Shown here: positions 1 to 53,458 of the stretch, one piece after another | Position numbering within the stretch: the first letter of the stretch is position 1 | Layout: every line of letters starts with the position of its first letter | Origin: Deltaproteobacteria bacterium | GTDB taxonomy: Bacteria > Myxococcota_A > Polyangia > JAAYKL01 | DNA length: 53,458 nucleotides | NCBI GenBank assembly: GCA_028713995.1 | Contig: JAQTNF010000014.1 | Span: 1 to 53,458, forward strand | Direction of reading: 5' to 3' | The notes under the pieces: generated by a model | The model's database searches: none | What the model was told of the DNA's origin: nothing | The model's input: only the letters and a program-made list of their open reading frames with translations | Position numbers and translations under genes: made by a program

Positions 1-3000
1 GCACCGCGGTCCAGGTGTAACCGCCATCGGTCGAGATCTCCCACCACACGCCGTCCGTGCACCACGACGCGTTCGGCTCGATGTCGGTCCACATGTAGAA
101 GTGCACGCTCACGTTCTGGCCCGAGCAGGCCGCGATCTTGAAGCCTTCCCAGATGCTCGTTCTCGGACCCTCGGCCCAGTTAGTCGTGTACGACAGGCTG
201 TTCGAGTACACGGTTGTGCGCGGGCATCCGAGGAGCTGCGAGCCGGACTGGGCCGTGGACGGAGCAGAGGCGTCGGCCGTGGGCGCGCCGATGCTCCAGC
301 AGCTCGGAGAGCCGTACAAGGTCGTTGCGGGCTCGTTGTTCTCGAAGCTGTACACAAATGACGATGCCGCGGCCTGACAGGCTGCCGCTGCATCCATGTC
401 GCGGAGGCACAACGCCGGGTTGGTGCCGGTCCTGGCCACGCTCGACACCGCGCCCGTGCTCAGGTTGGCCTTGCCGCCGTTCGAGGAGCTCGCAACGCTC
501 TGGCTCCAGATCCCGGTCGCACCGCGCGTTGCAGAGTCGAACATCGCGTAGCAGCCCGTGGATGAATTCGTGCATGTCGTGCCCGTGAACGAGGGCCCGG
601 TCTCTGTGCCCACGGTCGCGTTGCCCAGGATCCGGGCAAAGTCCCGCGTGGTGGCGAGCCTCCAGTTGGATGAAGAGGTCGCAAGCGCCTGGCACGCGTT
701 GATGGCATCGACCTGGGTGTACGTGGTGGCCGCGCCTGTGCACGCGGACCCGCTCCACGTCTGGCCGAGCGGGCACCGCTTCCAGCACACGCCGGTCGTG
801 GCGCCGGGCTCCAGCGCCTCGTCCGCGGCGCAGGGGTTGGCCACGCATTGGCCCATCTGGCACACGCCGCCGCTGCACGTGGTTCCGTTCGCAACCGTGG
901 TGCACACGCCCTCATGTCCCGGAACGTTGCACGCCTCGCACTCGCCCGCGCACGACTCGTCGCAGCAGTAGCCGTCCACGCATGGCTCCGAGCCGCACAC
1001 GGACGGATTCCCGCCGCACACCACCGGGCTCGTGTCCGTGTCGCTGTCGGAGTCGCTGTCGCTGTCCGAATCGCTGTCGCTGTCCGAGCCGGTGTCAGTA
1101 TCGGTGTCGCCGCCCTCTGCGGGCACCGCGCGGTAGAGCTCCAACTCGCCACCCATGCACCACGCTTCGGGCTGCACCATCACGCTCTCCCCGGTCTTCG
1201 CGGTCACGGCCATGCTTGCGTCGTCCACCGTCTCGAGCAGCCGCGGGGTGCGCGCGTCTGTGATGTCCACCACCTCCACCGAGTCCCCGGGGAGCAGCAC
1301 GTACATGATGGACCCGGCCATCGCCGTGTCGAGGCTCCAGTCCGAGGGCTGGTACGTGGCAAAGGCCCGCGGGCCGGTGTCGGCCAGCGCGATCAGCGTG
1401 ACGCCGCTCGACCACGTGGACGCCACGAGCAGGTTGTCACTGGCGCTCGCGCTCACGTCCTCCACGTAGTCGCCCACGCTCACGTTGTCGATCCACACCG
1501 GGTCCGTGGGGTCGGTCACGTCGAAGACCTCCACGCCGTACCAGCCCGCCGACGCGTAGACCCGGCTTCCGACCTTGGCGATCCGGCCGTTCAGGCCCAG
1601 CGCCGTCTCCGTGCCGACCTTGGTCGGGCTCGACGGGTTGGTGATGTCCACGACCGCCAGGCCGCCGTGGCAGCCGGACCCGTCCGCCACGTAGGCGTAG
1701 TTGCCGTCCACCACGACGTCCTTGGCCATGTCCATGGGAACGCTCGACAGGTAGTGGAAGACCCCGCTCGTCGAAACCTGGAACAGCTCCAGCTCCCACC
1801 GGTTCGCGACCACCACCACGTCGCCCTTCATGTCGAACCCGCCGAAGCCCGAGAAGTGCTTCTCGCCGATCCTCTGCGCAATCGCGGGCACCACCGACAG
1901 GCTGAACGCCACCGTCGCGTTCTCATCCACCGGAGCGACCCTGGCCTTGAGCTCCTGGCCCGGCCGCGTGATCAACGGCACCTCGATGCTCCCGCTCACG
2001 GACGGCCGCGAGAACAGCACCCCGCCCTGCGGGTCGGCGATGTCGAGCCCGAGCGCCTTGCCGGCCTCCACCGCGAACGTCACCAGCACCAGACCGCCAG
2101 CGGTCGGCGCGCCCTGCGACAGATCCAGCGTGTAGATCCCCTCGTCGCCCGGACGGTACGTGGTCTCGATGGCCCCGCCGGTCCCCTCGAGCCGCACCTC
2201 GGGCGTGTTGTCCAGGAGCGCCCAGCCGTTCTCGGGCACGAACTTGGCCGTCGTCTGGATGTCCTCGTCACCGTACTCGCTCTGTCCGCCCACCAGGTAG
2301 AACGCGGACTCGGTCTCCGACGCGATGAGCATGGCGTCGGCCCGGGCCGCCCTGCCCGTGGATTGACCGGGGCTGTCGAGCTGCTGCCAGGTGTCGCTTC
2401 CGAGCCTGTACTCCCACACGTCGCCGAAGAACGGGCCCACCGCGCTCCTGCCGCCCGCGATCACCACCGAATTCCTGGCGGGCGAGTACGTGGCGGCAAC
2501 GCCCAGGCGGGCCATGGGGCCGACTCCCGTGGGCGTGAGCAAGGACACGTGGCCGTTCGTCAGGTCCACCTTGTGGACGAGCACCGAGGTCGCGCCCGGC
2601 GCGCCTCCCACCACCAGGAAGGCCGCCCGGCCGCAGTGGTTCGTCACCACCTTGTACCCGCCAGCGGGCAACGCGCCGGTCTCGCCTTCGACCTCGGCCC
2701 ATTCCCCGGTCTTGGCGTCGTAGAACCACGCCCTCGGAAGCGCGGCTCCGGCGGCGTCCTGCCCGCCGAGCAGGTACAGCCGGGAGGACGTCCTGTCGTA
2801 CACCACGCTCGCGTTGTTGAGCGCCGGCGGCCGCGTCGTCGACGCGACCGGAGCCTCGTACCAACCGCGATTGGCCACCCAGTCGATCTCCACCCACAGC
2901 CGGTCGCTCAGCGCCCCGTTGGTCAGCGTTCCGCCGTACACCACCCGGAACGGCTCGGGCTCCAGGTTCGTCGCCTGCCCCGGCGCGCTGCCCACGCCGC

Positions 3001-6000
3001 CCGACGCGCTCTTCACGGCCACGTCCGCGACCCCGGTCGCGAACTTCGCGCCCGACACCGGGAAGCCGCCCGCGGTCCCGTACACCGCGATCTCCCGCTC
3101 CTCCTGCGGTCCGAACGCGCCAAGCCCATCGAGCCACGGCCGCACGCCCACGAACCACTTGTTGCCCGCCTGCTTGGCGCCGGTGATGACCTCGTTGAGC
3201 TTCGCGACCGTGCCCTGGGTCTCAGGCACGTTCCAGCATCCCGGCTTGCTGATGGGATCAGTCCAGTCGATCCAGCCCGGATCATACACATCATAGACGC
3301 AGTTGTTCGTATACTTCACGTAGCCGGCGTCTTCCCAGTTGGGGTACGTCATGAAGCTCGTGAACTTGGATTTCTGCCACCGGGGGAATAATCCCGTGTC
3401 GTCCAGCTTCCAGCCCATCCACTGTGCCGTATTTTTCCCGGGATACAGGAACTTTTGCTCATTCTTGTTCACATGGTCAGGCTCGTTGAAGTAGTTCCAG
3501 GACAGGAGCCTCTCTCTGGGCCAGTATGGACCTGGATCATTGTATCCATACGGATAGCTCCATGGATCCGCCGGCTCGAACGTGAATCCCCAGACCTTCT
3601 CGTCCTTGCTCCTGAAATCGAACAGCAGCTTCTCGCAGCCGTCTCCCTTATCGTCCATATCCGTGTTCAGGTTCCAGCCCAGGTTCTGTGTCTTGCTCCT
3701 CAGATTCCACCAGGGATAAGGCTCCTTCCAACCTCGTATGTGCGTGTTCCTGACCCCGCACTGCGGGCTGACCGTTACATTCGATCCAGAGAAAGGACTG
3801 GTTGCATTGGATTCCGTTCCGCATCCTGGGATACTGCTTCCGGTTCCGCATGTCAGATTGCTGGCGAATTGGTGCTTTTCTTGGTGCCATGGATATCGAG
3901 GTACGATACCTCCCACATATTGCCCTTCTTCTTGCTGGTCGCATTCTCGACCCGACGCTCTGCATGTTTCTATCGGTATTCCTTCTGGACACGCGCACGC
4001 TCCAATCGTCGCCGATTGCTTGAAGGCGTCGTCGGGTGGGTGCACTTCGTAGTGGCAATTCGGGTTGTCCGATTGGTTGTCCGGACATGTCGTCATTCCT
4101 CCTACGGTCTTGAACGTCAGATTCATCTCCTGTCGGACCACTGACTTCGTGATCCTGCACTGGCCGTTGTCTCGTGGATCGAGCCGATAACCCGTCTGGC
4201 AAGTGCACAAATCGCTCCATTGATTTCCGCTGCTCCAGTCCTGGCACGGCACTGTTCCCAGGTTGTTGCATCCATATTTCACCGGATATCCCGTATCCTT
4301 GTCGCAAAACTCACTCTGGCTCCACGGCGGCTTGCACGGAACCATCTGCGACGCCCCGAACCACCAGGGTTGCACAAGACCCCGGTGCCCCTGGATCGTG
4401 GCGACTGCTCTTATGGCCTTACCCTGCTTGAATTTCGCGATGTCCGGGTAGAGCTCGCAGCGGTCTCCGATCCCGTTGTTGTTGGAATCGAGTTGGTTGT
4501 CTTTATTGTCTTTTGCATCCAGATATGGATCTCCGGCATACCCGTTTTTGAAGTACAGATGGTCAAGATCCTTGCGGTCGGTATCGTTGAAGAAGTTCGT
4601 TCCGAACGCTTCCCTGTCCCAATCCAACACCGTGCTCGTGCAAGGTTTCGTCACCCTCCAGCCATTGACTCCGCCAAGCGACCCTTCGCAAAGCTCGTAG
4701 CTCAAAGGATCCTGGATCTGCCACTCGTTTCCTGGAACGATTCTCGCACAGTTGTCCACGCGGCACGGATCCAGTGTCTTACCGTTCGGACTAAGCCCCA
4801 TCTTCCCAAGCGCTTCTTGCAGCCTCGGATTGTCGTTGTCCGCCTGATTCGACTCCCTGTAGCCGAAGCACCTCGCCGCCTTTGACGGGATATCTCCGTC
4901 TATACAAAACTGCAATGCCCAGTGATTGACTTGGCACCAATACCATGAATTGTATATTCTCTCGCCGTATTTTTTCCCTCTGTCCCATTGCCCTGCGTCG
5001 ACACTTGTCCAATTCTGGTACTCCGTCAACTCGTAGTGTTCTGGGATCACATCATCCGTTATCACGAATTCCTGGTTTCCAGCCTGCGTGTATCCGTTCT
5101 CGTCAACCTGGTTGATGATCATGGCCTCCGTGGGAACGTTTGCCAGCGGTATCTCCGTCGTAGTTATCATGTCCTCGGTTTCCACCGGCGGTGGTCCCGG
5201 TATCGCTGCATAGGTGTACACGTCGCAGACACCGTCCTTGTCCCTGTCGCTTCTCAACGTCCACAAGTAGTCGTTACAATCCTTCTCTCCCGGCTCCAAC
5301 GTTCTCCTCTTTGAAATACATTCGCCCGTTCTCACGTTGCAGACGTTTTCCCAGACAATGTAGTTCTTCCCAGCCTGAACAGGATCATGGGGCCAACCGT
5401 CGCCGTCCACATCCGTATCGCACGCATCGCCGATACCATCTCCGTCCATGTCTTCCTGGTAATGGTTTGGATCGTCAGGACAGTTGTCGTAGAGGTCTAT
5501 GATTCCGTCCCCATCTCCGTCGTAGTTTGTCCATAACCATGCGTCTATCAGCTCTGCAACCGCATCGGCGTGCTTAATGGATTCGTGATTCGTATAAGTC
5601 GTCGCCCGGGTATATGTGTACTCAGGCAAGCTATCAGTTTGCTTGAATTGCGGCATTCCCTCGCCGTTGCCGACACACTGCAATGCGCTCCATATCGGAA
5701 CGCATGAATCATTGTCGAAGAGATTATCCCCGGAGAATGAATAAAGATCTTTATAATCGTCCGCGCCCTTATCAACGAATTCACTCAGATCCGTCGCTTG
5801 AAAAACGGCGTTCAATGCGATTTCCCCATACTTGTAGGATAGCAGTCCATAGTCCACACCTACACTATCCATCGACGAAAAGCCCTGTTTGCAGTAATCC
5901 GGCACGTCCGACGTTGACCGTCCAGAATACAGCAGGTCTCCGTTCCAACCATTGCTTTCCGAAGGACATATCGTGCTCGCCAAAACATCGGCGTTGTCCA

Positions 6001-7618
6001 AGAATATATCCGCCAGGCCAGCTCCAGGGCTATCACAGATTGTCTGCAACATTCCCGTTGCTTTCTCGTTTGCTTTATTGGCGAAGCTCGCGATACCCCC
6101 TAAAACGCTTGTGCATGCGGAGTTGCCCAAACATATCCCACTAGCCATTTCATCCCAGACTTCCTGCGGTATTTCATAACTATTCACAATACCCGTCGCC
6201 TCCGAAGCCATAAACGCAGCAGCTTTGCATGCATTGGTAGCAATCGTAGATATATCACCCCAATCGCATGCGTCCTCGCATGTGTCTTCCAGATCGAATA
6301 TTTTGATCAATGCCCATGACATAGGATCGTCTTTCAACACACTAAAAGACGCGCACCCCGCTTCACAAACCAATTGTGGACCGATACTGTCGCATAGCTC
6401 GACGAACTTCTCACGCCACTTCCTCTCGGCGACCCACCTGTCCACGAAAGGCATCAAGGTGAAGTCGGGATTTACGTCGACGTCGACCATCTTAGGTTGG
6501 GACGAGCTTCCGCCAATCAGAAACACCGGGATTCTAGAATTGAGCGAATTTCCCCATTCGTCTACAAGAATATTTCTGAATGGCTCGCGGAAAAGAGGAC
6601 GCCCGTTTGTCGATAGTTCCTGTACGACATCTTCCGCGCACTTGTTCGCGGCGGCCTGTCCGCCATTAAGCCATTTGTACAACATCTGTGGCGTGACTTC
6701 CGTGATCGGGGAACCAAGGTTCGGCGTGGCCAACAGCACTACACCGGCAAGGTGGTCCTTGATGTAGTTCGACCAGGAAAAGAAATCCCTCACATTGTCA
6801 GGGCCGACCGCTGTATGAGGAGACGGGTCGTTAAAGAAATCGGAGTAAATCTGTTCATCAACCGAGGAGGGGTTGGAAGGAACACCCAGTATCGTTCTCA
6901 CGACAAGGCCGCCGCTGCTGTGCGCGATGATATACGACTTCGCTCTTGCAAGCGCCTTGTTGCCCGCTTCTCTTGATTTTAGGATATGATAAATCGACTT
7001 GGCGACCTCGTACGCACCCGCATTGAATCCGACACTGCATGACCAAGGGATGCGATAGTACTTGGAATGCCCCTTGACCACACCCGCGCTGATTCCTCCG
7101 GGGAGAGACGGCGTATGATTTAGCTTATCGCCAAGAAGCAACTGTCCTAACTCGGCGCACCGTGACGTAGCGCCGTTGCAGTATTCCCAATACTTCGCTC
7201 CACATTCATCAGATATCGGATTAGTGCATGTGAAAGGATAACCTTCGTTCAAGTATTGGCTCCACTCCGACCAGAGCTTGGGTTGCGTGTCCTTTTCTCC
7301 TGCATCGCATATTCCGGCGACAAAGAAAAAGGCCGGAACGTCTTCTGACTTGGGGTCACTCGAGCAGACGCCATTCTGATACATGTCGATGACGTTTGGA
7401 TCAACAGGACATGAGACTCTCTCCTCCCAGTTCCAAGGATCACGCTCACCATCGGCAAGCGATAGTGCAGGACACAGAAGGATGAGAAGAAGCAGGAGGT
7501 TCCCGTGAATCGATGCTGTCGCATGACTCGAGAACAGCGATGTTCTGGCCACACGTTCTGCGAAGGCGAACGAAGAACGCACAGACTTCGTCGAAGTGAT
7601 CGTCATTCTGTTCCTCAT
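1..7618 (-). CDS. Giant multidomain secreted/surface protein (lipase-like N-terminus; 3' end outside window)
   Basis: The frame is open from an ATG at 7618, with AAGGAG just upstream, to the left edge, so at least 2,539 residues are present and the C-terminus is missing. A hydrophobic core at residues 41-55 ends in an ALSLADG-like cleavage site after an unusually long N-region. Residues ~95-500 look like an alpha/beta hydrolase, with the nucleophile motif AHSSGG at 232-237 (Ser234), as in PGAP1/lipase-type esterases. At ~700-740 there are thrombospondin type-3/DxDxDG calcium repeats. A Cys-rich middle follows, then Kelch repeats (~1585-1780), LVIVD-type repeats (~1925-2160), a Thr/Ser-Asp stalk (coded near 1020-1110), a short Cys-rich segment, a DUF1566-like WRLATTRDF module, and a MAM/jelly-roll-like end. 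The domains are inferred by eye; the continuous frame is seen directly. It probably acts outside the cell. Codon use changes sharply near 3250. Confidence 0.85.
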   Translation of the reverse strand, partial: MRNRMTITSTKSVRSSFAFAERVARTSLFSSHATASIHGNLLLLLILLCPALSLADGERDPWNWEERVSCPVDPNVIDMYQNGVCSSDPKSEDVPAFFFVAGICDAGEKDTQPKLWSEWSQYLNEGYPFTCTNPISDECGAKYWEYCNGATSRCAELGQLLLGDKLNHTPSLPGGISAGVVKGHSKYYRIPWSCSVGFNAGAYEVAKSIYHILKSREAGNKALARAKSYIIAHSSGGLVVRTILGVPSNPSSVDEQIYSDFFNDPSPHTAVGPDNVRDFFSWSNYIKDHLAGVVLLATPNLGSPITEVTPQMLYKWLNGGQAAANKCAEDVVQELSTNGRPLFREPFRNILVDEWGNSLNSRIPVFLIGGSSSQPKMVDVDVNPDFTLMPFVDRWVAERKWREKFVELCDSIGPQLVCEAGCASFSVLKDDPMSWALIKIFDLEDTCEDACDWGDISTIATNACKAAAFMASEATGIVNSYEIPQEVWDEMASGICLGNSACTSVLGGIASFANKANEKATGMLQTICDSPGAGLADIFLDNADVLASTICPSESNGWNGDLLYSGRSTSDVPDYCKQGFSSMDSVGVDYGLLSYKYGEIALNAVFQATDLSEFVDKGADDYKDLYSFSGDNLFDNDSCVPIWSALQCVGNGEGMPQFKQTDSLPEYTYTRATTYTNHESIKHADAVAELIDAWLWTNYDGDGDGIIDLYDNCPDDPNHYQEDMDGDGIGDACDTDVDGDGWPHDPVQAGKNYIVWENVCNVRTGECISKRRTLEPGEKDCNDYLWTLRSDRDKDGVCDVYTYAAIPGPPPVETEDMITTTEIPLANVPTEAMIINQVDENGYTQAGNQEFVITDDVIPEHYELTEYQNWTSVDAGQWDRGKKYGERIYNSWYWCQVNHWALQFCIDGDIPSKAARCFGYRESNQADNDNPRLQEALGKMGLSPNGKTLDPCRVDNCARIVPGNEWQIQDPLSYELCEGSLGGVNGWRVTKPCTSTVLDWDREAFGTNFFNDTDRKDLDHLYFKNGYAGDPYLDAKDNKDNQLDSNNNGIGDRCELYPDIAKFKQGKAIRAVATIQGHRGLVQPWWFGASQMVPCKPPWSQSEFCDKDTGYPVKYGCNNLGTVPCQDWSSGNQWSDLCTCQTGYRLDPRDNGQCRITKSVVRQEMNLTFKTVGGMTTCPDNQSDNPNCHYEVHPPDDAFKQSATIGACACPEGIPIETCRASGRECDQQEEGQYVGGIVPRYPWHQEKHQFASNLTCGTGSSIPGCGTESNATSPFSGSNVTVSPQCGVRNTHIRGWKEPYPWWNLRSKTQNLGWNLNTDMDDKGDGCEKLLFDFRSKDEKVWGFTFEPADPWSYPYGYNDPGPYWPRERLLSWNYFNEPDHVNKNEQKFLYPGKNTAQWMGWKLDDTGLFPRWQKSKFTSFMTYPNWEDAGYVKYTNNCVYDVYDPGWIDWTDPISKPGCWNVPETQGTVAKLNEVITGAKQAGNKWFVGVRPWLDGLGAFGPQEEREIAVYGTAGGFPVSGAKFATGVADVAVKSASGGVGSAPGQATNLEPEPFRVVYGGTLTNGALSDRLWVEIDWVANRGWYEAPVASTTRPPALNNASVVYDRTSSRLYLLGGQDAAGAALPRAWFYDAKTGEWAEVEGETGALPAGGYKVVTNHCGRAAFLVVGGAPGATSVLVHKVDLTNGHVSLLTPTGVGPMARLGVAATYSPARNSVVIAGGRSAVGPFFGDVWEYRLGSDTWQQLDSPGQSTGRAARADAMLIASETESAFYLVGGQSEYGDEDIQTTAKFVPENGWALLDNTPEVRLEGTGGAIETTYRPGDEGIYTLDLSQGAPTAGGLVLVTFAVEAGKALGLDIADPQGGVLFSRPSVSGSIEVPLITRPGQELKARVAPVDENATVAFSLSVVPAIAQRIGEKHFSGFGGFDMKGDVVVVANRWELELFQVSTSGVFHYLSSVPMDMAKDVVVDGNYAYVADGSGCHGGLAVVDITNPSSPTKVGTETALGLNGRIAKVGSRVYASAGWYGVEVFDVTDPTDPVWIDNVSVGDYVEDVSASASDNLLVASTWSSGVTLIALADTGPRAFATYQPSDWSLDTAMAGSIMYVLLPGDSVEVVDITDARTPRLLETVDDASMAVTAKTGESVMVQPEAWCMGGELELYRAVPAEGGDTDTDTGSDSDSDSDSDSDSDSDTDTSPVVCGGNPSVCGSEPCVDGYCCDESCAGECEACNVPGHEGVCTTVANGTTCSGGVCQMGQCVANPCAADEALEPGATTGVCWKRCPLGQTWSGSACTGAATTYTQVDAINACQALATSSSNWRLATTRDFARILGNATVGTETGPSFTGTTCTNSSTGCYAMFDSATRGATGIWSQSVASSSNGGKANLSTGAVSSVARTGTNPALCLRDMDAAAACQAAASSFVYSFENNEPATTLYGSPSCWSIGAPTADASAPSTAQSGSQLLGCPRTTVYSNSLSYTTNWAEGPRTSIWEGFKIAACSGQNVSVHFYMWTDIEPNASWCTDGVWWEISTDGGYTWTAV

Positions 7619-7688
7619 GGTTCCTTCTCCTTGTGAAGCCGCGGCCCATGGCCGGGGTTTTCTCATTTGGCTCTATCTTCTACTTCGT

Positions 7689-9008
7689 TTACTTTCCGCC
7701 GTCCGCGCCGCCGTCCGGCCAGCCGTTCTCGGGAATCACGCGATATTTATTCCCAACCTTTTTCACAAACCCGCCAGCTTCAAGGTCGCAGAGAACAACT
7801 GCATAAGATCCGAACCGTACGGCATACGCTAGATATTTCCCCGATATACCGGTCCCGTAATATGTATCTTCAACGGGTGTTATGGTGCGCTTCACGTGGC
7901 TCGTTAGGTCCTGGATGTCTATGTATGAAACACTCCCGTTGTAGAAGAAACGAGTTCCGAGCTTCTCTGTGTCGTGATAAGCAATGATATTTCCATCAAC
8001 AGCCGGAGCCAGTTGGTCCCAGTGCGAATGGTCCAGCCATCCCATTGTTTGTGATGGGATATCGTAGACCCAGATATCGAGGTATTCCGATACGCCGTCT
8101 TGCATAGTGCCCGCATAAATCTTGCCTCCGAAAATAGTTGGCGAAACTTGTGCCGTGGCGTCAGGAAACAGCGGCGATGGAGTCGTGGGGTTCTCTATGT
8201 CGTAAAGATAAACATGATCGTATATAGTCCATACCACATACCGCTCACCGTCGAATGCGATACCGGGAGTTGGCGGGGATACCGCGTCGCCTACGATTTC
8301 TGTCGCTTGCGAAGAGCTGGTATCAAAATAATAGAGCGCCTTGTCTTCTGTGCTTTCGCACGATTTGAGGAAAACAACGTAGTCATTGCCCGCCAATTGA
8401 TTATAATCGATGCAATTGTCACTGGTAATTTGTTCGATGGCTGTGTCTCCTAATTTCATTCTGAATATTTCTTGCGACCAGGCATCGCTCTGGTTTGTAT
8501 CTTCTGACCAAATCAACCAGTCTCTCGACACGATTGGGTCGAACTTCCAATAAGGGCCATTGAATTCATTTGCGGTCTTTGCGGTTGACAACTGTCTCGA
8601 ACGCAAAACAGGATATTGACACTTGTCGATCCATTCCGACCAAACAATATGATCTCCATCTATCCCCTTGGCCCACATGAGCGAAGAGTTAACGGCCACA
8701 ACCGTGCACCCCGGGCCCACGGCAAACCCATCCGTGTCATTGCCGTTGTCGGTCCCGGCGTCGCAGTCGCCGTCGGAATCAGAGTCTGAGTCGCTGCCTG
8801 AGTCGGTGTCACCGTCCGTGTCCGAGTCGGAATCAGAATCCGTGTCGTTGTCCGAGTCCGCGTCGGCGTCCGAGTCGGAGTCGGCATCCGAGCCCGCGCC
8901 CGAGTCCTTGCCGGAGTCGCCACCCGAGCCGTTGCCCGAGCAACTGGAGCAGCCGGCAAGAAGCGAGAGCAAAGAAACGAGAACAAGAAGCATCAGGTTG
9001 TTTTTCAT
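7689..9008 (-). CDS. Beta-propeller (TolB/WD40-like) lipoprotein with Ser-Asp stalk
   Basis: The protein has 439 residues. The start chosen is the ATG at 9008 (MKNNLMLLVLV...), because it is preceded by AGAGGTG and opens a lipoprotein signal with lipobox LAGC; the frame upstream of it is low-complexity debris. After the lipid-anchored Cys comes a stalk of alternating Asp/Ser/Thr/Ala (~residues 40-95). The rest (~105-430) has repeated strand patterns such as DGDHIVWSEW, DWLIWSED, DYVVFLKS and RYVVWTIYDHVYLYD, typical of TolB/PD40-type propeller blades. It is expected to be anchored in the outer membrane or periplasm with a binding or structural role; no catalytic motif is seen. The gene lies 70 bases upstream of the giant gene on the same strand, so the two may be co-transcribed. 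The propeller part is clearly lower in G+C than the stalk. Confidence 0.85.
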   Translation of the reverse strand: MKNNLMLLVLVSLLSLLAGCSSCSGNGSGGDSGKDSGAGSDADSDSDADADSDNDTDSDSDSDTDGDTDSGSDSDSDSDGDCDAGTDNGNDTDGFAVGPGCTVVAVNSSLMWAKGIDGDHIVWSEWIDKCQYPVLRSRQLSTAKTANEFNGPYWKFDPIVSRDWLIWSEDTNQSDAWSQEIFRMKLGDTAIEQITSDNCIDYNQLAGNDYVVFLKSCESTEDKALYYFDTSSSQATEIVGDAVSPPTPGIAFDGERYVVWTIYDHVYLYDIENPTTPSPLFPDATAQVSPTIFGGKIYAGTMQDGVSEYLDIWVYDIPSQTMGWLDHSHWDQLAPAVDGNIIAYHDTEKLGTRFFYNGSVSYIDIQDLTSHVKRTITPVEDTYYGTGISGKYLAYAVRFGSYAVVLCDLEAGGFVKKVGNKYRVIPENGWPDGGADGGK

Positions 9009-9121
9009 CGATTCACCTCTGGACCGCGCCCACAAGGGGCGCGGCAACGATGCGCTTCGCGCAAGCCCGCTCACGCGGGCTCCCCAGGACGCTCGTCCTC
9101 TCGACAGCCCGAAGGGCTTGT

Positions 9122-9310
9122 CCTTCGAAGCGCTCCGCGCGAAGAAGGACATCGTTGCCGTGGCCCTCGTGGCCGCGGCTGTAGAGGGCCTTTGGCCCGC
9201 GGTGGAGCAGCCCTCGCAGCTTTCCCTTGCTCGACATGGTCTACTTCCCCCCATCCGGCCAGCCGGTCACAGGAAGAGAGGTCCCTTCGAAGCGCTTTGC
9301 GCGAAGGAGG
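9122..9310. repeat. Pair of 27-bp near-identical palindromic repeats in debris zone
   Basis: Copies at 9122-9148 and 9284-9310 match at 24 of 27 positions. Each begins CCTTCGAAGCGCT and ends GCGCGAAG(A/G)AGG, with imperfect dyad symmetry (CTTCG...CGAAG). A partial third copy lies near 9051-9066. A 10-bp inverted repeat, GGCAACGATG at 9043-9052 and CATCGTTGCC at 9150-9159, brackets the first full copy. Together with the gene fragment at 9241-9315, this marks the ~300-base stretch between the two flanking genes as recombination debris or a REP-like element. No conventional gene is supported here. Confidence 0.55.
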
Positions 9311-9315
9311 GTCAT
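9241..9315 (-). pseudogene. Fragment duplicating the 3' end of the neighbouring propeller lipoprotein
   Basis: A 24-codon mini-frame starts at an ATG (9315) that overlaps the stop of the upstream gene as ATGA and ends in GWPDGGK-stop. The lipoprotein at 7689-9008 ends GWPDGGADGGK-stop with similar codons, so the last ~10 codons appear duplicated here. Immediately downstream, at 9237, another frame begins MSSKGKL, close to MSGKGKL at the start of the 9312-9755 gene, as if a second copy of that 5' end were also left behind. Both are best read as relics of a tandem duplication and deletion. The similarity is seen in the sequence; the history is inferred. Confidence 0.45.
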
Positions 9316-9755
9316 CTCATGTCCCGCAGCTTTTCCAGGATGCGTTCCACCAGCATCTTCTGGCGCTTGAGATCCGTCCTCTCCTTGTCGCTCGCGGGCG
9401 AGCCCAGGCGCTGCTCGATGTCCCTGAGATGCTCCTCGGCCTGGGCAATCGCGGCCTCCGGCGTCCGCGGCACGAGCGCCTGCTCCCTGGCCAGGGACTG
9501 CTGCTGCTCCGGGGTCAGCCCGGTCGCGGGCATGGCCAATCCCGGCCCCTTGCCTCGCGCCCCCGCGAGCCTGGCCACGGCCTCGGAGAACTCCGTGCCC
9601 CCGCGCGCGTCGGCCCTCTTAAGCACGGTCTTCTTGGGCCGCGATCCCTCACGTCCCGTTTCCGTCTTTCCCTTGCCGAGGGACAGGACAAGGATTCCTC
9701 CCACGAGCAACGCGCAGGCAACACACACGATGATCAGCTTTCCTTTGCCTGACAT
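9312..9755 (-). CDS. Small membrane-anchored hypothetical protein with helical C-terminus
   Basis: The protein has 147 residues and starts at the ATG at 9755, with AAGGGG upstream. A short basic N-terminus (MSGKGK) is followed by one hydrophobic segment (~residues 7-26), which could be a signal anchor. The rest is hydrophilic, with a Pro/Gly/Lys linker and a charged, probably coiled-coil stretch at ~98-147 (repeated EEHLRDIEQRL and ERTDLKRQKMLVERI patterns). I do not recognise a family. A second, degenerate copy of its first codons lies at 9237. It sits upstream of two extracytoplasmic proteins on the same strand and may belong to their transcript. Confidence 0.7.
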   Translation of the reverse strand: MSGKGKLIIVCVACALLVGGILVLSLGKGKTETGREGSRPKKTVLKRADARGGTEFSEAVARLAGARGKGPGLAMPATGLTPEQQQSLAREQALVPRTPEAAIAQAEEHLRDIEQRLGSPASDKERTDLKRQKMLVERILEKLRDMR

Positions 9756-9840
9756 GAAGCGATTCCCCTTCTTTGCTTTAGGTGCCTCGATAGAGCAAAA
9801 GTGGCGGGCAAAAATATGCGAGTCAATGGAAAAGAAAATT

Positions 9841-9897
9841 TGTCAGGATCCTGACAGGAAATGCTCATAAATAACGGAACAATCCGTCCAATACGGA
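9841..9897. promoter_or_regulatory. Operator-like palindromes in an AT-rich intergenic region
   Basis: A perfect 16-bp palindrome, TGTCAGGATCCTGACA, occupies 9841-9856. Eighteen bases further on, three alternating half-sites, ACGGA (9874-9878), TCCGT (9883-9887) and ACGGA (9893-9897), form two overlapping dyads with 4- and 5-base spacers. The region is markedly AT-richer than its surroundings and lies upstream of the minus-strand gene ending at 9312 and downstream of spoVR. This layout suggests a regulator-binding region controlling the small membrane protein and the genes after it. No matching regulator is identified. Confidence 0.4.
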
Positions 9898-9976
9898 ATA
9901 TTGCCAGCTCAAGGGAGGGGGCCCCTGTCGCGCTCACTGGCCGATGTCTTGTGGCGCGGAAAAGATCCCCGAACCC

Positions 9977-11500
<1,524 letters not shown>

Positions 11501-11503
11501 GGC

Positions 11504-14646
<3,143 letters not shown>

Positions 14647-14683
14647 GATGTTCCTCCGCCCCGTTCGAGGGGCCAACGCTTCG

Positions 14684-14711
14684 AGTTTACGTCGGCGCGC
14701 GTTGGGGTCAA
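14684..14711 (-). promoter_or_regulatory. Candidate promoter of the prkA-yhbH-spoVR operon
   Basis: On the minus strand TTGACC (14711-14706) is separated by 16 bases from TAAACT (14689-14684). This is a reasonable -35/-10 pair, placing a start site roughly 30 bases before the prkA ATG and its GGAGGAAC. Sigma70 and sigmaS promoters share this pattern; enterobacterial yeaG is sigmaS-dependent, so a stress sigma factor is possible but cannot be told from sequence. Confidence 0.45.
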
Positions 14712-14750
14712 ACAATAAACGCCTGCGAAAAAGCTTCGAGCCGGGCTCGC

Positions 14751-14771
14751 TTTTCGATGATAATCATTTCC
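14751..14771. promoter_or_regulatory. Fur-box-like operator between prkA and a lipoprotein gene
   Basis: Positions 14757-14768 read ATGATAATCATT, identical to the 12-base centre of the 19-bp E. coli Fur consensus; with the flanks about 13 of 19 positions agree. It contains the dyad ATGAT-A-ATCAT. It lies 49 bases before the lipoprotein start at 14817 and ~110 bases from the prkA start, in an AT-rich patch. Iron- or metal-dependent control of the lipoprotein is the natural inference, but the binding specificity of any Fur homologue in this organism is unknown. Confidence 0.4.
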
Positions 14772-14816
14772 GACAAGGCAAGGGACGAACCCGGGGGGAC
14801 CACCGGGAGGACGACG

Positions 14817-16178
14817 ATGCGATACATGATCTACGTATGGATGGCGCTCGCGGCGGTGCTCGTATGCGCCTGCGGGGACGACGACGATTCAGCGCCGATC
14901 ACGGACGGCGGAATGGACGCGGGCGAGGACGGCGGCGACGACGGCGGGACCGGCACCGACACGCAGGACACGGACACGGGCACGGACACGGGCACGGGCG
15001 AGGACAACGTGCCGCCCGATCTCCCGGCGCTGTGCAAAGCGGTCGTGGTGAACCAGCCCGCGAGCGGCAAAGCGGACGGCCGCACGCCGGACCTGGCCGT
15101 GGCCGACGCCGACGCCGGGCTCCTCGTCTACGGCTACAACGACGTGACCACTCCGCCCGACTGGGACGTGGAGGCCAAGCCCTACGCGCCGGGCGAGGGT
15201 CTGGCCGACGCCTCGGTGGAGCCGGTCCCCGCCCCGGTGCTGGGCGAGGAGCCGTCGCTCGCCGCGCGCGGCGGCGAGTTCGGGCTCGTGTGGCTCGACA
15301 CGCGCTGGGATCCGGCGTGCGACCCCGAGAACCAGGACGCCTGCCGGCGCGACATCGCGTTCACGCGCCTCGGGCCGGACGGGCTGCCCGCGGACGGCGC
15401 GGTCGCGACCCGGGTCACGCTCAACGCAAACGTGAAGGTGCGGCCGGTCATCGCGGCCACGGACAGCGGCTTCCTCGTGGTCTGGAACGACGGCTCGGCG
15501 AGCGAGGCCGTGGTGCGCGCCGTGGGGCTCGACCCGCTCGGCGGGCCGGCCGCGGTGCAGGCTCTCTCCGGGGAGGAGAGCATCGTGGCGCACACGGTCC
15601 CGGCCATCGCGGCGATGGGCGACACGGCCGTGGTCGCATGGCTGCGCGCGGACCAGCAAGGGATCGCGGCGCGCGCGGTGGGTGCGGACGCGACGCCGTT
15701 CGGGAGCGTCACCGTGGTGGACGAGGGTGTCCTGGCCTCCGTGCCCGGCATCGCCGCGGGCGAGGACGGGTTCCTCGTGTCGTGGAGCCGGGAGACGAAC
15801 GGCGAGATGGAGGTCTTCACCCGCAGGCTCGACCCGAACGGTGCGCCCTCTGCCCCGGCGGCCCGCGCCACCTGGGTCAAGGGCGACGTCACGCAGTCCC
15901 GGCCGGCGTGGAACGGCACGGGTTTCGGCCTGGCCTGGCTCAGCCAGCGGGACAACGGAACGGACAAGTGCGCCGAGACCTCGTGCGAGAACCAGGTGTT
16001 CGTGAGCCTGCTCGACGCATACGGCGTCCCGGTCAGCCGGGCGGTCAGGCTCTCGGACAACCCGAACGTGTGCGTGGACCTGGCGTTCGCGTGGGACGGC
16101 GGGGGGTTCGCCGCCGCGTGGGAGCTGTTGCGCGACATGCGCTGGCAGATCTACTGGGGGCGTGCGGTGTGCGAGTGA
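14817..16178 (+). CDS. Secreted lipoprotein with Asp/Thr stalk and propeller-like repeats
   Basis: The protein has 453 residues. The start at 14817 (MRYMIYVWMALAAVLVCAC) follows GGGAGG and opens a lipoprotein signal; the modified Cys is probably residue 20 (V-C-A-C, a slightly atypical lipobox). An Asp/Gly/Thr-rich stalk spans ~21-65. From ~85 onward, short repeats with the pattern (G)xGFLVxWxD or GFGLAWLS recur (GFLVVWNDGSAS, DTAVVAWLR, GFLVSWSRET, GFGLAWLSQR, GGFAAAWELL), consistent with a beta-propeller built of ~50-residue blades. It is likely exported and lipid-anchored, with an unknown ligand. Transcribed divergently from prkA, downstream of the Fur-like site at 14757. No enzyme motif is seen. 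Confidence 0.85.
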   Translation: MRYMIYVWMALAAVLVCACGDDDDSAPITDGGMDAGEDGGDDGGTGTDTQDTDTGTDTGTGEDNVPPDLPALCKAVVVNQPASGKADGRTPDLAVADADAGLLVYGYNDVTTPPDWDVEAKPYAPGEGLADASVEPVPAPVLGEEPSLAARGGEFGLVWLDTRWDPACDPENQDACRRDIAFTRLGPDGLPADGAVATRVTLNANVKVRPVIAATDSGFLVVWNDGSASEAVVRAVGLDPLGGPAAVQALSGEESIVAHTVPAIAAMGDTAVVAWLRADQQGIAARAVGADATPFGSVTVVDEGVLASVPGIAAGEDGFLVSWSRETNGEMEVFTRRLDPNGAPSAPAARATWVKGDVTQSRPAWNGTGFGLAWLSQRDNGTDKCAETSCENQVFVSLLDAYGVPVSRAVRLSDNPNVCVDLAFAWDGGGFAAAWELLRDMRWQIYWGRAVCE

Positions 16179-16188
16179 CGACGCGCGT

Positions 16189-16216
16189 TTGACCGCCCCC
16201 GGTTCGGGATTACGCT
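16189..16216 (+). promoter_or_regulatory. Candidate promoter of the decayed hcp gene
   Basis: TTGACC (16189-16194), a 16-base spacer and TACGCT (16211-16216) lie 46 bases before the remnant start codon at 16262, which still has an AAGGAGGAG ribosome-binding site. The regulatory region therefore looks intact although the coding sequence is broken. Confidence 0.35.
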
Positions 16217-16261
16217 TACAGGACATCCGGGGCGGTACCCCGTTTCAACCACAAGGAGGAG

Positions 16262-16528
16262 ATGACGCGAGGGCAGCATCATGGTCGTCGCGGTCAGCCA
16301 CGAGATCGTTTCGCCCCGGGACGCCGCGTCGGGCCTTCCCACGGGCAAGCGCATGCACAAGCCGCTCGTCATCACCAAGGAGGTCGACAGGTCGAGCCCG
16401 CTCCTCTACTCCGCGCTCGTGAACAACGAGAACCTGCCCAAGGTGGAACTGAAATTCTGGGTATCGAGTGGATCTGGAACGACGGCGGGATCACGACCGG
16501 CGACGACTGGGAAACGCCCGTGAACTGA
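16262..16528 (+). pseudogene. hcp: Degenerate type VI secretion tube protein Hcp
   Basis: Three pieces of an Hcp-type protein can be read. After an SD-preceded ATG at 16262, the frame carrying REGSIMVVAVSHEI (from 16266) is out of phase with that ATG, so the usual first ~25 codons are missing. The middle reads SPRDAASGLPTGKRMHKPL, VITKEVDRSSPLLYSAL and NENLPKVELKFW, classic Hcp. Sequence then jumps to IEWIWNDGGITTGDDWE in another frame before a stop at 16528, skipping ~50 codons. So there are two internal deletions, both frame-breaking. Hcp normally forms the hexameric inner tube of type VI secretion. No other T6SS gene is in the window; this was probably a solitary hcp. A functional product is not expected. 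Confidence 0.8.
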
Positions 16529-16565
16529 CACCGCATCTCATGGAAGGGAGGGGAAGGGGAACAGG

Positions 16566-18197
16566 TCAAGCCTTCCCGCCCAGGATCGTTTCGAACTGGC
16601 GCAGGAGCCCTTTGAGGTCGTAGGGCTTCTGCAGAAAACCGGCGAGCCCCCGCCCCGCGAAGCGCGCCGTGACCTCCTGCTCGTTGTACCCGCTCGACAG
16701 GATGACCTTCACGTCCGGACGGATGCGGCGCAGCTCCTCGAACGTCTCGGCTCCGTCCATGCGCGGCATGGTGTTGTCGAGCAGCACCGCCGCGATCTCG
16801 TCCGGGCGCTTCCTGAAGGCCGAGAGGCCCTGCGGACCGTCCGCGGCCGTGATCACCCGGTAGCCGGCGGCCTCCAGCATGTTCTGCGCCACCTCGCGCA
16901 CGATCCGCTCGTCGTCGATGACGAGGATGAGCTGGCCGGCGCCCGCGTCCGCCGCGGGAGGGGGCGAAGAGCTCGGGGCCGCCTCGTGCGTATCGCCCCT
17001 CTCGGTCTCGCACGGGATGAGGACGCGCAGCGTGGTGCCCTTCCCGGGACGGCTGTCGACCGTGATGGCGCCGCCGTGCCCGCGCACGATGCCCTGCACC
17101 GCCGCGAGGCCCAGGCCGCGGCCCGTGAACTTGGTGCTGAAAAAGGGATCGAAGATGCGCGCCAAAGTCTCCTTGTCCATGCCGCAGCCGGTGTCCGTGA
17201 CCTCGAGACACGCGCACCATGTCCCCTTGGGAACGCCCTTGGCGTCGGCGCTCGTGGGCAGATCGGACGGCGCCGGGACGCGAAACGTTCGCAGCGTGAC
17301 GACACCCCTTTCGTCGCCGATGGCCTCGGAGGCGTTCGCCACCAGGTTCATGATCACCTGGCGGATCTGCGACGCGTCCGCCCCGATGGACGGCAGATCG
17401 CGCGCCAGATCCTGCACCAGGGTCACCTTCTTCGAGAGCGCGACCCGCAGGAGGTCGGCCATCTCCTCGATCGCCGCGGACAGATCGAGGGACCGCACCA
17501 CGAACCTGCCCTTGCCGGAGTAGGCGAGAAGCTGGTTCGTCAGCTCGGCCGCATGCTGCCCGGCCAGCTCGATCTGCTCCACGTAGCGGCGTGCCGCCGA
17601 CGAGACCGGCAGCTCCTTCTTGGCGAGGCTCGCGTTCCCGATGACGGCCATGAGCAGGTTGTTGAAGTCGTGCGCGATCCCGCCGGCCAGGATGCCGAGG
17701 CTCTCGAGCTTCTGGGCATGCTGGATCCGGGCCTGCAGGCCCTGGCGCTCCGCCTCGGCCGCCTTGCGCGCGGTCAGGTCGTGCAGCACGCCGATGAACG
17801 CCTGGGGGTTCCCCTTCTCGTCTCGGACGACCTTGGCCGACACTTCTGCCGGGTAGGTGCTGCCATCCTTGCGCACCACGGTGTACTCCGCGTTGCGCAC
17901 GATGACGTCGTTCAGCGCGGCCTGAGCGTTGTCGTGCGCGCGGTCCCGGTCCGCGGGAGCGAAGAACTCGAAGACCGTCACCTCCTGAGCCAGGAACTCC
18001 TCGACGCTCGTGCACCCGTAGAGGCGCGCGGCCTCCTCGTTGGCCATGACGAGGCGCCCCCCCAGATCGCACAGGACCACCGCATCCGGGGAGATCAGGA
18101 ACAGGCTGCGGTAGAGCTCCTCCGCACGCGAACGCAGCTCGTCGCGCGGCATCTCGGGCGCGCCCGATCCGCAGGGGAAATGCTTTCCCGTGGACAT
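16566..18197 (-). CDS. PAS-domain hybrid sensor histidine kinase with C-terminal receiver
   Basis: The protein has 543 residues, with no membrane segment, so it is probably cytosolic. It has a PAS domain (~25-145) with the PAC end FIGVLHDLTARK; HisKA with the phosphorylatable H176 in AGGIAHDFNN; HATPase_c with N-box NLVANASEA (~284-292), G1 VTDTGCGM (333-340) and G2 GRGLGLAAV (359-367); and a REC domain (~422-543) with the phospho-acceptor D474 in LLDNTMPRMDG and K in LQKPYD. The IAHDFNN type belongs to the HPK4 group common in myxobacteria, often working with NtrC-like regulators. Convergent with the hcp remnant and divergent from a lipoprotein gene. The ligand is unknown. The start is uncertain: the ATG at 18197 has no strong SD, and M16 is an alternative. 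Confidence 0.9.
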   Translation of the reverse strand: MSTGKHFPCGSGAPEMPRDELRSRAEELYRSLFLISPDAVVLCDLGGRLVMANEEAARLYGCTSVEEFLAQEVTVFEFFAPADRDRAHDNAQAALNDVIVRNAEYTVVRKDGSTYPAEVSAKVVRDEKGNPQAFIGVLHDLTARKAAEAERQGLQARIQHAQKLESLGILAGGIAHDFNNLLMAVIGNASLAKKELPVSSAARRYVEQIELAGQHAAELTNQLLAYSGKGRFVVRSLDLSAAIEEMADLLRVALSKKVTLVQDLARDLPSIGADASQIRQVIMNLVANASEAIGDERGVVTLRTFRVPAPSDLPTSADAKGVPKGTWCACLEVTDTGCGMDKETLARIFDPFFSTKFTGRGLGLAAVQGIVRGHGGAITVDSRPGKGTTLRVLIPCETERGDTHEAAPSSSPPPAADAGAGQLILVIDDERIVREVAQNMLEAAGYRVITAADGPQGLSAFRKRPDEIAAVLLDNTMPRMDGAETFEELRRIRPDVKVILSSGYNEQEVTARFAGRGLAGFLQKPYDLKGLLRQFETILGGKA

Positions 18198-18300
18198 GTT
18201 TCATTTTCTCATCGGCGGCGGCCGCTTTCAACCCGTTTTCCGGCGCACACGTTTCCCGGCGCGCCTTGCCCGCCTTGGGCGTCGCTGCTACATTCGGCCC

Positions 18301-18816
18301 ATGGGACGGCCGGCCAGCATCGAAGCGGGTGCGCTCGGAGTTGTCACGCTCCTCGTGGCCGCGTGCACGAACGTCGGCGACTACTCCACGTCTCTGGGCG
18401 AATGCTACAGCGGCAGCATCATCGACGCCACCTTCGTACGCGACGGGTTCGGGACCGGCGTGAAGATGTCGCTGACGTTGGACGTGGACGCCCTCGGGCG
18501 CGGGGCGCGCGACGCGGGACATCTGGTGACGAGCGACGGCACCTTCCAAGACGCACGGCTCAGCCAGATGGATACGCTCGAGCACGACACCCTGTCTCTG
18601 CTGCAGTTCCCGGGCGGCCGCGTGCGCAACTACCTGGCCTACGCCACCCCGGCCGAGGGCCCCGCGGCGCTCGTCGTGGTCTCTCTCATGGAGGACGAGA
18701 CCATGGAGGTTCGTGTCATGCGGCCCAAGGACGAGCAAGACGCCGCTTCGAAGCCCCTGTTCGGGGTTTTCAAGCTGATGCTGCTCGACGAATGCGGCCA
18801 TGGCGGGGGGAGCTGA
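18301..18816 (+). CDS. Small hypothetical lipoprotein
   Basis: The protein has 171 residues. The start at 18301 (MGRPASIEAGALGVVTLLVAAC) gives a typical lipoprotein signal with lipobox VAAC; earlier in-frame codons lack one. The mature part is small and probably beta-rich, with strands such as GSIIDATFVRDGF, VKMSLTLDVDALG, ALVVVSLMEDETMEVRVM and GVFKLMLLDEC. Two cysteines (in GECYSG and DECGHG) could form a disulphide in the periplasm. I do not recognise a family. It is transcribed away from the hybrid histidine kinase. No clear SD is present, so either the start is weak or the leader is short. Confidence 0.75.
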   Translation: MGRPASIEAGALGVVTLLVAACTNVGDYSTSLGECYSGSIIDATFVRDGFGTGVKMSLTLDVDALGRGARDAGHLVTSDGTFQDARLSQMDTLEHDTLSLLQFPGGRVRNYLAYATPAEGPAALVVVSLMEDETMEVRVMRPKDEQDAASKPLFGVFKLMLLDECGHGGGS

Positions 18817-18823
18817 AGCCGGG

Positions 18824-18994
18824 TCAGTAATCGCAGCGGATATCCACGCGCTTCAAAAGCTCCTCGTATTCGTCGACGAGCTCATCGAGAGCCTCCTTGA
18901 ACCCGCGCTCGTCGAGCTCTCCCGAAGCGAGCCTCCTGCGCAGGCCGGCCTCCTTGAGATCGAACCACTTCTCGGGATCGAAATTATAGGTCAA
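18824..18994 (-). CDS. Small acidic protein, TTG start, downstream of MYXO-CTERM gene
   Basis: The frame has 56 codons and could start only at TTG (18994), since the next in-frame codon upstream but one is a stop. GGGGATGA precedes the TTG as a possible SD, and the TTG lies 3 bases after the stop of the 18998-20362 gene, so coupling is likely. The product reads MTYNFDPEKWFDLKEAGLRR then a run of charged residues (ELDERGFKEALDELVDEYEE) and ends RVDIRCDY. It looks like a soluble, two-helix protein with regular coding character. The family is not recognised. Confidence 0.55.
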   Translation of the reverse strand: MTYNFDPEKWFDLKEAGLRRRLASGELDERGFKEALDELVDEYEELLKRVDIRCDY

Positions 18995-18997
18995 GGC

Positions 18998-20362
18998 TCA
19001 TCCCCGCACGCGCGCGAGCGCGAAGGCCGCGCAGGCAGCGAGAAAGAGGGGAAGGAGACCGCCCGAAGGGCCGCGCCCGGTGGCCGCGCAGCCGCACCCC
19101 TTGCCCGAATATCCCGTCAGCCCGGCTTTGCCGCCGCTCGCCGCGCGCTTTGCCTTGGCGGTCATCCGGGCGAGCCGCGCCCCGATCGCGGCGGACTCCT
19201 CGCGGATGAGGGGATCGGTGACCATGGTCTTGGGCAGGCTGCCGACGGGCGAGTACCAGCAGACCGGATCCCGCCACCTCTCGCCGTAGGGGTCCTTGGG
19301 CTTCCGGCGCTCCTCTGCGCAATTGACCGGGCACGCGTTGGCCTTGAGGAACTCCCGCACGGAACGGGCGCCGAACCCTTCGCCGTGGGCCACCAGATAG
19401 GCCGGGTTGCACGGGCCCCACGGACGTTCCTCGAGCGCGAGGCGGGAGATCTCGTTGCCGAGGGGCCTGCCGTACGCGGCGAGGTAGGTCGCGAGGGCGA
19501 GCTCGAGCTCGGACGGGGTCATCTTGTCGGACGGGCGCATCCCCTGCGCGATCCGGCGTTCGGAGGTTCCGCCGAACACCGGTCCCTGCGGCGTGACCGC
19601 GAACGCGAGGGTCGCCGGGAACGCCATGTCCCGCGCCACGATTTTGAGCCGCGTGTTGCGGCCGTCGTCGTAGAAGAACGACCTCACCCCCGGCACGTCC
19701 CCCGAGGCGAGGTCCCACGTCCGTCCCTCCTCCGGCACGAACCGCACCCGATCGCCGAACAGGAACGACATCTTGATCCGGCCGACGGTCCCGCCTGAGA
19801 ATCCGGCCTGCGCACCCGCGAGAAAGCGCACGTGCGTCACGCCGCCCACGAACGGGGCGGCCATCCTGAAGAGCGCGGCGAACGTGCGGGTCTTCAACGG
19901 TTCGAAGGGGAGCTTGACCGTGCGGAACACCCGCGACGCCGGGGCTCCGGGAATGCGCGGGCCCGCCATGTCCACGGCGGCGTCCCGCAGGGGCCGCCCG
20001 TCGACGGAAAAATCGATCTCGCGGATCGCCGGCGCCCCGGACGGATCCGTCCGCGGGATCTCGGGAATGGCGAGGGTCACCTCGACCGGCTTGTCGAGCG
20101 TGTTGCGCAGTGTCGCCACGATGGACACTTCGCAGCTCTCGGCGAGCCTGGGGTTCTCGAGGACGCGGCGCGGCGGGGGGACGAACGTGAAGGAGAGCTC
20201 CTCCTCGACGAGGGCGATCGGGGTGCCCTTGTCGAGCGGGAACACGGCCCCCGCGGTTCCGGCCCAAAGGGCCGGGTCGTCCCCGTCCTTGGCGGCCAAG
20301 GAGGCGAAAGGCGCGGCCATGAGGCCGGCGACGAGAAGGACGAGGGCGAGGTTGCTTCGCAT
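18998..20362 (-). CDS. Exported protein with MYXO-CTERM-like sorting tail
   Basis: The protein has 454 residues. It starts at MRSNLALVLLVAGLMAAPF, a clear signal peptide (cleavage near ASLAA-K). The C-terminus has the tripartite surface-sorting layout of MYXO-CTERM proteins: a GCGCAATG cysteine motif, a hydrophobic segment (LLPLFLAACAAFALA) and a short basic end (RVRG). Such proteins are anchored at the myxobacterial surface by a rhombosortase/CPBP-type processing enzyme. The mature domain is beta-rich early on (EELSFTFVPPPRRVLENPRLAESCEVSIVATLRNT is split here only for description) and contains cysteine pairs CPVNC and PVCWYSP. No enzymatic motif is recognised. A candidate extended -10 promoter lies just upstream, after rlmH. 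Confidence 0.85.
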   Translation of the reverse strand: MRSNLALVLLVAGLMAAPFASLAAKDGDDPALWAGTAGAVFPLDKGTPIALVEEELSFTFVPPPRRVLENPRLAESCEVSIVATLRNTLDKPVEVTLAIPEIPRTDPSGAPAIREIDFSVDGRPLRDAAVDMAGPRIPGAPASRVFRTVKLPFEPLKTRTFAALFRMAAPFVGGVTHVRFLAGAQAGFSGGTVGRIKMSFLFGDRVRFVPEEGRTWDLASGDVPGVRSFFYDDGRNTRLKIVARDMAFPATLAFAVTPQGPVFGGTSERRIAQGMRPSDKMTPSELELALATYLAAYGRPLGNEISRLALEERPWGPCNPAYLVAHGEGFGARSVREFLKANACPVNCAEERRKPKDPYGERWRDPVCWYSPVGSLPKTMVTDPLIREESAAIGARLARMTAKAKRAASGGKAGLTGYSGKGCGCAATGRGPSGGLLPLFLAACAAFALARVRG

Positions 20363-20369
20363 GGGGCGC

Positions 20370-20378
20370 ACTATAGCA
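20370..20378 (-). promoter_or_regulatory. Candidate extended -10 promoter, near-leaderless
   Basis: The minus strand reads TGC-TATAGT (20378-20370), an extended -10, in the 23-base gap after rlmH. A start site 6-7 bases downstream would fall at or beside the ATG at 20362, so the MYXO-CTERM gene could make a leaderless transcript. No SD precedes this ATG, which fits. Confidence 0.35.
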
Positions 20379-20385
20379 CGCTCAA

Positions 20386-20826
20386 TCACTTCTGATACGG
20401 AACGCCGCGCGCGACGCACAGCGCCCTGTAGACCTGCTCCGCGAGCAGGAGCCGCGCGAGCCGGTGGGGCAGCGTCATGCGCGACAGGGCGAGCACCAGG
20501 TCGGCCCCTTCGCGGACCGCGGGCGCGTGCCCGTCCGCGCCGCCGACCGCGAACGTGACCGCGAGCACGCCCCCTCCCATCCACTTCTCGACGAGCCGGG
20601 CGAACGCGAGTGTGTCGAGCTCCCTGCCGCGCTCGTCGAGCGCCACGAGGAGGCATCCGCGCTTCTTTTCGGCGAGCATCCTCGCCGCGATCCGGTCCTC
20701 GCGATCGGCCTTCAGCACGATCTCCTCGATGGGCAAGAAGCGCGAGATGCGGGCGCAGTAGTCGGCCACCATGGGCGCCGCCGGGTCGGCCCTGTCCCTT
20801 CCCACGCTCAGGATCTTGAGGCGCAC
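20386..20826 (-). CDS. rlmH: 23S rRNA (pseudouridine1915-N3)-methyltransferase RlmH
   Basis: The protein has 146 residues, close to the usual ~155. It is a SPOUT-class methyltransferase acting on pseudouridine 1915 in helix 69 of 23S rRNA in 70S ribosomes, using S-adenosylmethionine. The start MRLKILSVGR, the knot loop FAVGGADGH, the segment LALSRMTLPHRLARLLLAEQVYRA and the end GVPYQK (family: EPYHK) are diagnostic. It lies 7 bases after rsfS, the usual partner; the nadD gene often preceding them is absent and replaced here by lipoprotein genes. Confidence 0.95.
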   Translation of the reverse strand: MRLKILSVGRDRADPAAPMVADYCARISRFLPIEEIVLKADREDRIAARMLAEKKRGCLLVALDERGRELDTLAFARLVEKWMGGGVLAVTFAVGGADGHAPAVREGADLVLALSRMTLPHRLARLLLAEQVYRALCVARGVPYQK

Positions 20827-20833
20827 GGAAAGG

Positions 20834-21262
20834 CTAGTCCGCCCCGGCCGCCTGGCGCAGGGGAACCCGGACCGCGTCGATCCACAGGCCCTCCAGGTCG
20901 TAGTAACCGCGGGTGTCGCACTCGAACACGTGGAAGATGACGTCCTCGAAGTCCATGAGGACCCATCGGTGGCTGTCGCGGCCCTCCACGCCGAGGGCGA
21001 AGACCTGATGCCGCTTGAGGGCCGCCTCGACCGCGTCGGCGACGGCGTCCACGTGCGGTCCGGAGCGCCCCGAACAGATCACGATGTAGCGGGTGTAGTC
21101 GACCTTGCCGTTGACATCGACGATTTCGAGCGAGAGGGCCTGTTTGTCTAGGGCGGCGTCCGCGATGATGAGGGCGAGTTCCTTGGCGTCCAAACCGAGC
21201 TCCCGTTCGAAAGGTCCCGGAGGACCGGTCGGGGCGGCTTTCGCCCCGCTCGTTTCATGCAT
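20834..21262 (-). CDS. rsfS: Ribosomal silencing factor RsfS
   Basis: The protein has 142 residues starting at the ATG at 21262. It is a DUF143/Iojap family protein that binds L14 on the 50S subunit and blocks subunit joining in starvation. Core motifs are LIIADAALDKQAL, DYTRYIVICSGRSGPHVDAVADAVE, GRDSHRWVLMDFEDVIFHVF and a RGYYDLEGLW end. An N-terminal Gly/Pro-rich extension of ~20 residues precedes the core. A TTG at 21292 is a less likely start; neither has a clear SD. It forms a two-gene unit with rlmH. Confidence 0.93.
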   Translation of the reverse strand: MHETSGAKAAPTGPPGPFERELGLDAKELALIIADAALDKQALSLEIVDVNGKVDYTRYIVICSGRSGPHVDAVADAVEAALKRHQVFALGVEGRDSHRWVLMDFEDVIFHVFECDTRGYYDLEGLWIDAVRVPLRQAAGAD

Positions 21263-21316
21263 CAATTTAACAACAAGGAGGGGTTCGCACAATCGGTTTG
21301 ACGGTCGGTCCGTCGG

Positions 21317-21355
21317 TTATGCCTCCAGCTCCCACAGGTCGCGCTCCTCATCGGG
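21317..21355 (-). pseudogene. Remnant of the C-terminus of a 77-residue small protein
   Basis: Read on the minus strand, this stretch encodes MPDEERDLWELEA-stop, overlapping the last codons of the propeller lipoprotein in another frame. The same DEExDLWEL ending closes the small gene at 24191-24424, which lies directly upstream of that lipoprotein gene. The lipoprotein is thus flanked by one complete and one residual copy, suggesting a duplication or an insertion between copies. Confidence 0.4.
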
Positions 21356-24194
21356 CATCGCAGGGATGCTTGAGCACGAGGCCCAAGGGGCCGACAGCGT
21401 AGATCTCGCCGGCGTCGTTTCCAGAAATGGCGTTGAGCGTGTAGCCCGTGAGGCCCGGATCCTGCGGGCGCCAGGAGGTGCCGTCGAAGCGCACGATGGC
21501 GCCGAGGTGCCCCACGGCCCAAAGGTCGCTCGGGGAGGGGCCCCAGATATCGTTGACATCCTCGCTGATGCCGCTCGCCATGCTCGTCCAGGCGCCGGAG
21601 TCGTAGCCCAGGATCGCGCCGTCCTCCCCTGCGGCGAACAGGCGCCCCGCCCCGTCCGTCCAGACGCTTTGCAGCCGATATCCCGAGTCGCCGAGGACGT
21701 CCGTCCACTCGAATCCGTCGCCGACGAGGAGCCCGCCCTCCTCGCAGGACGCGGCGACCGGTCCCTCGGGCGGCGCCCACACGTCGGTGATCCGGTCGCA
21801 GATCGCGCCGTTCACCATGGTCTGCCACGAGTCCCGGTCCCACCTCGCGATCCTGCCGTGGTCGCCGACCGCGAAGATGGGCCCGACAGGTGCGCCGTCG
21901 AGGCTGCGCAGGAGCGCGTCGACATTTGCCTCGACCACCCACGCGGCGCCGTCGTGGCGAAGGACAACGCTTCCGAAGTCGGCGCTCGGGCGCCCGGGCT
22001 TGCGGCCCACTGCCCGGTAGCCCTCCTGCGTCCATGCGACGTCCGTGAGCACGAGGTCCATCCCGATGTCCACGTCGGTCCACGCCGTACCGTCGAAGCG
22101 CCGGATCCAGGCGCGGCCCTCGGCGGTCCCGCCGTCCTCCGGCTCGTCGTAGAAGTAGCCCACGGCCACGACGTCGTTCTCGCCTCTCCCGGACACGGCC
22201 CACAGCCCTGCCGCTCCGCCGTCCGGCGCGGGCCCGGACCATTCGAGCACCTTCGCCCAGGACACGCCGTCGTAGTGCAGGATCATGGTGCCGCACGCGG
22301 GAGGTGGCTCTCCATCGCCGACGATCCAACACACGTGCCCCACGGCGTAGACGCTGCCCCGGCCTGTCCCCCACAAGGACGTGACGACGAACCCTGGCCC
22401 GTAATCGAAGGAGAACACTGCGTCCATCTGCTGCCACGAGATGCCGTCGTAGTGCAGGATCGTGCTCGCGTCGCCGCCGGCGAAGACGTCGTCCGGCGCG
22501 CTCGCCCACACCGCCTGGAGCCAGGTGTCGGTCGGGGAGGGCATGGCGGTCCAGTCCTGGCCGTCGAAGCGCAGGATCGCGCCGTTCTTCCCGACCGCGA
22601 ACGCCTCGTCTCCGCTCGTCGCGAACACCGCCGACAGGTCGTCCTCGGACGTGCCGTAGGACCGGACCTCGCTCCACATCGCGCCGTCGTAGGTCCAGAT
22701 CACGCCCCCTTTGCCCACGGCGTAGGCCGCATCCGAGGAGGGAACGCTCACGTCCTCGAGGAACGCCATGCCCAGTGCGAGCGCGTTCCAAGACCCGCCG
22801 TCGTAGTGCAGCATCCGGCGCCTCGCGCCCACGGCCCACACGTCGTCGGCTCCTCGCCCATGGATGCGGGCGAGGCCGGCCTCGGGATCGTCGGTCGCGA
22901 GCGCGGTCCGCCACGTCCCGCTTTCGAAACGCAGGACGTCCCCTGCCGCGGTGACGCCGTGCGCCACCGCGCCGCCTGCTCCCCAAAGGCCGGTCACGGT
23001 GTCCTTTGCCGGCGTCGACAGGACAGAGATCCGGCCACCGTCGATCCGCAACACGCCGCCGTTCGTCTGGCCGGCCACCACGACGTCCCGGCCCGGGCTC
23101 CATGCCGACACAAGCTCTGTGACGGCAAAGCCGTTGATGTCGCGCCAGGACGAGCCGTCGAAATGGAGCAGCCTGCCCGTGTCGCCCACCGCGTAAACGT
23201 CGTGCGGGCCCGCTCCCCAGATCGCAGTCAGGTCCCCCTGGCCCCGCTCGGGGAGCTCCGCACGGCTCCAGGACTCCCCGTCCCGATGCAGGACCACCCC
23301 GTAGCTCCCCGCGATCCAGATGTCGCCCGGCCCGCTGCCCCACACGCTCTTGAAGAGGATGTACTCGTCCGTTTCCTCGCCGCACGTCAGGGCGGGATCG
23401 ACGGCGTTCCAGCCGTGCCCGTCGTTTCGCCAGATCGCGCACCGGCTCCCCACGGCCCACGCGTCGCCAGGCCCGCTCGCCCACACGGCTCGCAGATCGG
23501 CATCGATCTCGAGGACCGACCAGCCCTGTCCGTCGAAGCGCGCGACCACGTGGTCGCCCACCACGTGCACGTCGTCCGCTCCGGTGCCGAAGACGCCGTT
23601 CAGATCGTGCAGGCCGACGCCCGCGACCTCGATTTTCCTCCAGCCCGAGCCGTTGAAGCGCAGGATCGTGCCTTCTGATCCGACCGCGTAGATGTCGTTG
23701 GGCCCGCTGCCCCAGATATCGGCGAGCACGGTGTCAGGCGCGATCTCGAGAAAGGTCCAGGTCTTGCCGTCGAAGCGGAAGAGAGCAGAGCCGCTCACGG
23801 CGTAGTCGTCGTCCGGCCCGGCGCGCCAAAGGCCCATGTCCGAATGCGATCCGAAGCCCAGCCCGAGGCCGCTCCTCTCGCGTCGCCAGGTCTTGCCGTC
23901 GAACCGCAGGAAGGCGTCCTTCGAGGAAAGGACGAGGATCTCGTCCGGTCCTCCCCCGGCCACGGCAATGAAGTCCTCGGGCCCGAGAGGGGGGTTGACG
24001 AGCTGCCACCCGTCCGGCGAGCAGCTCGCGGCCACGGGCGGGGCGCCCGAGTCGTCCAGATCCGTGCCGTCACCCGAGCCCGCCGGTCCCGCGTCCCTGC
24101 TTGCGAGCGGTCCCACGTGGTAGCAGCCCGCGAGCGCGGCGAGAGGCAGGCAGGCCGCGAGGATCGCACGCGCAAATGCGGCCGAGGCCGTCAT
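21348..24194 (-). CDS. Large lipoprotein of tandem ~40-50-residue propeller repeats
   Basis: The protein has 948 residues. The ATG at 24194 overlaps the upstream stop (ATGA) and gives a lipoprotein signal with lipobox LAGC (MTASAAFARAILAACLPLAALAGC). A short Asp/Gly-rich linker (~28-55) leads into ~18 repeats with the pattern W(G/A)SGPxDxxAVG..G.ILRFDGxxW, for example GSGPNDIYAVGSEGTILRFNG and ASAPDDVFAGGDASTILHYDG. These are bacterial beta-propeller repeats predicting two or more propellers. It is probably outer-membrane anchored with a binding or adhesive role. A few blades carry Cys pairs (CGEETDEY, CWIVGDGEPPPACG). Translationally coupled to the small protein upstream. Confidence 0.9.
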   Translation of the reverse strand: MTASAAFARAILAACLPLAALAGCYHVGPLASRDAGPAGSGDGTDLDDSGAPPVAASCSPDGWQLVNPPLGPEDFIAVAGGGPDEILVLSSKDAFLRFDGKTWRRERSGLGLGFGSHSDMGLWRAGPDDDYAVSGSALFRFDGKTWTFLEIAPDTVLADIWGSGPNDIYAVGSEGTILRFNGSGWRKIEVAGVGLHDLNGVFGTGADDVHVVGDHVVARFDGQGWSVLEIDADLRAVWASGPGDAWAVGSRCAIWRNDGHGWNAVDPALTCGEETDEYILFKSVWGSGPGDIWIAGSYGVVLHRDGESWSRAELPERGQGDLTAIWGAGPHDVYAVGDTGRLLHFDGSSWRDINGFAVTELVSAWSPGRDVVVAGQTNGGVLRIDGGRISVLSTPAKDTVTGLWGAGGAVAHGVTAAGDVLRFESGTWRTALATDDPEAGLARIHGRGADDVWAVGARRRMLHYDGGSWNALALGMAFLEDVSVPSSDAAYAVGKGGVIWTYDGAMWSEVRSYGTSEDDLSAVFATSGDEAFAVGKNGAILRFDGQDWTAMPSPTDTWLQAVWASAPDDVFAGGDASTILHYDGISWQQMDAVFSFDYGPGFVVTSLWGTGRGSVYAVGHVCWIVGDGEPPPACGTMILHYDGVSWAKVLEWSGPAPDGGAAGLWAVSGRGENDVVAVGYFYDEPEDGGTAEGRAWIRRFDGTAWTDVDIGMDLVLTDVAWTQEGYRAVGRKPGRPSADFGSVVLRHDGAAWVVEANVDALLRSLDGAPVGPIFAVGDHGRIARWDRDSWQTMVNGAICDRITDVWAPPEGPVAASCEEGGLLVGDGFEWTDVLGDSGYRLQSVWTDGAGRLFAAGEDGAILGYDSGAWTSMASGISEDVNDIWGPSPSDLWAVGHLGAIVRFDGTSWRPQDPGLTGYTLNAISGNDAGEIYAVGPLGLVLKHPCDAR

Positions 24195-24424
24195 GCCGGT
24201 TCTCTTCGCGACAGCTCCCACAGGTCGTGCTCCTCGTCGTGGCTCATGAGGTAGGTCGCACCGTCCGCGCACAACAGCTCAAAATATCGGCGGTCGGGCT
24301 CGCGCCAACGGCCGAGCACCTCCTTCACTTCCAGGCGCCTTTCGCCCACGACGAGCGCGCGCGGCGTCTCCTCGCCGCGGTAGCCCGAGTAGCAGACGAC
24401 CTCGACTCTCAAGCTCCCGACCAT
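24191..24424 (-). CDS. Conserved small protein ending DEExDLWEL
   Basis: The protein has 77 residues and starts at the ATG at 24424 after a weak CAGGGG. It is beta-rich: VEVVCYSGYRGEETPRALVVG, RRLEVKEVLGRWREPDRRYFELL, ATYLMSHDEEHDLWELS. Comparable small proteins (a strand-turn-strand fold with a WELxxR ending) are common in deltaproteobacteria, but I know no function. Its TGA overlaps the ATG of the 948-residue lipoprotein, so the pair is co-translated. A residual copy of its C-terminus lies at 21317-21355. Confidence 0.75.
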   Translation of the reverse strand: MVGSLRVEVVCYSGYRGEETPRALVVGERRLEVKEVLGRWREPDRRYFELLCADGATYLMSHDEEHDLWELSRREPA

Positions 24425-24490
24425 CCCCTGGTTGTCCCACCCTCGGTCGAAGCGCCGTTCGGCGCGACGATGGCGTGTGCTCGCTCACCC

Positions 24491-24844
24491 CTATTCGCGC
24501 ACCCGGACGCGCTGCTCGTCCACGATCCACAGGTGCTTGTCGACGGGCTCGGCGGCAAGCGCCGGAAGAAGCGCGGTGAGCACGTCGAGGACGTGGGGTT
24601 TGTCCTGCCGCTCGAGGCGCAGGACGACGATCCCCGTATATTCGGCCGGCGGATAGACCTGGATATTGGCGAAGTGCAGGTCGAGCGTCACGAGCGCGCG
24701 GCCTTCGAATCGGCAAGCCTCGGCCACGCCCTGGTCCACTGCGCCCCCGAGCGCCTGGTCGCCAACGGTCACGGCATCGTGTCCCGCAGCACGCAGCAGC
24801 TGCGCCGCATCGGTCGGCAGGTTCTCGTCGATCTTGAATTTCAT
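24491..24844 (-). CDS. DUF5615 PIN-like toxin
   Basis: The protein has 117 residues. It matches the DUF5615/VapC-like (PIN-fold) family: MKFKIDENLPTDAAQLLR (the acidic DENLP motif), GHDAVTVGDQALGGAVD, and ALVTLDLHFANIQVYPP with the conserved second acidic residue (TLD). Such proteins are predicted ribonuclease toxins. The start overlaps the stop of the DUF433 gene by ATGA, the common antitoxin-then-toxin order. Likely cytosolic. Target RNA unknown. Confidence 0.88.
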   Translation of the reverse strand: MKFKIDENLPTDAAQLLRAAGHDAVTVGDQALGGAVDQGVAEACRFEGRALVTLDLHFANIQVYPPAEYTGIVVLRLERQDKPHVLDVLTALLPALAAEPVDKHLWIVDEQRVRVRE

Positions 24845-25074
24845 GCCGTGCGCTTGATGGGAAGCACGTGCTCGCGCGCGATCTCGGCGGCGTACCCCAT
24901 CGCGGCGCGGATGTCGTCGAGACAGAGGGGCGGGTAGCTCTTGACGATCTCCTCGGGCGACAGACCGGCCGCGAGGTTGTCAAGCACGACCGAGACCGGG
25001 ATGCGCGTGCCGCGGATACACGCCTGCCCGTGGCAGATCACGGCATTTGACGTGATGTGTTCTTTCCAGTCCAT
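24841..25074 (-). CDS. DUF433 family antitoxin
   Basis: The protein has 77 residues, starting at the ATG at 25074 after ATGGAGGC. Typical DUF433: MDWKEHITSNAVICHGQACI, RGTRIPVSVVLDNLAAG, LSPEEIVKSYPPLCLDDI, RAAMGYAAE. This is a helix-turn-helix-like fold used as the antitoxin of DUF5615 toxins; it should neutralise the toxin and autoregulate. An extended -10 promoter at 25126-25134 precedes it, and an imperfect CGTCGTGAAC/GTCGTCG-rich stretch in the leader could hold an operator. Confidence 0.88.
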   Translation of the reverse strand: MDWKEHITSNAVICHGQACIRGTRIPVSVVLDNLAAGLSPEEIVKSYPPLCLDDIRAAMGYAAEIAREHVLPIKRTA

Positions 25075-25125
25075 GCTTGCCTCCATCATCCCTGACGGCC
25101 GTCGCAAGAGGCGGTCGTCGTGAAC

Positions 25126-25134
25126 ACTATACCA
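25126..25134 (-). promoter_or_regulatory. Extended -10 promoter of the DUF433/DUF5615 pair
   Basis: The minus strand reads TGG-TATAGT (25134-25126). With a start site ~6-7 bases downstream, the leader to the antitoxin ATG at 25074 is ~45 bases and includes the GGAGG. There is no convincing -35, as is usual for extended -10 promoters. Confidence 0.4.
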
Positions 25135-25203
25135 CACAGCGGGATCGTGCGCGGACCAAGGACGAAGGCAACGCGGGAATCACAAAGACCCCACAATGAC
25201 GGC

Positions 25204-25845
25204 CTACGGCAGGATCTCGGCGTTCTTGATGTAGTCGAGCTTGGGGAACTTGCTTTTGAGGTACGAGGCGCCCTGCGTGCCGATCATCTGCTGGCTGGGG
25301 CCGTTGCCGCTGGGCGCGCCCTCGCCGTACTCGTTGTAGAGGGCGTCCACCGCGGCCATGTCGCGCACCTTGCCGAACGGCGCGAAGCCCATGCGGTCGA
25401 GCGACTTGTTGTTCGCGAAGTTGATGAAGAACTGGGTGGTACGGCTGTTCGGGCCGGCCATGGCGAAGGTCGCCATGCCGCGCGCGTTGCTCTGCTTGAC
25501 CGGATCGTCGTTGATGGGCCTCGCGCGCCACTTCTTGTTGAGCTGCGGCTTGCCCGAGAGCCCCGCCTGCGCCATGAAACCCTTGAGCACCCTGAAGAAC
25601 GCCACGTCCGTGTAGAAACCGGACCTGACGAGCGTGTAGAAGCGGTCCGCGCCCAGCGGCGCCCACTCGCGCGTCACGTCGATGATCACGTCGCCCTTGG
25701 TGGTGACGAGCTTGACCGCGAACGTGGCCGGGGCCTGCTCGTCCTTGTCGGAGTCCTGCGCGTCGGATTTGGCTCCCGCAACCGCGAATCCGGCGGCGAC
25801 GAGCAGCGAAACGATGACGGCGGCTATGGTCAGATGGTTCTTCAT
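25204..25845 (-). CDS. Exported cyclophilin-type peptidyl-prolyl isomerase
   Basis: The protein has 213 residues. The ATG at 25845 follows GGAGGA. A signal peptide (MKNHLTIAAVIVSLLVAAGFAVAGA) is followed by an Asp/Ser/Lys linker, then a cyclophilin domain (~43-213): LVTTKGDVIIDVTREWAP, the active-site FFRVLKGFMAQAGL (Arg of FxR), MATFAMAGPNSRTTQFFINF and FAPFGKV. It catalyses cis/trans isomerisation of X-Pro bonds, probably assisting folding in the periplasm. The family's GG after the FMxQ is AG here, a conservative change. Divergent from truB. Confidence 0.92.
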   Translation of the reverse strand: MKNHLTIAAVIVSLLVAAGFAVAGAKSDAQDSDKDEQAPATFAVKLVTTKGDVIIDVTREWAPLGADRFYTLVRSGFYTDVAFFRVLKGFMAQAGLSGKPQLNKKWRARPINDDPVKQSNARGMATFAMAGPNSRTTQFFINFANNKSLDRMGFAPFGKVRDMAAVDALYNEYGEGAPSGNGPSQQMIGTQGASYLKSKFPKLDYIKNAEILP

Positions 25846-25862
25846 GGCGTCCTCCGTTGTGT

Positions 25863-25892
25863 CCTGTTGGCCCCGATCCTGTTGGCCCCGAT
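25863..25892. repeat. Perfect 15-bp tandem duplication in a divergent promoter region
   Basis: CCTGTTGGCCCCGAT occurs twice without a gap (25863-25877 and 25878-25892), in the 85 bases between the divergent cyclophilin and truB starts. It is either a recent slippage duplication or a doubled protein-binding site. Confidence 0.7.
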
Positions 25893-25930
25893 TCTAGCCG
25901 CTTTTCGCCGAAAAGGTCTACACTCGCCCG

Positions 25931-26827
25931 ATGGACGGCGTCCTGCTCATCGACAAGCCCGTGGGCCCGACCTCGTTCGACGTGGTGCGCGACGTGCGCA
26001 GGTGGGCGCGCGAGCGCAAGGCCGGCCACGCGGGCACGCTCGACCCGCTCGCGTCCGGGCTGCTCGCGGTGTGCCTGGGCGAGGCCACCAAGCTCGTGCC
26101 GTTCCTCCAGGACGGCTCGAAGCGCTACCTCGCGCGCTTGGCGCTCGGCTCGGCCACGGACACGGACGACCTGGAAGGGCGCGTGATCCGGGAGGCGTCC
26201 GTGCCGCCCCTTGATCGCAGCGTGGTGGAGGCCGCGCTCGTCCGGTTCGTGGGGATCGTGAGGCAGGTGCCGCCCGCGTACAGCGCGCTCAAGCTGAAAG
26301 GAGTGCGGCTCTACGACAGGGCGCGCCGCGGCGAGCCCGTGACTCCCGAGGCCCGCGAGGTGGAGATCCACCGCATCGCGCTCGTGGCCCTCGGGCCCGA
26401 CTGGCTCGAGCTCGACGTGCGTTGCGGCAAGGGCACGTACATCCGCTCGCTCGCCCGCGACGTCGCCCGCTCGCTCGGCACGTGCGGGCACCTCGAGAGC
26501 CTGCGGCGCCTCGCGTCCTCGGGGTTCGACGTGGGCGAGGCCGCGCCCCCGGAGCGCATCGAGGCCGCGTCTCGCGAGGGCCGTCTCGACGCGCTCGTGA
26601 TCCCGCTTGCGCGGGCGCTGCGCTACGCTCCAATCGTGGAGGTCGGCGACGTGGACGCGGCCAGGGTGTTGAACGGCCAGACGCTGCCGCTCGGCGCGGG
26701 GCAAGGCCCCGGGGAGGGTGCGCTCGTGCGCATCGTGGACAGCCAGGGCCGGCTGCTCGCGGTGTCGCGAATCGAGGCCGGGTACGAGGGGAACGTGATG
26801 CGGCCGCAACGGGGCTTTCGCCCGTAG
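25931..26827 (+). CDS. truB: tRNA pseudouridine(55) synthase TruB
   Basis: The protein has 298 residues. TruB converts U55 of the T-loop to pseudouridine in most tRNAs. Signature: GVLLIDKPVGPTSFDVV, then AGHAGTLDPLASGLL with the catalytic Asp38, VPPAYSALKLKGVRLYDRARRG, and DVRCGKGTYIRSLARD. The start at 25931 gives the standard N-terminus, though no SD is visible. truB is usually near infB/rbfA, but not here. Convergent with the S41 peptidase gene, 10 bases apart. Confidence 0.97.
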   Translation: MDGVLLIDKPVGPTSFDVVRDVRRWARERKAGHAGTLDPLASGLLAVCLGEATKLVPFLQDGSKRYLARLALGSATDTDDLEGRVIREASVPPLDRSVVEAALVRFVGIVRQVPPAYSALKLKGVRLYDRARRGEPVTPEAREVEIHRIALVALGPDWLELDVRCGKGTYIRSLARDVARSLGTCGHLESLRRLASSGFDVGEAAPPERIEAASREGRLDALVIPLARALRYAPIVEVGDVDAARVLNGQTLPLGAGQGPGEGALVRIVDSQGRLLAVSRIEAGYEGNVMRPQRGFRP

Positions 26828-26837
26828 GAGCGCCGCG

Positions 26838-29708
26838 TCACGGGACGGGCACGACGCCGAGCGGCTGCGGCTCGCCCTTGGGTGTGCGCGCGTTCACGAA
26901 GGGCATGCCGTCGTCGCGGTCCCGGCGCACCGCGACGATCTCTCGGCTCTCGAGGTCCGCGTCCTCCTCGGCCACCACCGTGATGTAATTCTGGCCGTCC
27001 TTGAGCGGGATCTCCGCGTCGAAATCCAGGGTGGCCTTGCCGGACTTGTCCGGGTTGGGCTTGAAGTAGACCTTGTCCTCGCCCACGAACACGTACACGT
27101 CGCGCACTCTCCTCTCGTCCGAGGCCCGGCCCCGCAAGCTGATCTTCCCGTCGCGGACCACGGGCGCGACCGGATCGAGGGCCAACGCCGGCGGGCCGCT
27201 GAGCGGCAGGCTTTGAGGCACCACGACCTTCGTCGCCGGTTGGCCCGCGGATCCCGCCTTGATCACGGAAAGAGAGATCTTCTCAACGCAGTACACGCGC
27301 AGATCGAGATCGACCACGGCCAGCTCGAAGCGCGCCGCGTCTCCCGCGAACGACGGCTTCACCTCGAACGAGAAGCTGAGCCGCCTTCGCTCGCCCGGCA
27401 GGAGCTTGCGCAGGTCCTCGCGGCCCTTGGTGATGAAGACCTGTTCGCCCGAGAGGTTCTTCAGGGTCGCGTAGGTCGCGAGCGACGGGCCGGCGCCGCG
27501 GTTCTCCACGTCGACGGTGAGCGCCACGGTCTCGCCCTTCTCGATGCGGCCGTCGCCGTTGCCCGAGGCCGAGTCGTCGACCGCGTAGCCGTAAGCGAAG
27601 CGCGGCCGCGGCATGGCGTCCACGGCGAAGCGCACGGCCACGGGCCTCACCACGCGCCCCTTGGCCTCCACGAACGAAAGCCTCGCGTCGTCGACCCGCG
27701 AGATCGAGTCCTTGGGCAGCTTGAACCTGATCTCGCGCTCAACGGTCTCGCCCGGCGCCACCTTTCCGAAGGCGATCTCCTGATCGTCGAGGGAGCGCAG
27801 ATCGGATCGGGACGAGGCGTGCAGCCGGTAGAGCGTGCCGGGCCCGCCGTTCATGACCTTGACCGCGATGGCGCCGCGCGTCCCCGCAGTGAAGCGGCCC
27901 CCATTCGAAGGTCGCGCCTCGACCCGCACATCGGCGGACTGGCCATCGTCGCCCACGCGCCAGTCGATGCCCATCTTCCCGAGGGCCGCGGCCAGGTGGT
28001 CCGCCTCCTTGGCGCCCTGCTCGGCCACGACCTCGGCGACGACGCCGCGATCGACGATCGGCTTCGCGGTCCGGGCCAGCTCGAGCGCCAGATCGCGCGC
28101 GAACTCCACCTCGAAGTCCGGCTCGAACGGGCGCCCCTCGCCCATCGGCGGCTCGGGCACCCCCGCGTCCGCGTCGCCTTCGGGCCCGACCCGATCGGCC
28201 TTGGGCGTCCACAGGTACTCGAGCCGGGCCGCGGACTTCGACACGGCGCCCTTGGCCCGGCCGTCCTCGATGTGGTGGTCGAGATCGCTCTCGCGCCACT
28301 CGGCCCCGGCCTCGAGCTCGAGCATGTCCTTGTCCGCGCGCAAGGGAACGGTCTCCACATCCGGCACCACGCCCACGGACTGGATCGAGACGTCGCCGGG
28401 CGTGAGGTACTGGGCCGTCGTGAGCTTGAGCGCCGAGCCGTCCTGGAAGTCGAAGAGCGACTGCACCGAGCCCTTGCCGAAGGTGCGCTGGCCCACCACC
28501 ACGCCCCGCCCGTTGCTCTGCAGGGCGGCGGCCACGATCTCCGAGGCGCTCGCGCTGCCCGCGTTGACGAGCATCACCACCGGGTACGCGGGCTCGTCGC
28601 CGTCGTCGGCCGCGCGGCTCACGTCGCGCTCGGCCGGGCCCTGACCCGCGGTGGTCACGATGACGCCGCTCTTCAGGAACAGGTCGCACACCTCGACCGC
28701 GGCCTCGAGCAGGCCCCCGGGGTTGTTGCGCATGTCGAGGACCAGGCCGCGGATGCCCTCCTTGCCGAACTCGTCGAGCCGTTTCTTCAAGTGCTCGGCC
28801 GTGTTGCCCTGGAAGTCCTTGATGCGCACGTAGCCCACCTGGCCGGGCAGGACCGCCACCGGATCGACGCTCTTCACCTCCACGATGGCACGCACCACGT
28901 CGAAGCGCCGCGGCTCGTCCCAGCCCTTGCGCAGGACGTAGAGGGTGACGGTCGTGCCGGGATCGCCGCGCAGCAGGCCCACGGCGTCGTTGAGCGGCAG
29001 GTTGACGGTGGAGATTTCGCCGATCTTGACGATCTGGTCGCCTGCCTTGAGGCCCGCGCGGGACGCGGGCGTGCCGTCGAAGGGCGAGATGACCGTGAGC
29101 ACGCCGTCGCGGATGGAGATGACGATGCCCAAGCCCCCGAACTTGCCCTGGGTCTTGTCCTTCATGTCGCGGTAGACCTCGGGAGAGAGCAGCTGGGAGT
29201 GCGGGTCGAGGGTCTGCAGCATGCCGTTGACGGCCGTGTACTCCACGTCCTCGAGCTTGGCGTCGTCCGGGCCAAGGCCGCTCTTCAGGAACGAGAAGAT
29301 GTCCTTGAAGCGCTTGAGCAGGATCCACGGGGAGCTCACGTCGCTCGTGGGGTAGCTCCGCTCCTGAGCGCCGAGCCGCACCACGAGGGCGTCCTTGTCC
29401 TCGCGCACGATGACCTTGGCCACCTGGCCCTGCACCGCACGCATGGCTCCCACGAGCATGGCCCGCGGCGACACACGGCTCGGGTCGATGTAGCGCTTCT
29501 GCACCAGGTTGATGGTGCGGTACATGGCCGTGAGCGACTGCATCTCGGCCGGGACCCTGGTCGCGTCGGTCTCCTTCTCGACCGCCTCGCGATCCGGATC
29601 GATGAAGAGCCCGGTCCGGCCCGGGCTGAAGAACGTCAGGTACGTCGCCAGGGCCAGGATGGCTCCGGCCGCGAGCGGGCCTGCGATTCTCGTGGCTCTT
29701 TTGACCAT
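26838..29708 (-). CDS. PDZ-containing S41 (C-terminal processing) peptidase with long C-terminal extension
   Basis: The protein has 956 residues. One N-terminal membrane segment (~10-28) suggests an inner-membrane-anchored periplasmic protease. A PDZ domain lies at ~188-275 (FGGLGIVISIRDGVLTV, SRAGLKAGDQIVKIG), and the S41 core at ~285-480 has KDFQGN, LVLDMRNNPGGLL, the nucleophile Ser387 in NAGSASASE and the general-base Lys412 in FGKGSVQ (25 residues apart, as in Prc and D1P). The extra ~470 residues contain two CARDB/NPCBM-like beta domains (GDGRIEKGETVALTVDVENRGAG) and a C-terminal Ig-like region. This architecture recurs in myxobacteria (MXAN_5808-type peptidases). The substrate is unknown; tail-specific processing of envelope proteins is likely. 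Confidence 0.92.
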   Translation of the reverse strand: MVKRATRIAGPLAAGAILALATYLTFFSPGRTGLFIDPDREAVEKETDATRVPAEMQSLTAMYRTINLVQKRYIDPSRVSPRAMLVGAMRAVQGQVAKVIVREDKDALVVRLGAQERSYPTSDVSSPWILLKRFKDIFSFLKSGLGPDDAKLEDVEYTAVNGMLQTLDPHSQLLSPEVYRDMKDKTQGKFGGLGIVISIRDGVLTVISPFDGTPASRAGLKAGDQIVKIGEISTVNLPLNDAVGLLRGDPGTTVTLYVLRKGWDEPRRFDVVRAIVEVKSVDPVAVLPGQVGYVRIKDFQGNTAEHLKKRLDEFGKEGIRGLVLDMRNNPGGLLEAAVEVCDLFLKSGVIVTTAGQGPAERDVSRAADDGDEPAYPVVMLVNAGSASASEIVAAALQSNGRGVVVGQRTFGKGSVQSLFDFQDGSALKLTTAQYLTPGDVSIQSVGVVPDVETVPLRADKDMLELEAGAEWRESDLDHHIEDGRAKGAVSKSAARLEYLWTPKADRVGPEGDADAGVPEPPMGEGRPFEPDFEVEFARDLALELARTAKPIVDRGVVAEVVAEQGAKEADHLAAALGKMGIDWRVGDDGQSADVRVEARPSNGGRFTAGTRGAIAVKVMNGGPGTLYRLHASSRSDLRSLDDQEIAFGKVAPGETVEREIRFKLPKDSISRVDDARLSFVEAKGRVVRPVAVRFAVDAMPRPRFAYGYAVDDSASGNGDGRIEKGETVALTVDVENRGAGPSLATYATLKNLSGEQVFITKGREDLRKLLPGERRRLSFSFEVKPSFAGDAARFELAVVDLDLRVYCVEKISLSVIKAGSAGQPATKVVVPQSLPLSGPPALALDPVAPVVRDGKISLRGRASDERRVRDVYVFVGEDKVYFKPNPDKSGKATLDFDAEIPLKDGQNYITVVAEEDADLESREIVAVRRDRDDGMPFVNARTPKGEPQPLGVVPVP

Positions 29709-29881
29709 GAGGGAAGGCAGTATAAGGGCGGGCCGGTGGCGTGTCTACGAGCGCTTGGCCCGTTTTGTCGCCGGGAACCGATCTCTCGCGCTCAAGGAAA
29801 TCCTCCAGCGCCTTTTTTTTGTGCGCAAGGCCCAAAAGGTGGATCGTGAGGTCAAAGGGGGGAGGCGCGACGGGAGGTGAC

Positions 29882-30187
29882 ATGGCCTACACCATTCGTG
29901 CTTATGAGCGGGCGGACTTGCCCTTGTCCGAGCGGCTGCCGTCCTTAATCCGCCGGTTCCCGTGCCTGAAGGGAGCCAAGGGCATCGACCCCTGGGACGC
30001 GGACGCGTTCTACGCCTGGATCACGGCCCAGGGCGCGAACGGCCCGGCCTTCCACGCGGGCCATCTGGCCTTGAACCTGCACGGCCCCGGACCGTGGCAG
30101 CCGTTCGACGCCATCGCCGCGGCCCGGGCGTGGGGCGAGAAGGACCGCGAGGTCTTCGTGAACTGGATGCGCGTCTGGAGGTTCTGA
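29882..30187 (+). CDS. Conserved-looking hypothetical small protein
   Basis: The protein has 101 residues, starting at the ATG at 29882 after GGGAGGTGA; the longer upstream frame lacks an SD. No signal peptide or membrane segment. It is rich in aromatic and charged residues (IDPWDADAFYAWIT, GPGPWQPFDAIAAARAWGEKDREVFVNWMRVW) and looks like a small soluble helical protein. I do not recognise a family. Divergent from the S41 peptidase and 59 bases upstream of the GAF histidine kinase, possibly on the same transcript. Confidence 0.75.
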   Translation: MAYTIRAYERADLPLSERLPSLIRRFPCLKGAKGIDPWDADAFYAWITAQGANGPAFHAGHLALNLHGPGPWQPFDAIAAARAWGEKDREVFVNWMRVWRF

Positions 30188-30246
30188 CTCGGTGCCGCGG
30201 CCCGGGCCTCGATTGACGACCCGTTGAGCCGTCGCTAACAACGGAA

Positions 30247-31851
30247 ATGGAACTTCGCGACATTCCAGATTCTGAGGTAAGCCATCGCAAGATGCTCAGG
30301 CAGCTGTGCGTTCTCCTGCACGCGTTGTCCCATGAATCCGTCGGGGCCGTGTCGAGGGAGAGGCTTCTGCGCGACATCTCCAACATCATCATCGGCTTTT
30401 CCGGATCGGAAACCGTGGAATGGTGGATCGGGAAGGAAGCGGGAAACCTCCGCCTCGAGCTGAACAGGAGCGGGGAACAGGTCCATTCATGGCAACGGAC
30501 GGATTCGGCCATGCCCGAGCCTGCCATTGTTTCCGTAATCGAGGACGGCAGGCTTTCGATCAGGTCCCTGCCGAGGGACTCGGAGTACCGATCCCTCCTG
30601 GCGCTCCCGCTCGTCTCCAACGGAGCTCCCATCGGCGTGGTCCAGCTCAAGAGCCGGGAGATCGGCAGCTTCTCGCAACAGCAGGCCGACTTCTACAACC
30701 TCCTCGTCGAGATCCTGCTCGTGGCCCTCTCGAACCAGAAGGTCGAGTTCGAGCTCAGGGAGAGGGTCAAGGAGTTGAGCTGTCTCTATCAGATCGTCGG
30801 CATCGGGGAGCGGCCGGACGCATCCCTGGTCGAGATCCTCACGAGTGTCGCGGACATCCTTCCCGCGGCGTGGCAGCATTCCGACGTCGCCTCGGCGCGC
30901 GTCGTCTTCGAGGGGCGTTCGTACGGCGCCGCGGATGTCGATCGGGCCGTGCAGGTGCAGTCGGCGGACCTGGTCGTCAAGGGAGTCAAACAGGGAGTCA
31001 TCCAGGTTGCGTACCGCGAGGAGCGACCGGCGGCGGACGAGGGTCCGTTTCTCAAGGAGGAACGCAATCTCATCGACGCAGTGGCCACCAAGGCCGCGGG
31101 GATCGTGGAGCGGTGCCAGGCGCGGGACGAGAAGGCCCTGCTCGAGGAGCAGCTGCGGCACGCGGATCGGCTGGCGACCATCGGGCAGTTCGCGGCCGGC
31201 ATCGCGCACGAGCTGAACGAGCCCCTCGGCAACATCCTCGGCTTCGCGCAGCTCGCCGAAAAGATCGACGGCCTTCCCGGCATCGCCAGGAGCGACCTGC
31301 GGAAGATCGTGAACGCCGCGATGTACACGAGGGAGATCGTCAGCAAGCTCAAGATCTTCGCGCGGCAGATGCCGTCGAACCGGATCGAGGTCGACTTGAA
31401 CGCCCTCATCGAAGAGGGCCTGACCTTCGTGGAGTGGCGGTGCACCAAGCAGGGCGTGAGAATCGTCGAGGATCTCGAAGCCGGGCTGCCGCGCATCCGC
31501 GCCGATCAGGGCCAACTCTACCAGGTGCTCGTCAACCTGACGGTCAACGCCGCCCAGGCCATGCCCGCGGGAGGCGTCCTGACGATCCGCACGCGCGGGC
31601 GGGGCGACGGGGTCGCGCTCATCGTCGAGGACACGGGCATCGGGATGACCGAGGATGTGCGCAAGAAGATCTTCCTGCCGTTCTTCACGACGAAGGGAAT
31701 CGACCAGGGCACGGGCCTCGGCCTGTCGGTGGTCCACGGTATCGTGACCTCGCATGGAGGCTCGATCGAGGTTCGAAGCCAGCCCGGCAGGGGTTCGGTC
31801 TTCGAGATAGCCCTGCCTTGGGGTGGCGAGGCCGGCGGGCAGGACGGATAG
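30247..31851 (+). CDS. GAF-domain sensor histidine kinase
   Basis: The protein has 534 residues and is soluble. Two GAF-like domains (~35-165 and ~178-292) precede HisKA with His321 in FAAGIAHELNEPLGNILGF and HATPase_c (NLTVNAAQAM, VEDTGIGM, GTGLGLSV). The IAHELNEPL type is typical of kinases that act on NtrC-family regulators; the next gene, 6 bases on, is such a regulator, so they form a pair. GAF domains suggest sensing of a small intracellular ligand (nucleotide, redox or nitrogen signal). No cysteine or histidine cluster indicating haem is seen. Confidence 0.92.
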   Translation: MELRDIPDSEVSHRKMLRQLCVLLHALSHESVGAVSRERLLRDISNIIIGFSGSETVEWWIGKEAGNLRLELNRSGEQVHSWQRTDSAMPEPAIVSVIEDGRLSIRSLPRDSEYRSLLALPLVSNGAPIGVVQLKSREIGSFSQQQADFYNLLVEILLVALSNQKVEFELRERVKELSCLYQIVGIGERPDASLVEILTSVADILPAAWQHSDVASARVVFEGRSYGAADVDRAVQVQSADLVVKGVKQGVIQVAYREERPAADEGPFLKEERNLIDAVATKAAGIVERCQARDEKALLEEQLRHADRLATIGQFAAGIAHELNEPLGNILGFAQLAEKIDGLPGIARSDLRKIVNAAMYTREIVSKLKIFARQMPSNRIEVDLNALIEEGLTFVEWRCTKQGVRIVEDLEAGLPRIRADQGQLYQVLVNLTVNAAQAMPAGGVLTIRTRGRGDGVALIVEDTGIGMTEDVRKKIFLPFFTTKGIDQGTGLGLSVVHGIVTSHGGSIEVRSQPGRGSVFEIALPWGGEAGGQDG

Positions 31852-31857
31852 GAGATC

Positions 31858-33207
<1,350 letters not shown>

Positions 33208-33212
33208 GCGTC

Positions 33213-34370
33213 CTACCGCCCCCGGTACAGCGACGTGATCGGCACGAACGTGACACCGTCGCGCTCGACGCGCTCATCGCCCATGTGGAACAGGTAGCTC
33301 TTGACCGGCCTGTCGAAGGATTGCGCGAACTCGCGCAGGTTGCGCAGGTCGCGCCCGGTCGGATGCGCAGTGGCCTTGATCTCGATCGCGTGCAGCACAC
33401 CATCGGCCTCGAACACCACGTCGATCTCGCGTCCGCCGACGCTGCGGGAGTAGTCGAGCCGGTCCGCGGCGATGAACCCGAGCTTGCGGCGCTTCTCGAG
33501 CTCGGCGACGACGAAGCTCTCGACCGTCTGCCCCCTGCTCGGGCCCGCCGAGAGGCTGCCGAGGATGCCGTTGTCCGCGAAGTACGTCTTGGATGCCTTG
33601 ACAAAGCGCTTTGCCGGGCCGAACTGATGGCCGCGCAAGCGGAACGCGAGCTGCGATTGCAGGATCGACCCCAGGTACTTTCGGGCCGTGATCGGGCTCA
33701 CGCCCGCCTCGCGCGCAAAGTGGGTCGCGTCGGTGCGAGAGCCCAGGGAGCGCGCCACGTTGAGCAGCACGGAGTGGATCGCCTCGAGGTTCTCGAGGTT
33801 GGCGAGGAACATCACGTCGCGGGTGAAATAGGTGTTCTTGTAGCGAGCGAGGATTTCCTCCCTGGCCTCGTCGTCCGCTGCGGTGAGCACTTCCGGGAAG
33901 AGCCCGTGGCGCAGGACCTGATCGAGCCGCCGGGCCGCCTCCCGTTGCTCGAGGGGATCTTGTTCGTCCTCGAGCGCGCGGTGGGTGGGTGGTCCCGCAT
34001 CCTCTCCCCAGCAGGCGGTCGGAAGCGAGACGATGTCGATGCGTCCTGCGAGTGAATCGCCTGCGGCGTCGAGGAGCCCTGCGGAGCTCGAGCCCGTCAT
34101 CAGGACGTGCGCGTCCTCGTTGTCGATGGCATACTTGACCGCCACGGTGAGCGCGGGGTGCCTCTGTATCTCGTCGATGATGGCGCGGGGCCCGAGGCGC
34201 GACACGAATCCCTTGGGATCCTTGCGGGCCAAGGAAAGAAGATCCATGTCGTCGAGCGTCGCGTACGTGTAGCTCGGAAAATTCATCTTTAAGAACGTCG
34301 TCTTGCCACACCTGCGGGGACCGAGCAGCAAGGTGGAAGAGCCTTTTATGGATAGCCAACGAGTAAACAT
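33213..34370 (-). CDS. AAA_14/DUF4143 family ATPase
   Basis: The protein has 385 residues. The N-terminal P-loop domain has Walker A LLLGPRRCGKTTF (14-26) and Walker B IIDEIQRHP (64-72), then LMTGSSSAGLL; the C-terminal DUF4143 region contains a nuclease-like patch (GGREIDVVFE...LHAIEIKAT, a D-x(n)-E-x-K arrangement). These ATPases are common, mobile and of uncertain role; some are linked to toxin-antitoxin or stress systems. A winged helix-like segment lies at ~215-245 (DATHFAREAGVSPITARKYLG). The ATG at 34370 comes straight after an AT-rich stretch with TTGACT and TAAAAG, possibly a leaderless promoter. It is AT-poor itself but flanked by accessory genes. Confidence 0.88.
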   Translation of the reverse strand: MFTRWLSIKGSSTLLLGPRRCGKTTFLKMNFPSYTYATLDDMDLLSLARKDPKGFVSRLGPRAIIDEIQRHPALTVAVKYAIDNEDAHVLMTGSSSAGLLDAAGDSLAGRIDIVSLPTACWGEDAGPPTHRALEDEQDPLEQREAARRLDQVLRHGLFPEVLTAADDEAREEILARYKNTYFTRDVMFLANLENLEAIHSVLLNVARSLGSRTDATHFAREAGVSPITARKYLGSILQSQLAFRLRGHQFGPAKRFVKASKTYFADNGILGSLSAGPSRGQTVESFVVAELEKRRKLGFIAADRLDYSRSVGGREIDVVFEADGVLHAIEIKATAHPTGRDLRNLREFAQSFDRPVKSYLFHMGDERVERDGVTFVPITSLYRGR

Positions 34371-34423
34371 GGTTATCTTTTATCATGGATATTCAATAAG
34401 TCAACATTTCTAAAAGTCACCAT

Positions 34424-34479
34424 AACTCATGGCGGGTTGCGAGCGTTGCGAAGCGCATGCTCGCAACCCGTTATGAGTT
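34424..34479. repeat. 21-bp imperfect inverted repeat at the end of the AbiE-like operon
   Basis: Arms at 34424-34444 and 34459-34479 match in 19 of 21 positions, including a perfect 12-bp core (CGGGTTGCGAGC / GCTCGCAACCCG), with a 14-base loop. It overlaps the end of the truncated 62-codon frame and lies next to the AT-rich upstream region of the ATPase gene. It could be a transcription terminator without a U-tract, a mobile-element end or a recombination site. Confidence 0.65.
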
Positions 34480-34615
34480 CATCCTGTGTCCACGGCCGCG
34501 GATCGGTCATCATGGGCACCACTTCAACGCGTCCAATTGCTCCCGCATCCCGCAGGTACCCGATCAGTCCACGCTTCCAGATGTCGATGCTGTCGCCAAG
34601 GTGTGTGCGCTTCAT
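34427..34615 (-). CDS. Truncated third gene of the AbiE-like operon
   Basis: A 62-residue product begins MKRTHLGDSIDIWKRGLIGY and contains VEVVPMMTDPRPWT. Its ATG (34615) overlaps the frameshift-corrected stop of the nucleotidyltransferase gene by ATGA, so it is a genuine coupled gene. The beginning resembles the N-terminus of longer (~200-residue) phage/defence-island proteins starting (T)HLGDxxDxxK...DPMxTD, as far as I remember them; here the frame ends inside the inverted repeat after ~60 codons, so it is probably the 5' remnant of a truncated gene. Function unknown. Confidence 0.55.
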   Translation of the reverse strand: MKRTHLGDSIDIWKRGLIGYLRDAGAIGRVEVVPMMTDPRPWTQDELITGCEHALRNARNPP

Positions 34616-34646
34616 CTCGACACCCTGAATGTCTCAAGAAGTGCCT

Positions 34647-35348
34647 TCACGAACCCGACCACGTCGGCCTGGATCTCGTCGTCGGGGCCGCCTGCAGGAA
34701 CTCCGCGACCCTGCGCGGGCCGATGCCCTCGTGGTTGAGGAAGTCGTTGCGCAGCACCTCAAGTGCACGCTGCGCCTCACCATCGACCAGGAGCGGGCGC
34801 AAGCAGACCGCCACGTCCTCGACGCCCGCGCCGAAGTTCCGCACGAGGTAGTAGAGGTCGTAGGCGTCCTTGTCCTCGCCGCGCCCGAGGAAAGCGAGCG
34901 CCTTGAGCACGACGAAGGCTCCGGGCCCGCAGACCCAGACCTCGCGCGTCGCCTTCTCGCCGAAGATGGTCCTGCCCTCGATCCGGACGCGACGGCGGTC
35001 CTGAAACGCGAGCGCCAGACCGGGGGCGATGATGGCGGCGAAGTCCTTCTCGATGTCGCGGAGCTTGCCGCCCTGGTCGGTGGCGAGCGACGGCGAGATG
35101 CGGTAGCGCCCCTCGTCGAGAAGCGCGAGCTTGAGCCCCACGTCGAGATCCATCGTGCCGACGTGTGCAGACGCGCCCTCGGGCAACGTCCCCTGATCGA
35201 TGAGCAGCGACGGGACGAGCCCGCCGACCACCACCACGTCGTTCATCAGGTCGCCGAGCTTGGTGGCGACATAGAGGCAGGTCGCTCGCACGAGCTCGAC
35301 CTGCTCGCTCTTGTACTCCGACGCTCGCTTGGGCTTGTCAGCCATCAC
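34647..35348 (-). CDS. AbiEii-like nucleotidyltransferase toxin, 3' frameshift
   Basis: The frame gives 233 residues. Nucleotidyltransferase fold of the AbiEii/DUF1814 type: VVVGGLVPSLLI (Gly42-Gly43), then HVGTMDLDVGL with the metal-binding Asp67 and Asp69, and KDAYDLYYLVRNFG further on. Type IV toxins of this family transfer nucleotides to tRNA or other targets. The last residues after EFLQ (AAPTTRSRPT...) look unnatural: one extra base after the codon for Gln (GCGGCC restored to GCGGGCC) gives a coherent tail beginning AGPDDEIQADVVGFVKALL and a stop at 34612 that overlaps the next ATG. So a one-base deletion (or a sequencing error) near 34695 truncates it. It overlaps the AbiEi-like gene by 11 bases. 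Confidence 0.85.
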   Translation of the reverse strand: MMADKPKRASEYKSEQVELVRATCLYVATKLGDLMNDVVVVGGLVPSLLIDQGTLPEGASAHVGTMDLDVGLKLALLDEGRYRISPSLATDQGGKLRDIEKDFAAIIAPGLALAFQDRRRVRIEGRTIFGEKATREVWVCGPGAFVVLKALAFLGRGEDKDAYDLYYLVRNFGAGVEDVAVCLRPLLVDGEAQRALEVLRNDFLNHEGIGPRRVAEFLQAAPTTRSRPTWSGS

Positions 35349-36390
35349 GCCTCCAGGTCAAGAGATCGGTCCGAAGGCGCTCGGCGGCCTCGGATGCCCG
35401 TTCAGGGTGGTCCTTGAGGTCGACGTAGATCTGCACGGGGTGGACGCACCGGATGCCGTCCTTCTCGACGGCGCCCTGGAACACGCCCGCATCGTTCGGG
35501 ACCACCAACCACAGATTCGCACCGCGCGCGTCCTCGCGGCAGCCGAGCCGTTCGAGGAGCGCGGGCGACGGGTCGGAGGGCACATAGACCGTGGCGATCC
35601 GGAACGCGGCGAAGCGCGTCAGAGCCCAGGCGCCAGCGAGGCCGGTCGCGGCATGCTCGACCTTGTGCTCAGCCAGTGTGTCGACCACGAAGCGCAGCAG
35701 CGCGTCTCCGGAACGAGCGGCGACATGCCCCTGATGCAGGGTGTGCTTCGAGAATTGGTAGGCCTCGCGCCAGGCGTCGAGCAGCAGCGCCGGGTCCTTG
35801 GGACGGACAGCTCCACGCTCATCGCGGACGAGGTAGTCGTCCTTCTCCAGGCGAGCCACGAGGCGGCTGACGAAGCCCTCGTCGAGGCCGGTGGAGCGGG
35901 CGATCTCCCGCTGGCTGATGTGCTCGGCAGGATGGATGAGGAGCCAGCGCACGATGCGCGAGCTCTTGGGCGCGAACAGGTTTCGAGGTCGGCCCACGGC
36001 CTTGAAGCGGTTGGGCTTGCCCTCGACGATCACCCGGATGCCGGGCGCGACGATGTGGGCGTTGCCGCTCAGGTCGAGCCAGCCGACGCCGGCTTCCTCG
36101 CAGACCTTGCGACCGACCTCACCCATGAACGGCACTGCGACCAGCGGCACAGCACGTCTGCGGACACGCTTGGCCAGCTCCTGCACCTTCTTCGCGGCCG
36201 CCGCGATCGGTGCAGCGCTGGTGGACTTGTGGAACTCGATGACGAAAGTCTGGCCAACGGTGATCACAATGTCGGCGCCGGACGGGTCGCCCGAGCGCAA
36301 CTCGAGATCCGCCAGGCTGACTCCCAGGAGCCCAGCCAGCGTCTCAGGCACCTTGACCGCAAGGCGGTCATGTTCCGACCGCGAACCCAT
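35338..36390 (-). CDS. AbiEi-like type IV antitoxin/transcription regulator with nuclease-like N-terminus
   Basis: The protein has 350 residues. A helix-turn-helix lies at ~145-190 (RIVRWLLIHPAEHISQ, REIARSTGLDEGFVSRLVARL), followed by the C-terminal region typical of AbiEi-family antitoxins (ATGLAGAWALTRFAAFR...VYVPSD). The N-terminal ~40-120 segment reads GADIVITVGQTFVIEFHKST and ends WLDLSGNAHI, an Asp-x(11)-Glu-x2-Lys pattern suggestive of a PD-(D/E)XK-like core, perhaps inactive. AbiEi proteins repress their own operon by binding inverted repeats; a TTGAC-N6-GTCAA site lies just upstream. First gene of the operon with the toxin and a truncated third gene. Confidence 0.82.
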   Translation of the reverse strand: MGSRSEHDRLAVKVPETLAGLLGVSLADLELRSGDPSGADIVITVGQTFVIEFHKSTSAAPIAAAAKKVQELAKRVRRRAVPLVAVPFMGEVGRKVCEEAGVGWLDLSGNAHIVAPGIRVIVEGKPNRFKAVGRPRNLFAPKSSRIVRWLLIHPAEHISQREIARSTGLDEGFVSRLVARLEKDDYLVRDERGAVRPKDPALLLDAWREAYQFSKHTLHQGHVAARSGDALLRFVVDTLAEHKVEHAATGLAGAWALTRFAAFRIATVYVPSDPSPALLERLGCREDARGANLWLVVPNDAGVFQGAVEKDGIRCVHPVQIYVDLKDHPERASEAAERLRTDLLTWRRDG

Positions 36391-36410
36391 GCTTGTCTAA
36401 ATGAGACCAT

Positions 36411-36426
36411 TTGACCGTTCTGTCAA
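36411..36426. promoter_or_regulatory. Operator-like inverted repeat before the AbiEi-like gene
   Basis: TTGACCGTTCTGTCAA has 5-bp arms TTGAC/GTCAA. It lies 21-36 bases upstream of the ATG at 36390 in an AT-rich patch, and on the minus strand its TTGACA could be the -35 hexamer (weak -10 CATTTA 17 bases on). A further TTGACT lies ~16 bases away. This fits autorepression by the antitoxin. Confidence 0.4.
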
Positions 36427-36512
36427 GCGGCATTGTTTAGTCAAGTCGATCTGGCGAACCCGGTCAGAAGAGCGAACGATACCACAGCCATTCCCAGCGG
36501 ATGGCCGCTTCC

Positions 36513-36650
36513 CTACTGCACCAACTCGAAGAAGTCGTAGGTGAGCGTCCCTGACTCGATGACGTTCTCGTCGGTCTCGTTGTCCCAGTCGCCGGCGACG
36601 AAACGCCGGGGAATTCCCCCCCACCGGAGCACGACTCCCCGTTTCGAAGA
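36513..36650 (-). pseudogene. C-terminal gene remnant of unknown origin
   Basis: The minus strand carries ~45 codons of coherent sequence ending in a stop at 36513: [20 protein letters not shown] then a [20 protein letters not shown] end. Upstream the frame dissolves into the antisense of other genes. It is probably the residue of a deleted gene. The remainder of the 392 bases between 36390 and 36783 holds the two regulatory sites annotated here and nothing else that I can recognise. Confidence 0.35.
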
Positions 36651-36725
36651 GCTGCCCGCGCGTCGCCGGGGCCGAGGTTTGCGCCGATTCCCCAGGAATG
36701 TCGGTGAAAGCGCACCACGGGAGCG

Positions 36726-36742
36726 CTGGCACGGAAGTCGCA
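36726..36742 (+). promoter_or_regulatory. Sigma54-type (-24/-12) promoter of the redox operon
   Basis: CTGGCACGGAAGTCGCA matches the sigma54 consensus YTGGCACGRNNNTTGCW at every defined position except one (TCGC for TTGC). The GG (36728-36729) and GC (36740-36741) are separated by the required 10 bases. The start site would fall near 36753, ~30 bases before the ATG at 36783 with its GGAGG. Activation would need an NtrC-type protein such as the one at 31858-33207. Confidence 0.6.
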
Positions 36743-36782
36743 CAAGTGCCCCGCCGTTCGGAATTGAACAGCGGAGGGAATC

Positions 36783-37094
36783 ATGACGGTGAACAAAAAG
36801 AGAATCGAGCCAATCGCCGCGGGCGCCGCGAGGGATCTCAGCCTGTGCTCCACCTGCAACGATGTGGAGACCTGTACTTCTCGGAAGAATTGGCGGGGCC
36901 CCGTGGTCTTCTGCGAGGAGTTCGACTGCCGCGCGGCCGCGACAATGTCCGCCCCCAGGCTTGAGGTCGTGTCTGTTGCCCCGCCGCTCGCCGCGGGCCG
37001 GATGGGCGGTCTTTGCACGAACTGCGGCCGCCGCACGGAATGCGCCCTGCCCACACATGAAGGGGGCGTGTGGCACTGCGAGGAATACGACTGA
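36783..37094 (+). CDS. Small Cys-rich protein leading the redox operon
   Basis: The protein has 103 residues, starting at 36783 after GCGGAGG. It has two similar Cys modules: [20 protein letters not shown]...FCEEFDC (~21-49) and [20 protein letters not shown]...HCEEYD (~76-103), each C-x2-C-x(4-5)-C-x(11-13)-C, the spacing of a small zinc ribbon or a cluster carrier. No membrane segment. Proteins ending GGVWHCEEY are often found beside NuoE/NuoF- and hydrogenase-like genes in anaerobes; a role in assembly or electron transfer is inferred only. It lies 13 bases before the NuoE-like gene. Confidence 0.75.
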
Positions 37095-37107
37095 AGAGGT
37101 GGTTTCC

Positions 37108-37995
37108 ATGGCTGATCTCGGCAAAACGACCGTGCATGAACGGGAACCGGTGGACCCCGAGCTGATCCGGGACATCCTCGCCAAGCACGACGGTGAGCAG
37201 GGCGGGCTCATCGCGATCCTCGAGGACATCCAGACCGAGTACGGGTTCCTCCCGGAAGACGCTCTTCGAACCGTCGCCGAGTCGATGGGGCGGCCCTTGA
37301 TCGACATTTACGGAGTCGCGAGGTTCTACCACTGCTTCAGCCTGAAGCCGCGCGGCAAGCATGTCATCTCCGCGTGCCTCGGCACCGCCTGTCACGTGCG
37401 CGGCGCGCCGGCCATCGTCGAGGAGCTCGAGCGGCAGCTCAAGATCCGCGTGGACGAGACGACGCAGGACAAGGAGTTCACTCTCAAGACGGTGAACTGC
37501 CTGGGCGCGTGCGCCCTCGGGCCGGTGGCCGTGGTCGACGGCCGCACCTTCTCCAAGCTGCGCAGGTCCAAGGTCAAGCCGCTGCTCGAGCAGGCGGCCG
37601 CCGGGAACGACGGGGTCGAGATCGGGAAGGATGTCCGCATCTTCCCCGTGGACGTGAGCTGCCCCCGCTGCAACCACAGCCTGATGGACGACTCGTTCTT
37701 CATCGAGGGGCGGCCGTCCATACGCGTCACGGTGTCCTTCAACCACAAGCACGGCTGGCTGCGCTTGGCGTCGCTGTACGGCAGGTACAACGTCTACTCG
37801 GAGTACGAGGTGCCTCAGAGCTCCGTCGTCGAGATGTTCTGCCCGCACTGCCACACGGAGCTGACGAGCTCGTGGCAATGCCCCACGTGCGGCGCGCCCA
37901 TGGTCCAGATGATCGTGAGGGGCGGCGGCGTCGTGCGCATCTGCTCGCGCCGCGGGTGCTGCGGCTCGAGAAGCCACATGCTCGACTTGATATGA
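37108..37995 (+). CDS. NuoE-like [2Fe-2S] thioredoxin-fold subunit with extra zinc-ribbon domain
   Basis: The protein has 295 residues, starting at 37108; the family is normally ~160. Residues 15-165 are NuoE/HydC-like: [36 protein letters not shown], and the 2Fe-2S ligands Cys90, Cys95, Cys131, Cys135 (CLGTAC, CLGAC). The added ~130 residues carry several CxxC motifs (Cys185/188, Cys245/248, Cys258/261 and Cys279/284/285), suggesting zinc ribbons or a further cluster. In complex I, Hyd and Stn-type enzymes this subunit passes electrons from the NuoF flavin. It is the second gene of a five-gene redox operon, 9 bases before the NuoF fusion. The extension is unusual. Confidence 0.9.
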
Positions 37996-38004
37996 GGTGA
38001 AAAG

Positions 38005-41000
38005 ATGGCGCGGTTTGGTTCCATTGAAGAGCTGCACGGTTTCAGGGAGATGCTGCGCGACAACCCGCAGGGGAAGCGCCCGCGCATCGTGGTATGCGCC
38101 GGCACGGCGTGTCAGGCCTCAAGCTCGAGCGACATCATCCGGATCGCGAAGAAGCACATCATCGAGGAGAACCTCTTCGACAGGATTTCGATCGGAATCA
38201 CGGGCTGTCACGGGTTCTGCGAGATGGGGCCGTTCGTGCTGACCCTGCCCCAGAACGCGTTCTACGCCCAGGTCAAGCTCGAGGACGTGCCGCGCATCAT
38301 CGGCGCGGTGCTGGCCGGCGCCTACGTCGAGGATCTCCTGTACCGGGATCCGAAGACCGGGGAGGTGTACCGCAGCAGGGACGACATCCCGTTCTTCAAG
38401 AACCAGCGGCGCTCGATCCTGGGACTCAACCAGCACGTGGATCCCATCCGGATCAACGACTACGTGGCGGCCATGGGCTACCAGGCCCTCGAGCTGGCCC
38501 TCGGCCGGAAGGACCCCGCGTGGGTCGTGGGCCAGGTGAAGAGATCGGGGCTGCGGGGCCGCGGCGGCGCGGGCTTCCTGACCGGCGCCAAGTGGGAGCT
38601 GCTCGCGCGTGCGAACGGGTCGTCCGGAAAGTACCTCGTGTGCAACGCCGACGAGGGCGACCCCGGCGCGTACATGGATCGCAGCATCCTCGAGGGCAAC
38701 CCGCACAGCATCATCGAGGGGATGACCATCGGCGCGTACGGCACCGGGGCGACCGAGGGCGTAGTCTACGTGCGCAACGAGTACCCGCTCGCGATCAAGC
38801 ACCTCACCATCGCCCTCCGGCAGGCGCGGGACATGGGGCTCCTCGGCGAGAACATCCTCGGGACCGGCTTCTCCTTCGACGTCTCGGTGGTGCGCGGGGC
38901 GGGCGCGTTCGTGTGCGGCGAGGAGACGGCGCTCATGCGGTCGATCGAGGGCAGGACGGGCGAGCCGCGCCAGAGACCGCCGTTCCCGATTGAGAAGGGC
39001 ATCAACGGCAGGCCGACGTCCATCAACAACGTGGAGACGTGGGCGAATGTCCCGTTCATCTTCCGGCAGGGCGCGGACGAGTTCGCCCGGGTCGGGACGC
39101 CCGGCAACTCCGGCACCAAGATCTTCAGCCTCGTCGGCAAGATCAGAAACACGGGCCTCGTCGAGGTGCCCATGGGCGTGACGATCCGGCGGATCGTTTA
39201 CGACATCGGCGGCGGGCCGTCGGGCAAGGCCCGCATCAAGGCCGTGCAGACCGGCGGGCCGTCCGGCGGTTGCATCCCGGCCGAGAAGTTCGATCTCGCC
39301 ATCGACTACGACAGCCTGGCCAAGGCCGGCTCGATCATGGGCTCCGGCGGCATGATCGTGATGGACGAGAACACGTGCATGGTGGACGTGGCGCGGTACT
39401 ACATGAACTTCCTGCGCAAGGAGTCGTGCGGCAAGTGCTTTACCTGCCGCAAGGGCACGCAGCGCATGTACGAGCTCCTGGACGACATCACCAAGGGGCG
39501 CGGCAGGCTCGAGGACCTCGACCTGCTCAAGGAGCTTGCGGTCGCGGTGAAGGAGTCGACCATGTGCGGGCTCGGCCAGACCGCGGCGAACCCCGTGCTC
39601 AGCACGCTCAAGTACTTCCGCCACGAGTACGAGCGGCACATCGTCGACAAGAGGTGCGACGCGCTCGTCTGCAAGGAGCTGACCGGCGCGGCGTGCCAGC
39701 GGACGTGCCCGCTGGGCACCGAGGCGTGGCGCTACGTGGCCCACATCCGGCGCGGGGAGTACGATCAAGCGTACCGCGTGATCCGGGAGGCGAACCCCTT
39801 CCCGTCGGTCTGCGCGCGGGTGTGCAACCACCCGTGCGAGAGCCGGTGCAAGGCGGGCGACGGCGGCAACCAGCCCGTGGCGATCCGGGCGCTCAAGCGC
39901 TTCGTCGTCGATCGCGTGGATCCTTCCGTCTACAAGGCGAGCAAGGCCGCGAAGAGCACGCCGCCCCCCCCTCGCGTGGCGATCGTGGGAGCCGGGCCGG
40001 CCGGGCTCGCAGCCGCCCATTACCTCTCGCTGCAGGGCTACCCCAGCACGGTTTTCGAGTCGGAGGACCGTCCCGGCGGCATGCTGTGGGGCGGCATCCC
40101 GGAGTACCGGCTGCCGCGGGAGACCCTGCGCAAGGAGATCGATGCCGTCGTCGACGGCAACGTCACGCTCGAATGCAAGAAGAGGCTGGGAGTCGACATG
40201 ACGATCGGCGGCCTTTTCGCGGAGGGCTTCAAAGCCGTCTTCCTCGCGCTCGGAGCGCACAAGAGCCGGCGGCTCGGGCTCGAGGGTGAGGACGTGGCCG
40301 GCGTCCACCCCTCCATGCAATTCCTCAAGGCCTACAACCTGCGGGGGGAGAGCTTGGCTCAGGGTCACGTCGGCGTCGTCGGCGGAGGGAACTCGGCCGT
40401 GGACGCGGCGAGGCTGGCGCTCCGGCAGAAGGGCGTGAAGAGCGTTACGATCTTCTACCGGCGCACCCGCGAGGAGATGCCGGCCTTCGAGGAGGAGATC
40501 GAGGAGGCGCTGCACGAGGGCGTGCGGCTCGAGGTGCTGGTCGCGCCGACACGCATCCTCTCGAAGAGCGGCAAGCTCACCGGCGTCGAGCTCCTGAAGA
40601 ACGAGCTGGGGCCCCTGGACGCCTCGGGCCGCCGCGCGCCGGTCCCCGTCGCGGGATCGGAGCACGTCGTCGAGCTCGATACCCTGATCGTGGGCATCGG
40701 CGAGGAGCCGACCGTCGAGTGCGTCACGGGGGAAAACGGGACCAGCGTCGGCCTCGTGGACGGCAACCGCGTCAAAACGGACTGCCGCACGATGAGCACC
40801 AGCATGCCGGGCGTGTTTGCGGGCGGCGACGTGGAAACCGGCCCGAAGACCGTCGTGGACGCCATCGCCGCGGGCAAGAAGGCCGCCGCGATCATCGGCA
40901 GGTACTTGCGCGGCGAGGCCCTTGAGCAACCGGCGGTGCCGGCGCTGCCGCGGATCTACGTGGAGCCGATGCCGTCCGGGGACGGGGATGCCATGGATCT

Positions 41001-41169
41001 GCCGCGGGTCGTCCCGGCCACCCTCAAGGTGGAGGCGAGGCGGTCGTGCATGGCCGAGGTGGAAGGCGTCGTGTCCGAGACGGACGCCGTGCGGGAGGCA
41101 TCCCGGTGCCTGAGGTGCGATCTCGAGTTCACGCAGCCGAAGCCCGCCGCAGTGAAAGAGTCGGCGTAG
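38005..41169 (+). CDS. NuoF-NfnB/GltD fusion: flavin-FeS NAD(P)H oxidoreductase subunit
   Basis: The protein has 1054 residues in three parts. Residues 25-80: 2Fe-2S thioredoxin-like (Cys31, 36, 68, 72). Residues ~110-545: NuoF core with FMN/NADH loop GRGGAGF (185-191), CNADEGDPGAY, and a 4Fe-4S site Cys475/478/481/521. Residues ~550-970: GltD/NfnB-like module with Cys564/568 and Cys603/607/611/615 for two 4Fe-4S clusters, FAD motif GAGPAG (662-667), and NAD(P) motif GGGNSA (793-798) followed by YRRT, typical of NADPH binders. The layout matches the large subunit of Stn-type transhydrogenases and SfrB/Nfn-related enzymes, where flavin bifurcation links NADH, NADPH and ferredoxin. Cytosolic. 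Which flavin bifurcates is inferred, not shown. Confidence 0.92.
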   Translation: MARFGSIEELHGFREMLRDNPQGKRPRIVVCAGTACQASSSSDIIRIAKKHIIEENLFDRISIGITGCHGFCEMGPFVLTLPQNAFYAQVKLEDVPRIIGAVLAGAYVEDLLYRDPKTGEVYRSRDDIPFFKNQRRSILGLNQHVDPIRINDYVAAMGYQALELALGRKDPAWVVGQVKRSGLRGRGGAGFLTGAKWELLARANGSSGKYLVCNADEGDPGAYMDRSILEGNPHSIIEGMTIGAYGTGATEGVVYVRNEYPLAIKHLTIALRQARDMGLLGENILGTGFSFDVSVVRGAGAFVCGEETALMRSIEGRTGEPRQRPPFPIEKGINGRPTSINNVETWANVPFIFRQGADEFARVGTPGNSGTKIFSLVGKIRNTGLVEVPMGVTIRRIVYDIGGGPSGKARIKAVQTGGPSGGCIPAEKFDLAIDYDSLAKAGSIMGSGGMIVMDENTCMVDVARYYMNFLRKESCGKCFTCRKGTQRMYELLDDITKGRGRLEDLDLLKELAVAVKESTMCGLGQTAANPVLSTLKYFRHEYERHIVDKRCDALVCKELTGAACQRTCPLGTEAWRYVAHIRRGEYDQAYRVIREANPFPSVCARVCNHPCESRCKAGDGGNQPVAIRALKRFVVDRVDPSVYKASKAAKSTPPPPRVAIVGAGPAGLAAAHYLSLQGYPSTVFESEDRPGGMLWGGIPEYRLPRETLRKEIDAVVDGNVTLECKKRLGVDMTIGGLFAEGFKAVFLALGAHKSRRLGLEGEDVAGVHPSMQFLKAYNLRGESLAQGHVGVVGGGNSAVDAARLALRQKGVKSVTIFYRRTREEMPAFEEEIEEALHEGVRLEVLVAPTRILSKSGKLTGVELLKNELGPLDASGRRAPVPVAGSEHVVELDTLIVGIGEEPTVECVTGENGTSVGLVDGNRVKTDCRTMSTSMPGVFAGGDVETGPKTVVDAIAAGKKAAAIIGRYLRGEALEQPAVPALPRIYVEPMPSGDGDAMDLPRVVPATLKVEARRSCMAEVEGVVSETDAVREASRCLRCDLEFTQPKPAAVKESA

Positions 41170-41181
41170 GAGGCCCACGCT

Positions 41182-41859
41182 ATGATCACCTTGAACATCA
41201 ACGGCCTCAACGTCTCAGTCGAAGAGGGCACCACCGTGCTCGAGGCCGCGCGTTTCATCGGCTTCCCGATCCCGACCCTGTGCCACATGGACGGCCTCAG
41301 CCCCTACGGGGCCTGTCGCGTGTGCCTCGTGGAGATCGGGAAGGAGCCGAGGACGAAGCTCGTGTCGTCGTGCACGTATCCAGCAGAGGAAGGGCTCGTG
41401 GTCCGCACGGCATCCTCGCGCGTGGTCCGCACGCGCAGGATGGTCATCGAGCTCCTCCTGGCGAGCTGCCCGCAGTCCAAGGTCATCCAGGACCTGGCGT
41501 CGTCCCATGGCGTGAACAAGCAGCGCTTCAAGCAGGAGCACGACGACTGCATCCTGTGCGGCCTGTGCGTGCGCATGTGCTCGGAGCAGATGATGGCAAA
41601 GGCCATCGGCTTCAGCGGCAGGGGGAACGAGAGGGCCCTCGGCACGCCGTTCAACGTCAAGTCCGAGGCATGCAGGCAGTGCGGCGGGTGCATCTACGTG
41701 TGCCCCGCGTGCCAGCTGCGCTGCTCCTACACGGAAAAGGACAGTCCCGTCTGCGGAGGCTGCCAGAACCTGCCCCCGCCGTGTCTCGAGAAGGAGAAGT
41801 TCGACGACATGATGTGCTTCATGTCGCCCTGTGTCGCCTGTGAAATCGCCCCGAAATGA
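41182..41859 (+). CDS. Ferredoxin-type 2Fe-2S/2x4Fe-4S electron-transfer subunit (NuoG/HydA N-terminal like)
   Basis: The protein has 225 residues. The N-terminal plant-type 2Fe-2S domain has Cys34, 45, 48, 64 (YGACRVCLVEIG). The NuoG His-Cys 4Fe-4S site is degenerate (only ASCPQS remains). Two 4Fe-4S clusters follow: Cys123/126/129/133 (CILCGLCVRMC) and Cys164/167/170/174 (CRQCGGCIYVC). A remarkable C-terminal tail has eight more cysteines (177, 181, 191, 194, 201, 212, 217, 220), enough for one or two additional clusters. It probably bridges the NuoF-type subunit to the FMN subunit or to a soluble ferredoxin. Start 12 bases after the fusion gene. Confidence 0.9.
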   Translation: MITLNINGLNVSVEEGTTVLEAARFIGFPIPTLCHMDGLSPYGACRVCLVEIGKEPRTKLVSSCTYPAEEGLVVRTASSRVVRTRRMVIELLLASCPQSKVIQDLASSHGVNKQRFKQEHDDCILCGLCVRMCSEQMMAKAIGFSGRGNERALGTPFNVKSEACRQCGGCIYVCPACQLRCSYTEKDSPVCGGCQNLPPPCLEKEKFDDMMCFMSPCVACEIAPK

Positions 41860-41882
41860 TGGTCAGAAAGGAGCTGCAAACC

Positions 41883-43496
41883 ATGTCGTTTTCAAGGACA
41901 AACGCGTCGGCCGCAACACTCACCAAGAACAGGACCGAGGGATCGATCCAACACAGCTCGGGCATGTGCGTCACGTGCGTCGACGGGTGCATCGGCATGT
42001 GCGAGATCGGGAAGTCGGCCTACCGCGGCCACGAGGTGATCTACCCGCAGCCCTTCGGCGTGATCACCACGGCGGCCGAGAAGGATTACCCGGTCGACTA
42101 TTCCCATTTCAGCATCATGGGCGGGGTCATCGGGGCCAAGGGCATCGAGGCCGACAGCGACAAGGCCGTCTTCCCTGCGGTCAATCTCGAGGTCGTGTTC
42201 GGCCGCGACCGCGGGATCAAGTTCAGGTACCCGTGGCTCATCCCCGGCATCGGCTCCACCAACATCGCCAAGAACAACTGGGAAGGGCTGGCCATCGGAT
42301 CGGCGCTGGCGGGGACGGGGCTCACGATCGGCGAGAACGTGGCGGGCATGGATCCCGAGGCCGTGATCAAGGACGGGCGCGTGGTCGACACCGCCGACCT
42401 GAAGCGCAGGGTGCGGCTCTACAAGGACCATCAGCGCGACGGGTATGGCGCGATCATCGTGCAGGCCAACGTCGAGGACGCGCGCCTCGGGGTCCAGGAG
42501 TACGCCATCGAGAAGCTGGGGGCGCAGGCCGTCGAGATGAAGTGGGGCCAGGGCGCCAAGAACATCGGCGGCGAGGTGAAGATCCGCGAGCTCAAGAAGG
42601 CGCAGATGCTCCATCAGCGGGGCTACATCGTCCTGCCCGATCCCACCGATCCCGTTGTGATTGCAGCCTTCGAGCACGGCGCGTTCAAGGAGTTCGAGCG
42701 GCACTCCCGCGTGGGGATGGTAGACGAAGAAGCCTTCGCGCGGCGAGTGGAGCAACTGCGCAAGGCCGGCGCCAAGTACATCTTCCTCAAGACCGGCGCC
42801 TATCGTCCGGCAGCGCTCGCCCTCGCCGTGTCGTTCGCCTCCAAGTTCAAGCTCGATCTGCTCACCGTGGACGGCGCCGGCGGAGGGACCGGCATGAGCC
42901 CCTGGCGCATGATGAACGAATGGGGCCTGCCGCCGGTCGCGATCCACTCGCTGCTCCACGGCTACGTGAAGCGCGTGGCCGAGGCCGGCGGGCACGTCCC
43001 GGCCATCGCCGTGGCCGGCGGGTTCTCGTTCGAGGACCACATCTTCAAGGCACTGGCGCTCGGCGCGCCCTATGTGAAGCTGGTCGGCATGGCGCGCGCC
43101 CCGATCGCCGCCGCCATGGTCGGCAAGACCATCGGCCAGGCCATCGACAGCGGCAACCTGCCCGTCTACGTGGAGCGGTTCGGGAGCAGCAAGGACGAGA
43201 TCTTCGTCACGTCCGCCTCCCTTCGCGAGGAGATCGGCCACAAGGAGTTCGAGAGCCTGCCCGCGGGCGCCATCGGCCTGTACACCTACTACGAGCGGCT
43301 GGCCCAAGGCGTCAGGCAGCTCATGGCCGGCAGCCGCAAGTTCGCGCTCGAGCACATCTCCCGCGACGACATCGCGTCCCTGACGCGCGAGGCCTCCGAC
43401 ATGAGCGGCATCCCCCACATCATGGACGTGGACAAGGCCGAGGTCGAAGGTATCCTTGGCGGCCGCGCCGCACGCTCGAAGAGCGCCAAGGGTTAG
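41883..43496 (+). CDS. FMN-binding glutamate-synthase-like protein with novel N-terminal Cys motif
   Basis: The protein has 537 residues, starting at 41883 after AAAGGAG (an ATG at 41856 is less likely). It is a glutamate synthase alpha-like TIM barrel: HFSIMGGVIGAKG, GQGAKNIGGEVKI, LTVDGAGGGTGMSPWRMMNEWGLPP and VAGGFSFEDHIFKALALGA; the phosphate-binding loops suit FMN. The glutaminase domain is absent, and the 3Fe-4S ligands of true GltB (C-x5-C-x4-C near NTCPVGVAT) are missing. Instead, the only cysteines are Cys29, 32, 36, 40 in CVTCVDGCIGMC, a probable cluster site. So it is unlikely to be a normal GltS; it may reduce an unknown compound using electrons from the preceding subunits. Confidence 0.88.
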   Translation: MSFSRTNASAATLTKNRTEGSIQHSSGMCVTCVDGCIGMCEIGKSAYRGHEVIYPQPFGVITTAAEKDYPVDYSHFSIMGGVIGAKGIEADSDKAVFPAVNLEVVFGRDRGIKFRYPWLIPGIGSTNIAKNNWEGLAIGSALAGTGLTIGENVAGMDPEAVIKDGRVVDTADLKRRVRLYKDHQRDGYGAIIVQANVEDARLGVQEYAIEKLGAQAVEMKWGQGAKNIGGEVKIRELKKAQMLHQRGYIVLPDPTDPVVIAAFEHGAFKEFERHSRVGMVDEEAFARRVEQLRKAGAKYIFLKTGAYRPAALALAVSFASKFKLDLLTVDGAGGGTGMSPWRMMNEWGLPPVAIHSLLHGYVKRVAEAGGHVPAIAVAGGFSFEDHIFKALALGAPYVKLVGMARAPIAAAMVGKTIGQAIDSGNLPVYVERFGSSKDEIFVTSASLREEIGHKEFESLPAGAIGLYTYYERLAQGVRQLMAGSRKFALEHISRDDIASLTREASDMSGIPHIMDVDKAEVEGILGGRAARSKSAKG

Positions 43497-43526
43497 TCCT
43501 GCGTCCCGGCCGCGCCGCGCTTCCGC

Positions 43527-43555
43527 TTGACCCACGGGCCTTCATCGGCTAGATG
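43527..43555 (+). promoter_or_regulatory. Candidate promoter of rpsF-rpsR-rplI-dnaB
   Basis: TTGACC (43527-43532), a 17-base spacer and TAGATG (43550-43555). This would give a ~85-base leader containing the hairpin at 43603-43625 before rpsF. Confidence 0.35.
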
Positions 43556-43602
43556 ACATCCTCTTCACGCAAGGGCGCACGGGGCGTCCTCGCTGACTCC
43601 TT

Positions 43603-43625
43603 GCTCCGGGCTTTGCTCCCGGGGC
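43603..43625 (+). promoter_or_regulatory. Leader hairpin upstream of rpsF
   Basis: GCTCCGGG and CCCGGGGC form an 8-bp stem (one G-U pair) around a CTTTGCT loop, ending 21 bases before the rpsF ATG. rpsF leaders in many bacteria bind the S6:S18 dimer for autoregulation; this stem could be such an element, but the conserved CCG-bulge structure was not demonstrated. Confidence 0.3.
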
Positions 43626-43646
43626 TTGACCCAGAAGGAGGCTCTC

Positions 43647-44198
43647 ATGGCCAATCCATTGCCCAAGCACAGGGCGCGGGAGTACGAGACGATCTTCATT
43701 CTCGACCCCGAGTGCCCCTCGGACGTGACCGACCAGATCGCGGCGCGCCTTCGGGACGTGATCGCGAGATTGGAAGGCAAGCTGCTGCGCGCCGAGAACT
43801 GGGGCCGCAGGCGGCTCGCCTATCCGGTCCGCAAGCACAACAAGGGAATCTATATCTACCTCAAGTACCTGGGGTACTCGGACATGGTGGCCGAGCTCGA
43901 GCGCAACCTGCGCATGATCGAGCGCGTCATCAAGCACATGACGGTCAAGCTCGAGGAGGACGTGAACCCCGAGACCAAGGCCGTGCGCGACGAGGACATC
44001 TCGTTCGTTCCGCAGTTCGAGGAGGAGATCGACGAGCCCGCTCCCCCCGCTCCGGTGGAGGCGGCGGAGCCCGCGGAGAGCGACGCCCCGGCGTGCGCCA
44101 GCTCGGGCTCGGTCGAGCTGGCCGAGGGAGAGGAAAACGAAGACGCTGACACGTCCGACGCGGGCGACGAGCCCGGGTCGGACGAGGAAGAGAAGTAG
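43647..44198 (+). CDS. rpsF: 30S ribosomal protein S6
   Basis: The protein has 183 residues. The ATG at 43647 follows AGAAGGAGG. S6 core (~9-110): YETIFILDPECP, ENWGRRRLAYPVRKHNKGIY, and MIERVIKHMTVKLEED. S6 pairs with S18 on the 30S platform. The protein carries an unusually long acidic tail (~115-183, rich in Glu, Asp, Ala and Pro), absent in E. coli apart from its modified glutamates. First gene of the ribosomal/replication operon, 9 bases before rpsR. Confidence 0.96.
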   Translation: MANPLPKHRAREYETIFILDPECPSDVTDQIAARLRDVIARLEGKLLRAENWGRRRLAYPVRKHNKGIYIYLKYLGYSDMVAELERNLRMIERVIKHMTVKLEEDVNPETKAVRDEDISFVPQFEEEIDEPAPPAPVEAAEPAESDAPACASSGSVELAEGEENEDADTSDAGDEPGSDEEEK

Positions 44199-44207
44199 GA
44201 GGGCGCC

Positions 44208-44459
44208 ATGTCGGAAAGACCGAAAGCAGATGGACGCCGCCGTGGTCGGAGGCGCCGGGTGTGTAGGTTCTGCGCGGACAAGAACCTGAAGATCGACTAC
44301 AAGGACGCGCAGGGAATCCGCTACTTCATCTCGGAGCGGGGCAAGATCGTGCCGCGTCGTATCTCGGGCAACTGCGCCAAGCACCAGCGGCAGATCTGCG
44401 TAGCCATCAAGCGGGCGAGAAACATCGCCCTGATGCCCTTCACGGCGTCGAACAGGTAG
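44208..44459 (+). CDS. rpsR: 30S ribosomal protein S18
   Basis: The protein has 83 residues. Basic N-terminus, then [39 protein letters not shown] and [19 protein letters not shown]. It retains CxxC...C..H, the zinc-binding (C+) form. Overlaps nothing; SD TAGGAGG precedes it. Binds S6 in the 30S subunit. Confidence 0.97.
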
Positions 44460-44468
44460 GAGGGAGCC

Positions 44469-44912
44469 ATGAAGGTCATTCTTCGCGAGGACGTGGCCCA
44501 CCTCGGAAAGCCCGGGGCCGTCGTGTCCGTGAAACCCGGCTATGCCCGCAACTTCCTCATCCCGCAGGGGCTCGCGGCGCTGGCCACCTCGCGCAACATC
44601 AAGATGATGGAGCACGAGCTCAAGGTCATTGAGCGCCAGATCGACACGTCCAAGGCCGAGGCCGAGGAGGTCAAGCAGCGCCTGGCCGCGGTCAGCGTCA
44701 CAGTGGCCAAGCAGGCCGGCGAGAGCGACAAGCTCTTCGGCTCCGTGACCACCAAGGACGTCGAGGCGGCGCTTGCCAAGGAAGGCATCACCGTGGACCG
44801 CAGGCGCATTGTCATCGCCGAGGCGATCAAGGCCCTCGGGGTCTACACGGTGCAGGTGAAGCTGCACGGCGGGCTCGCCGCCGACCTCAAGGTCTGGGTG
44901 GTGCGCCAGTAG
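44469..44912 (+). CDS. rplI: 50S ribosomal protein L9
   Basis: The protein has 147 residues, full length. The N-domain reads MKVILREDVAHLGKPGAVV, VKPGYARNFLIPQGLA; then the long connecting helix and the C-domain (KLFGSVTTKDVEAALAK, ITVDRRRIVIAEAIKALGVYTV). L9 sits at the base of the L1 stalk. Good SD (TAGGAGG). Third gene of the rpsF operon. Confidence 0.97.
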   Translation: MKVILREDVAHLGKPGAVVSVKPGYARNFLIPQGLAALATSRNIKMMEHELKVIERQIDTSKAEAEEVKQRLAAVSVTVAKQAGESDKLFGSVTTKDVEAALAKEGITVDRRRIVIAEAIKALGVYTVQVKLHGGLAADLKVWVVRQ

Positions 44913-44935
44913 GATCCTCACCGCAAGGGGGAACG

Positions 44936-46327
44936 ATGGCCAAGCCGCCTTCGAATCTTCAAGGTCAAGGGTCGAAGCCCGCCCCGTCCGAGGGGCGCGT
45001 CCCTCCCTACAGCCAGGAGAGCGAAGCCGCGGTGCTCGGCGGCATCCTGCTCAAGAACGACGCGCTTCCGGCCGTGCAGGAGATCCTCAACTCCGAGGAC
45101 TTCTACGTGGAGGCGCACCGGCGCATCTATTCGGCCGTGGAGGCCCTGTCGGCCGCGTCCCAGCCCGTGGATCACGTAACGCTCGGCAATGAGCTCAAGA
45201 AGCGCGGCGACCTGGACAAGATCGGGGGGGTCAAGGCGCTCGCCGACCTGACCGAGCACGTGGCGACCGCGGCCAATGTGGAGCACTACGCGCGCATCGT
45301 GAAGGAGAAGGCCGCGGTGCGGCGCATGATCTACGCCGCGGCGCAGGTCATGGCCGACGGGTACGGCGACTACGGCGAGGCCGAGGAGTTCCTGGACGCG
45401 GCCGAGTCGGCCGTTTTCGAGGCCGCGAAGCAGCGAATCCGTTCGCCCTACCAGCACATCACCGAGATCCTGAACAAGACGTTCGGCGAGCTCGAGCTGG
45501 CCGCGGGCCGCGGCGGCGAGATCACGGGCACGCCCTCGGGCTTCGCCCTGCTCGACAAGAAGACCGCCGGGTTCCAGCCGTCCGACCTCGTCATCCTGGC
45601 CGGCCGCCCGTCCATGGGAAAGACCGCGCTGGCGCTCAACATGGCCGTCAACGCCGCGATGAAGACCAAGTTCCCGGTGCTCATCTTCTCGCTCGAGATG
45701 TCGAAGGACCAGGTGGCGCGCCGCATGCTCGCCGCGGAAGGGCGCGTGGACGCGTCCAAGATGAGGTCCAACTCGCTCGCCAAGGACGACTGGCCGCGGC
45801 TCATCGAGGCGGCCAACCGCCTGTCGCAGACGCGCATCTACGTCGACGACTCGCCGGGCATCACGCCCCTCGAGATCCGAGCCAAGTGCCGGCGCCTCGC
45901 GGCCGAGGGCAGGCCCGCGCTCGTGGTCGTCGACTACATGCAGCTCATGCGCGGCGGGTCGCGCCGCACCGACAACCGGGAGCAGGAGATCTCCGAGATC
46001 TCGCGATCGCTCAAGGGGCTCGCCAAGGAGCTCGACATCCCGATCGTCGCCCTGTCCCAGCTCAACCGCGCGGTCGAGAGCCGCACGGACAAGCGGCCCA
46101 TGATGTCGGATCTGCGCGAGTCCGGGGCCATCGAGCAGGACGCGGACCTCATCCTCTTCGTGTACCGCGACGAGTTCTACCACAAGGACTCCGACAAGCA
46201 GGGCATCACCGAGATCATCATCGGCAAGCAGCGCTCCGGCCCGATCGGGACGGTGGAGGTGCGCTTCTTCAGCGAGTACACGCGTTTCGAGAACCTGGCC
46301 GAAGGCGGGGAGCCGGAAGGCTACTGA
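44936..46327 (+). CDS. dnaB: Replicative DNA helicase DnaB
   Basis: The protein has 463 residues. N-terminal domain (~23-125: PYSQESEAAVLGGILL), linker, and RecA-like helicase core with Walker A GRPSMGKT (223-230), Walker B LVVVDYMQLM, then SRSLKGLAKELDIPIVALSQLNR and the Arg finger region near the end (GKQRSGPIGTVEV). Hexameric 5'-3' helicase of the replication fork. No intein. Follows rplI by 23 bases, the classical rpsF-rpsR-rplI-dnaB order. Confidence 0.97.
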   Translation: MAKPPSNLQGQGSKPAPSEGRVPPYSQESEAAVLGGILLKNDALPAVQEILNSEDFYVEAHRRIYSAVEALSAASQPVDHVTLGNELKKRGDLDKIGGVKALADLTEHVATAANVEHYARIVKEKAAVRRMIYAAAQVMADGYGDYGEAEEFLDAAESAVFEAAKQRIRSPYQHITEILNKTFGELELAAGRGGEITGTPSGFALLDKKTAGFQPSDLVILAGRPSMGKTALALNMAVNAAMKTKFPVLIFSLEMSKDQVARRMLAAEGRVDASKMRSNSLAKDDWPRLIEAANRLSQTRIYVDDSPGITPLEIRAKCRRLAAEGRPALVVVDYMQLMRGGSRRTDNREQEISEISRSLKGLAKELDIPIVALSQLNRAVESRTDKRPMMSDLRESGAIEQDADLILFVYRDEFYHKDSDKQGITEIIIGKQRSGPIGTVEVRFFSEYTRFENLAEGGEPEGY

Positions 46328-46354
46328 GGTGGCCGCTTCGCGGTGCCCGGCCCA

Positions 46355-48034
46355 CTAGGGCGATTTCCCGGCAGCGGCGGCCAGCACGGCGCGGTAGCGC
46401 TCCTTCCACCCCAATCGATCGAGCGGCAGGCGCCCGAAATCGCACAGCGCCGGCTCGGCGCGGCAGTAGGCGCCGTCGGTGAGCTGATCCAGGATCCAGT
46501 GGGGCACGTCGAAGTGGTGCATGAGCGGCACCTTCACCACCTGCCCGGCGACGACGAGGAGCAGGAAGGTCTCGTGCTCGACCAGGTCGGGAAAGCGCTG
46601 CGGCAGGCCCGACCGCCCCGTGTAGCCGAGGCGCCTGTAATCGCGCTCGCCATCGGGCAGCGTGGGCAGGTGATCGCCGACCACCACCACGATCCCGGTC
46701 GGATCGAGCTTCAGGAGCTCGAGCAGATACCGGTGCAGCGCGGCGGTGCGGTAGCGCATCTGGTTGGCGATGCGCTGCAGCTCGGCCTGCGGCGGCTCGA
46801 TCGCGACCACGTCCGGGAAACGCCGCGGATCGGATTCGAAGGGCCAGTGGCCGTACAGGGTCAGCACGTAGTTGAGGAACGGCCGGCCCTCCCGAACCAG
46901 GGGACGGACGCGCGCGAGGTTCTGCGGGAAGAGGTCGCCGTCGAACAGGTTCGGGTCCCCGTTGTCGAGCCGGAGGGACGGCGTCCCCGGCGCGGAGAAA
47001 TGATCGCCGAAGATGCGCTCGGCGAAGCCGAGACCGGGGTAGGCGAGGCGCATGTTGGCGTACACCGGACCGCCGGGAAAGCTGAGCACGGTCCGGTACC
47101 CCGCCCGGCGCAGGTGGTTGGGCAGGCAGGGCGCCTGCGTCCCGTCGAACGCCAGGAACTCGATCCCGTACAGGCGCAGGGACGGGACGCCGCACAGGAG
47201 CTCGAACTCCGCCCGGGCGGTCTCCCCGCCGAAGCTGGGCGAGAGCGACGCGCTCACGCGGTCGCCGAGCCAGGCCGTGAAGCCCTCGTCGAGCGGCGGC
47301 CGGCTGAAGCGCACGCCGTTCATGAGCCGGACGTCGAGGAAGCTCTCCATCACGATCAGGTGGACGTTTCGAGGGCGGATCCGTCGGCGCAGCGCATCGT
47401 CGAAGGACATGCCGACCTTGGCCGGGCTCTTTGCCCGATCGAGCTCCTCGAGGAACGACAGCCGCCGGGCGTCGCGCATGAAGACGGTGTAGAGCCGTCC
47501 CCAGCGCTCGGCGGTCGGCTGGTCCGACCACTCCTCGTCCGGCGTGATCCGGTTCATCCATTCGTAGGTCCGGCCCGGAAGCGCGAAGACCATGAGGAAC
47601 CAGATCGAGGCGAGGAGCGCCACGGGCAGGTTGCTCGGGCGCCACCAGCGGGCTCGCCGGTCGATCGCGGCGAGCCAGAGCGCGGGCGGTGCGAGCAGGG
47701 CGAGGCACGCGAGCAGCATCGGGAGCGCCGACATGTGCCGCAAGAGGTCCGGCAGCTCCGCGAAGTCCTTGAAGCAGAGCACCGTGCCCAGGGACACGAA
47801 GACGGCGTCGTGGATCGCGTACAGCGACACGAGGGGCAGCGCGGCGACGAGGCCTCTCATGCGGTTGTGGCGCAACGGAAGCTGCAGGAAGGCGTAGAGC
47901 AGCAAGAGGAGGGGCAGCTCGGTCAGGAGCTGGGTCCACTCGAAGGTCAGGGTCCGAGGATCGGCCAACCGGCAGTAGGCCAGCCAGGCCAGCACGAAGA
48001 CGCCGTAGCGCAGCAGGAAGCTGCGCATCTTCAT
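46355..48034 (-). CDS. LtaS/MdoB-like phosphoglycerol-transferase (sulfatase fold)
   Basis: The protein has 559 residues. About five transmembrane helices in the first ~155 residues, then an extracytoplasmic alkaline-phosphatase/sulfatase-type domain: LIVMESF with metal ligand Glu230, SLSPSFGGETARAEFE with catalytic Thr272, NYVLTLYGHWPF, and VVVGDHLPTL with the Asp-His metal site. This is the signature of lipoteichoic acid synthase and of OpgB/MdoB phosphoglycerol transferases; in a Gram-negative it probably transfers phosphoglycerol from phosphatidylglycerol to a periplasmic glycan. The ATG overlaps the NFACT gene stop (ATGA), so the two are coupled. Convergent with dnaB. Confidence 0.88.
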   Translation of the reverse strand: MKMRSFLLRYGVFVLAWLAYCRLADPRTLTFEWTQLLTELPLLLLLYAFLQLPLRHNRMRGLVAALPLVSLYAIHDAVFVSLGTVLCFKDFAELPDLLRHMSALPMLLACLALLAPPALWLAAIDRRARWWRPSNLPVALLASIWFLMVFALPGRTYEWMNRITPDEEWSDQPTAERWGRLYTVFMRDARRLSFLEELDRAKSPAKVGMSFDDALRRRIRPRNVHLIVMESFLDVRLMNGVRFSRPPLDEGFTAWLGDRVSASLSPSFGGETARAEFELLCGVPSLRLYGIEFLAFDGTQAPCLPNHLRRAGYRTVLSFPGGPVYANMRLAYPGLGFAERIFGDHFSAPGTPSLRLDNGDPNLFDGDLFPQNLARVRPLVREGRPFLNYVLTLYGHWPFESDPRRFPDVVAIEPPQAELQRIANQMRYRTAALHRYLLELLKLDPTGIVVVVGDHLPTLPDGERDYRRLGYTGRSGLPQRFPDLVEHETFLLLVVAGQVVKVPLMHHFDVPHWILDQLTDGAYCRAEPALCDFGRLPLDRLGWKERYRAVLAAAAGKSP

Positions 48035-49467
48035 TCCGCTCTCCCGACGCCGGTGAGCAAGCGCGCCAGCCGCTCCTCGTCCACCTTCAGGTAGATTGTC
48101 TTTTCCTTGACGAGGCGCACCGCGCCCGGCGGTGCCCCGCGCGGCTTCTGCACGTAGCGCCGCCGGGTGTAGGTCACTTCCACGTCCTTCGCGCCGCGGG
48201 CGTCCGAGAAGTGTGCGGCCAGCAGCGCCGCGTCCACGAGCAGATCCGCGCTCGGAGTCTCGCCGCGCCCGAGAGGCACGACCACGTGGCTCCCGCGCAT
48301 GCCCCGCACGTGGAGCCACAGATCGTCCGGGCGCGCGAGGCGCACGGTGAGCGCGTCGTTGTCCGCGGCCGAGCGTCCCACCCATGCCGGCCGGCCGCGT
48401 TCCACCGCGAGCTCCCGGTACGGAAGACGCTCGCCCTGTCGACGTTTGTTCGCGTCCGGCCGTGCGGCCGTGCCCAGGAGGTGCGCGGGCGCCGTCCCAA
48501 GGACCGCGGCCGGGTCGTCGGCGTGCTCGAGCTCCTGCGCCAGGGCCGCGACGGCGGCCCGATCGGTACGCGCCGCAGTGAGGCGTTTTTCGATACCGGG
48601 GAGCGCCTTGCGCAGGCGGCGCGCCTTGTCGAAGAGGCGCTCCATGTTGGTCACGGGATCGAGCGACGGACACAGCGCGATTGTGGCGGGATGTCCCTCC
48701 CAATCGACCACCTCGAGGTTCGCCATGCCCTTCTTCGCGAGGCGCAGGTTTGCCTTGAGGAGCTGTCCCATGAGACCGAGCCGCTCGGCTTCGGACGCCC
48801 GCCGCAGATCCGCTTCGAGCGCGGCGACGAGCCGATCGAGGCGCTTGCCCGCCGCCGCGAGCTTCCGGGAGGCCGTGGCCACGACCCTGTCGCGCTCATG
48901 CCGGCTCTCGGCTTGCGCGTAGAACGCCTCGATGCGCTCCTCCAGATCGGCACCCGGCGCGAACCGCGACGGCCGCTCCTGCACCGGATGCGGCAAGGGC
49001 GCGACGTACGGACAACCCGGGTCGAGCGCACGGCGCTCGGAGCGGTTGGGATGGAACAAGCCCGCCACCACACCCGACGCGTCGAGCCAGAACAAATTGG
49101 CGTGACGCGAGGTCAGCTCCGCCACGAGCGTCCCGCGCCGCTCGCCCGAGGCCAGGTCCACGAGCACGGTGCGATCGCCCATGTGCTGCCGCACCGCCTC
49201 GACCCGCAGGCCCACGGCGCAGCCGCGCAGCAGCATGACGAAGGGGTGCGGCGAGGACGCGGCCTTGGGACGGGCCCGGATCCGGCCGATGCGCGTGAAA
49301 CCCGCCGCGAGCACGATCTCGAGGTGGTGCGTGGCGCCCGGCGTGCGCAGCTCGAGCGCCACCCGGTCGCGGGCCTCGGGCGAGATCGCGTTCTGGACCA
49401 CCGCGCCTTCGAGCGCGACCTGAAGGCGTTCCACGACCAGGGCGATTTCCGTGGCCGAAAGGCTCAT
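48031..49467 (-). CDS. rqcH: NFACT/RqcH family ribosome quality control protein
   Basis: The protein has 478 residues; SD AAAGGAGGGAC. NFACT-N domain at the start (LSATEIALVVERLQVALEGA...), a coiled-coil middle (~195-340), and NFACT-R at the end: DDLWLHVRGMRGSHVVVPL, ARGAKDVEVTYTRRRYVQKP and VRLVKEKTIYLKVDEERL. RqcH binds obstructed 50S subunits and recruits tRNA-Ala to add C-terminal alanine tails that mark stalled peptides. It is shorter than the B. subtilis protein (570). The stop overlaps the LtaS-like gene, an odd pairing. Confidence 0.9.
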   Translation of the reverse strand: MSLSATEIALVVERLQVALEGAVVQNAISPEARDRVALELRTPGATHHLEIVLAAGFTRIGRIRARPKAASSPHPFVMLLRGCAVGLRVEAVRQHMGDRTVLVDLASGERRGTLVAELTSRHANLFWLDASGVVAGLFHPNRSERRALDPGCPYVAPLPHPVQERPSRFAPGADLEERIEAFYAQAESRHERDRVVATASRKLAAAGKRLDRLVAALEADLRRASEAERLGLMGQLLKANLRLAKKGMANLEVVDWEGHPATIALCPSLDPVTNMERLFDKARRLRKALPGIEKRLTAARTDRAAVAALAQELEHADDPAAVLGTAPAHLLGTAARPDANKRRQGERLPYRELAVERGRPAWVGRSAADNDALTVRLARPDDLWLHVRGMRGSHVVVPLGRGETPSADLLVDAALLAAHFSDARGAKDVEVTYTRRRYVQKPRGAPPGAVRLVKEKTIYLKVDEERLARLLTGVGRAE

Positions 49468-49495
49468 GTCCCTCCTTTATGTGGAAGCCGTTCAA

Positions 49496-49524
49496 TTGAC
49501 CCGGCGCAATCCCGATGTTACACT
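49496..49524 (+). promoter_or_regulatory. Sigma70-type promoter before the small protein gene
   Basis: TTGACC (49496-49501), exactly 17 bases, TACACT (49519-49524). The start site would be near 49531, leaving a ~45-base leader with AGGGAGA before the ATG at 49577. One of the best promoter matches in the window. It lies between divergent genes. Confidence 0.55.
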
Positions 49525-49576
49525 ATTACTGGAAGAATGAAATTGGGCCTTGAACCGGGGCCCAGGGAGAATCGGA

Positions 49577-49756
49577 ATGCTGCCCGCGTACATCATAGAC
49601 GATATCCTGAAGCGGCAGCGGGAGCGGGATCAGGAGCGGTCGAGTGAGCTTCGCATCGACCAACCCGATCTCTGGGAGCATATCGAGGAACAGGCTCAGG
49701 AAGACCGTGAAATGCCTGCGGATCCAGGCGTAATAATTGTCGATTTCACGCTTTGA
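49577..49756 (+). CDS. Conserved small protein of unknown function
   Basis: The protein has 59 residues, starting at the ATG at 49577 after AGGGAGA; an earlier in-frame start lacks an SD. MLPAYIIDDILKRQRERDQE then a charged, Pro-containing middle and a hydrophobic end VIIVDFTL. Myxobacterial and deltaproteobacterial genomes have many short proteins with the same MLPAYIIxxIL start and IVDF end, a pattern known to me but without assigned function. It begins the plus-strand pair with the following lipoprotein, 33 bases away. Confidence 0.75.
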   Translation: MLPAYIIDDILKRQRERDQERSSELRIDQPDLWEHIEEQAQEDREMPADPGVIIVDFTL

Positions 49757-49789
49757 GACTTTTCCTCCGGTCGACCCGCCACTGAACGC

Positions 49790-50536
49790 ATGAACCAGCT
49801 TGTGCGCAGAGGGTTCCTTGTTGCCATGACCCTGCCTTTGCTCGTCGCGGGCTGTTCCCGCGGCTGCGGCGGCGAACACGGGGCAGGCATCGGCCCATCG
49901 GCCGCGGGACCGGGACCGTGGAAGCTGTTCGCGATCGGCTCGTCCCAGGCCCAATTCGTGGACGCTGCCAAGGCCCTGGCCGGCGGCAAGGCCGCACCCG
50001 TAGAGCCCGCAGTTTCGTGCGGGTCGCAGGCCAGGCTCGAGGTGCCGGATCCGGAGCGCGGGATCGTGGAGGAGCGACCGGCCGGGGGCCACGCTGTCTC
50101 GAACTGCGCGGTGCAGCAGGCGTCGTTCCCCAGCCAGCCTTCCTTGCGGCTCGTGCGCGGCGAGTTCGTGGACAGGGCTCTCGCCCGCGTGACGTTCCTG
50201 TTCGCGACCGAGGCCGAGGCGGGTCTGCGGGCCGAGCTCGAAAAGCGCCTGGGCGAGGGAGGAAAACGCGACCTGCGCGAGCCCGTGGGCGCGGGCGGCG
50301 GGGAACGCGAGGTCATGCTGTGGACGCGGGGTGATGAGCTTTGGATGCTGTCGCGAGGATCAAGCGGGCTCGCGGTGGTGGTACGTCAGGATCTGCGCCT
50401 CTCCCGCGCGCTGCCGGCTCCCCTGCCCCCGTCCGTACGCGGCAAGCCCGTGTCCCTCGACGACATCGGCATCGGCCGGCTCGACCTCAAGGCCCCCATA
50501 CCGAACGTGGATGGGATCCTGGTGCGCGACGAGTAG
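49790..50536 (+). CDS. Hypothetical lipoprotein
   Basis: The protein has 248 residues. Signal MNQLVRRGFLVAMTLPLLVAGC with lipobox VAGC; Cys- and Gly-rich start of the mature part (CSRGCGGEHG). The rest is alpha/beta with sections such as VDRALARVTFLFATEAEAGL and REVMLWTRGDELWMLSRG, and two cysteines that could bridge (VSCGSQ, SNCAVQ). No family recognised; likely an outer-membrane lipoprotein. It ends 72 bases before a convergent lipoprotein gene; that gap contains nothing I recognise. Confidence 0.78.
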   Translation: MNQLVRRGFLVAMTLPLLVAGCSRGCGGEHGAGIGPSAAGPGPWKLFAIGSSQAQFVDAAKALAGGKAAPVEPAVSCGSQARLEVPDPERGIVEERPAGGHAVSNCAVQQASFPSQPSLRLVRGEFVDRALARVTFLFATEAEAGLRAELEKRLGEGGKRDLREPVGAGGGEREVMLWTRGDELWMLSRGSSGLAVVVRQDLRLSRALPAPLPPSVRGKPVSLDDIGIGRLDLKAPIPNVDGILVRDE

Positions 50537-50608
50537 TGGGACAGATGTCTCGAGTGCGGCGCAATGAACCGGGGATGCGACGAGATCCTGGCATGGACAT
50601 GGGGGGAA

Positions 50609-51988
50609 TCACGATCCTTGCCGCACGCAGCGGGTGCCGGTGGCGCTGGGGTAGGGATTCTGGGACTTGGACGCCGTGTACAAGACCCCATATTCGAACC
50701 CGACCTCCCATGCGCGCACCGGGTCCGTGTCCGGATCTCCGGGCCAAACCTCCCAACCACCCACATGTGTCGTCGACGACCAGAACCAGACGCTTGCCGT
50801 CGCGTTGGGAAACGCAGCGAGATCAATGGCCGGGGTCAGACGACGGGTATCGACGATCGTCCAAGTCTCCTTGAGGTCCGGCAGGCGCCAGTCGCCGTAT
50901 CCGCCCCAGAGGAGGGACTCGCAGTAGGCGAGCGCTTCGGTCCACGCCAGGGCCTCCGGCGCGCCCGAGCAATCAGTTCCCTCCTGCCCCGCGGCGCACC
51001 CTTGCCAGATCAGGCCCGTCGCCTTGTCTGTCACGATCGTCTCGCCAGGCACTGGCTCGGTGCGCGTCAGGCGCTCTGTCGGCCGCGGCGTGGGCGTTCC
51101 GCGAACGCATAAGATTGGATTGGTATAACCCACATACGTTACACTCGGCTCGCCGCTGCCGAAGGAGACCGTTCGTGCGTTTTCGTAACTCCCGGTGCTG
51201 TCCTCACCGGCGTAGGAAGAAGTCCAGAACTCTCCCAATCCCGGACCATAGTGGAACATCGACGTGTCGAGCGCCGGCGCGTCGCGACCCATGTCCGCGA
51301 TCGTGAAGAGCTCGTAAGCATCGGGCACACGCCAGTCGTCCAGGCCGGCCCAGGTCAAGGCGTCGCAATACGCGAGGGCCTGGCTCCATTTGTAGCCGAC
51401 CGCCTTGCCGCTCTCACATTCGCTGCCGCTGAGATCCGCCGGGCAGGCCTGCCAGACGAGGCCCGTTACGTTGTCCGTCACGATTGGTTCACCGGAGGTC
51501 GGCTCCGTGCGGTCGAATCGTTCTGTGGATGTATGGGAGACGTCCCAACCGTATTGCGCGTCCTGGCCGCAGTAGGGCGTCTGCGCGCACGTCGCTGCGC
51601 CGACCGAGCCCGGACAGCTCATGGGCTCGACGTCGTTGCCGTAACACTGCCTCTGCCCCGTGTCCGCCAACGGGAAGTGGGGGGCGGGCGGGTTGCAGGC
51701 GAATGTGCCGCACCCGGGTGACTGGCAAGCGCCGTCGATACAGATGTCATAGGACCGATCCGGTTCCGTGACGAGGCTGCACAACGTGAAGTCCGGCTTT
51801 CCCGCGCACTGCGTGTCGGTGTTCGTTTCGGTATCGTCGTCAGTATCCGTATCGCTGTCCGCATCCGCATCGCCGTCACCCGGACCGCTGTCGATTTCGT
51901 TGTTCGAAACGTTCAACGAGCAGGCGCCGTTCGGAATCAAAACGATCAGCACCCCATATGCTAGCGCTCGGAGTGGAAATGCCTTCAT
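50609..51988 (-). CDS. Lipoprotein-like protein with two DUF1566 (Lcl_C) domains and Asp stalk
   Basis: The protein has 459 residues. The start chosen, the ATG at 51988 (MKAFPLRALAYGVLIVLIPNGAC), gives a signal with a slightly atypical lipobox (NGAC); the longer frame upstream runs through pseudogene debris. After the Cys: an Asp/Thr/Asn stalk (~37-68), a Cys-rich segment (~70-140: CIDGACQSPGCGTFAC), then two similar DUF1566 domains of ~145 residues each, with the motifs TGLVWQAC, EALAYCDALTWAGLDDWRVPDAYEL, FWTSS and ILCVRG. DUF1566 domains are lectin-like modules of surface proteins; the ligand is unknown. Third and fourth copies lie at 52308-52943 and in the giant gene. Confidence 0.85.
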   Translation of the reverse strand: MKAFPLRALAYGVLIVLIPNGACSLNVSNNEIDSGPGDGDADADSDTDTDDDTETNTDTQCAGKPDFTLCSLVTEPDRSYDICIDGACQSPGCGTFACNPPAPHFPLADTGQRQCYGNDVEPMSCPGSVGAATCAQTPYCGQDAQYGWDVSHTSTERFDRTEPTSGEPIVTDNVTGLVWQACPADLSGSECESGKAVGYKWSQALAYCDALTWAGLDDWRVPDAYELFTIADMGRDAPALDTSMFHYGPGLGEFWTSSYAGEDSTGSYENARTVSFGSGEPSVTYVGYTNPILCVRGTPTPRPTERLTRTEPVPGETIVTDKATGLIWQGCAAGQEGTDCSGAPEALAWTEALAYCESLLWGGYGDWRLPDLKETWTIVDTRRLTPAIDLAAFPNATASVWFWSSTTHVGGWEVWPGDPDTDPVRAWEVGFEYGVLYTASKSQNPYPSATGTRCVRQGS

Positions 51989-52005
51989 GGTCTGCCTCAG
52001 ACGAA

Positions 52006-52300
52006 TCACCGGAATTTCCTTGAAAAGAGCGTTCGCACGACGCGGAATCCGAGATTGTATCCTTTGCCATCTGCCTGGATGTGCTGCGCGGCACGGACGC
52101 CATTGGCAGGGAAACTGCTCATTCCACCCTGGGCCACATCGACGCATGCTGCAACCACACTGGTATTCCGTTTCTTCAACACAACCCCACTCGTCCTCCG
52201 CGGCGCAACCGTCTCCGATCATGCCCGTACAGCAGGAGAGATCATAACACGCTTCCAAACCGTCCTTGTTCGAGAGCGCATTCGCAGTCTTCTTTTTCCG
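52006..52300 (-). pseudogene. Remnant of a formylglycine-generating-enzyme (SUMF1)-like gene and Cys-rich fragment
   Basis: Between the two DUF1566 genes, one minus-strand frame ends with VDVAQGGMSSFPANGVRAA, ...GKGYNLGFRVVRTL and a stop at 52006; the GYNLGFRVVR ending is the hallmark of FGE/SUMF1-type domains. It has no beginning: about 50 codons upstream the frame is incoherent, and another frame gives a Cys-rich segment (ACYDLSCCTGMIGDGCAAED). So 51989-52307 holds remnants of a longer secreted protein broken by deletion and frameshift, with no intact gene. Confidence 0.45.
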
Positions 52301-52307
52301 TTCAATC

Positions 52308-52943
52308 TCATGATCCCGAACGGACACAACGAGCCACGTACGGATAGCTCCCTTCGACGCTGCCCACCGCCCCCGAGAAGTAAACGAGCCACGCGACGGA
52401 ATATGATGGGACGCAGGACGACGACCAGTATCCGTCACAGTCCCCCTCGATCTCGGTCGGCCAGTAGCACCCGTTGTCCGGCCCTCCGCCGGTACCACAG
52501 ACGTGACACTCATCGTAGTTATAGCAGGAGGAGGAGTCCAGGAGACAATCGTCGGTCACGCCGCAGACCCCGCCCGTCTCAATTGCAGCGCAACCGCGGA
52601 CGAGAGAGCGAAGCTCGCTGATCGTAGGCACGCGCCAGTCGTCTCGGCCACAAAGTGTGAGCCCGTTGCAGTGGCTGACTGCCGATTGCCAGTCCATCTC
52701 CTCTCCGGACGGCGTCACCTGCCAGGTGAGGTTGCTCGCGGAGTCGAACCACTCCTCGGCGCAATCGGCGTCGCCATCGGCGTCCGCGTCGGAATCACCG
52801 TCCGCATCTCCGTCCGCGTCGGCGTCGGCCGTTCCGGTCCCCGTATCCGAGCCGGTGTCGTCGTCCGATCCGGAGCCGCCGCACCCGAGAGTCGTCATGC
52901 CCAACATCAGCCCCAGCACCGTCAGCCAGTTCATCGTCTTCAT
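52308..52943 (-). CDS. Small lipoprotein with Asp stalk and one DUF1566 domain
   Basis: The protein has 211 residues. Start at 52943 (MKTMNWLTVLGLMLGMTTLGC, lipobox TLGC); the frame upstream is spurious. An Asp/Ala/Gly stalk (~30-65) leads to a DUF1566-type domain: SNLTWQVTP, AVSHCNGLTLCGRDDWRVPTISEL, GYWSSSCVPS and YVARCVRSG. A Cys-rich insertion (CGVTDDCLLDSSSCYNYDEC) resembles a disulphide knot. Paralogue of the 50609-51988 gene, probably from local duplication. Confidence 0.85.
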   Translation of the reverse strand: MKTMNWLTVLGLMLGMTTLGCGGSGSDDDTGSDTGTGTADADADGDADGDSDADADGDADCAEEWFDSASNLTWQVTPSGEEMDWQSAVSHCNGLTLCGRDDWRVPTISELRSLVRGCAAIETGGVCGVTDDCLLDSSSCYNYDECHVCGTGGGPDNGCYWPTEIEGDCDGYWSSSCVPSYSVAWLVYFSGAVGSVEGSYPYVARCVRSGS

Positions 52944-53074
52944 GATTCGCCTCCTGTTTCCCGTCGTCCTGAACCGCCCCGGTGAACAAGCGTAACAGAA
53001 CGTCGCGGCGTGAGGGGAAATCGGGGACCTTCGACGACGAGCGCGAGGTCTCGATCCGGGAGTCGGGCGGCGAG

Positions 53075-53458
53075 CTATCTGGCCTTGGCCACGTACTCCG
53101 AGACGAAGTAGCGCAGCGCGACCGGCAGGAGCGCGCCGTGGGCCGCCTCGCCCTCGCCCGTGTCCACCACGAACGCCCGGGCGAGCCCGTCGTGCGTGCC
53201 CGCGCAGTTGAACGCGTGCTTCCTGAGCTTGGCGCCCGGATGGGGCTTGGGGCAGCCGCCGTTGAGCTTGATGTCGCGCTGCGCGTAGGCCTTGGCGAAA
53301 TCGAACGCGGCCTGGTACTCGGGCCGCTGCCGGGGCTCGAACCCCGCGGTCTCCACGGAGTGCACGCTCACGACGTGGATTTTCCGCTTGTACAGCTCCT
53401 TGATCTCGGCGCCCCAGGCCTTGCCCAGGCACGTGTCGAAAAAGCCCACGGCCTTGGG
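53075..53458 (-). CDS. Hypothetical protein, 5' end beyond the window
   Basis: At least 127 residues; the frame is open to the right edge (…PKAVGFFDTCLGKAWG), and a GTG at 53449 is probably internal. It ends VALRYFVSEYVAKAR. Features: FDTCLGKAWGAEIKELY, KIHVVSVHSVETAGFEPR, FNCAGTHDGLARAFVVDTGEG. The short DTCLG-like segment faintly resembles the cysteine region of caspase-like folds, but this is too weak to name it. Upstream (52944-53074) there is no feature I can support. Confidence 0.7.
   Translation of the reverse strand, partial: PKAVGFFDTCLGKAWGAEIKELYKRKIHVVSVHSVETAGFEPRQRPEYQAAFDFAKAYAQRDIKLNGGCPKPHPGAKLRKHAFNCAGTHDGLARAFVVDTGEGEAAHGALLPVALRYFVSEYVAKAR

What the first reader, a model, noticed from the sequence alone, without database searches (positions are those of the whole stretch)
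16262..16528. hcp pseudogene with two deletions but intact promoter and SD
The coding pieces are almost unchanged from functional Hcp, while two frame-breaking deletions removed the N-terminus and the middle. The decay is thus recent, indicating recent loss of a type VI component or effector-type Hcp in this lineage.
Basis: partly seen in the sequence, partly recalled or inferred. Interest (0 to 1): 0.5.

Follow-up and report, generated by a model that had tools for sequence, protein, structure and literature searches.

The report
Broken remnant of an hcp gene
This is probably the recently broken leftover of one gene for the inner tube of a bacterial injection machine, in a draft genome where searches for other parts of that machine found none; it is an ordinary pseudogene.

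Summary
Window 16266-16460 encodes 65 residues of the Hcp/TssD core (PF05638, E 1e-15; TIGR03344, E 4.7e-18); 16460-16528 encodes the C-terminal 22 in another frame. Against 56 close intact relatives, the first 25 residues (46 of 46 with a recognised start) and 50-57 middle residues are missing. The core shows no decay by substitution: each of its 65 residues occurs at that place in at least one relative. So the break is recent, or the assembly is wrong; no reads were available. "Intact promoter" is not confirmed, and the Shine-Dalgarno lies 2 bases from the ATG, against 6-13 in 46 of 48 relative rows with one. It is the only Hcp match in the genome; TssC, TssB, TssK and VgrG gave none. The nearest relatives lie in other families and phyla; the four same-family Hcps fetched are 28-45% identical. 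Best reading: a recently broken tube gene, probably horizontally acquired, without a machine. Ordinary; interest low.

The parts
16253..16264 (+). Shine-Dalgarno-like AAGGAGG (16253-16259) and the ATG (16262-16264) 2 bases after it; the ATG may be a by-product of the deletion junction
   Evidence: Spacing 2; 6-13 in 46 of 48 relative rows with an SD-like match, duplicates included, 9 more rows without one
16266..16460 (+). Hcp core piece, 65 codons (REGSIMVV...KVELKFW)
   Evidence: PF05638 and TIGR03344 matches; 83% identical to L020 over 65 residues
16460..16528 (+). Hcp C-terminal piece, 22 codons and stop, in a different frame from the core
   Evidence: 17 of 22 residues identical to the tails of L038 and L032; no Pfam or NCBIfam match for the 21-residue P0002
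16262..16528 (+). Mechanical 88-aa open frame: out of the Hcp frame through the core, back in it for the tail
   Evidence: the same frame is open through the core in 14 of 56 intact relatives

Best explanation
A former hcp/tssD gene, coding for the tube protein of a type VI secretion system, was inactivated by two deletions: one took the first 25 residues and probably the start, the other took 50-57 middle residues. What is left cannot give a full Hcp and is presumably drifting. Shown: the pieces, the missing parts, the lack of substitution decay in the core, and no match elsewhere in the genome (draft, estimated 97% complete) for Hcp, TssB, TssC, TssK or VgrG. Inferred: the gene reached this lineage by horizontal transfer rather than surviving from a T6SS of its own family, was under no selection without a machine, and was broken not long ago.
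For: Family matches. Only Hcp match in the genome; no TssC (9), TssB (17), TssK (18) or VgrG (36). The same TssC search finds it in 24 of 24 f11/f26 genomes that I chose, for close Hcp matches, from the 99 other genomes with a match (in G216 the match is weaker, E 3.7e-47). Columns conserved in at least 80% of 56 relatives: 35 of 38 kept, the 3 changes conservative (V for I, V for L, R for K); relatives themselves depart at a median of 2 (range 0-7); each of the 65 residues occurs in at least one relative at its place. GC3 of the core 0.94 and of the tail 0.91, like six nearby genes (0.84-0.97). Identity over the core: 83% to Bacteroidetes L020, 81.5% to Desulfobulbaceae L019 and to f11 L078, but 28-45% to the four same-family Hcps. 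AU tests reject grouping with those four (p 0.03) and with the two nearest of them (p 2e-5).
Against: The tree rests on 65 columns, is poorly resolved and carries long-branch warnings. In it the remnant branches (91/92) beside a group of 13 rows that contains all four same-family Hcps, so vertical descent is not excluded. The nearest DNA is only 79.5% identical, so no recent donor is identified, and GC3 matches the host, which gives no sign of foreign origin. The genome is a draft of 218 contigs, and reads could not be checked.
Confidence: 0.65

Rival explanations
1. Last relic of a T6SS that this lineage had by descent and lost as a whole, with hcp the last gene to decay.
For: In L019 and L020 this hcp type sits between TssB/TssC and TssF/TssG. 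Two of 13 same-family genomes have both TssC and Hcp (G009, G013). The tree puts the remnant beside a group that includes the family's Hcps.
Against: No match to any of four other T6SS families, and no second Hcp, in the genome. Family Hcps are 28-45% identical. Grouping with them is rejected, p 0.03 and 2e-5. The adjacent genes are a lipoprotein-like gene without a Pfam match and a hybrid histidine kinase, not T6SS genes.
Confidence: 0.2
2. Assembly artefact: an intact hcp was mis-assembled in a draft contig, giving two false deletions.
For: Draft genome of 218 contigs. The core shows no substitution decay, as an intact gene would.
Against: Two separate deletions in one short gene, about 16 kb inside a 53-kb contig, with no second hcp match in the assembly to cause mis-joining. 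The short SD-ATG spacing fits a real deletion that took the start, though equally a false one.
Confidence: 0.12
3. The 88-aa open frame, or the 80-aa frame from the internal Met at 16281, is a functional small protein.
For: Both frames are open, and an SD-like sequence precedes the first.
Against: The 88-aa frame is the Hcp core read out of frame; the same frame happens to be open in 14 of 56 intact relatives. The coding pattern in the core is that of the Hcp frame, GC by codon position 0.60/0.40/0.94. No promoter-like site at the tool's threshold.
Confidence: 0.03

Closest known systems
Hcp / TssD, T6SS tube protein (TIGR03344, Pfam PF05638; structure 3he1, Hcp3)
   Same: Core and C-terminal sequence, up to 83% identity over the 65 core residues
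   Different: 25 N-terminal and 50-57 middle residues missing, frames broken; TssB, TssC, TssK and VgrG not found in the genome
Orphan hcp genes away from the main T6SS cluster (the term is in papers listed; papers not read, notion recalled)
   Same: An hcp without T6SS neighbours
   Different: Here no T6SS was detected in the genome, and the gene is broken

Membership tests
Hcp / TssD (TIGR03344, PF05638) | Score over the family's curated cut-off | tested here: met
   58.6 bits against 23.5 and 65.6 against 58.9, for the frame that holds the core piece; the tail alone gave no match
Hcp / TssD (TIGR03344, PF05638) | Full-length domain in one open frame | tested here: not met
   25 N-terminal and 50-57 middle residues missing; core and tail in different frames
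Hcp / TssD (TIGR03344, PF05638) | Works with a T6SS (TssB, TssC, TssK, VgrG in the genome) | tested here: not met
   0 of 4 families found in the draft genome
Pseudogene | Frame-disrupted copy of a gene whose intact relatives exist | tested here: met
   56 close intact relatives aligned
Pseudogene | Not expressed as a functional product | not testable with these tools
   needs transcript or peptide data

The most novel reading that the evidence does not exclude
The two deletions cancel in frame, so that an 88-aa frame runs from the ATG to the original Hcp stop. It could be expressed as a new small protein made by out-of-frame reading of an hcp gene.
Probability: 0.02. Interest if true: 0.45.

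Novelty: new member of a known kind. Interest (0 to 1): 0.1.

Why it matters
It is a clean small example of a lone T6SS tube gene caught early in decay in a genome where no machine was detected, in line with the patchy spread of such genes in this class (100 of 317 genomes had a match). It opens no larger question.

Tried and rejected
Effector-type (extended) Hcp: rejected, since no extension is present and in L019 and L020 the homologues are genes inside T6SS clusters. Phage or viral origin: 28 candidate stretches in viral contigs, none confirmed; phage records gave 3 matches, at most 49.3% identical; plasmid records gave 159, all under 60%. Shared flanks: 16179-16265 and 16526-16640 gave no hit at E 0.05 to the loci fetched (L001, L077 and L107, which are the window itself, left out). 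Empty-site comparison: the lipoprotein-like protein has matches in 12 of 13 same-family genomes, one of them weak (G003, E 4e-4); the fetched flanks (at most about 1.5 kb a side) held neither the PrkA neighbour nor hcp, and only one weak histidine-kinase match (22.7% identity, L118), so no matching site was found. Among the 14 family genomes held, only the window's own is of its genus.

Rows dropped before counts: 99 relatives are the non-redundant ORFs of 140-260 aa among 128 phmmer hits; the close set of 56 is those with E below 1e-22; the tree used 91 rows after gappy, identical and at least 97% identical rows were removed. In one search rows were chosen by a start motif that begins Met-Ala, so that they all begin ATGGC follows from the choice and I do not use it as evidence; SD matching was loose (4 bases or more), and of 57 rows (duplicates included) 9 had none and 2 of the other 48 fell outside 6-13.

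Two literature searches were seen as listings with abstract starts only; no paper was read.

Full report
What is there. Window 16262-16528 is one open frame of 88 codons, but not a normal gene. From 16266 another frame encodes 65 residues of the Hcp core, and from 16460 the frame of the ATG encodes the last 22 residues and the stop. The frame that holds the core scores E 1e-15 with PF05638, 4.7e-18 with TIGR03344, and matches solved Hcp structures (3he1, E 1.4e-17). Against 56 close intact relatives, 25 N-terminal residues (46 of the 46 rows in which the start motif was recognised) and 50-57 middle residues (56 of 56) are absent. The two breaks cancel in frame, which leaves the 88-codon frame. 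The same frame is open through the core in 14 of 56 intact relatives, so its openness is not remarkable.

Start signals. An AAGGAGG at 16253-16259 lies 2 bases before the ATG. Of 57 relative rows (duplicates included, chosen by a Met-Ala start), 48 had an SD-like match by a loose rule, and 46 of these lie 6-13 bases from the start. I infer that the original start was removed by the first deletion and that the present ATG may be made by the junction. No sigma-70-like promoter reached the tool's threshold in 16100-16700; by eye there is a weaker pair (8 of 12) at 16189-16216, and other promoter types were not tested. 'Intact promoter' is therefore unconfirmed rather than disproved.

How recent. 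In the core, 35 of 38 columns conserved at 80% or more are kept, and the three departures are conservative; relatives depart at a median of 2 (range 0-7). Each of the 65 residues occurs in at least one of 56 relatives at its place. By hand calculation, and if most random changes would give a residue unseen at that place, this allows about three amino-acid changes at most (95%), or about 0.02 per nonsynonymous site, since the break. In the core tree the remnant has a short end branch (0.04; median 0.085). GC by codon position is 0.60/0.40/0.94; six nearby genes have GC3 0.84-0.97. The break is recent in that sense, or the assembly is wrong, which I could not test.

The genome around it. The window is a whole contig (53,458 bases) of a 4.98-Mb draft of 218 contigs, 97% complete. 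It holds no second Hcp match and none to TssC, TssB, TssK or VgrG. The searches work in this class: TssC is found in 24 of 24 f11/f26 genomes, which I chose for close Hcp matches out of the 99 other genomes with a match, and in 2 of 13 same-family genomes; TssK is found in 4 of 4 TssC-bearing genomes tried. Against a simple link, two other genomes with Hcp matches (G026, G048) and one same-family genome with an Hcp (G011) gave no TssC. The neighbours here are a lipoprotein-like gene (so named by eye; no Pfam match), a PAS hybrid histidine kinase, and beyond the first PrkA and SpoVR: no T6SS genes among the nine proteins scanned.

Where it came from. The nearest proteins are scattered: Bacteroidetes L020 (83%), Desulfobulbaceae L019 and f11 genome G203 (81.5%), then Fibrobacteres, Planctomycetota and Myxococcales. 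The four Hcps of its own family are 28-45% identical, and AU tests reject grouping with them (p 0.03; with the two nearest 2e-5), though the tree is weak and branches the remnant beside a group that includes them. In L019 and L020 the intact gene lies between TssB/TssC and TssF/TssG. I infer horizontal gain followed by breakage, with inherited T6SS loss as the main rival. No viral contig carried a confirmed relative; plasmid and phage matches are all under 60% identity.

Verdict. Most likely a real, recent, ordinary pseudogene of a T6SS tube gene in a genome with no T6SS detected by these searches. Two literature searches (listings only) were made for context, and I make no claim about what is in print.

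Noticed in passing
L057 (JANWJG010000087.1): A record titled Candidatus Nitrosotalea (an archaeon, by recall) encodes an Hcp 63% identical to the remnant; probably bacterial contamination of that MAG.
   Followed up: no
L078 and beyond (G203:C29, 10915-12640): Three Hcp matches in a row within 1.8 kb; pairs of Hcp matches 600-700 bases apart also occur in G281-G286.
   Followed up: no
window 21348-24272, - strand: A 974-aa frame with many repeats of an 'AVG..G.ILRFDG..W' type (by eye), marginal match to PSII_BNR, YCF48-like (27.9 bits, cut-off 27).
   Followed up: no
window 9977-14715, - strand: PrkA (12610-14715) and SpoVR (9977-11500) genes close together, beside the lipoprotein-like gene that precedes the remnant.
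   Followed up: no

Follow-up and report, generated by a model that had tools for sequence, protein, structure and literature searches.

A conserved GltB-like flavoprotein with an N-terminal four-cysteine motif is encoded alongside NAD(P)H- and ferredoxin-type electron-transfer subunits in many phyla

Analysis of a 53,458-nucleotide stretch of DNA from a Deltaproteobacteria bacterium (contig JAQTNF010000014.1, hereafter the window) revealed a GltB-like FMN-barrel protein that lacks the glutaminase domain and the 3Fe-4S ligands of glutamate synthase, carries an N-terminal four-cysteine (Cys4) motif conserved throughout its family, and is encoded in an electron-transfer operon that is conserved across many phyla. 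The explanation that we place first, with about even confidence, is that this protein is a glutamate synthase (or glutamate oxidoreductase) that works without a glutaminase, uses ammonia and is linked to an NAD(P)H/ferredoxin module through a [4Fe-4S] site. It is favored by the conserved operon and Cys4 motif, the glutamate synthase (GltS)-like barrel and residues, the neighboring glutamate dehydrogenase (GDH) genes, the frequent absence of canonical glutamate synthase (GOGAT), the existence of carriers without either enzyme, and the sigma-54 elements. Weighing against it are the presence of GDH in most carriers, the altered surroundings of the GltS active site, the lack of an ammonia channel domain and of a glutaminase, the absence of the Cys4 site from the three-dimensional model, the moderate strength of the anticorrelation with GOGAT, and a stand-alone subclade linked to PF14518 proteins.

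The GltB-like gene (41883..43496, + strand) encodes 537 residues. Starting from an in-frame ATG further upstream (41856) would lengthen the protein by nine residues; the start at 41883 is preferred because relatives align from residue 1–3. In agreement with the original prediction, translation placed the only cysteines of the protein, C29, C32, C36 and C40, within residues 29–40 in a C-x2-C-x3-C-x3-C arrangement (41967..42002, + strand, 36 bases), a proposed [4Fe-4S] site; the computed probability that four random positions among 537 fall inside a 12-residue span is 3e-5. A Pfam search of the protein matched PF01645 alone (E 2.7e-16, 60.1 bits against a cut-off of 20.4), and an NCBIfam scan gave no match. 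The class-II glutaminase (PF00310), already thought to be missing when the sequence was first read, and the C-terminal GXGXG beta-helix (PF01493) were found neither in the protein nor in the source genome, which is 97% complete. In that genome the GltB-like gene is the sole PF01645 gene found, accompanied by one GDH and two glutamine-synthetase-like genes. A split archaeal GltS or N-methylglutamate synthase was rejected, as the genome holds no companion PF00310 or PF01493 genes.

To place the motif in its family, 99 members were aligned with eight GltB-like controls, one of them Escherichia coli GltB. At the three positions of the 3Fe-4S cysteines, Cys is found in 8/8 controls and in 0/99 family members; in the window protein they correspond to K415, I421 and L426, within the equivalent of the GltB 3Fe-4S loop (residues 415–426, 43125..43160, + strand), where all three cysteines are replaced. 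Conversely, C29, C36 and C40 are present in 99/99 members and C32 in 98/99, the lone exception being a C32S substitution in L033, one of the 80 close relatives. Eighteen more distant members, with identities as low as 42%, also keep the motif; they include stand-alone members (42–61% identity) that have no operon, and the near-invariance of the motif even there indicates that it belongs to the GltB-like enzyme itself and would be a natural entry cluster. The original prediction that the 3Fe-4S ligands are gone thus holds family-wide, and its proposal that electron entry must differ from that of GltB is well supported, given the lost ligands, the family-wide Cys4 motif and the position of the gene in a fixed NuoE/NuoF(-GltD)/HoxU-like electron-transfer operon. 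The motif is standard across the 99-sequence alignment, which is one half of what was to refute the original prediction; the other half, a characterized enzyme tied to the motif, was not encountered.

The predicted structure (AlphaFold) is an FMN barrel with a mean pLDDT of 72.7. Its N-terminal 68 residues have pLDDT values below 50, so the cluster site is not visible in the model; structure prediction, suggested earlier as a way to view the region around the motif, therefore delivered the barrel and left the Cys4 region unresolved. A Foldseek search with the model retrieved glycolate oxidase-type barrels and GltS (7mfm_G, 4.6e-8; 1ofe_A, 5.4e-8; 6s6s_A, 9.6e-7), and searches of PDB sequences, whether by the single protein or by a profile, returned spurious matches only (an SDR at 0.018 and an OMP decarboxylase at 0.03). 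Several residues common to GltS are invariant in the family, namely E151, K220, Q223, A225, K226, K303, D325 and a GGTG loop, whose second glycine is alanine in half of the GltB-type controls; a later pair, G379-G380, is kept in 98/99 and 99/99 members. E151, in a GENV context (42333..42335, + strand), occupies the position of the Glu that is invariant in the GltS motif SGEGG, and residues 220–231 (K-W-G-Q-G-A-K-x-I-G-G-E, 42540..42575, + strand) align with the GltS K-x-x-QGAKPGEGG-(Q/H) loop. The final Gln/His of this loop is Glu in the family (E231), and the GltS G-G-(Q/H)-LPG stretch becomes GGE(V/I). Further family-specific invariants are F271, R273, H274 and R276, which form an F-x-R-H-x-R motif carried on an insertion relative to GltS, and W341 and W347, which are new. 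These departures at E231, FxRHxR, W341 and W347 speak for a reading in which the barrel of the same complex turns over a 2-oxo, imino or amino acid other than 2-oxoglutarate or glutamate, with the neighboring GDH enzymes supplying or using ammonia or amino groups in the same pathway. We regard this reading as less probable; the core GltS residues are kept.

The GltB-like gene is the last of a five-gene operon. The first gene encodes a small, Cys-rich protein of 103 residues (36783..37094, + strand) with two C-x2-C...C motifs and a terminal CEE(F/Y); it matches no Pfam family and probably binds metal. In at least 17 relatives a similar small ORF immediately precedes NuoE. The second gene, with its ATG at 37108 read from the sequence, encodes a NuoE/HoxE/BfuC-like [2Fe-2S] subunit of 295 residues (37108..37995, + strand; PF01257, E 9e-47) whose C-terminal part is zinc-ribbon-like (DZR, 2e-4). 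It is followed by a fusion protein (38005..41169, + strand; PF01512, PF10589, PF14691, PF07992) that joins an NAD(H)/FMN-type NuoF/BfuB-like part (approximately residues 1–546; PF01512, Nuo51 FMN, 1e-45; PF10589, NADH_4Fe-4S, 9e-34) to a GltD/NfnL-like part (approximately 550–1040) with two [4Fe-4S] clusters, FAD and NAD(P)H sites. The SLBB domain (PF10531) of the NuoF-like part scored 19.3 bits, below the cut-off of 27, and reached 28.8 bits in one relative (L153). The fourth gene encodes a HoxU/BfuA-like subunit (41182..41859, + strand; PF13510, E 4e-17; Fer4 dicluster PF12838, 7e-8) with [2Fe-2S] and 2[4Fe-4S] sites and a Cys-rich C-terminus, in which Pfam detected no His/Cys cluster domain. 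Directly downstream of the operon, the translations suggest an rpsF-rpsR-rplI-dnaB-like run (43626–46327).

At least 589 relatives of the GltB-like protein were found in genome records from more than ten phyla. Among the best 80 of these, on which the operon counts are based, HoxU lies beside the GltB-like gene in 79/80 loci, NuoF in 71/80 and NuoE in 62/80, most gaps being due to truncated loci. The NuoF-GltD fusion is present in 51/71 relatives, and NuoF is short in 18/71, a C-terminal 2[4Fe-4S] ferredoxin domain, which helps to define BfuB, standing where GltD would be. This assignment is by length and by sampled sequences: the seven short ones inspected, and in addition L031 and L153 scanned with Pfam, all end in two [4Fe-4S] motifs. 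The GltB-like protein is the most conserved subunit of the operon (77–82% identity across phyla). In the family tree, relations among operon-borne members were not resolved, and the Planctomycetota rows require four changes, which alone are no proof of transfer. Near the operon, approximately 12 loci (L057:112-3087 and about 11 others) also encode a protein of about 990 residues that combines a response-regulator-like part with a pyruvate phosphate dikinase N-terminal domain. Separately, three other genomes of the same class (L017, L018 and L019) encode 547-residue proteins in which a Rieske-like N-terminus is combined with a GltB FMN domain. These proteins retain the 3Fe-4S cysteines (CPVGIATQ) and, judged by length, have no glutaminase domain.

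Divergent family members stand alone, without the electron module, and the notion that the family always needs this module was accordingly rejected. One stand-alone subclade in Planctomycetota (52–56% identity; L140, L146, L148, L150, L151, L152 and L155) adjoins one to three proteins of about 235 residues, of which the two scanned are both haem-oxygenase-like (PF14518), and several of its loci also carry a sigma-54 response regulator and a histidine kinase. The PF14518 neighbors make other chemistry possible and lend some weight to a substrate other than glutamate. The same survey bears on a further alternative, in which the complex is an NADH/NADPH/ferredoxin transhydrogenase of the Nfn or Stn kind whose GltB-like FMN merely relays or stores electrons and no amino acid is made. 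The NuoE, NuoF, GltD and HoxU parts do resemble the Sporomusa Nfn enzyme StnABC, whose activity requires no GltB-like subunit (PMC7483475). However, in the 18/71 relatives in which the NADPH-type GltD part is gone from NuoF the GltB-like subunit is retained, stand-alone GltB-like proteins exist without any electron module, and the supposed relay is the most conserved subunit of all, so that we consider this alternative improbable.

Returning to the glutamate synthase reading, the link of the GltB-like protein with the electron module is well supported, and we infer from the features above the cluster type at the Cys4 motif, the physical complex, the substrate and the direction of the reaction. 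The operon would encode a soluble NAD(P)H/ferredoxin oxidoreductase whose catalytic, FMN-bearing subunit is the GltB-like protein. Electrons from NADH (at the NuoF-like FMN site), NADPH (at the GltD-like FAD site) or ferredoxin would collect in the iron-sulfur chain of NuoE, NuoF and HoxU and then reach the FMN of the barrel by way of a [4Fe-4S] cluster bound to C29, C32, C36 and C40, which would take the place of the 3Fe-4S cluster. This FMN would most likely reduce the imine (2-iminoglutarate) formed from 2-oxoglutarate and free ammonia to glutamate; run in reverse, the enzyme would act as a glutamate oxidase that feeds the same module. In an extended version, possible though in our view unlikely, the complex would be an electron-bifurcating glutamate synthase. 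Oxidation of NADPH (or NADH) by the NuoF/GltD core would send one electron pair downhill to the GltB-like FMN, where 2-oxoglutarate is aminated with free ammonia, and another uphill to ferredoxin, so that the cell would recover energy otherwise lost with GDH or GOGAT. For assumed potentials of −0.37 V for NADPH, −0.50 V for ferredoxin and −0.13 V for glutamate, bifurcation would yield about −21 kJ/mol from NADPH; from NADH it would cost +13.5 at a ferredoxin potential of −0.50 V and roughly break even at −0.42 V. The window NuoF lacks one defining Bfu domain.

The nitrogen metabolism of carrier genomes points toward glutamate. GDH genes flank 10/80 operons in several phyla, against approximately 0.1–0.4 expected from a crude count, and 8/11 of the neighboring GDH genes are co-directional and at most 450 bp away. 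The canonical GOGAT glutaminase is missing from 42/50 carrier genomes. Within Planctomycetota (n = 195), GOGAT occurs in 6/34 carriers and in 65/161 non-carriers (Fisher p ~0.02, uncorrected for kinship), an anticorrelation that is moderate; the metagenome-assembled genomes are incomplete. Strict exclusivity of GOGAT and the GltB-like enzyme was rejected, both being present in 8/50 and 6/34 genomes, respectively. GDH scored above its family cut-off in 46/50 carriers, and the GltB-like enzyme would therefore rarely be the sole route of glutamate synthesis. Four of the 50 carriers (G198, G199, G206 and G218) have neither GDH nor GOGAT, and three of them have glutamine synthetase; G206, in which it was also not detected, is probably an incomplete genome, and G198 (L035, CP070718.1) is a single-chromosome record. 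That nearly all carriers already possess GDH would suit a substrate other than glutamate, yet the GDH neighbors and the missing GOGAT point to glutamate, and no other substrate-specific gene was recognized among the most recurrent neighbors, of which a part are annotated. The original prediction had left room for a reaction other than glutamate synthesis; this indirect evidence, together with the invariant GltS residues, leans the opposite way.

Regulatory signals were also found. A sigma-54 (−24/−12) promoter-like element, TGGCACGGAAGTCGCA (36727..36742, + strand), lies 40 bp upstream of the first ORF of the operon and is the only single-mismatch match to TGGCACGNNNNTTGCW in the 53-kb window; at up to three mismatches the window holds 57 matches, not above chance, and the element, which is no strict match, is suggestive only. 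Strict elements precede 12 of 55 operon starts (54 relatives and the window), whereas the reverse strand gives 0 and mononucleotide shuffles 0.27. Matches to a sigma-54 response regulator family are present in 33 loci and those to a histidine kinase family in 29, for the most part immediately upstream. These data also touch on the catabolic direction, in which, much as when amino acids are fermented, glutamate would be oxidized and NAD(P)+ and ferredoxin would take up its electrons. GDH neighbors can be catabolic, and many carriers are metagenome bins without a known lifestyle. Nevertheless, the glutamate/2-oxoglutarate couple, at approximately −0.13 V, is poorly suited to reduce ferredoxin or generate NADH, and sigma-54 regulation and the missing GOGAT fit assimilation better, which makes net glutamate oxidation improbable in our estimate.

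The GltB-like family is thus widespread, highly conserved and uncharacterized, and often resides in genomes without canonical GOGAT. Nitrogen enters metabolism largely via glutamate, and the NADH- and ferredoxin-handling subunits built together with the GltB-like enzyme suggest that many anaerobic bacteria may make (or oxidize) glutamate by this route. Synthesis of glutamate from free ammonia would fill a nitrogen-assimilation gap in several lineages. If bifurcating, the complex would, to our knowledge, be the first energy-conserving ammonia assimilation enzyme, and an amino acid would join the known third substrates of Bfu-type complexes.

Literature searches on the operon, on 'FMN-binding glutamate synthase' and on ammonia-dependent or glutaminase-lacking glutamate synthases returned no description of the complex and only a mention in Kuenenia. 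The genome G303 encodes two stand-alone family members (approximately 60 and 55% identical) that keep the Cys4 motif and have no NuoEF/HoxU operon alongside, and PF00310 was not found in it. Set against the locus-tag numbers KSMBR1_0034, 0678, 1164 and 3563 published for Kuenenia stuttgartiensis MBR1, the positions of the two glutamine synthetase and two GltB-like genes of G303 form a straight line, with deviations of about 3.3 kb at most across 4.4 Mb. Judged by these positions, the pair is almost certainly the published GltB-like genes of that organism, which are mentioned in the publication and not characterized biochemically there.

The predicted complex was compared with several known systems. 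With bacterial GltB/GltD (NADPH-GOGAT) it shares the PF01645 FMN barrel with its conserved core residues and a GltD-like NAD(P)H module, here fused to NuoF; it differs in having no glutaminase, GXGXG domain or 3Fe-4S ligands, in the N-terminal Cys4 motif that stands in their place, and in the extra NuoE, NuoF and HoxU subunits. The bifurcating Bfu (HydABC-type) family (PMC9304861) has in common with it the BfuC-, BfuB- and BfuA-like subunits, and the HoxU-like subunit resembles BfuA of the Type 2 Bfu enzymes as described there. The main text of PMC9304861 contains neither 'glutamate' nor GltB, and a GltB-like partner is not among its third-substrate types. The C-terminal 2[4Fe-4S] domain of BfuB (IPR017896), absent in the window, where GltD with Fer4_20 is found instead, is kept in 18/71 relatives. 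Finally, the Sporomusa-type Nfn (StnABC) and NfnAB share the NuoE/NuoF-like core and the GltD-like NADPH module; in Stn, however, GltD is joined to a NuoG-like subunit and a GltB-like subunit is lacking, whereas here GltD is joined to NuoF and the GltB-like subunit completes the operon.
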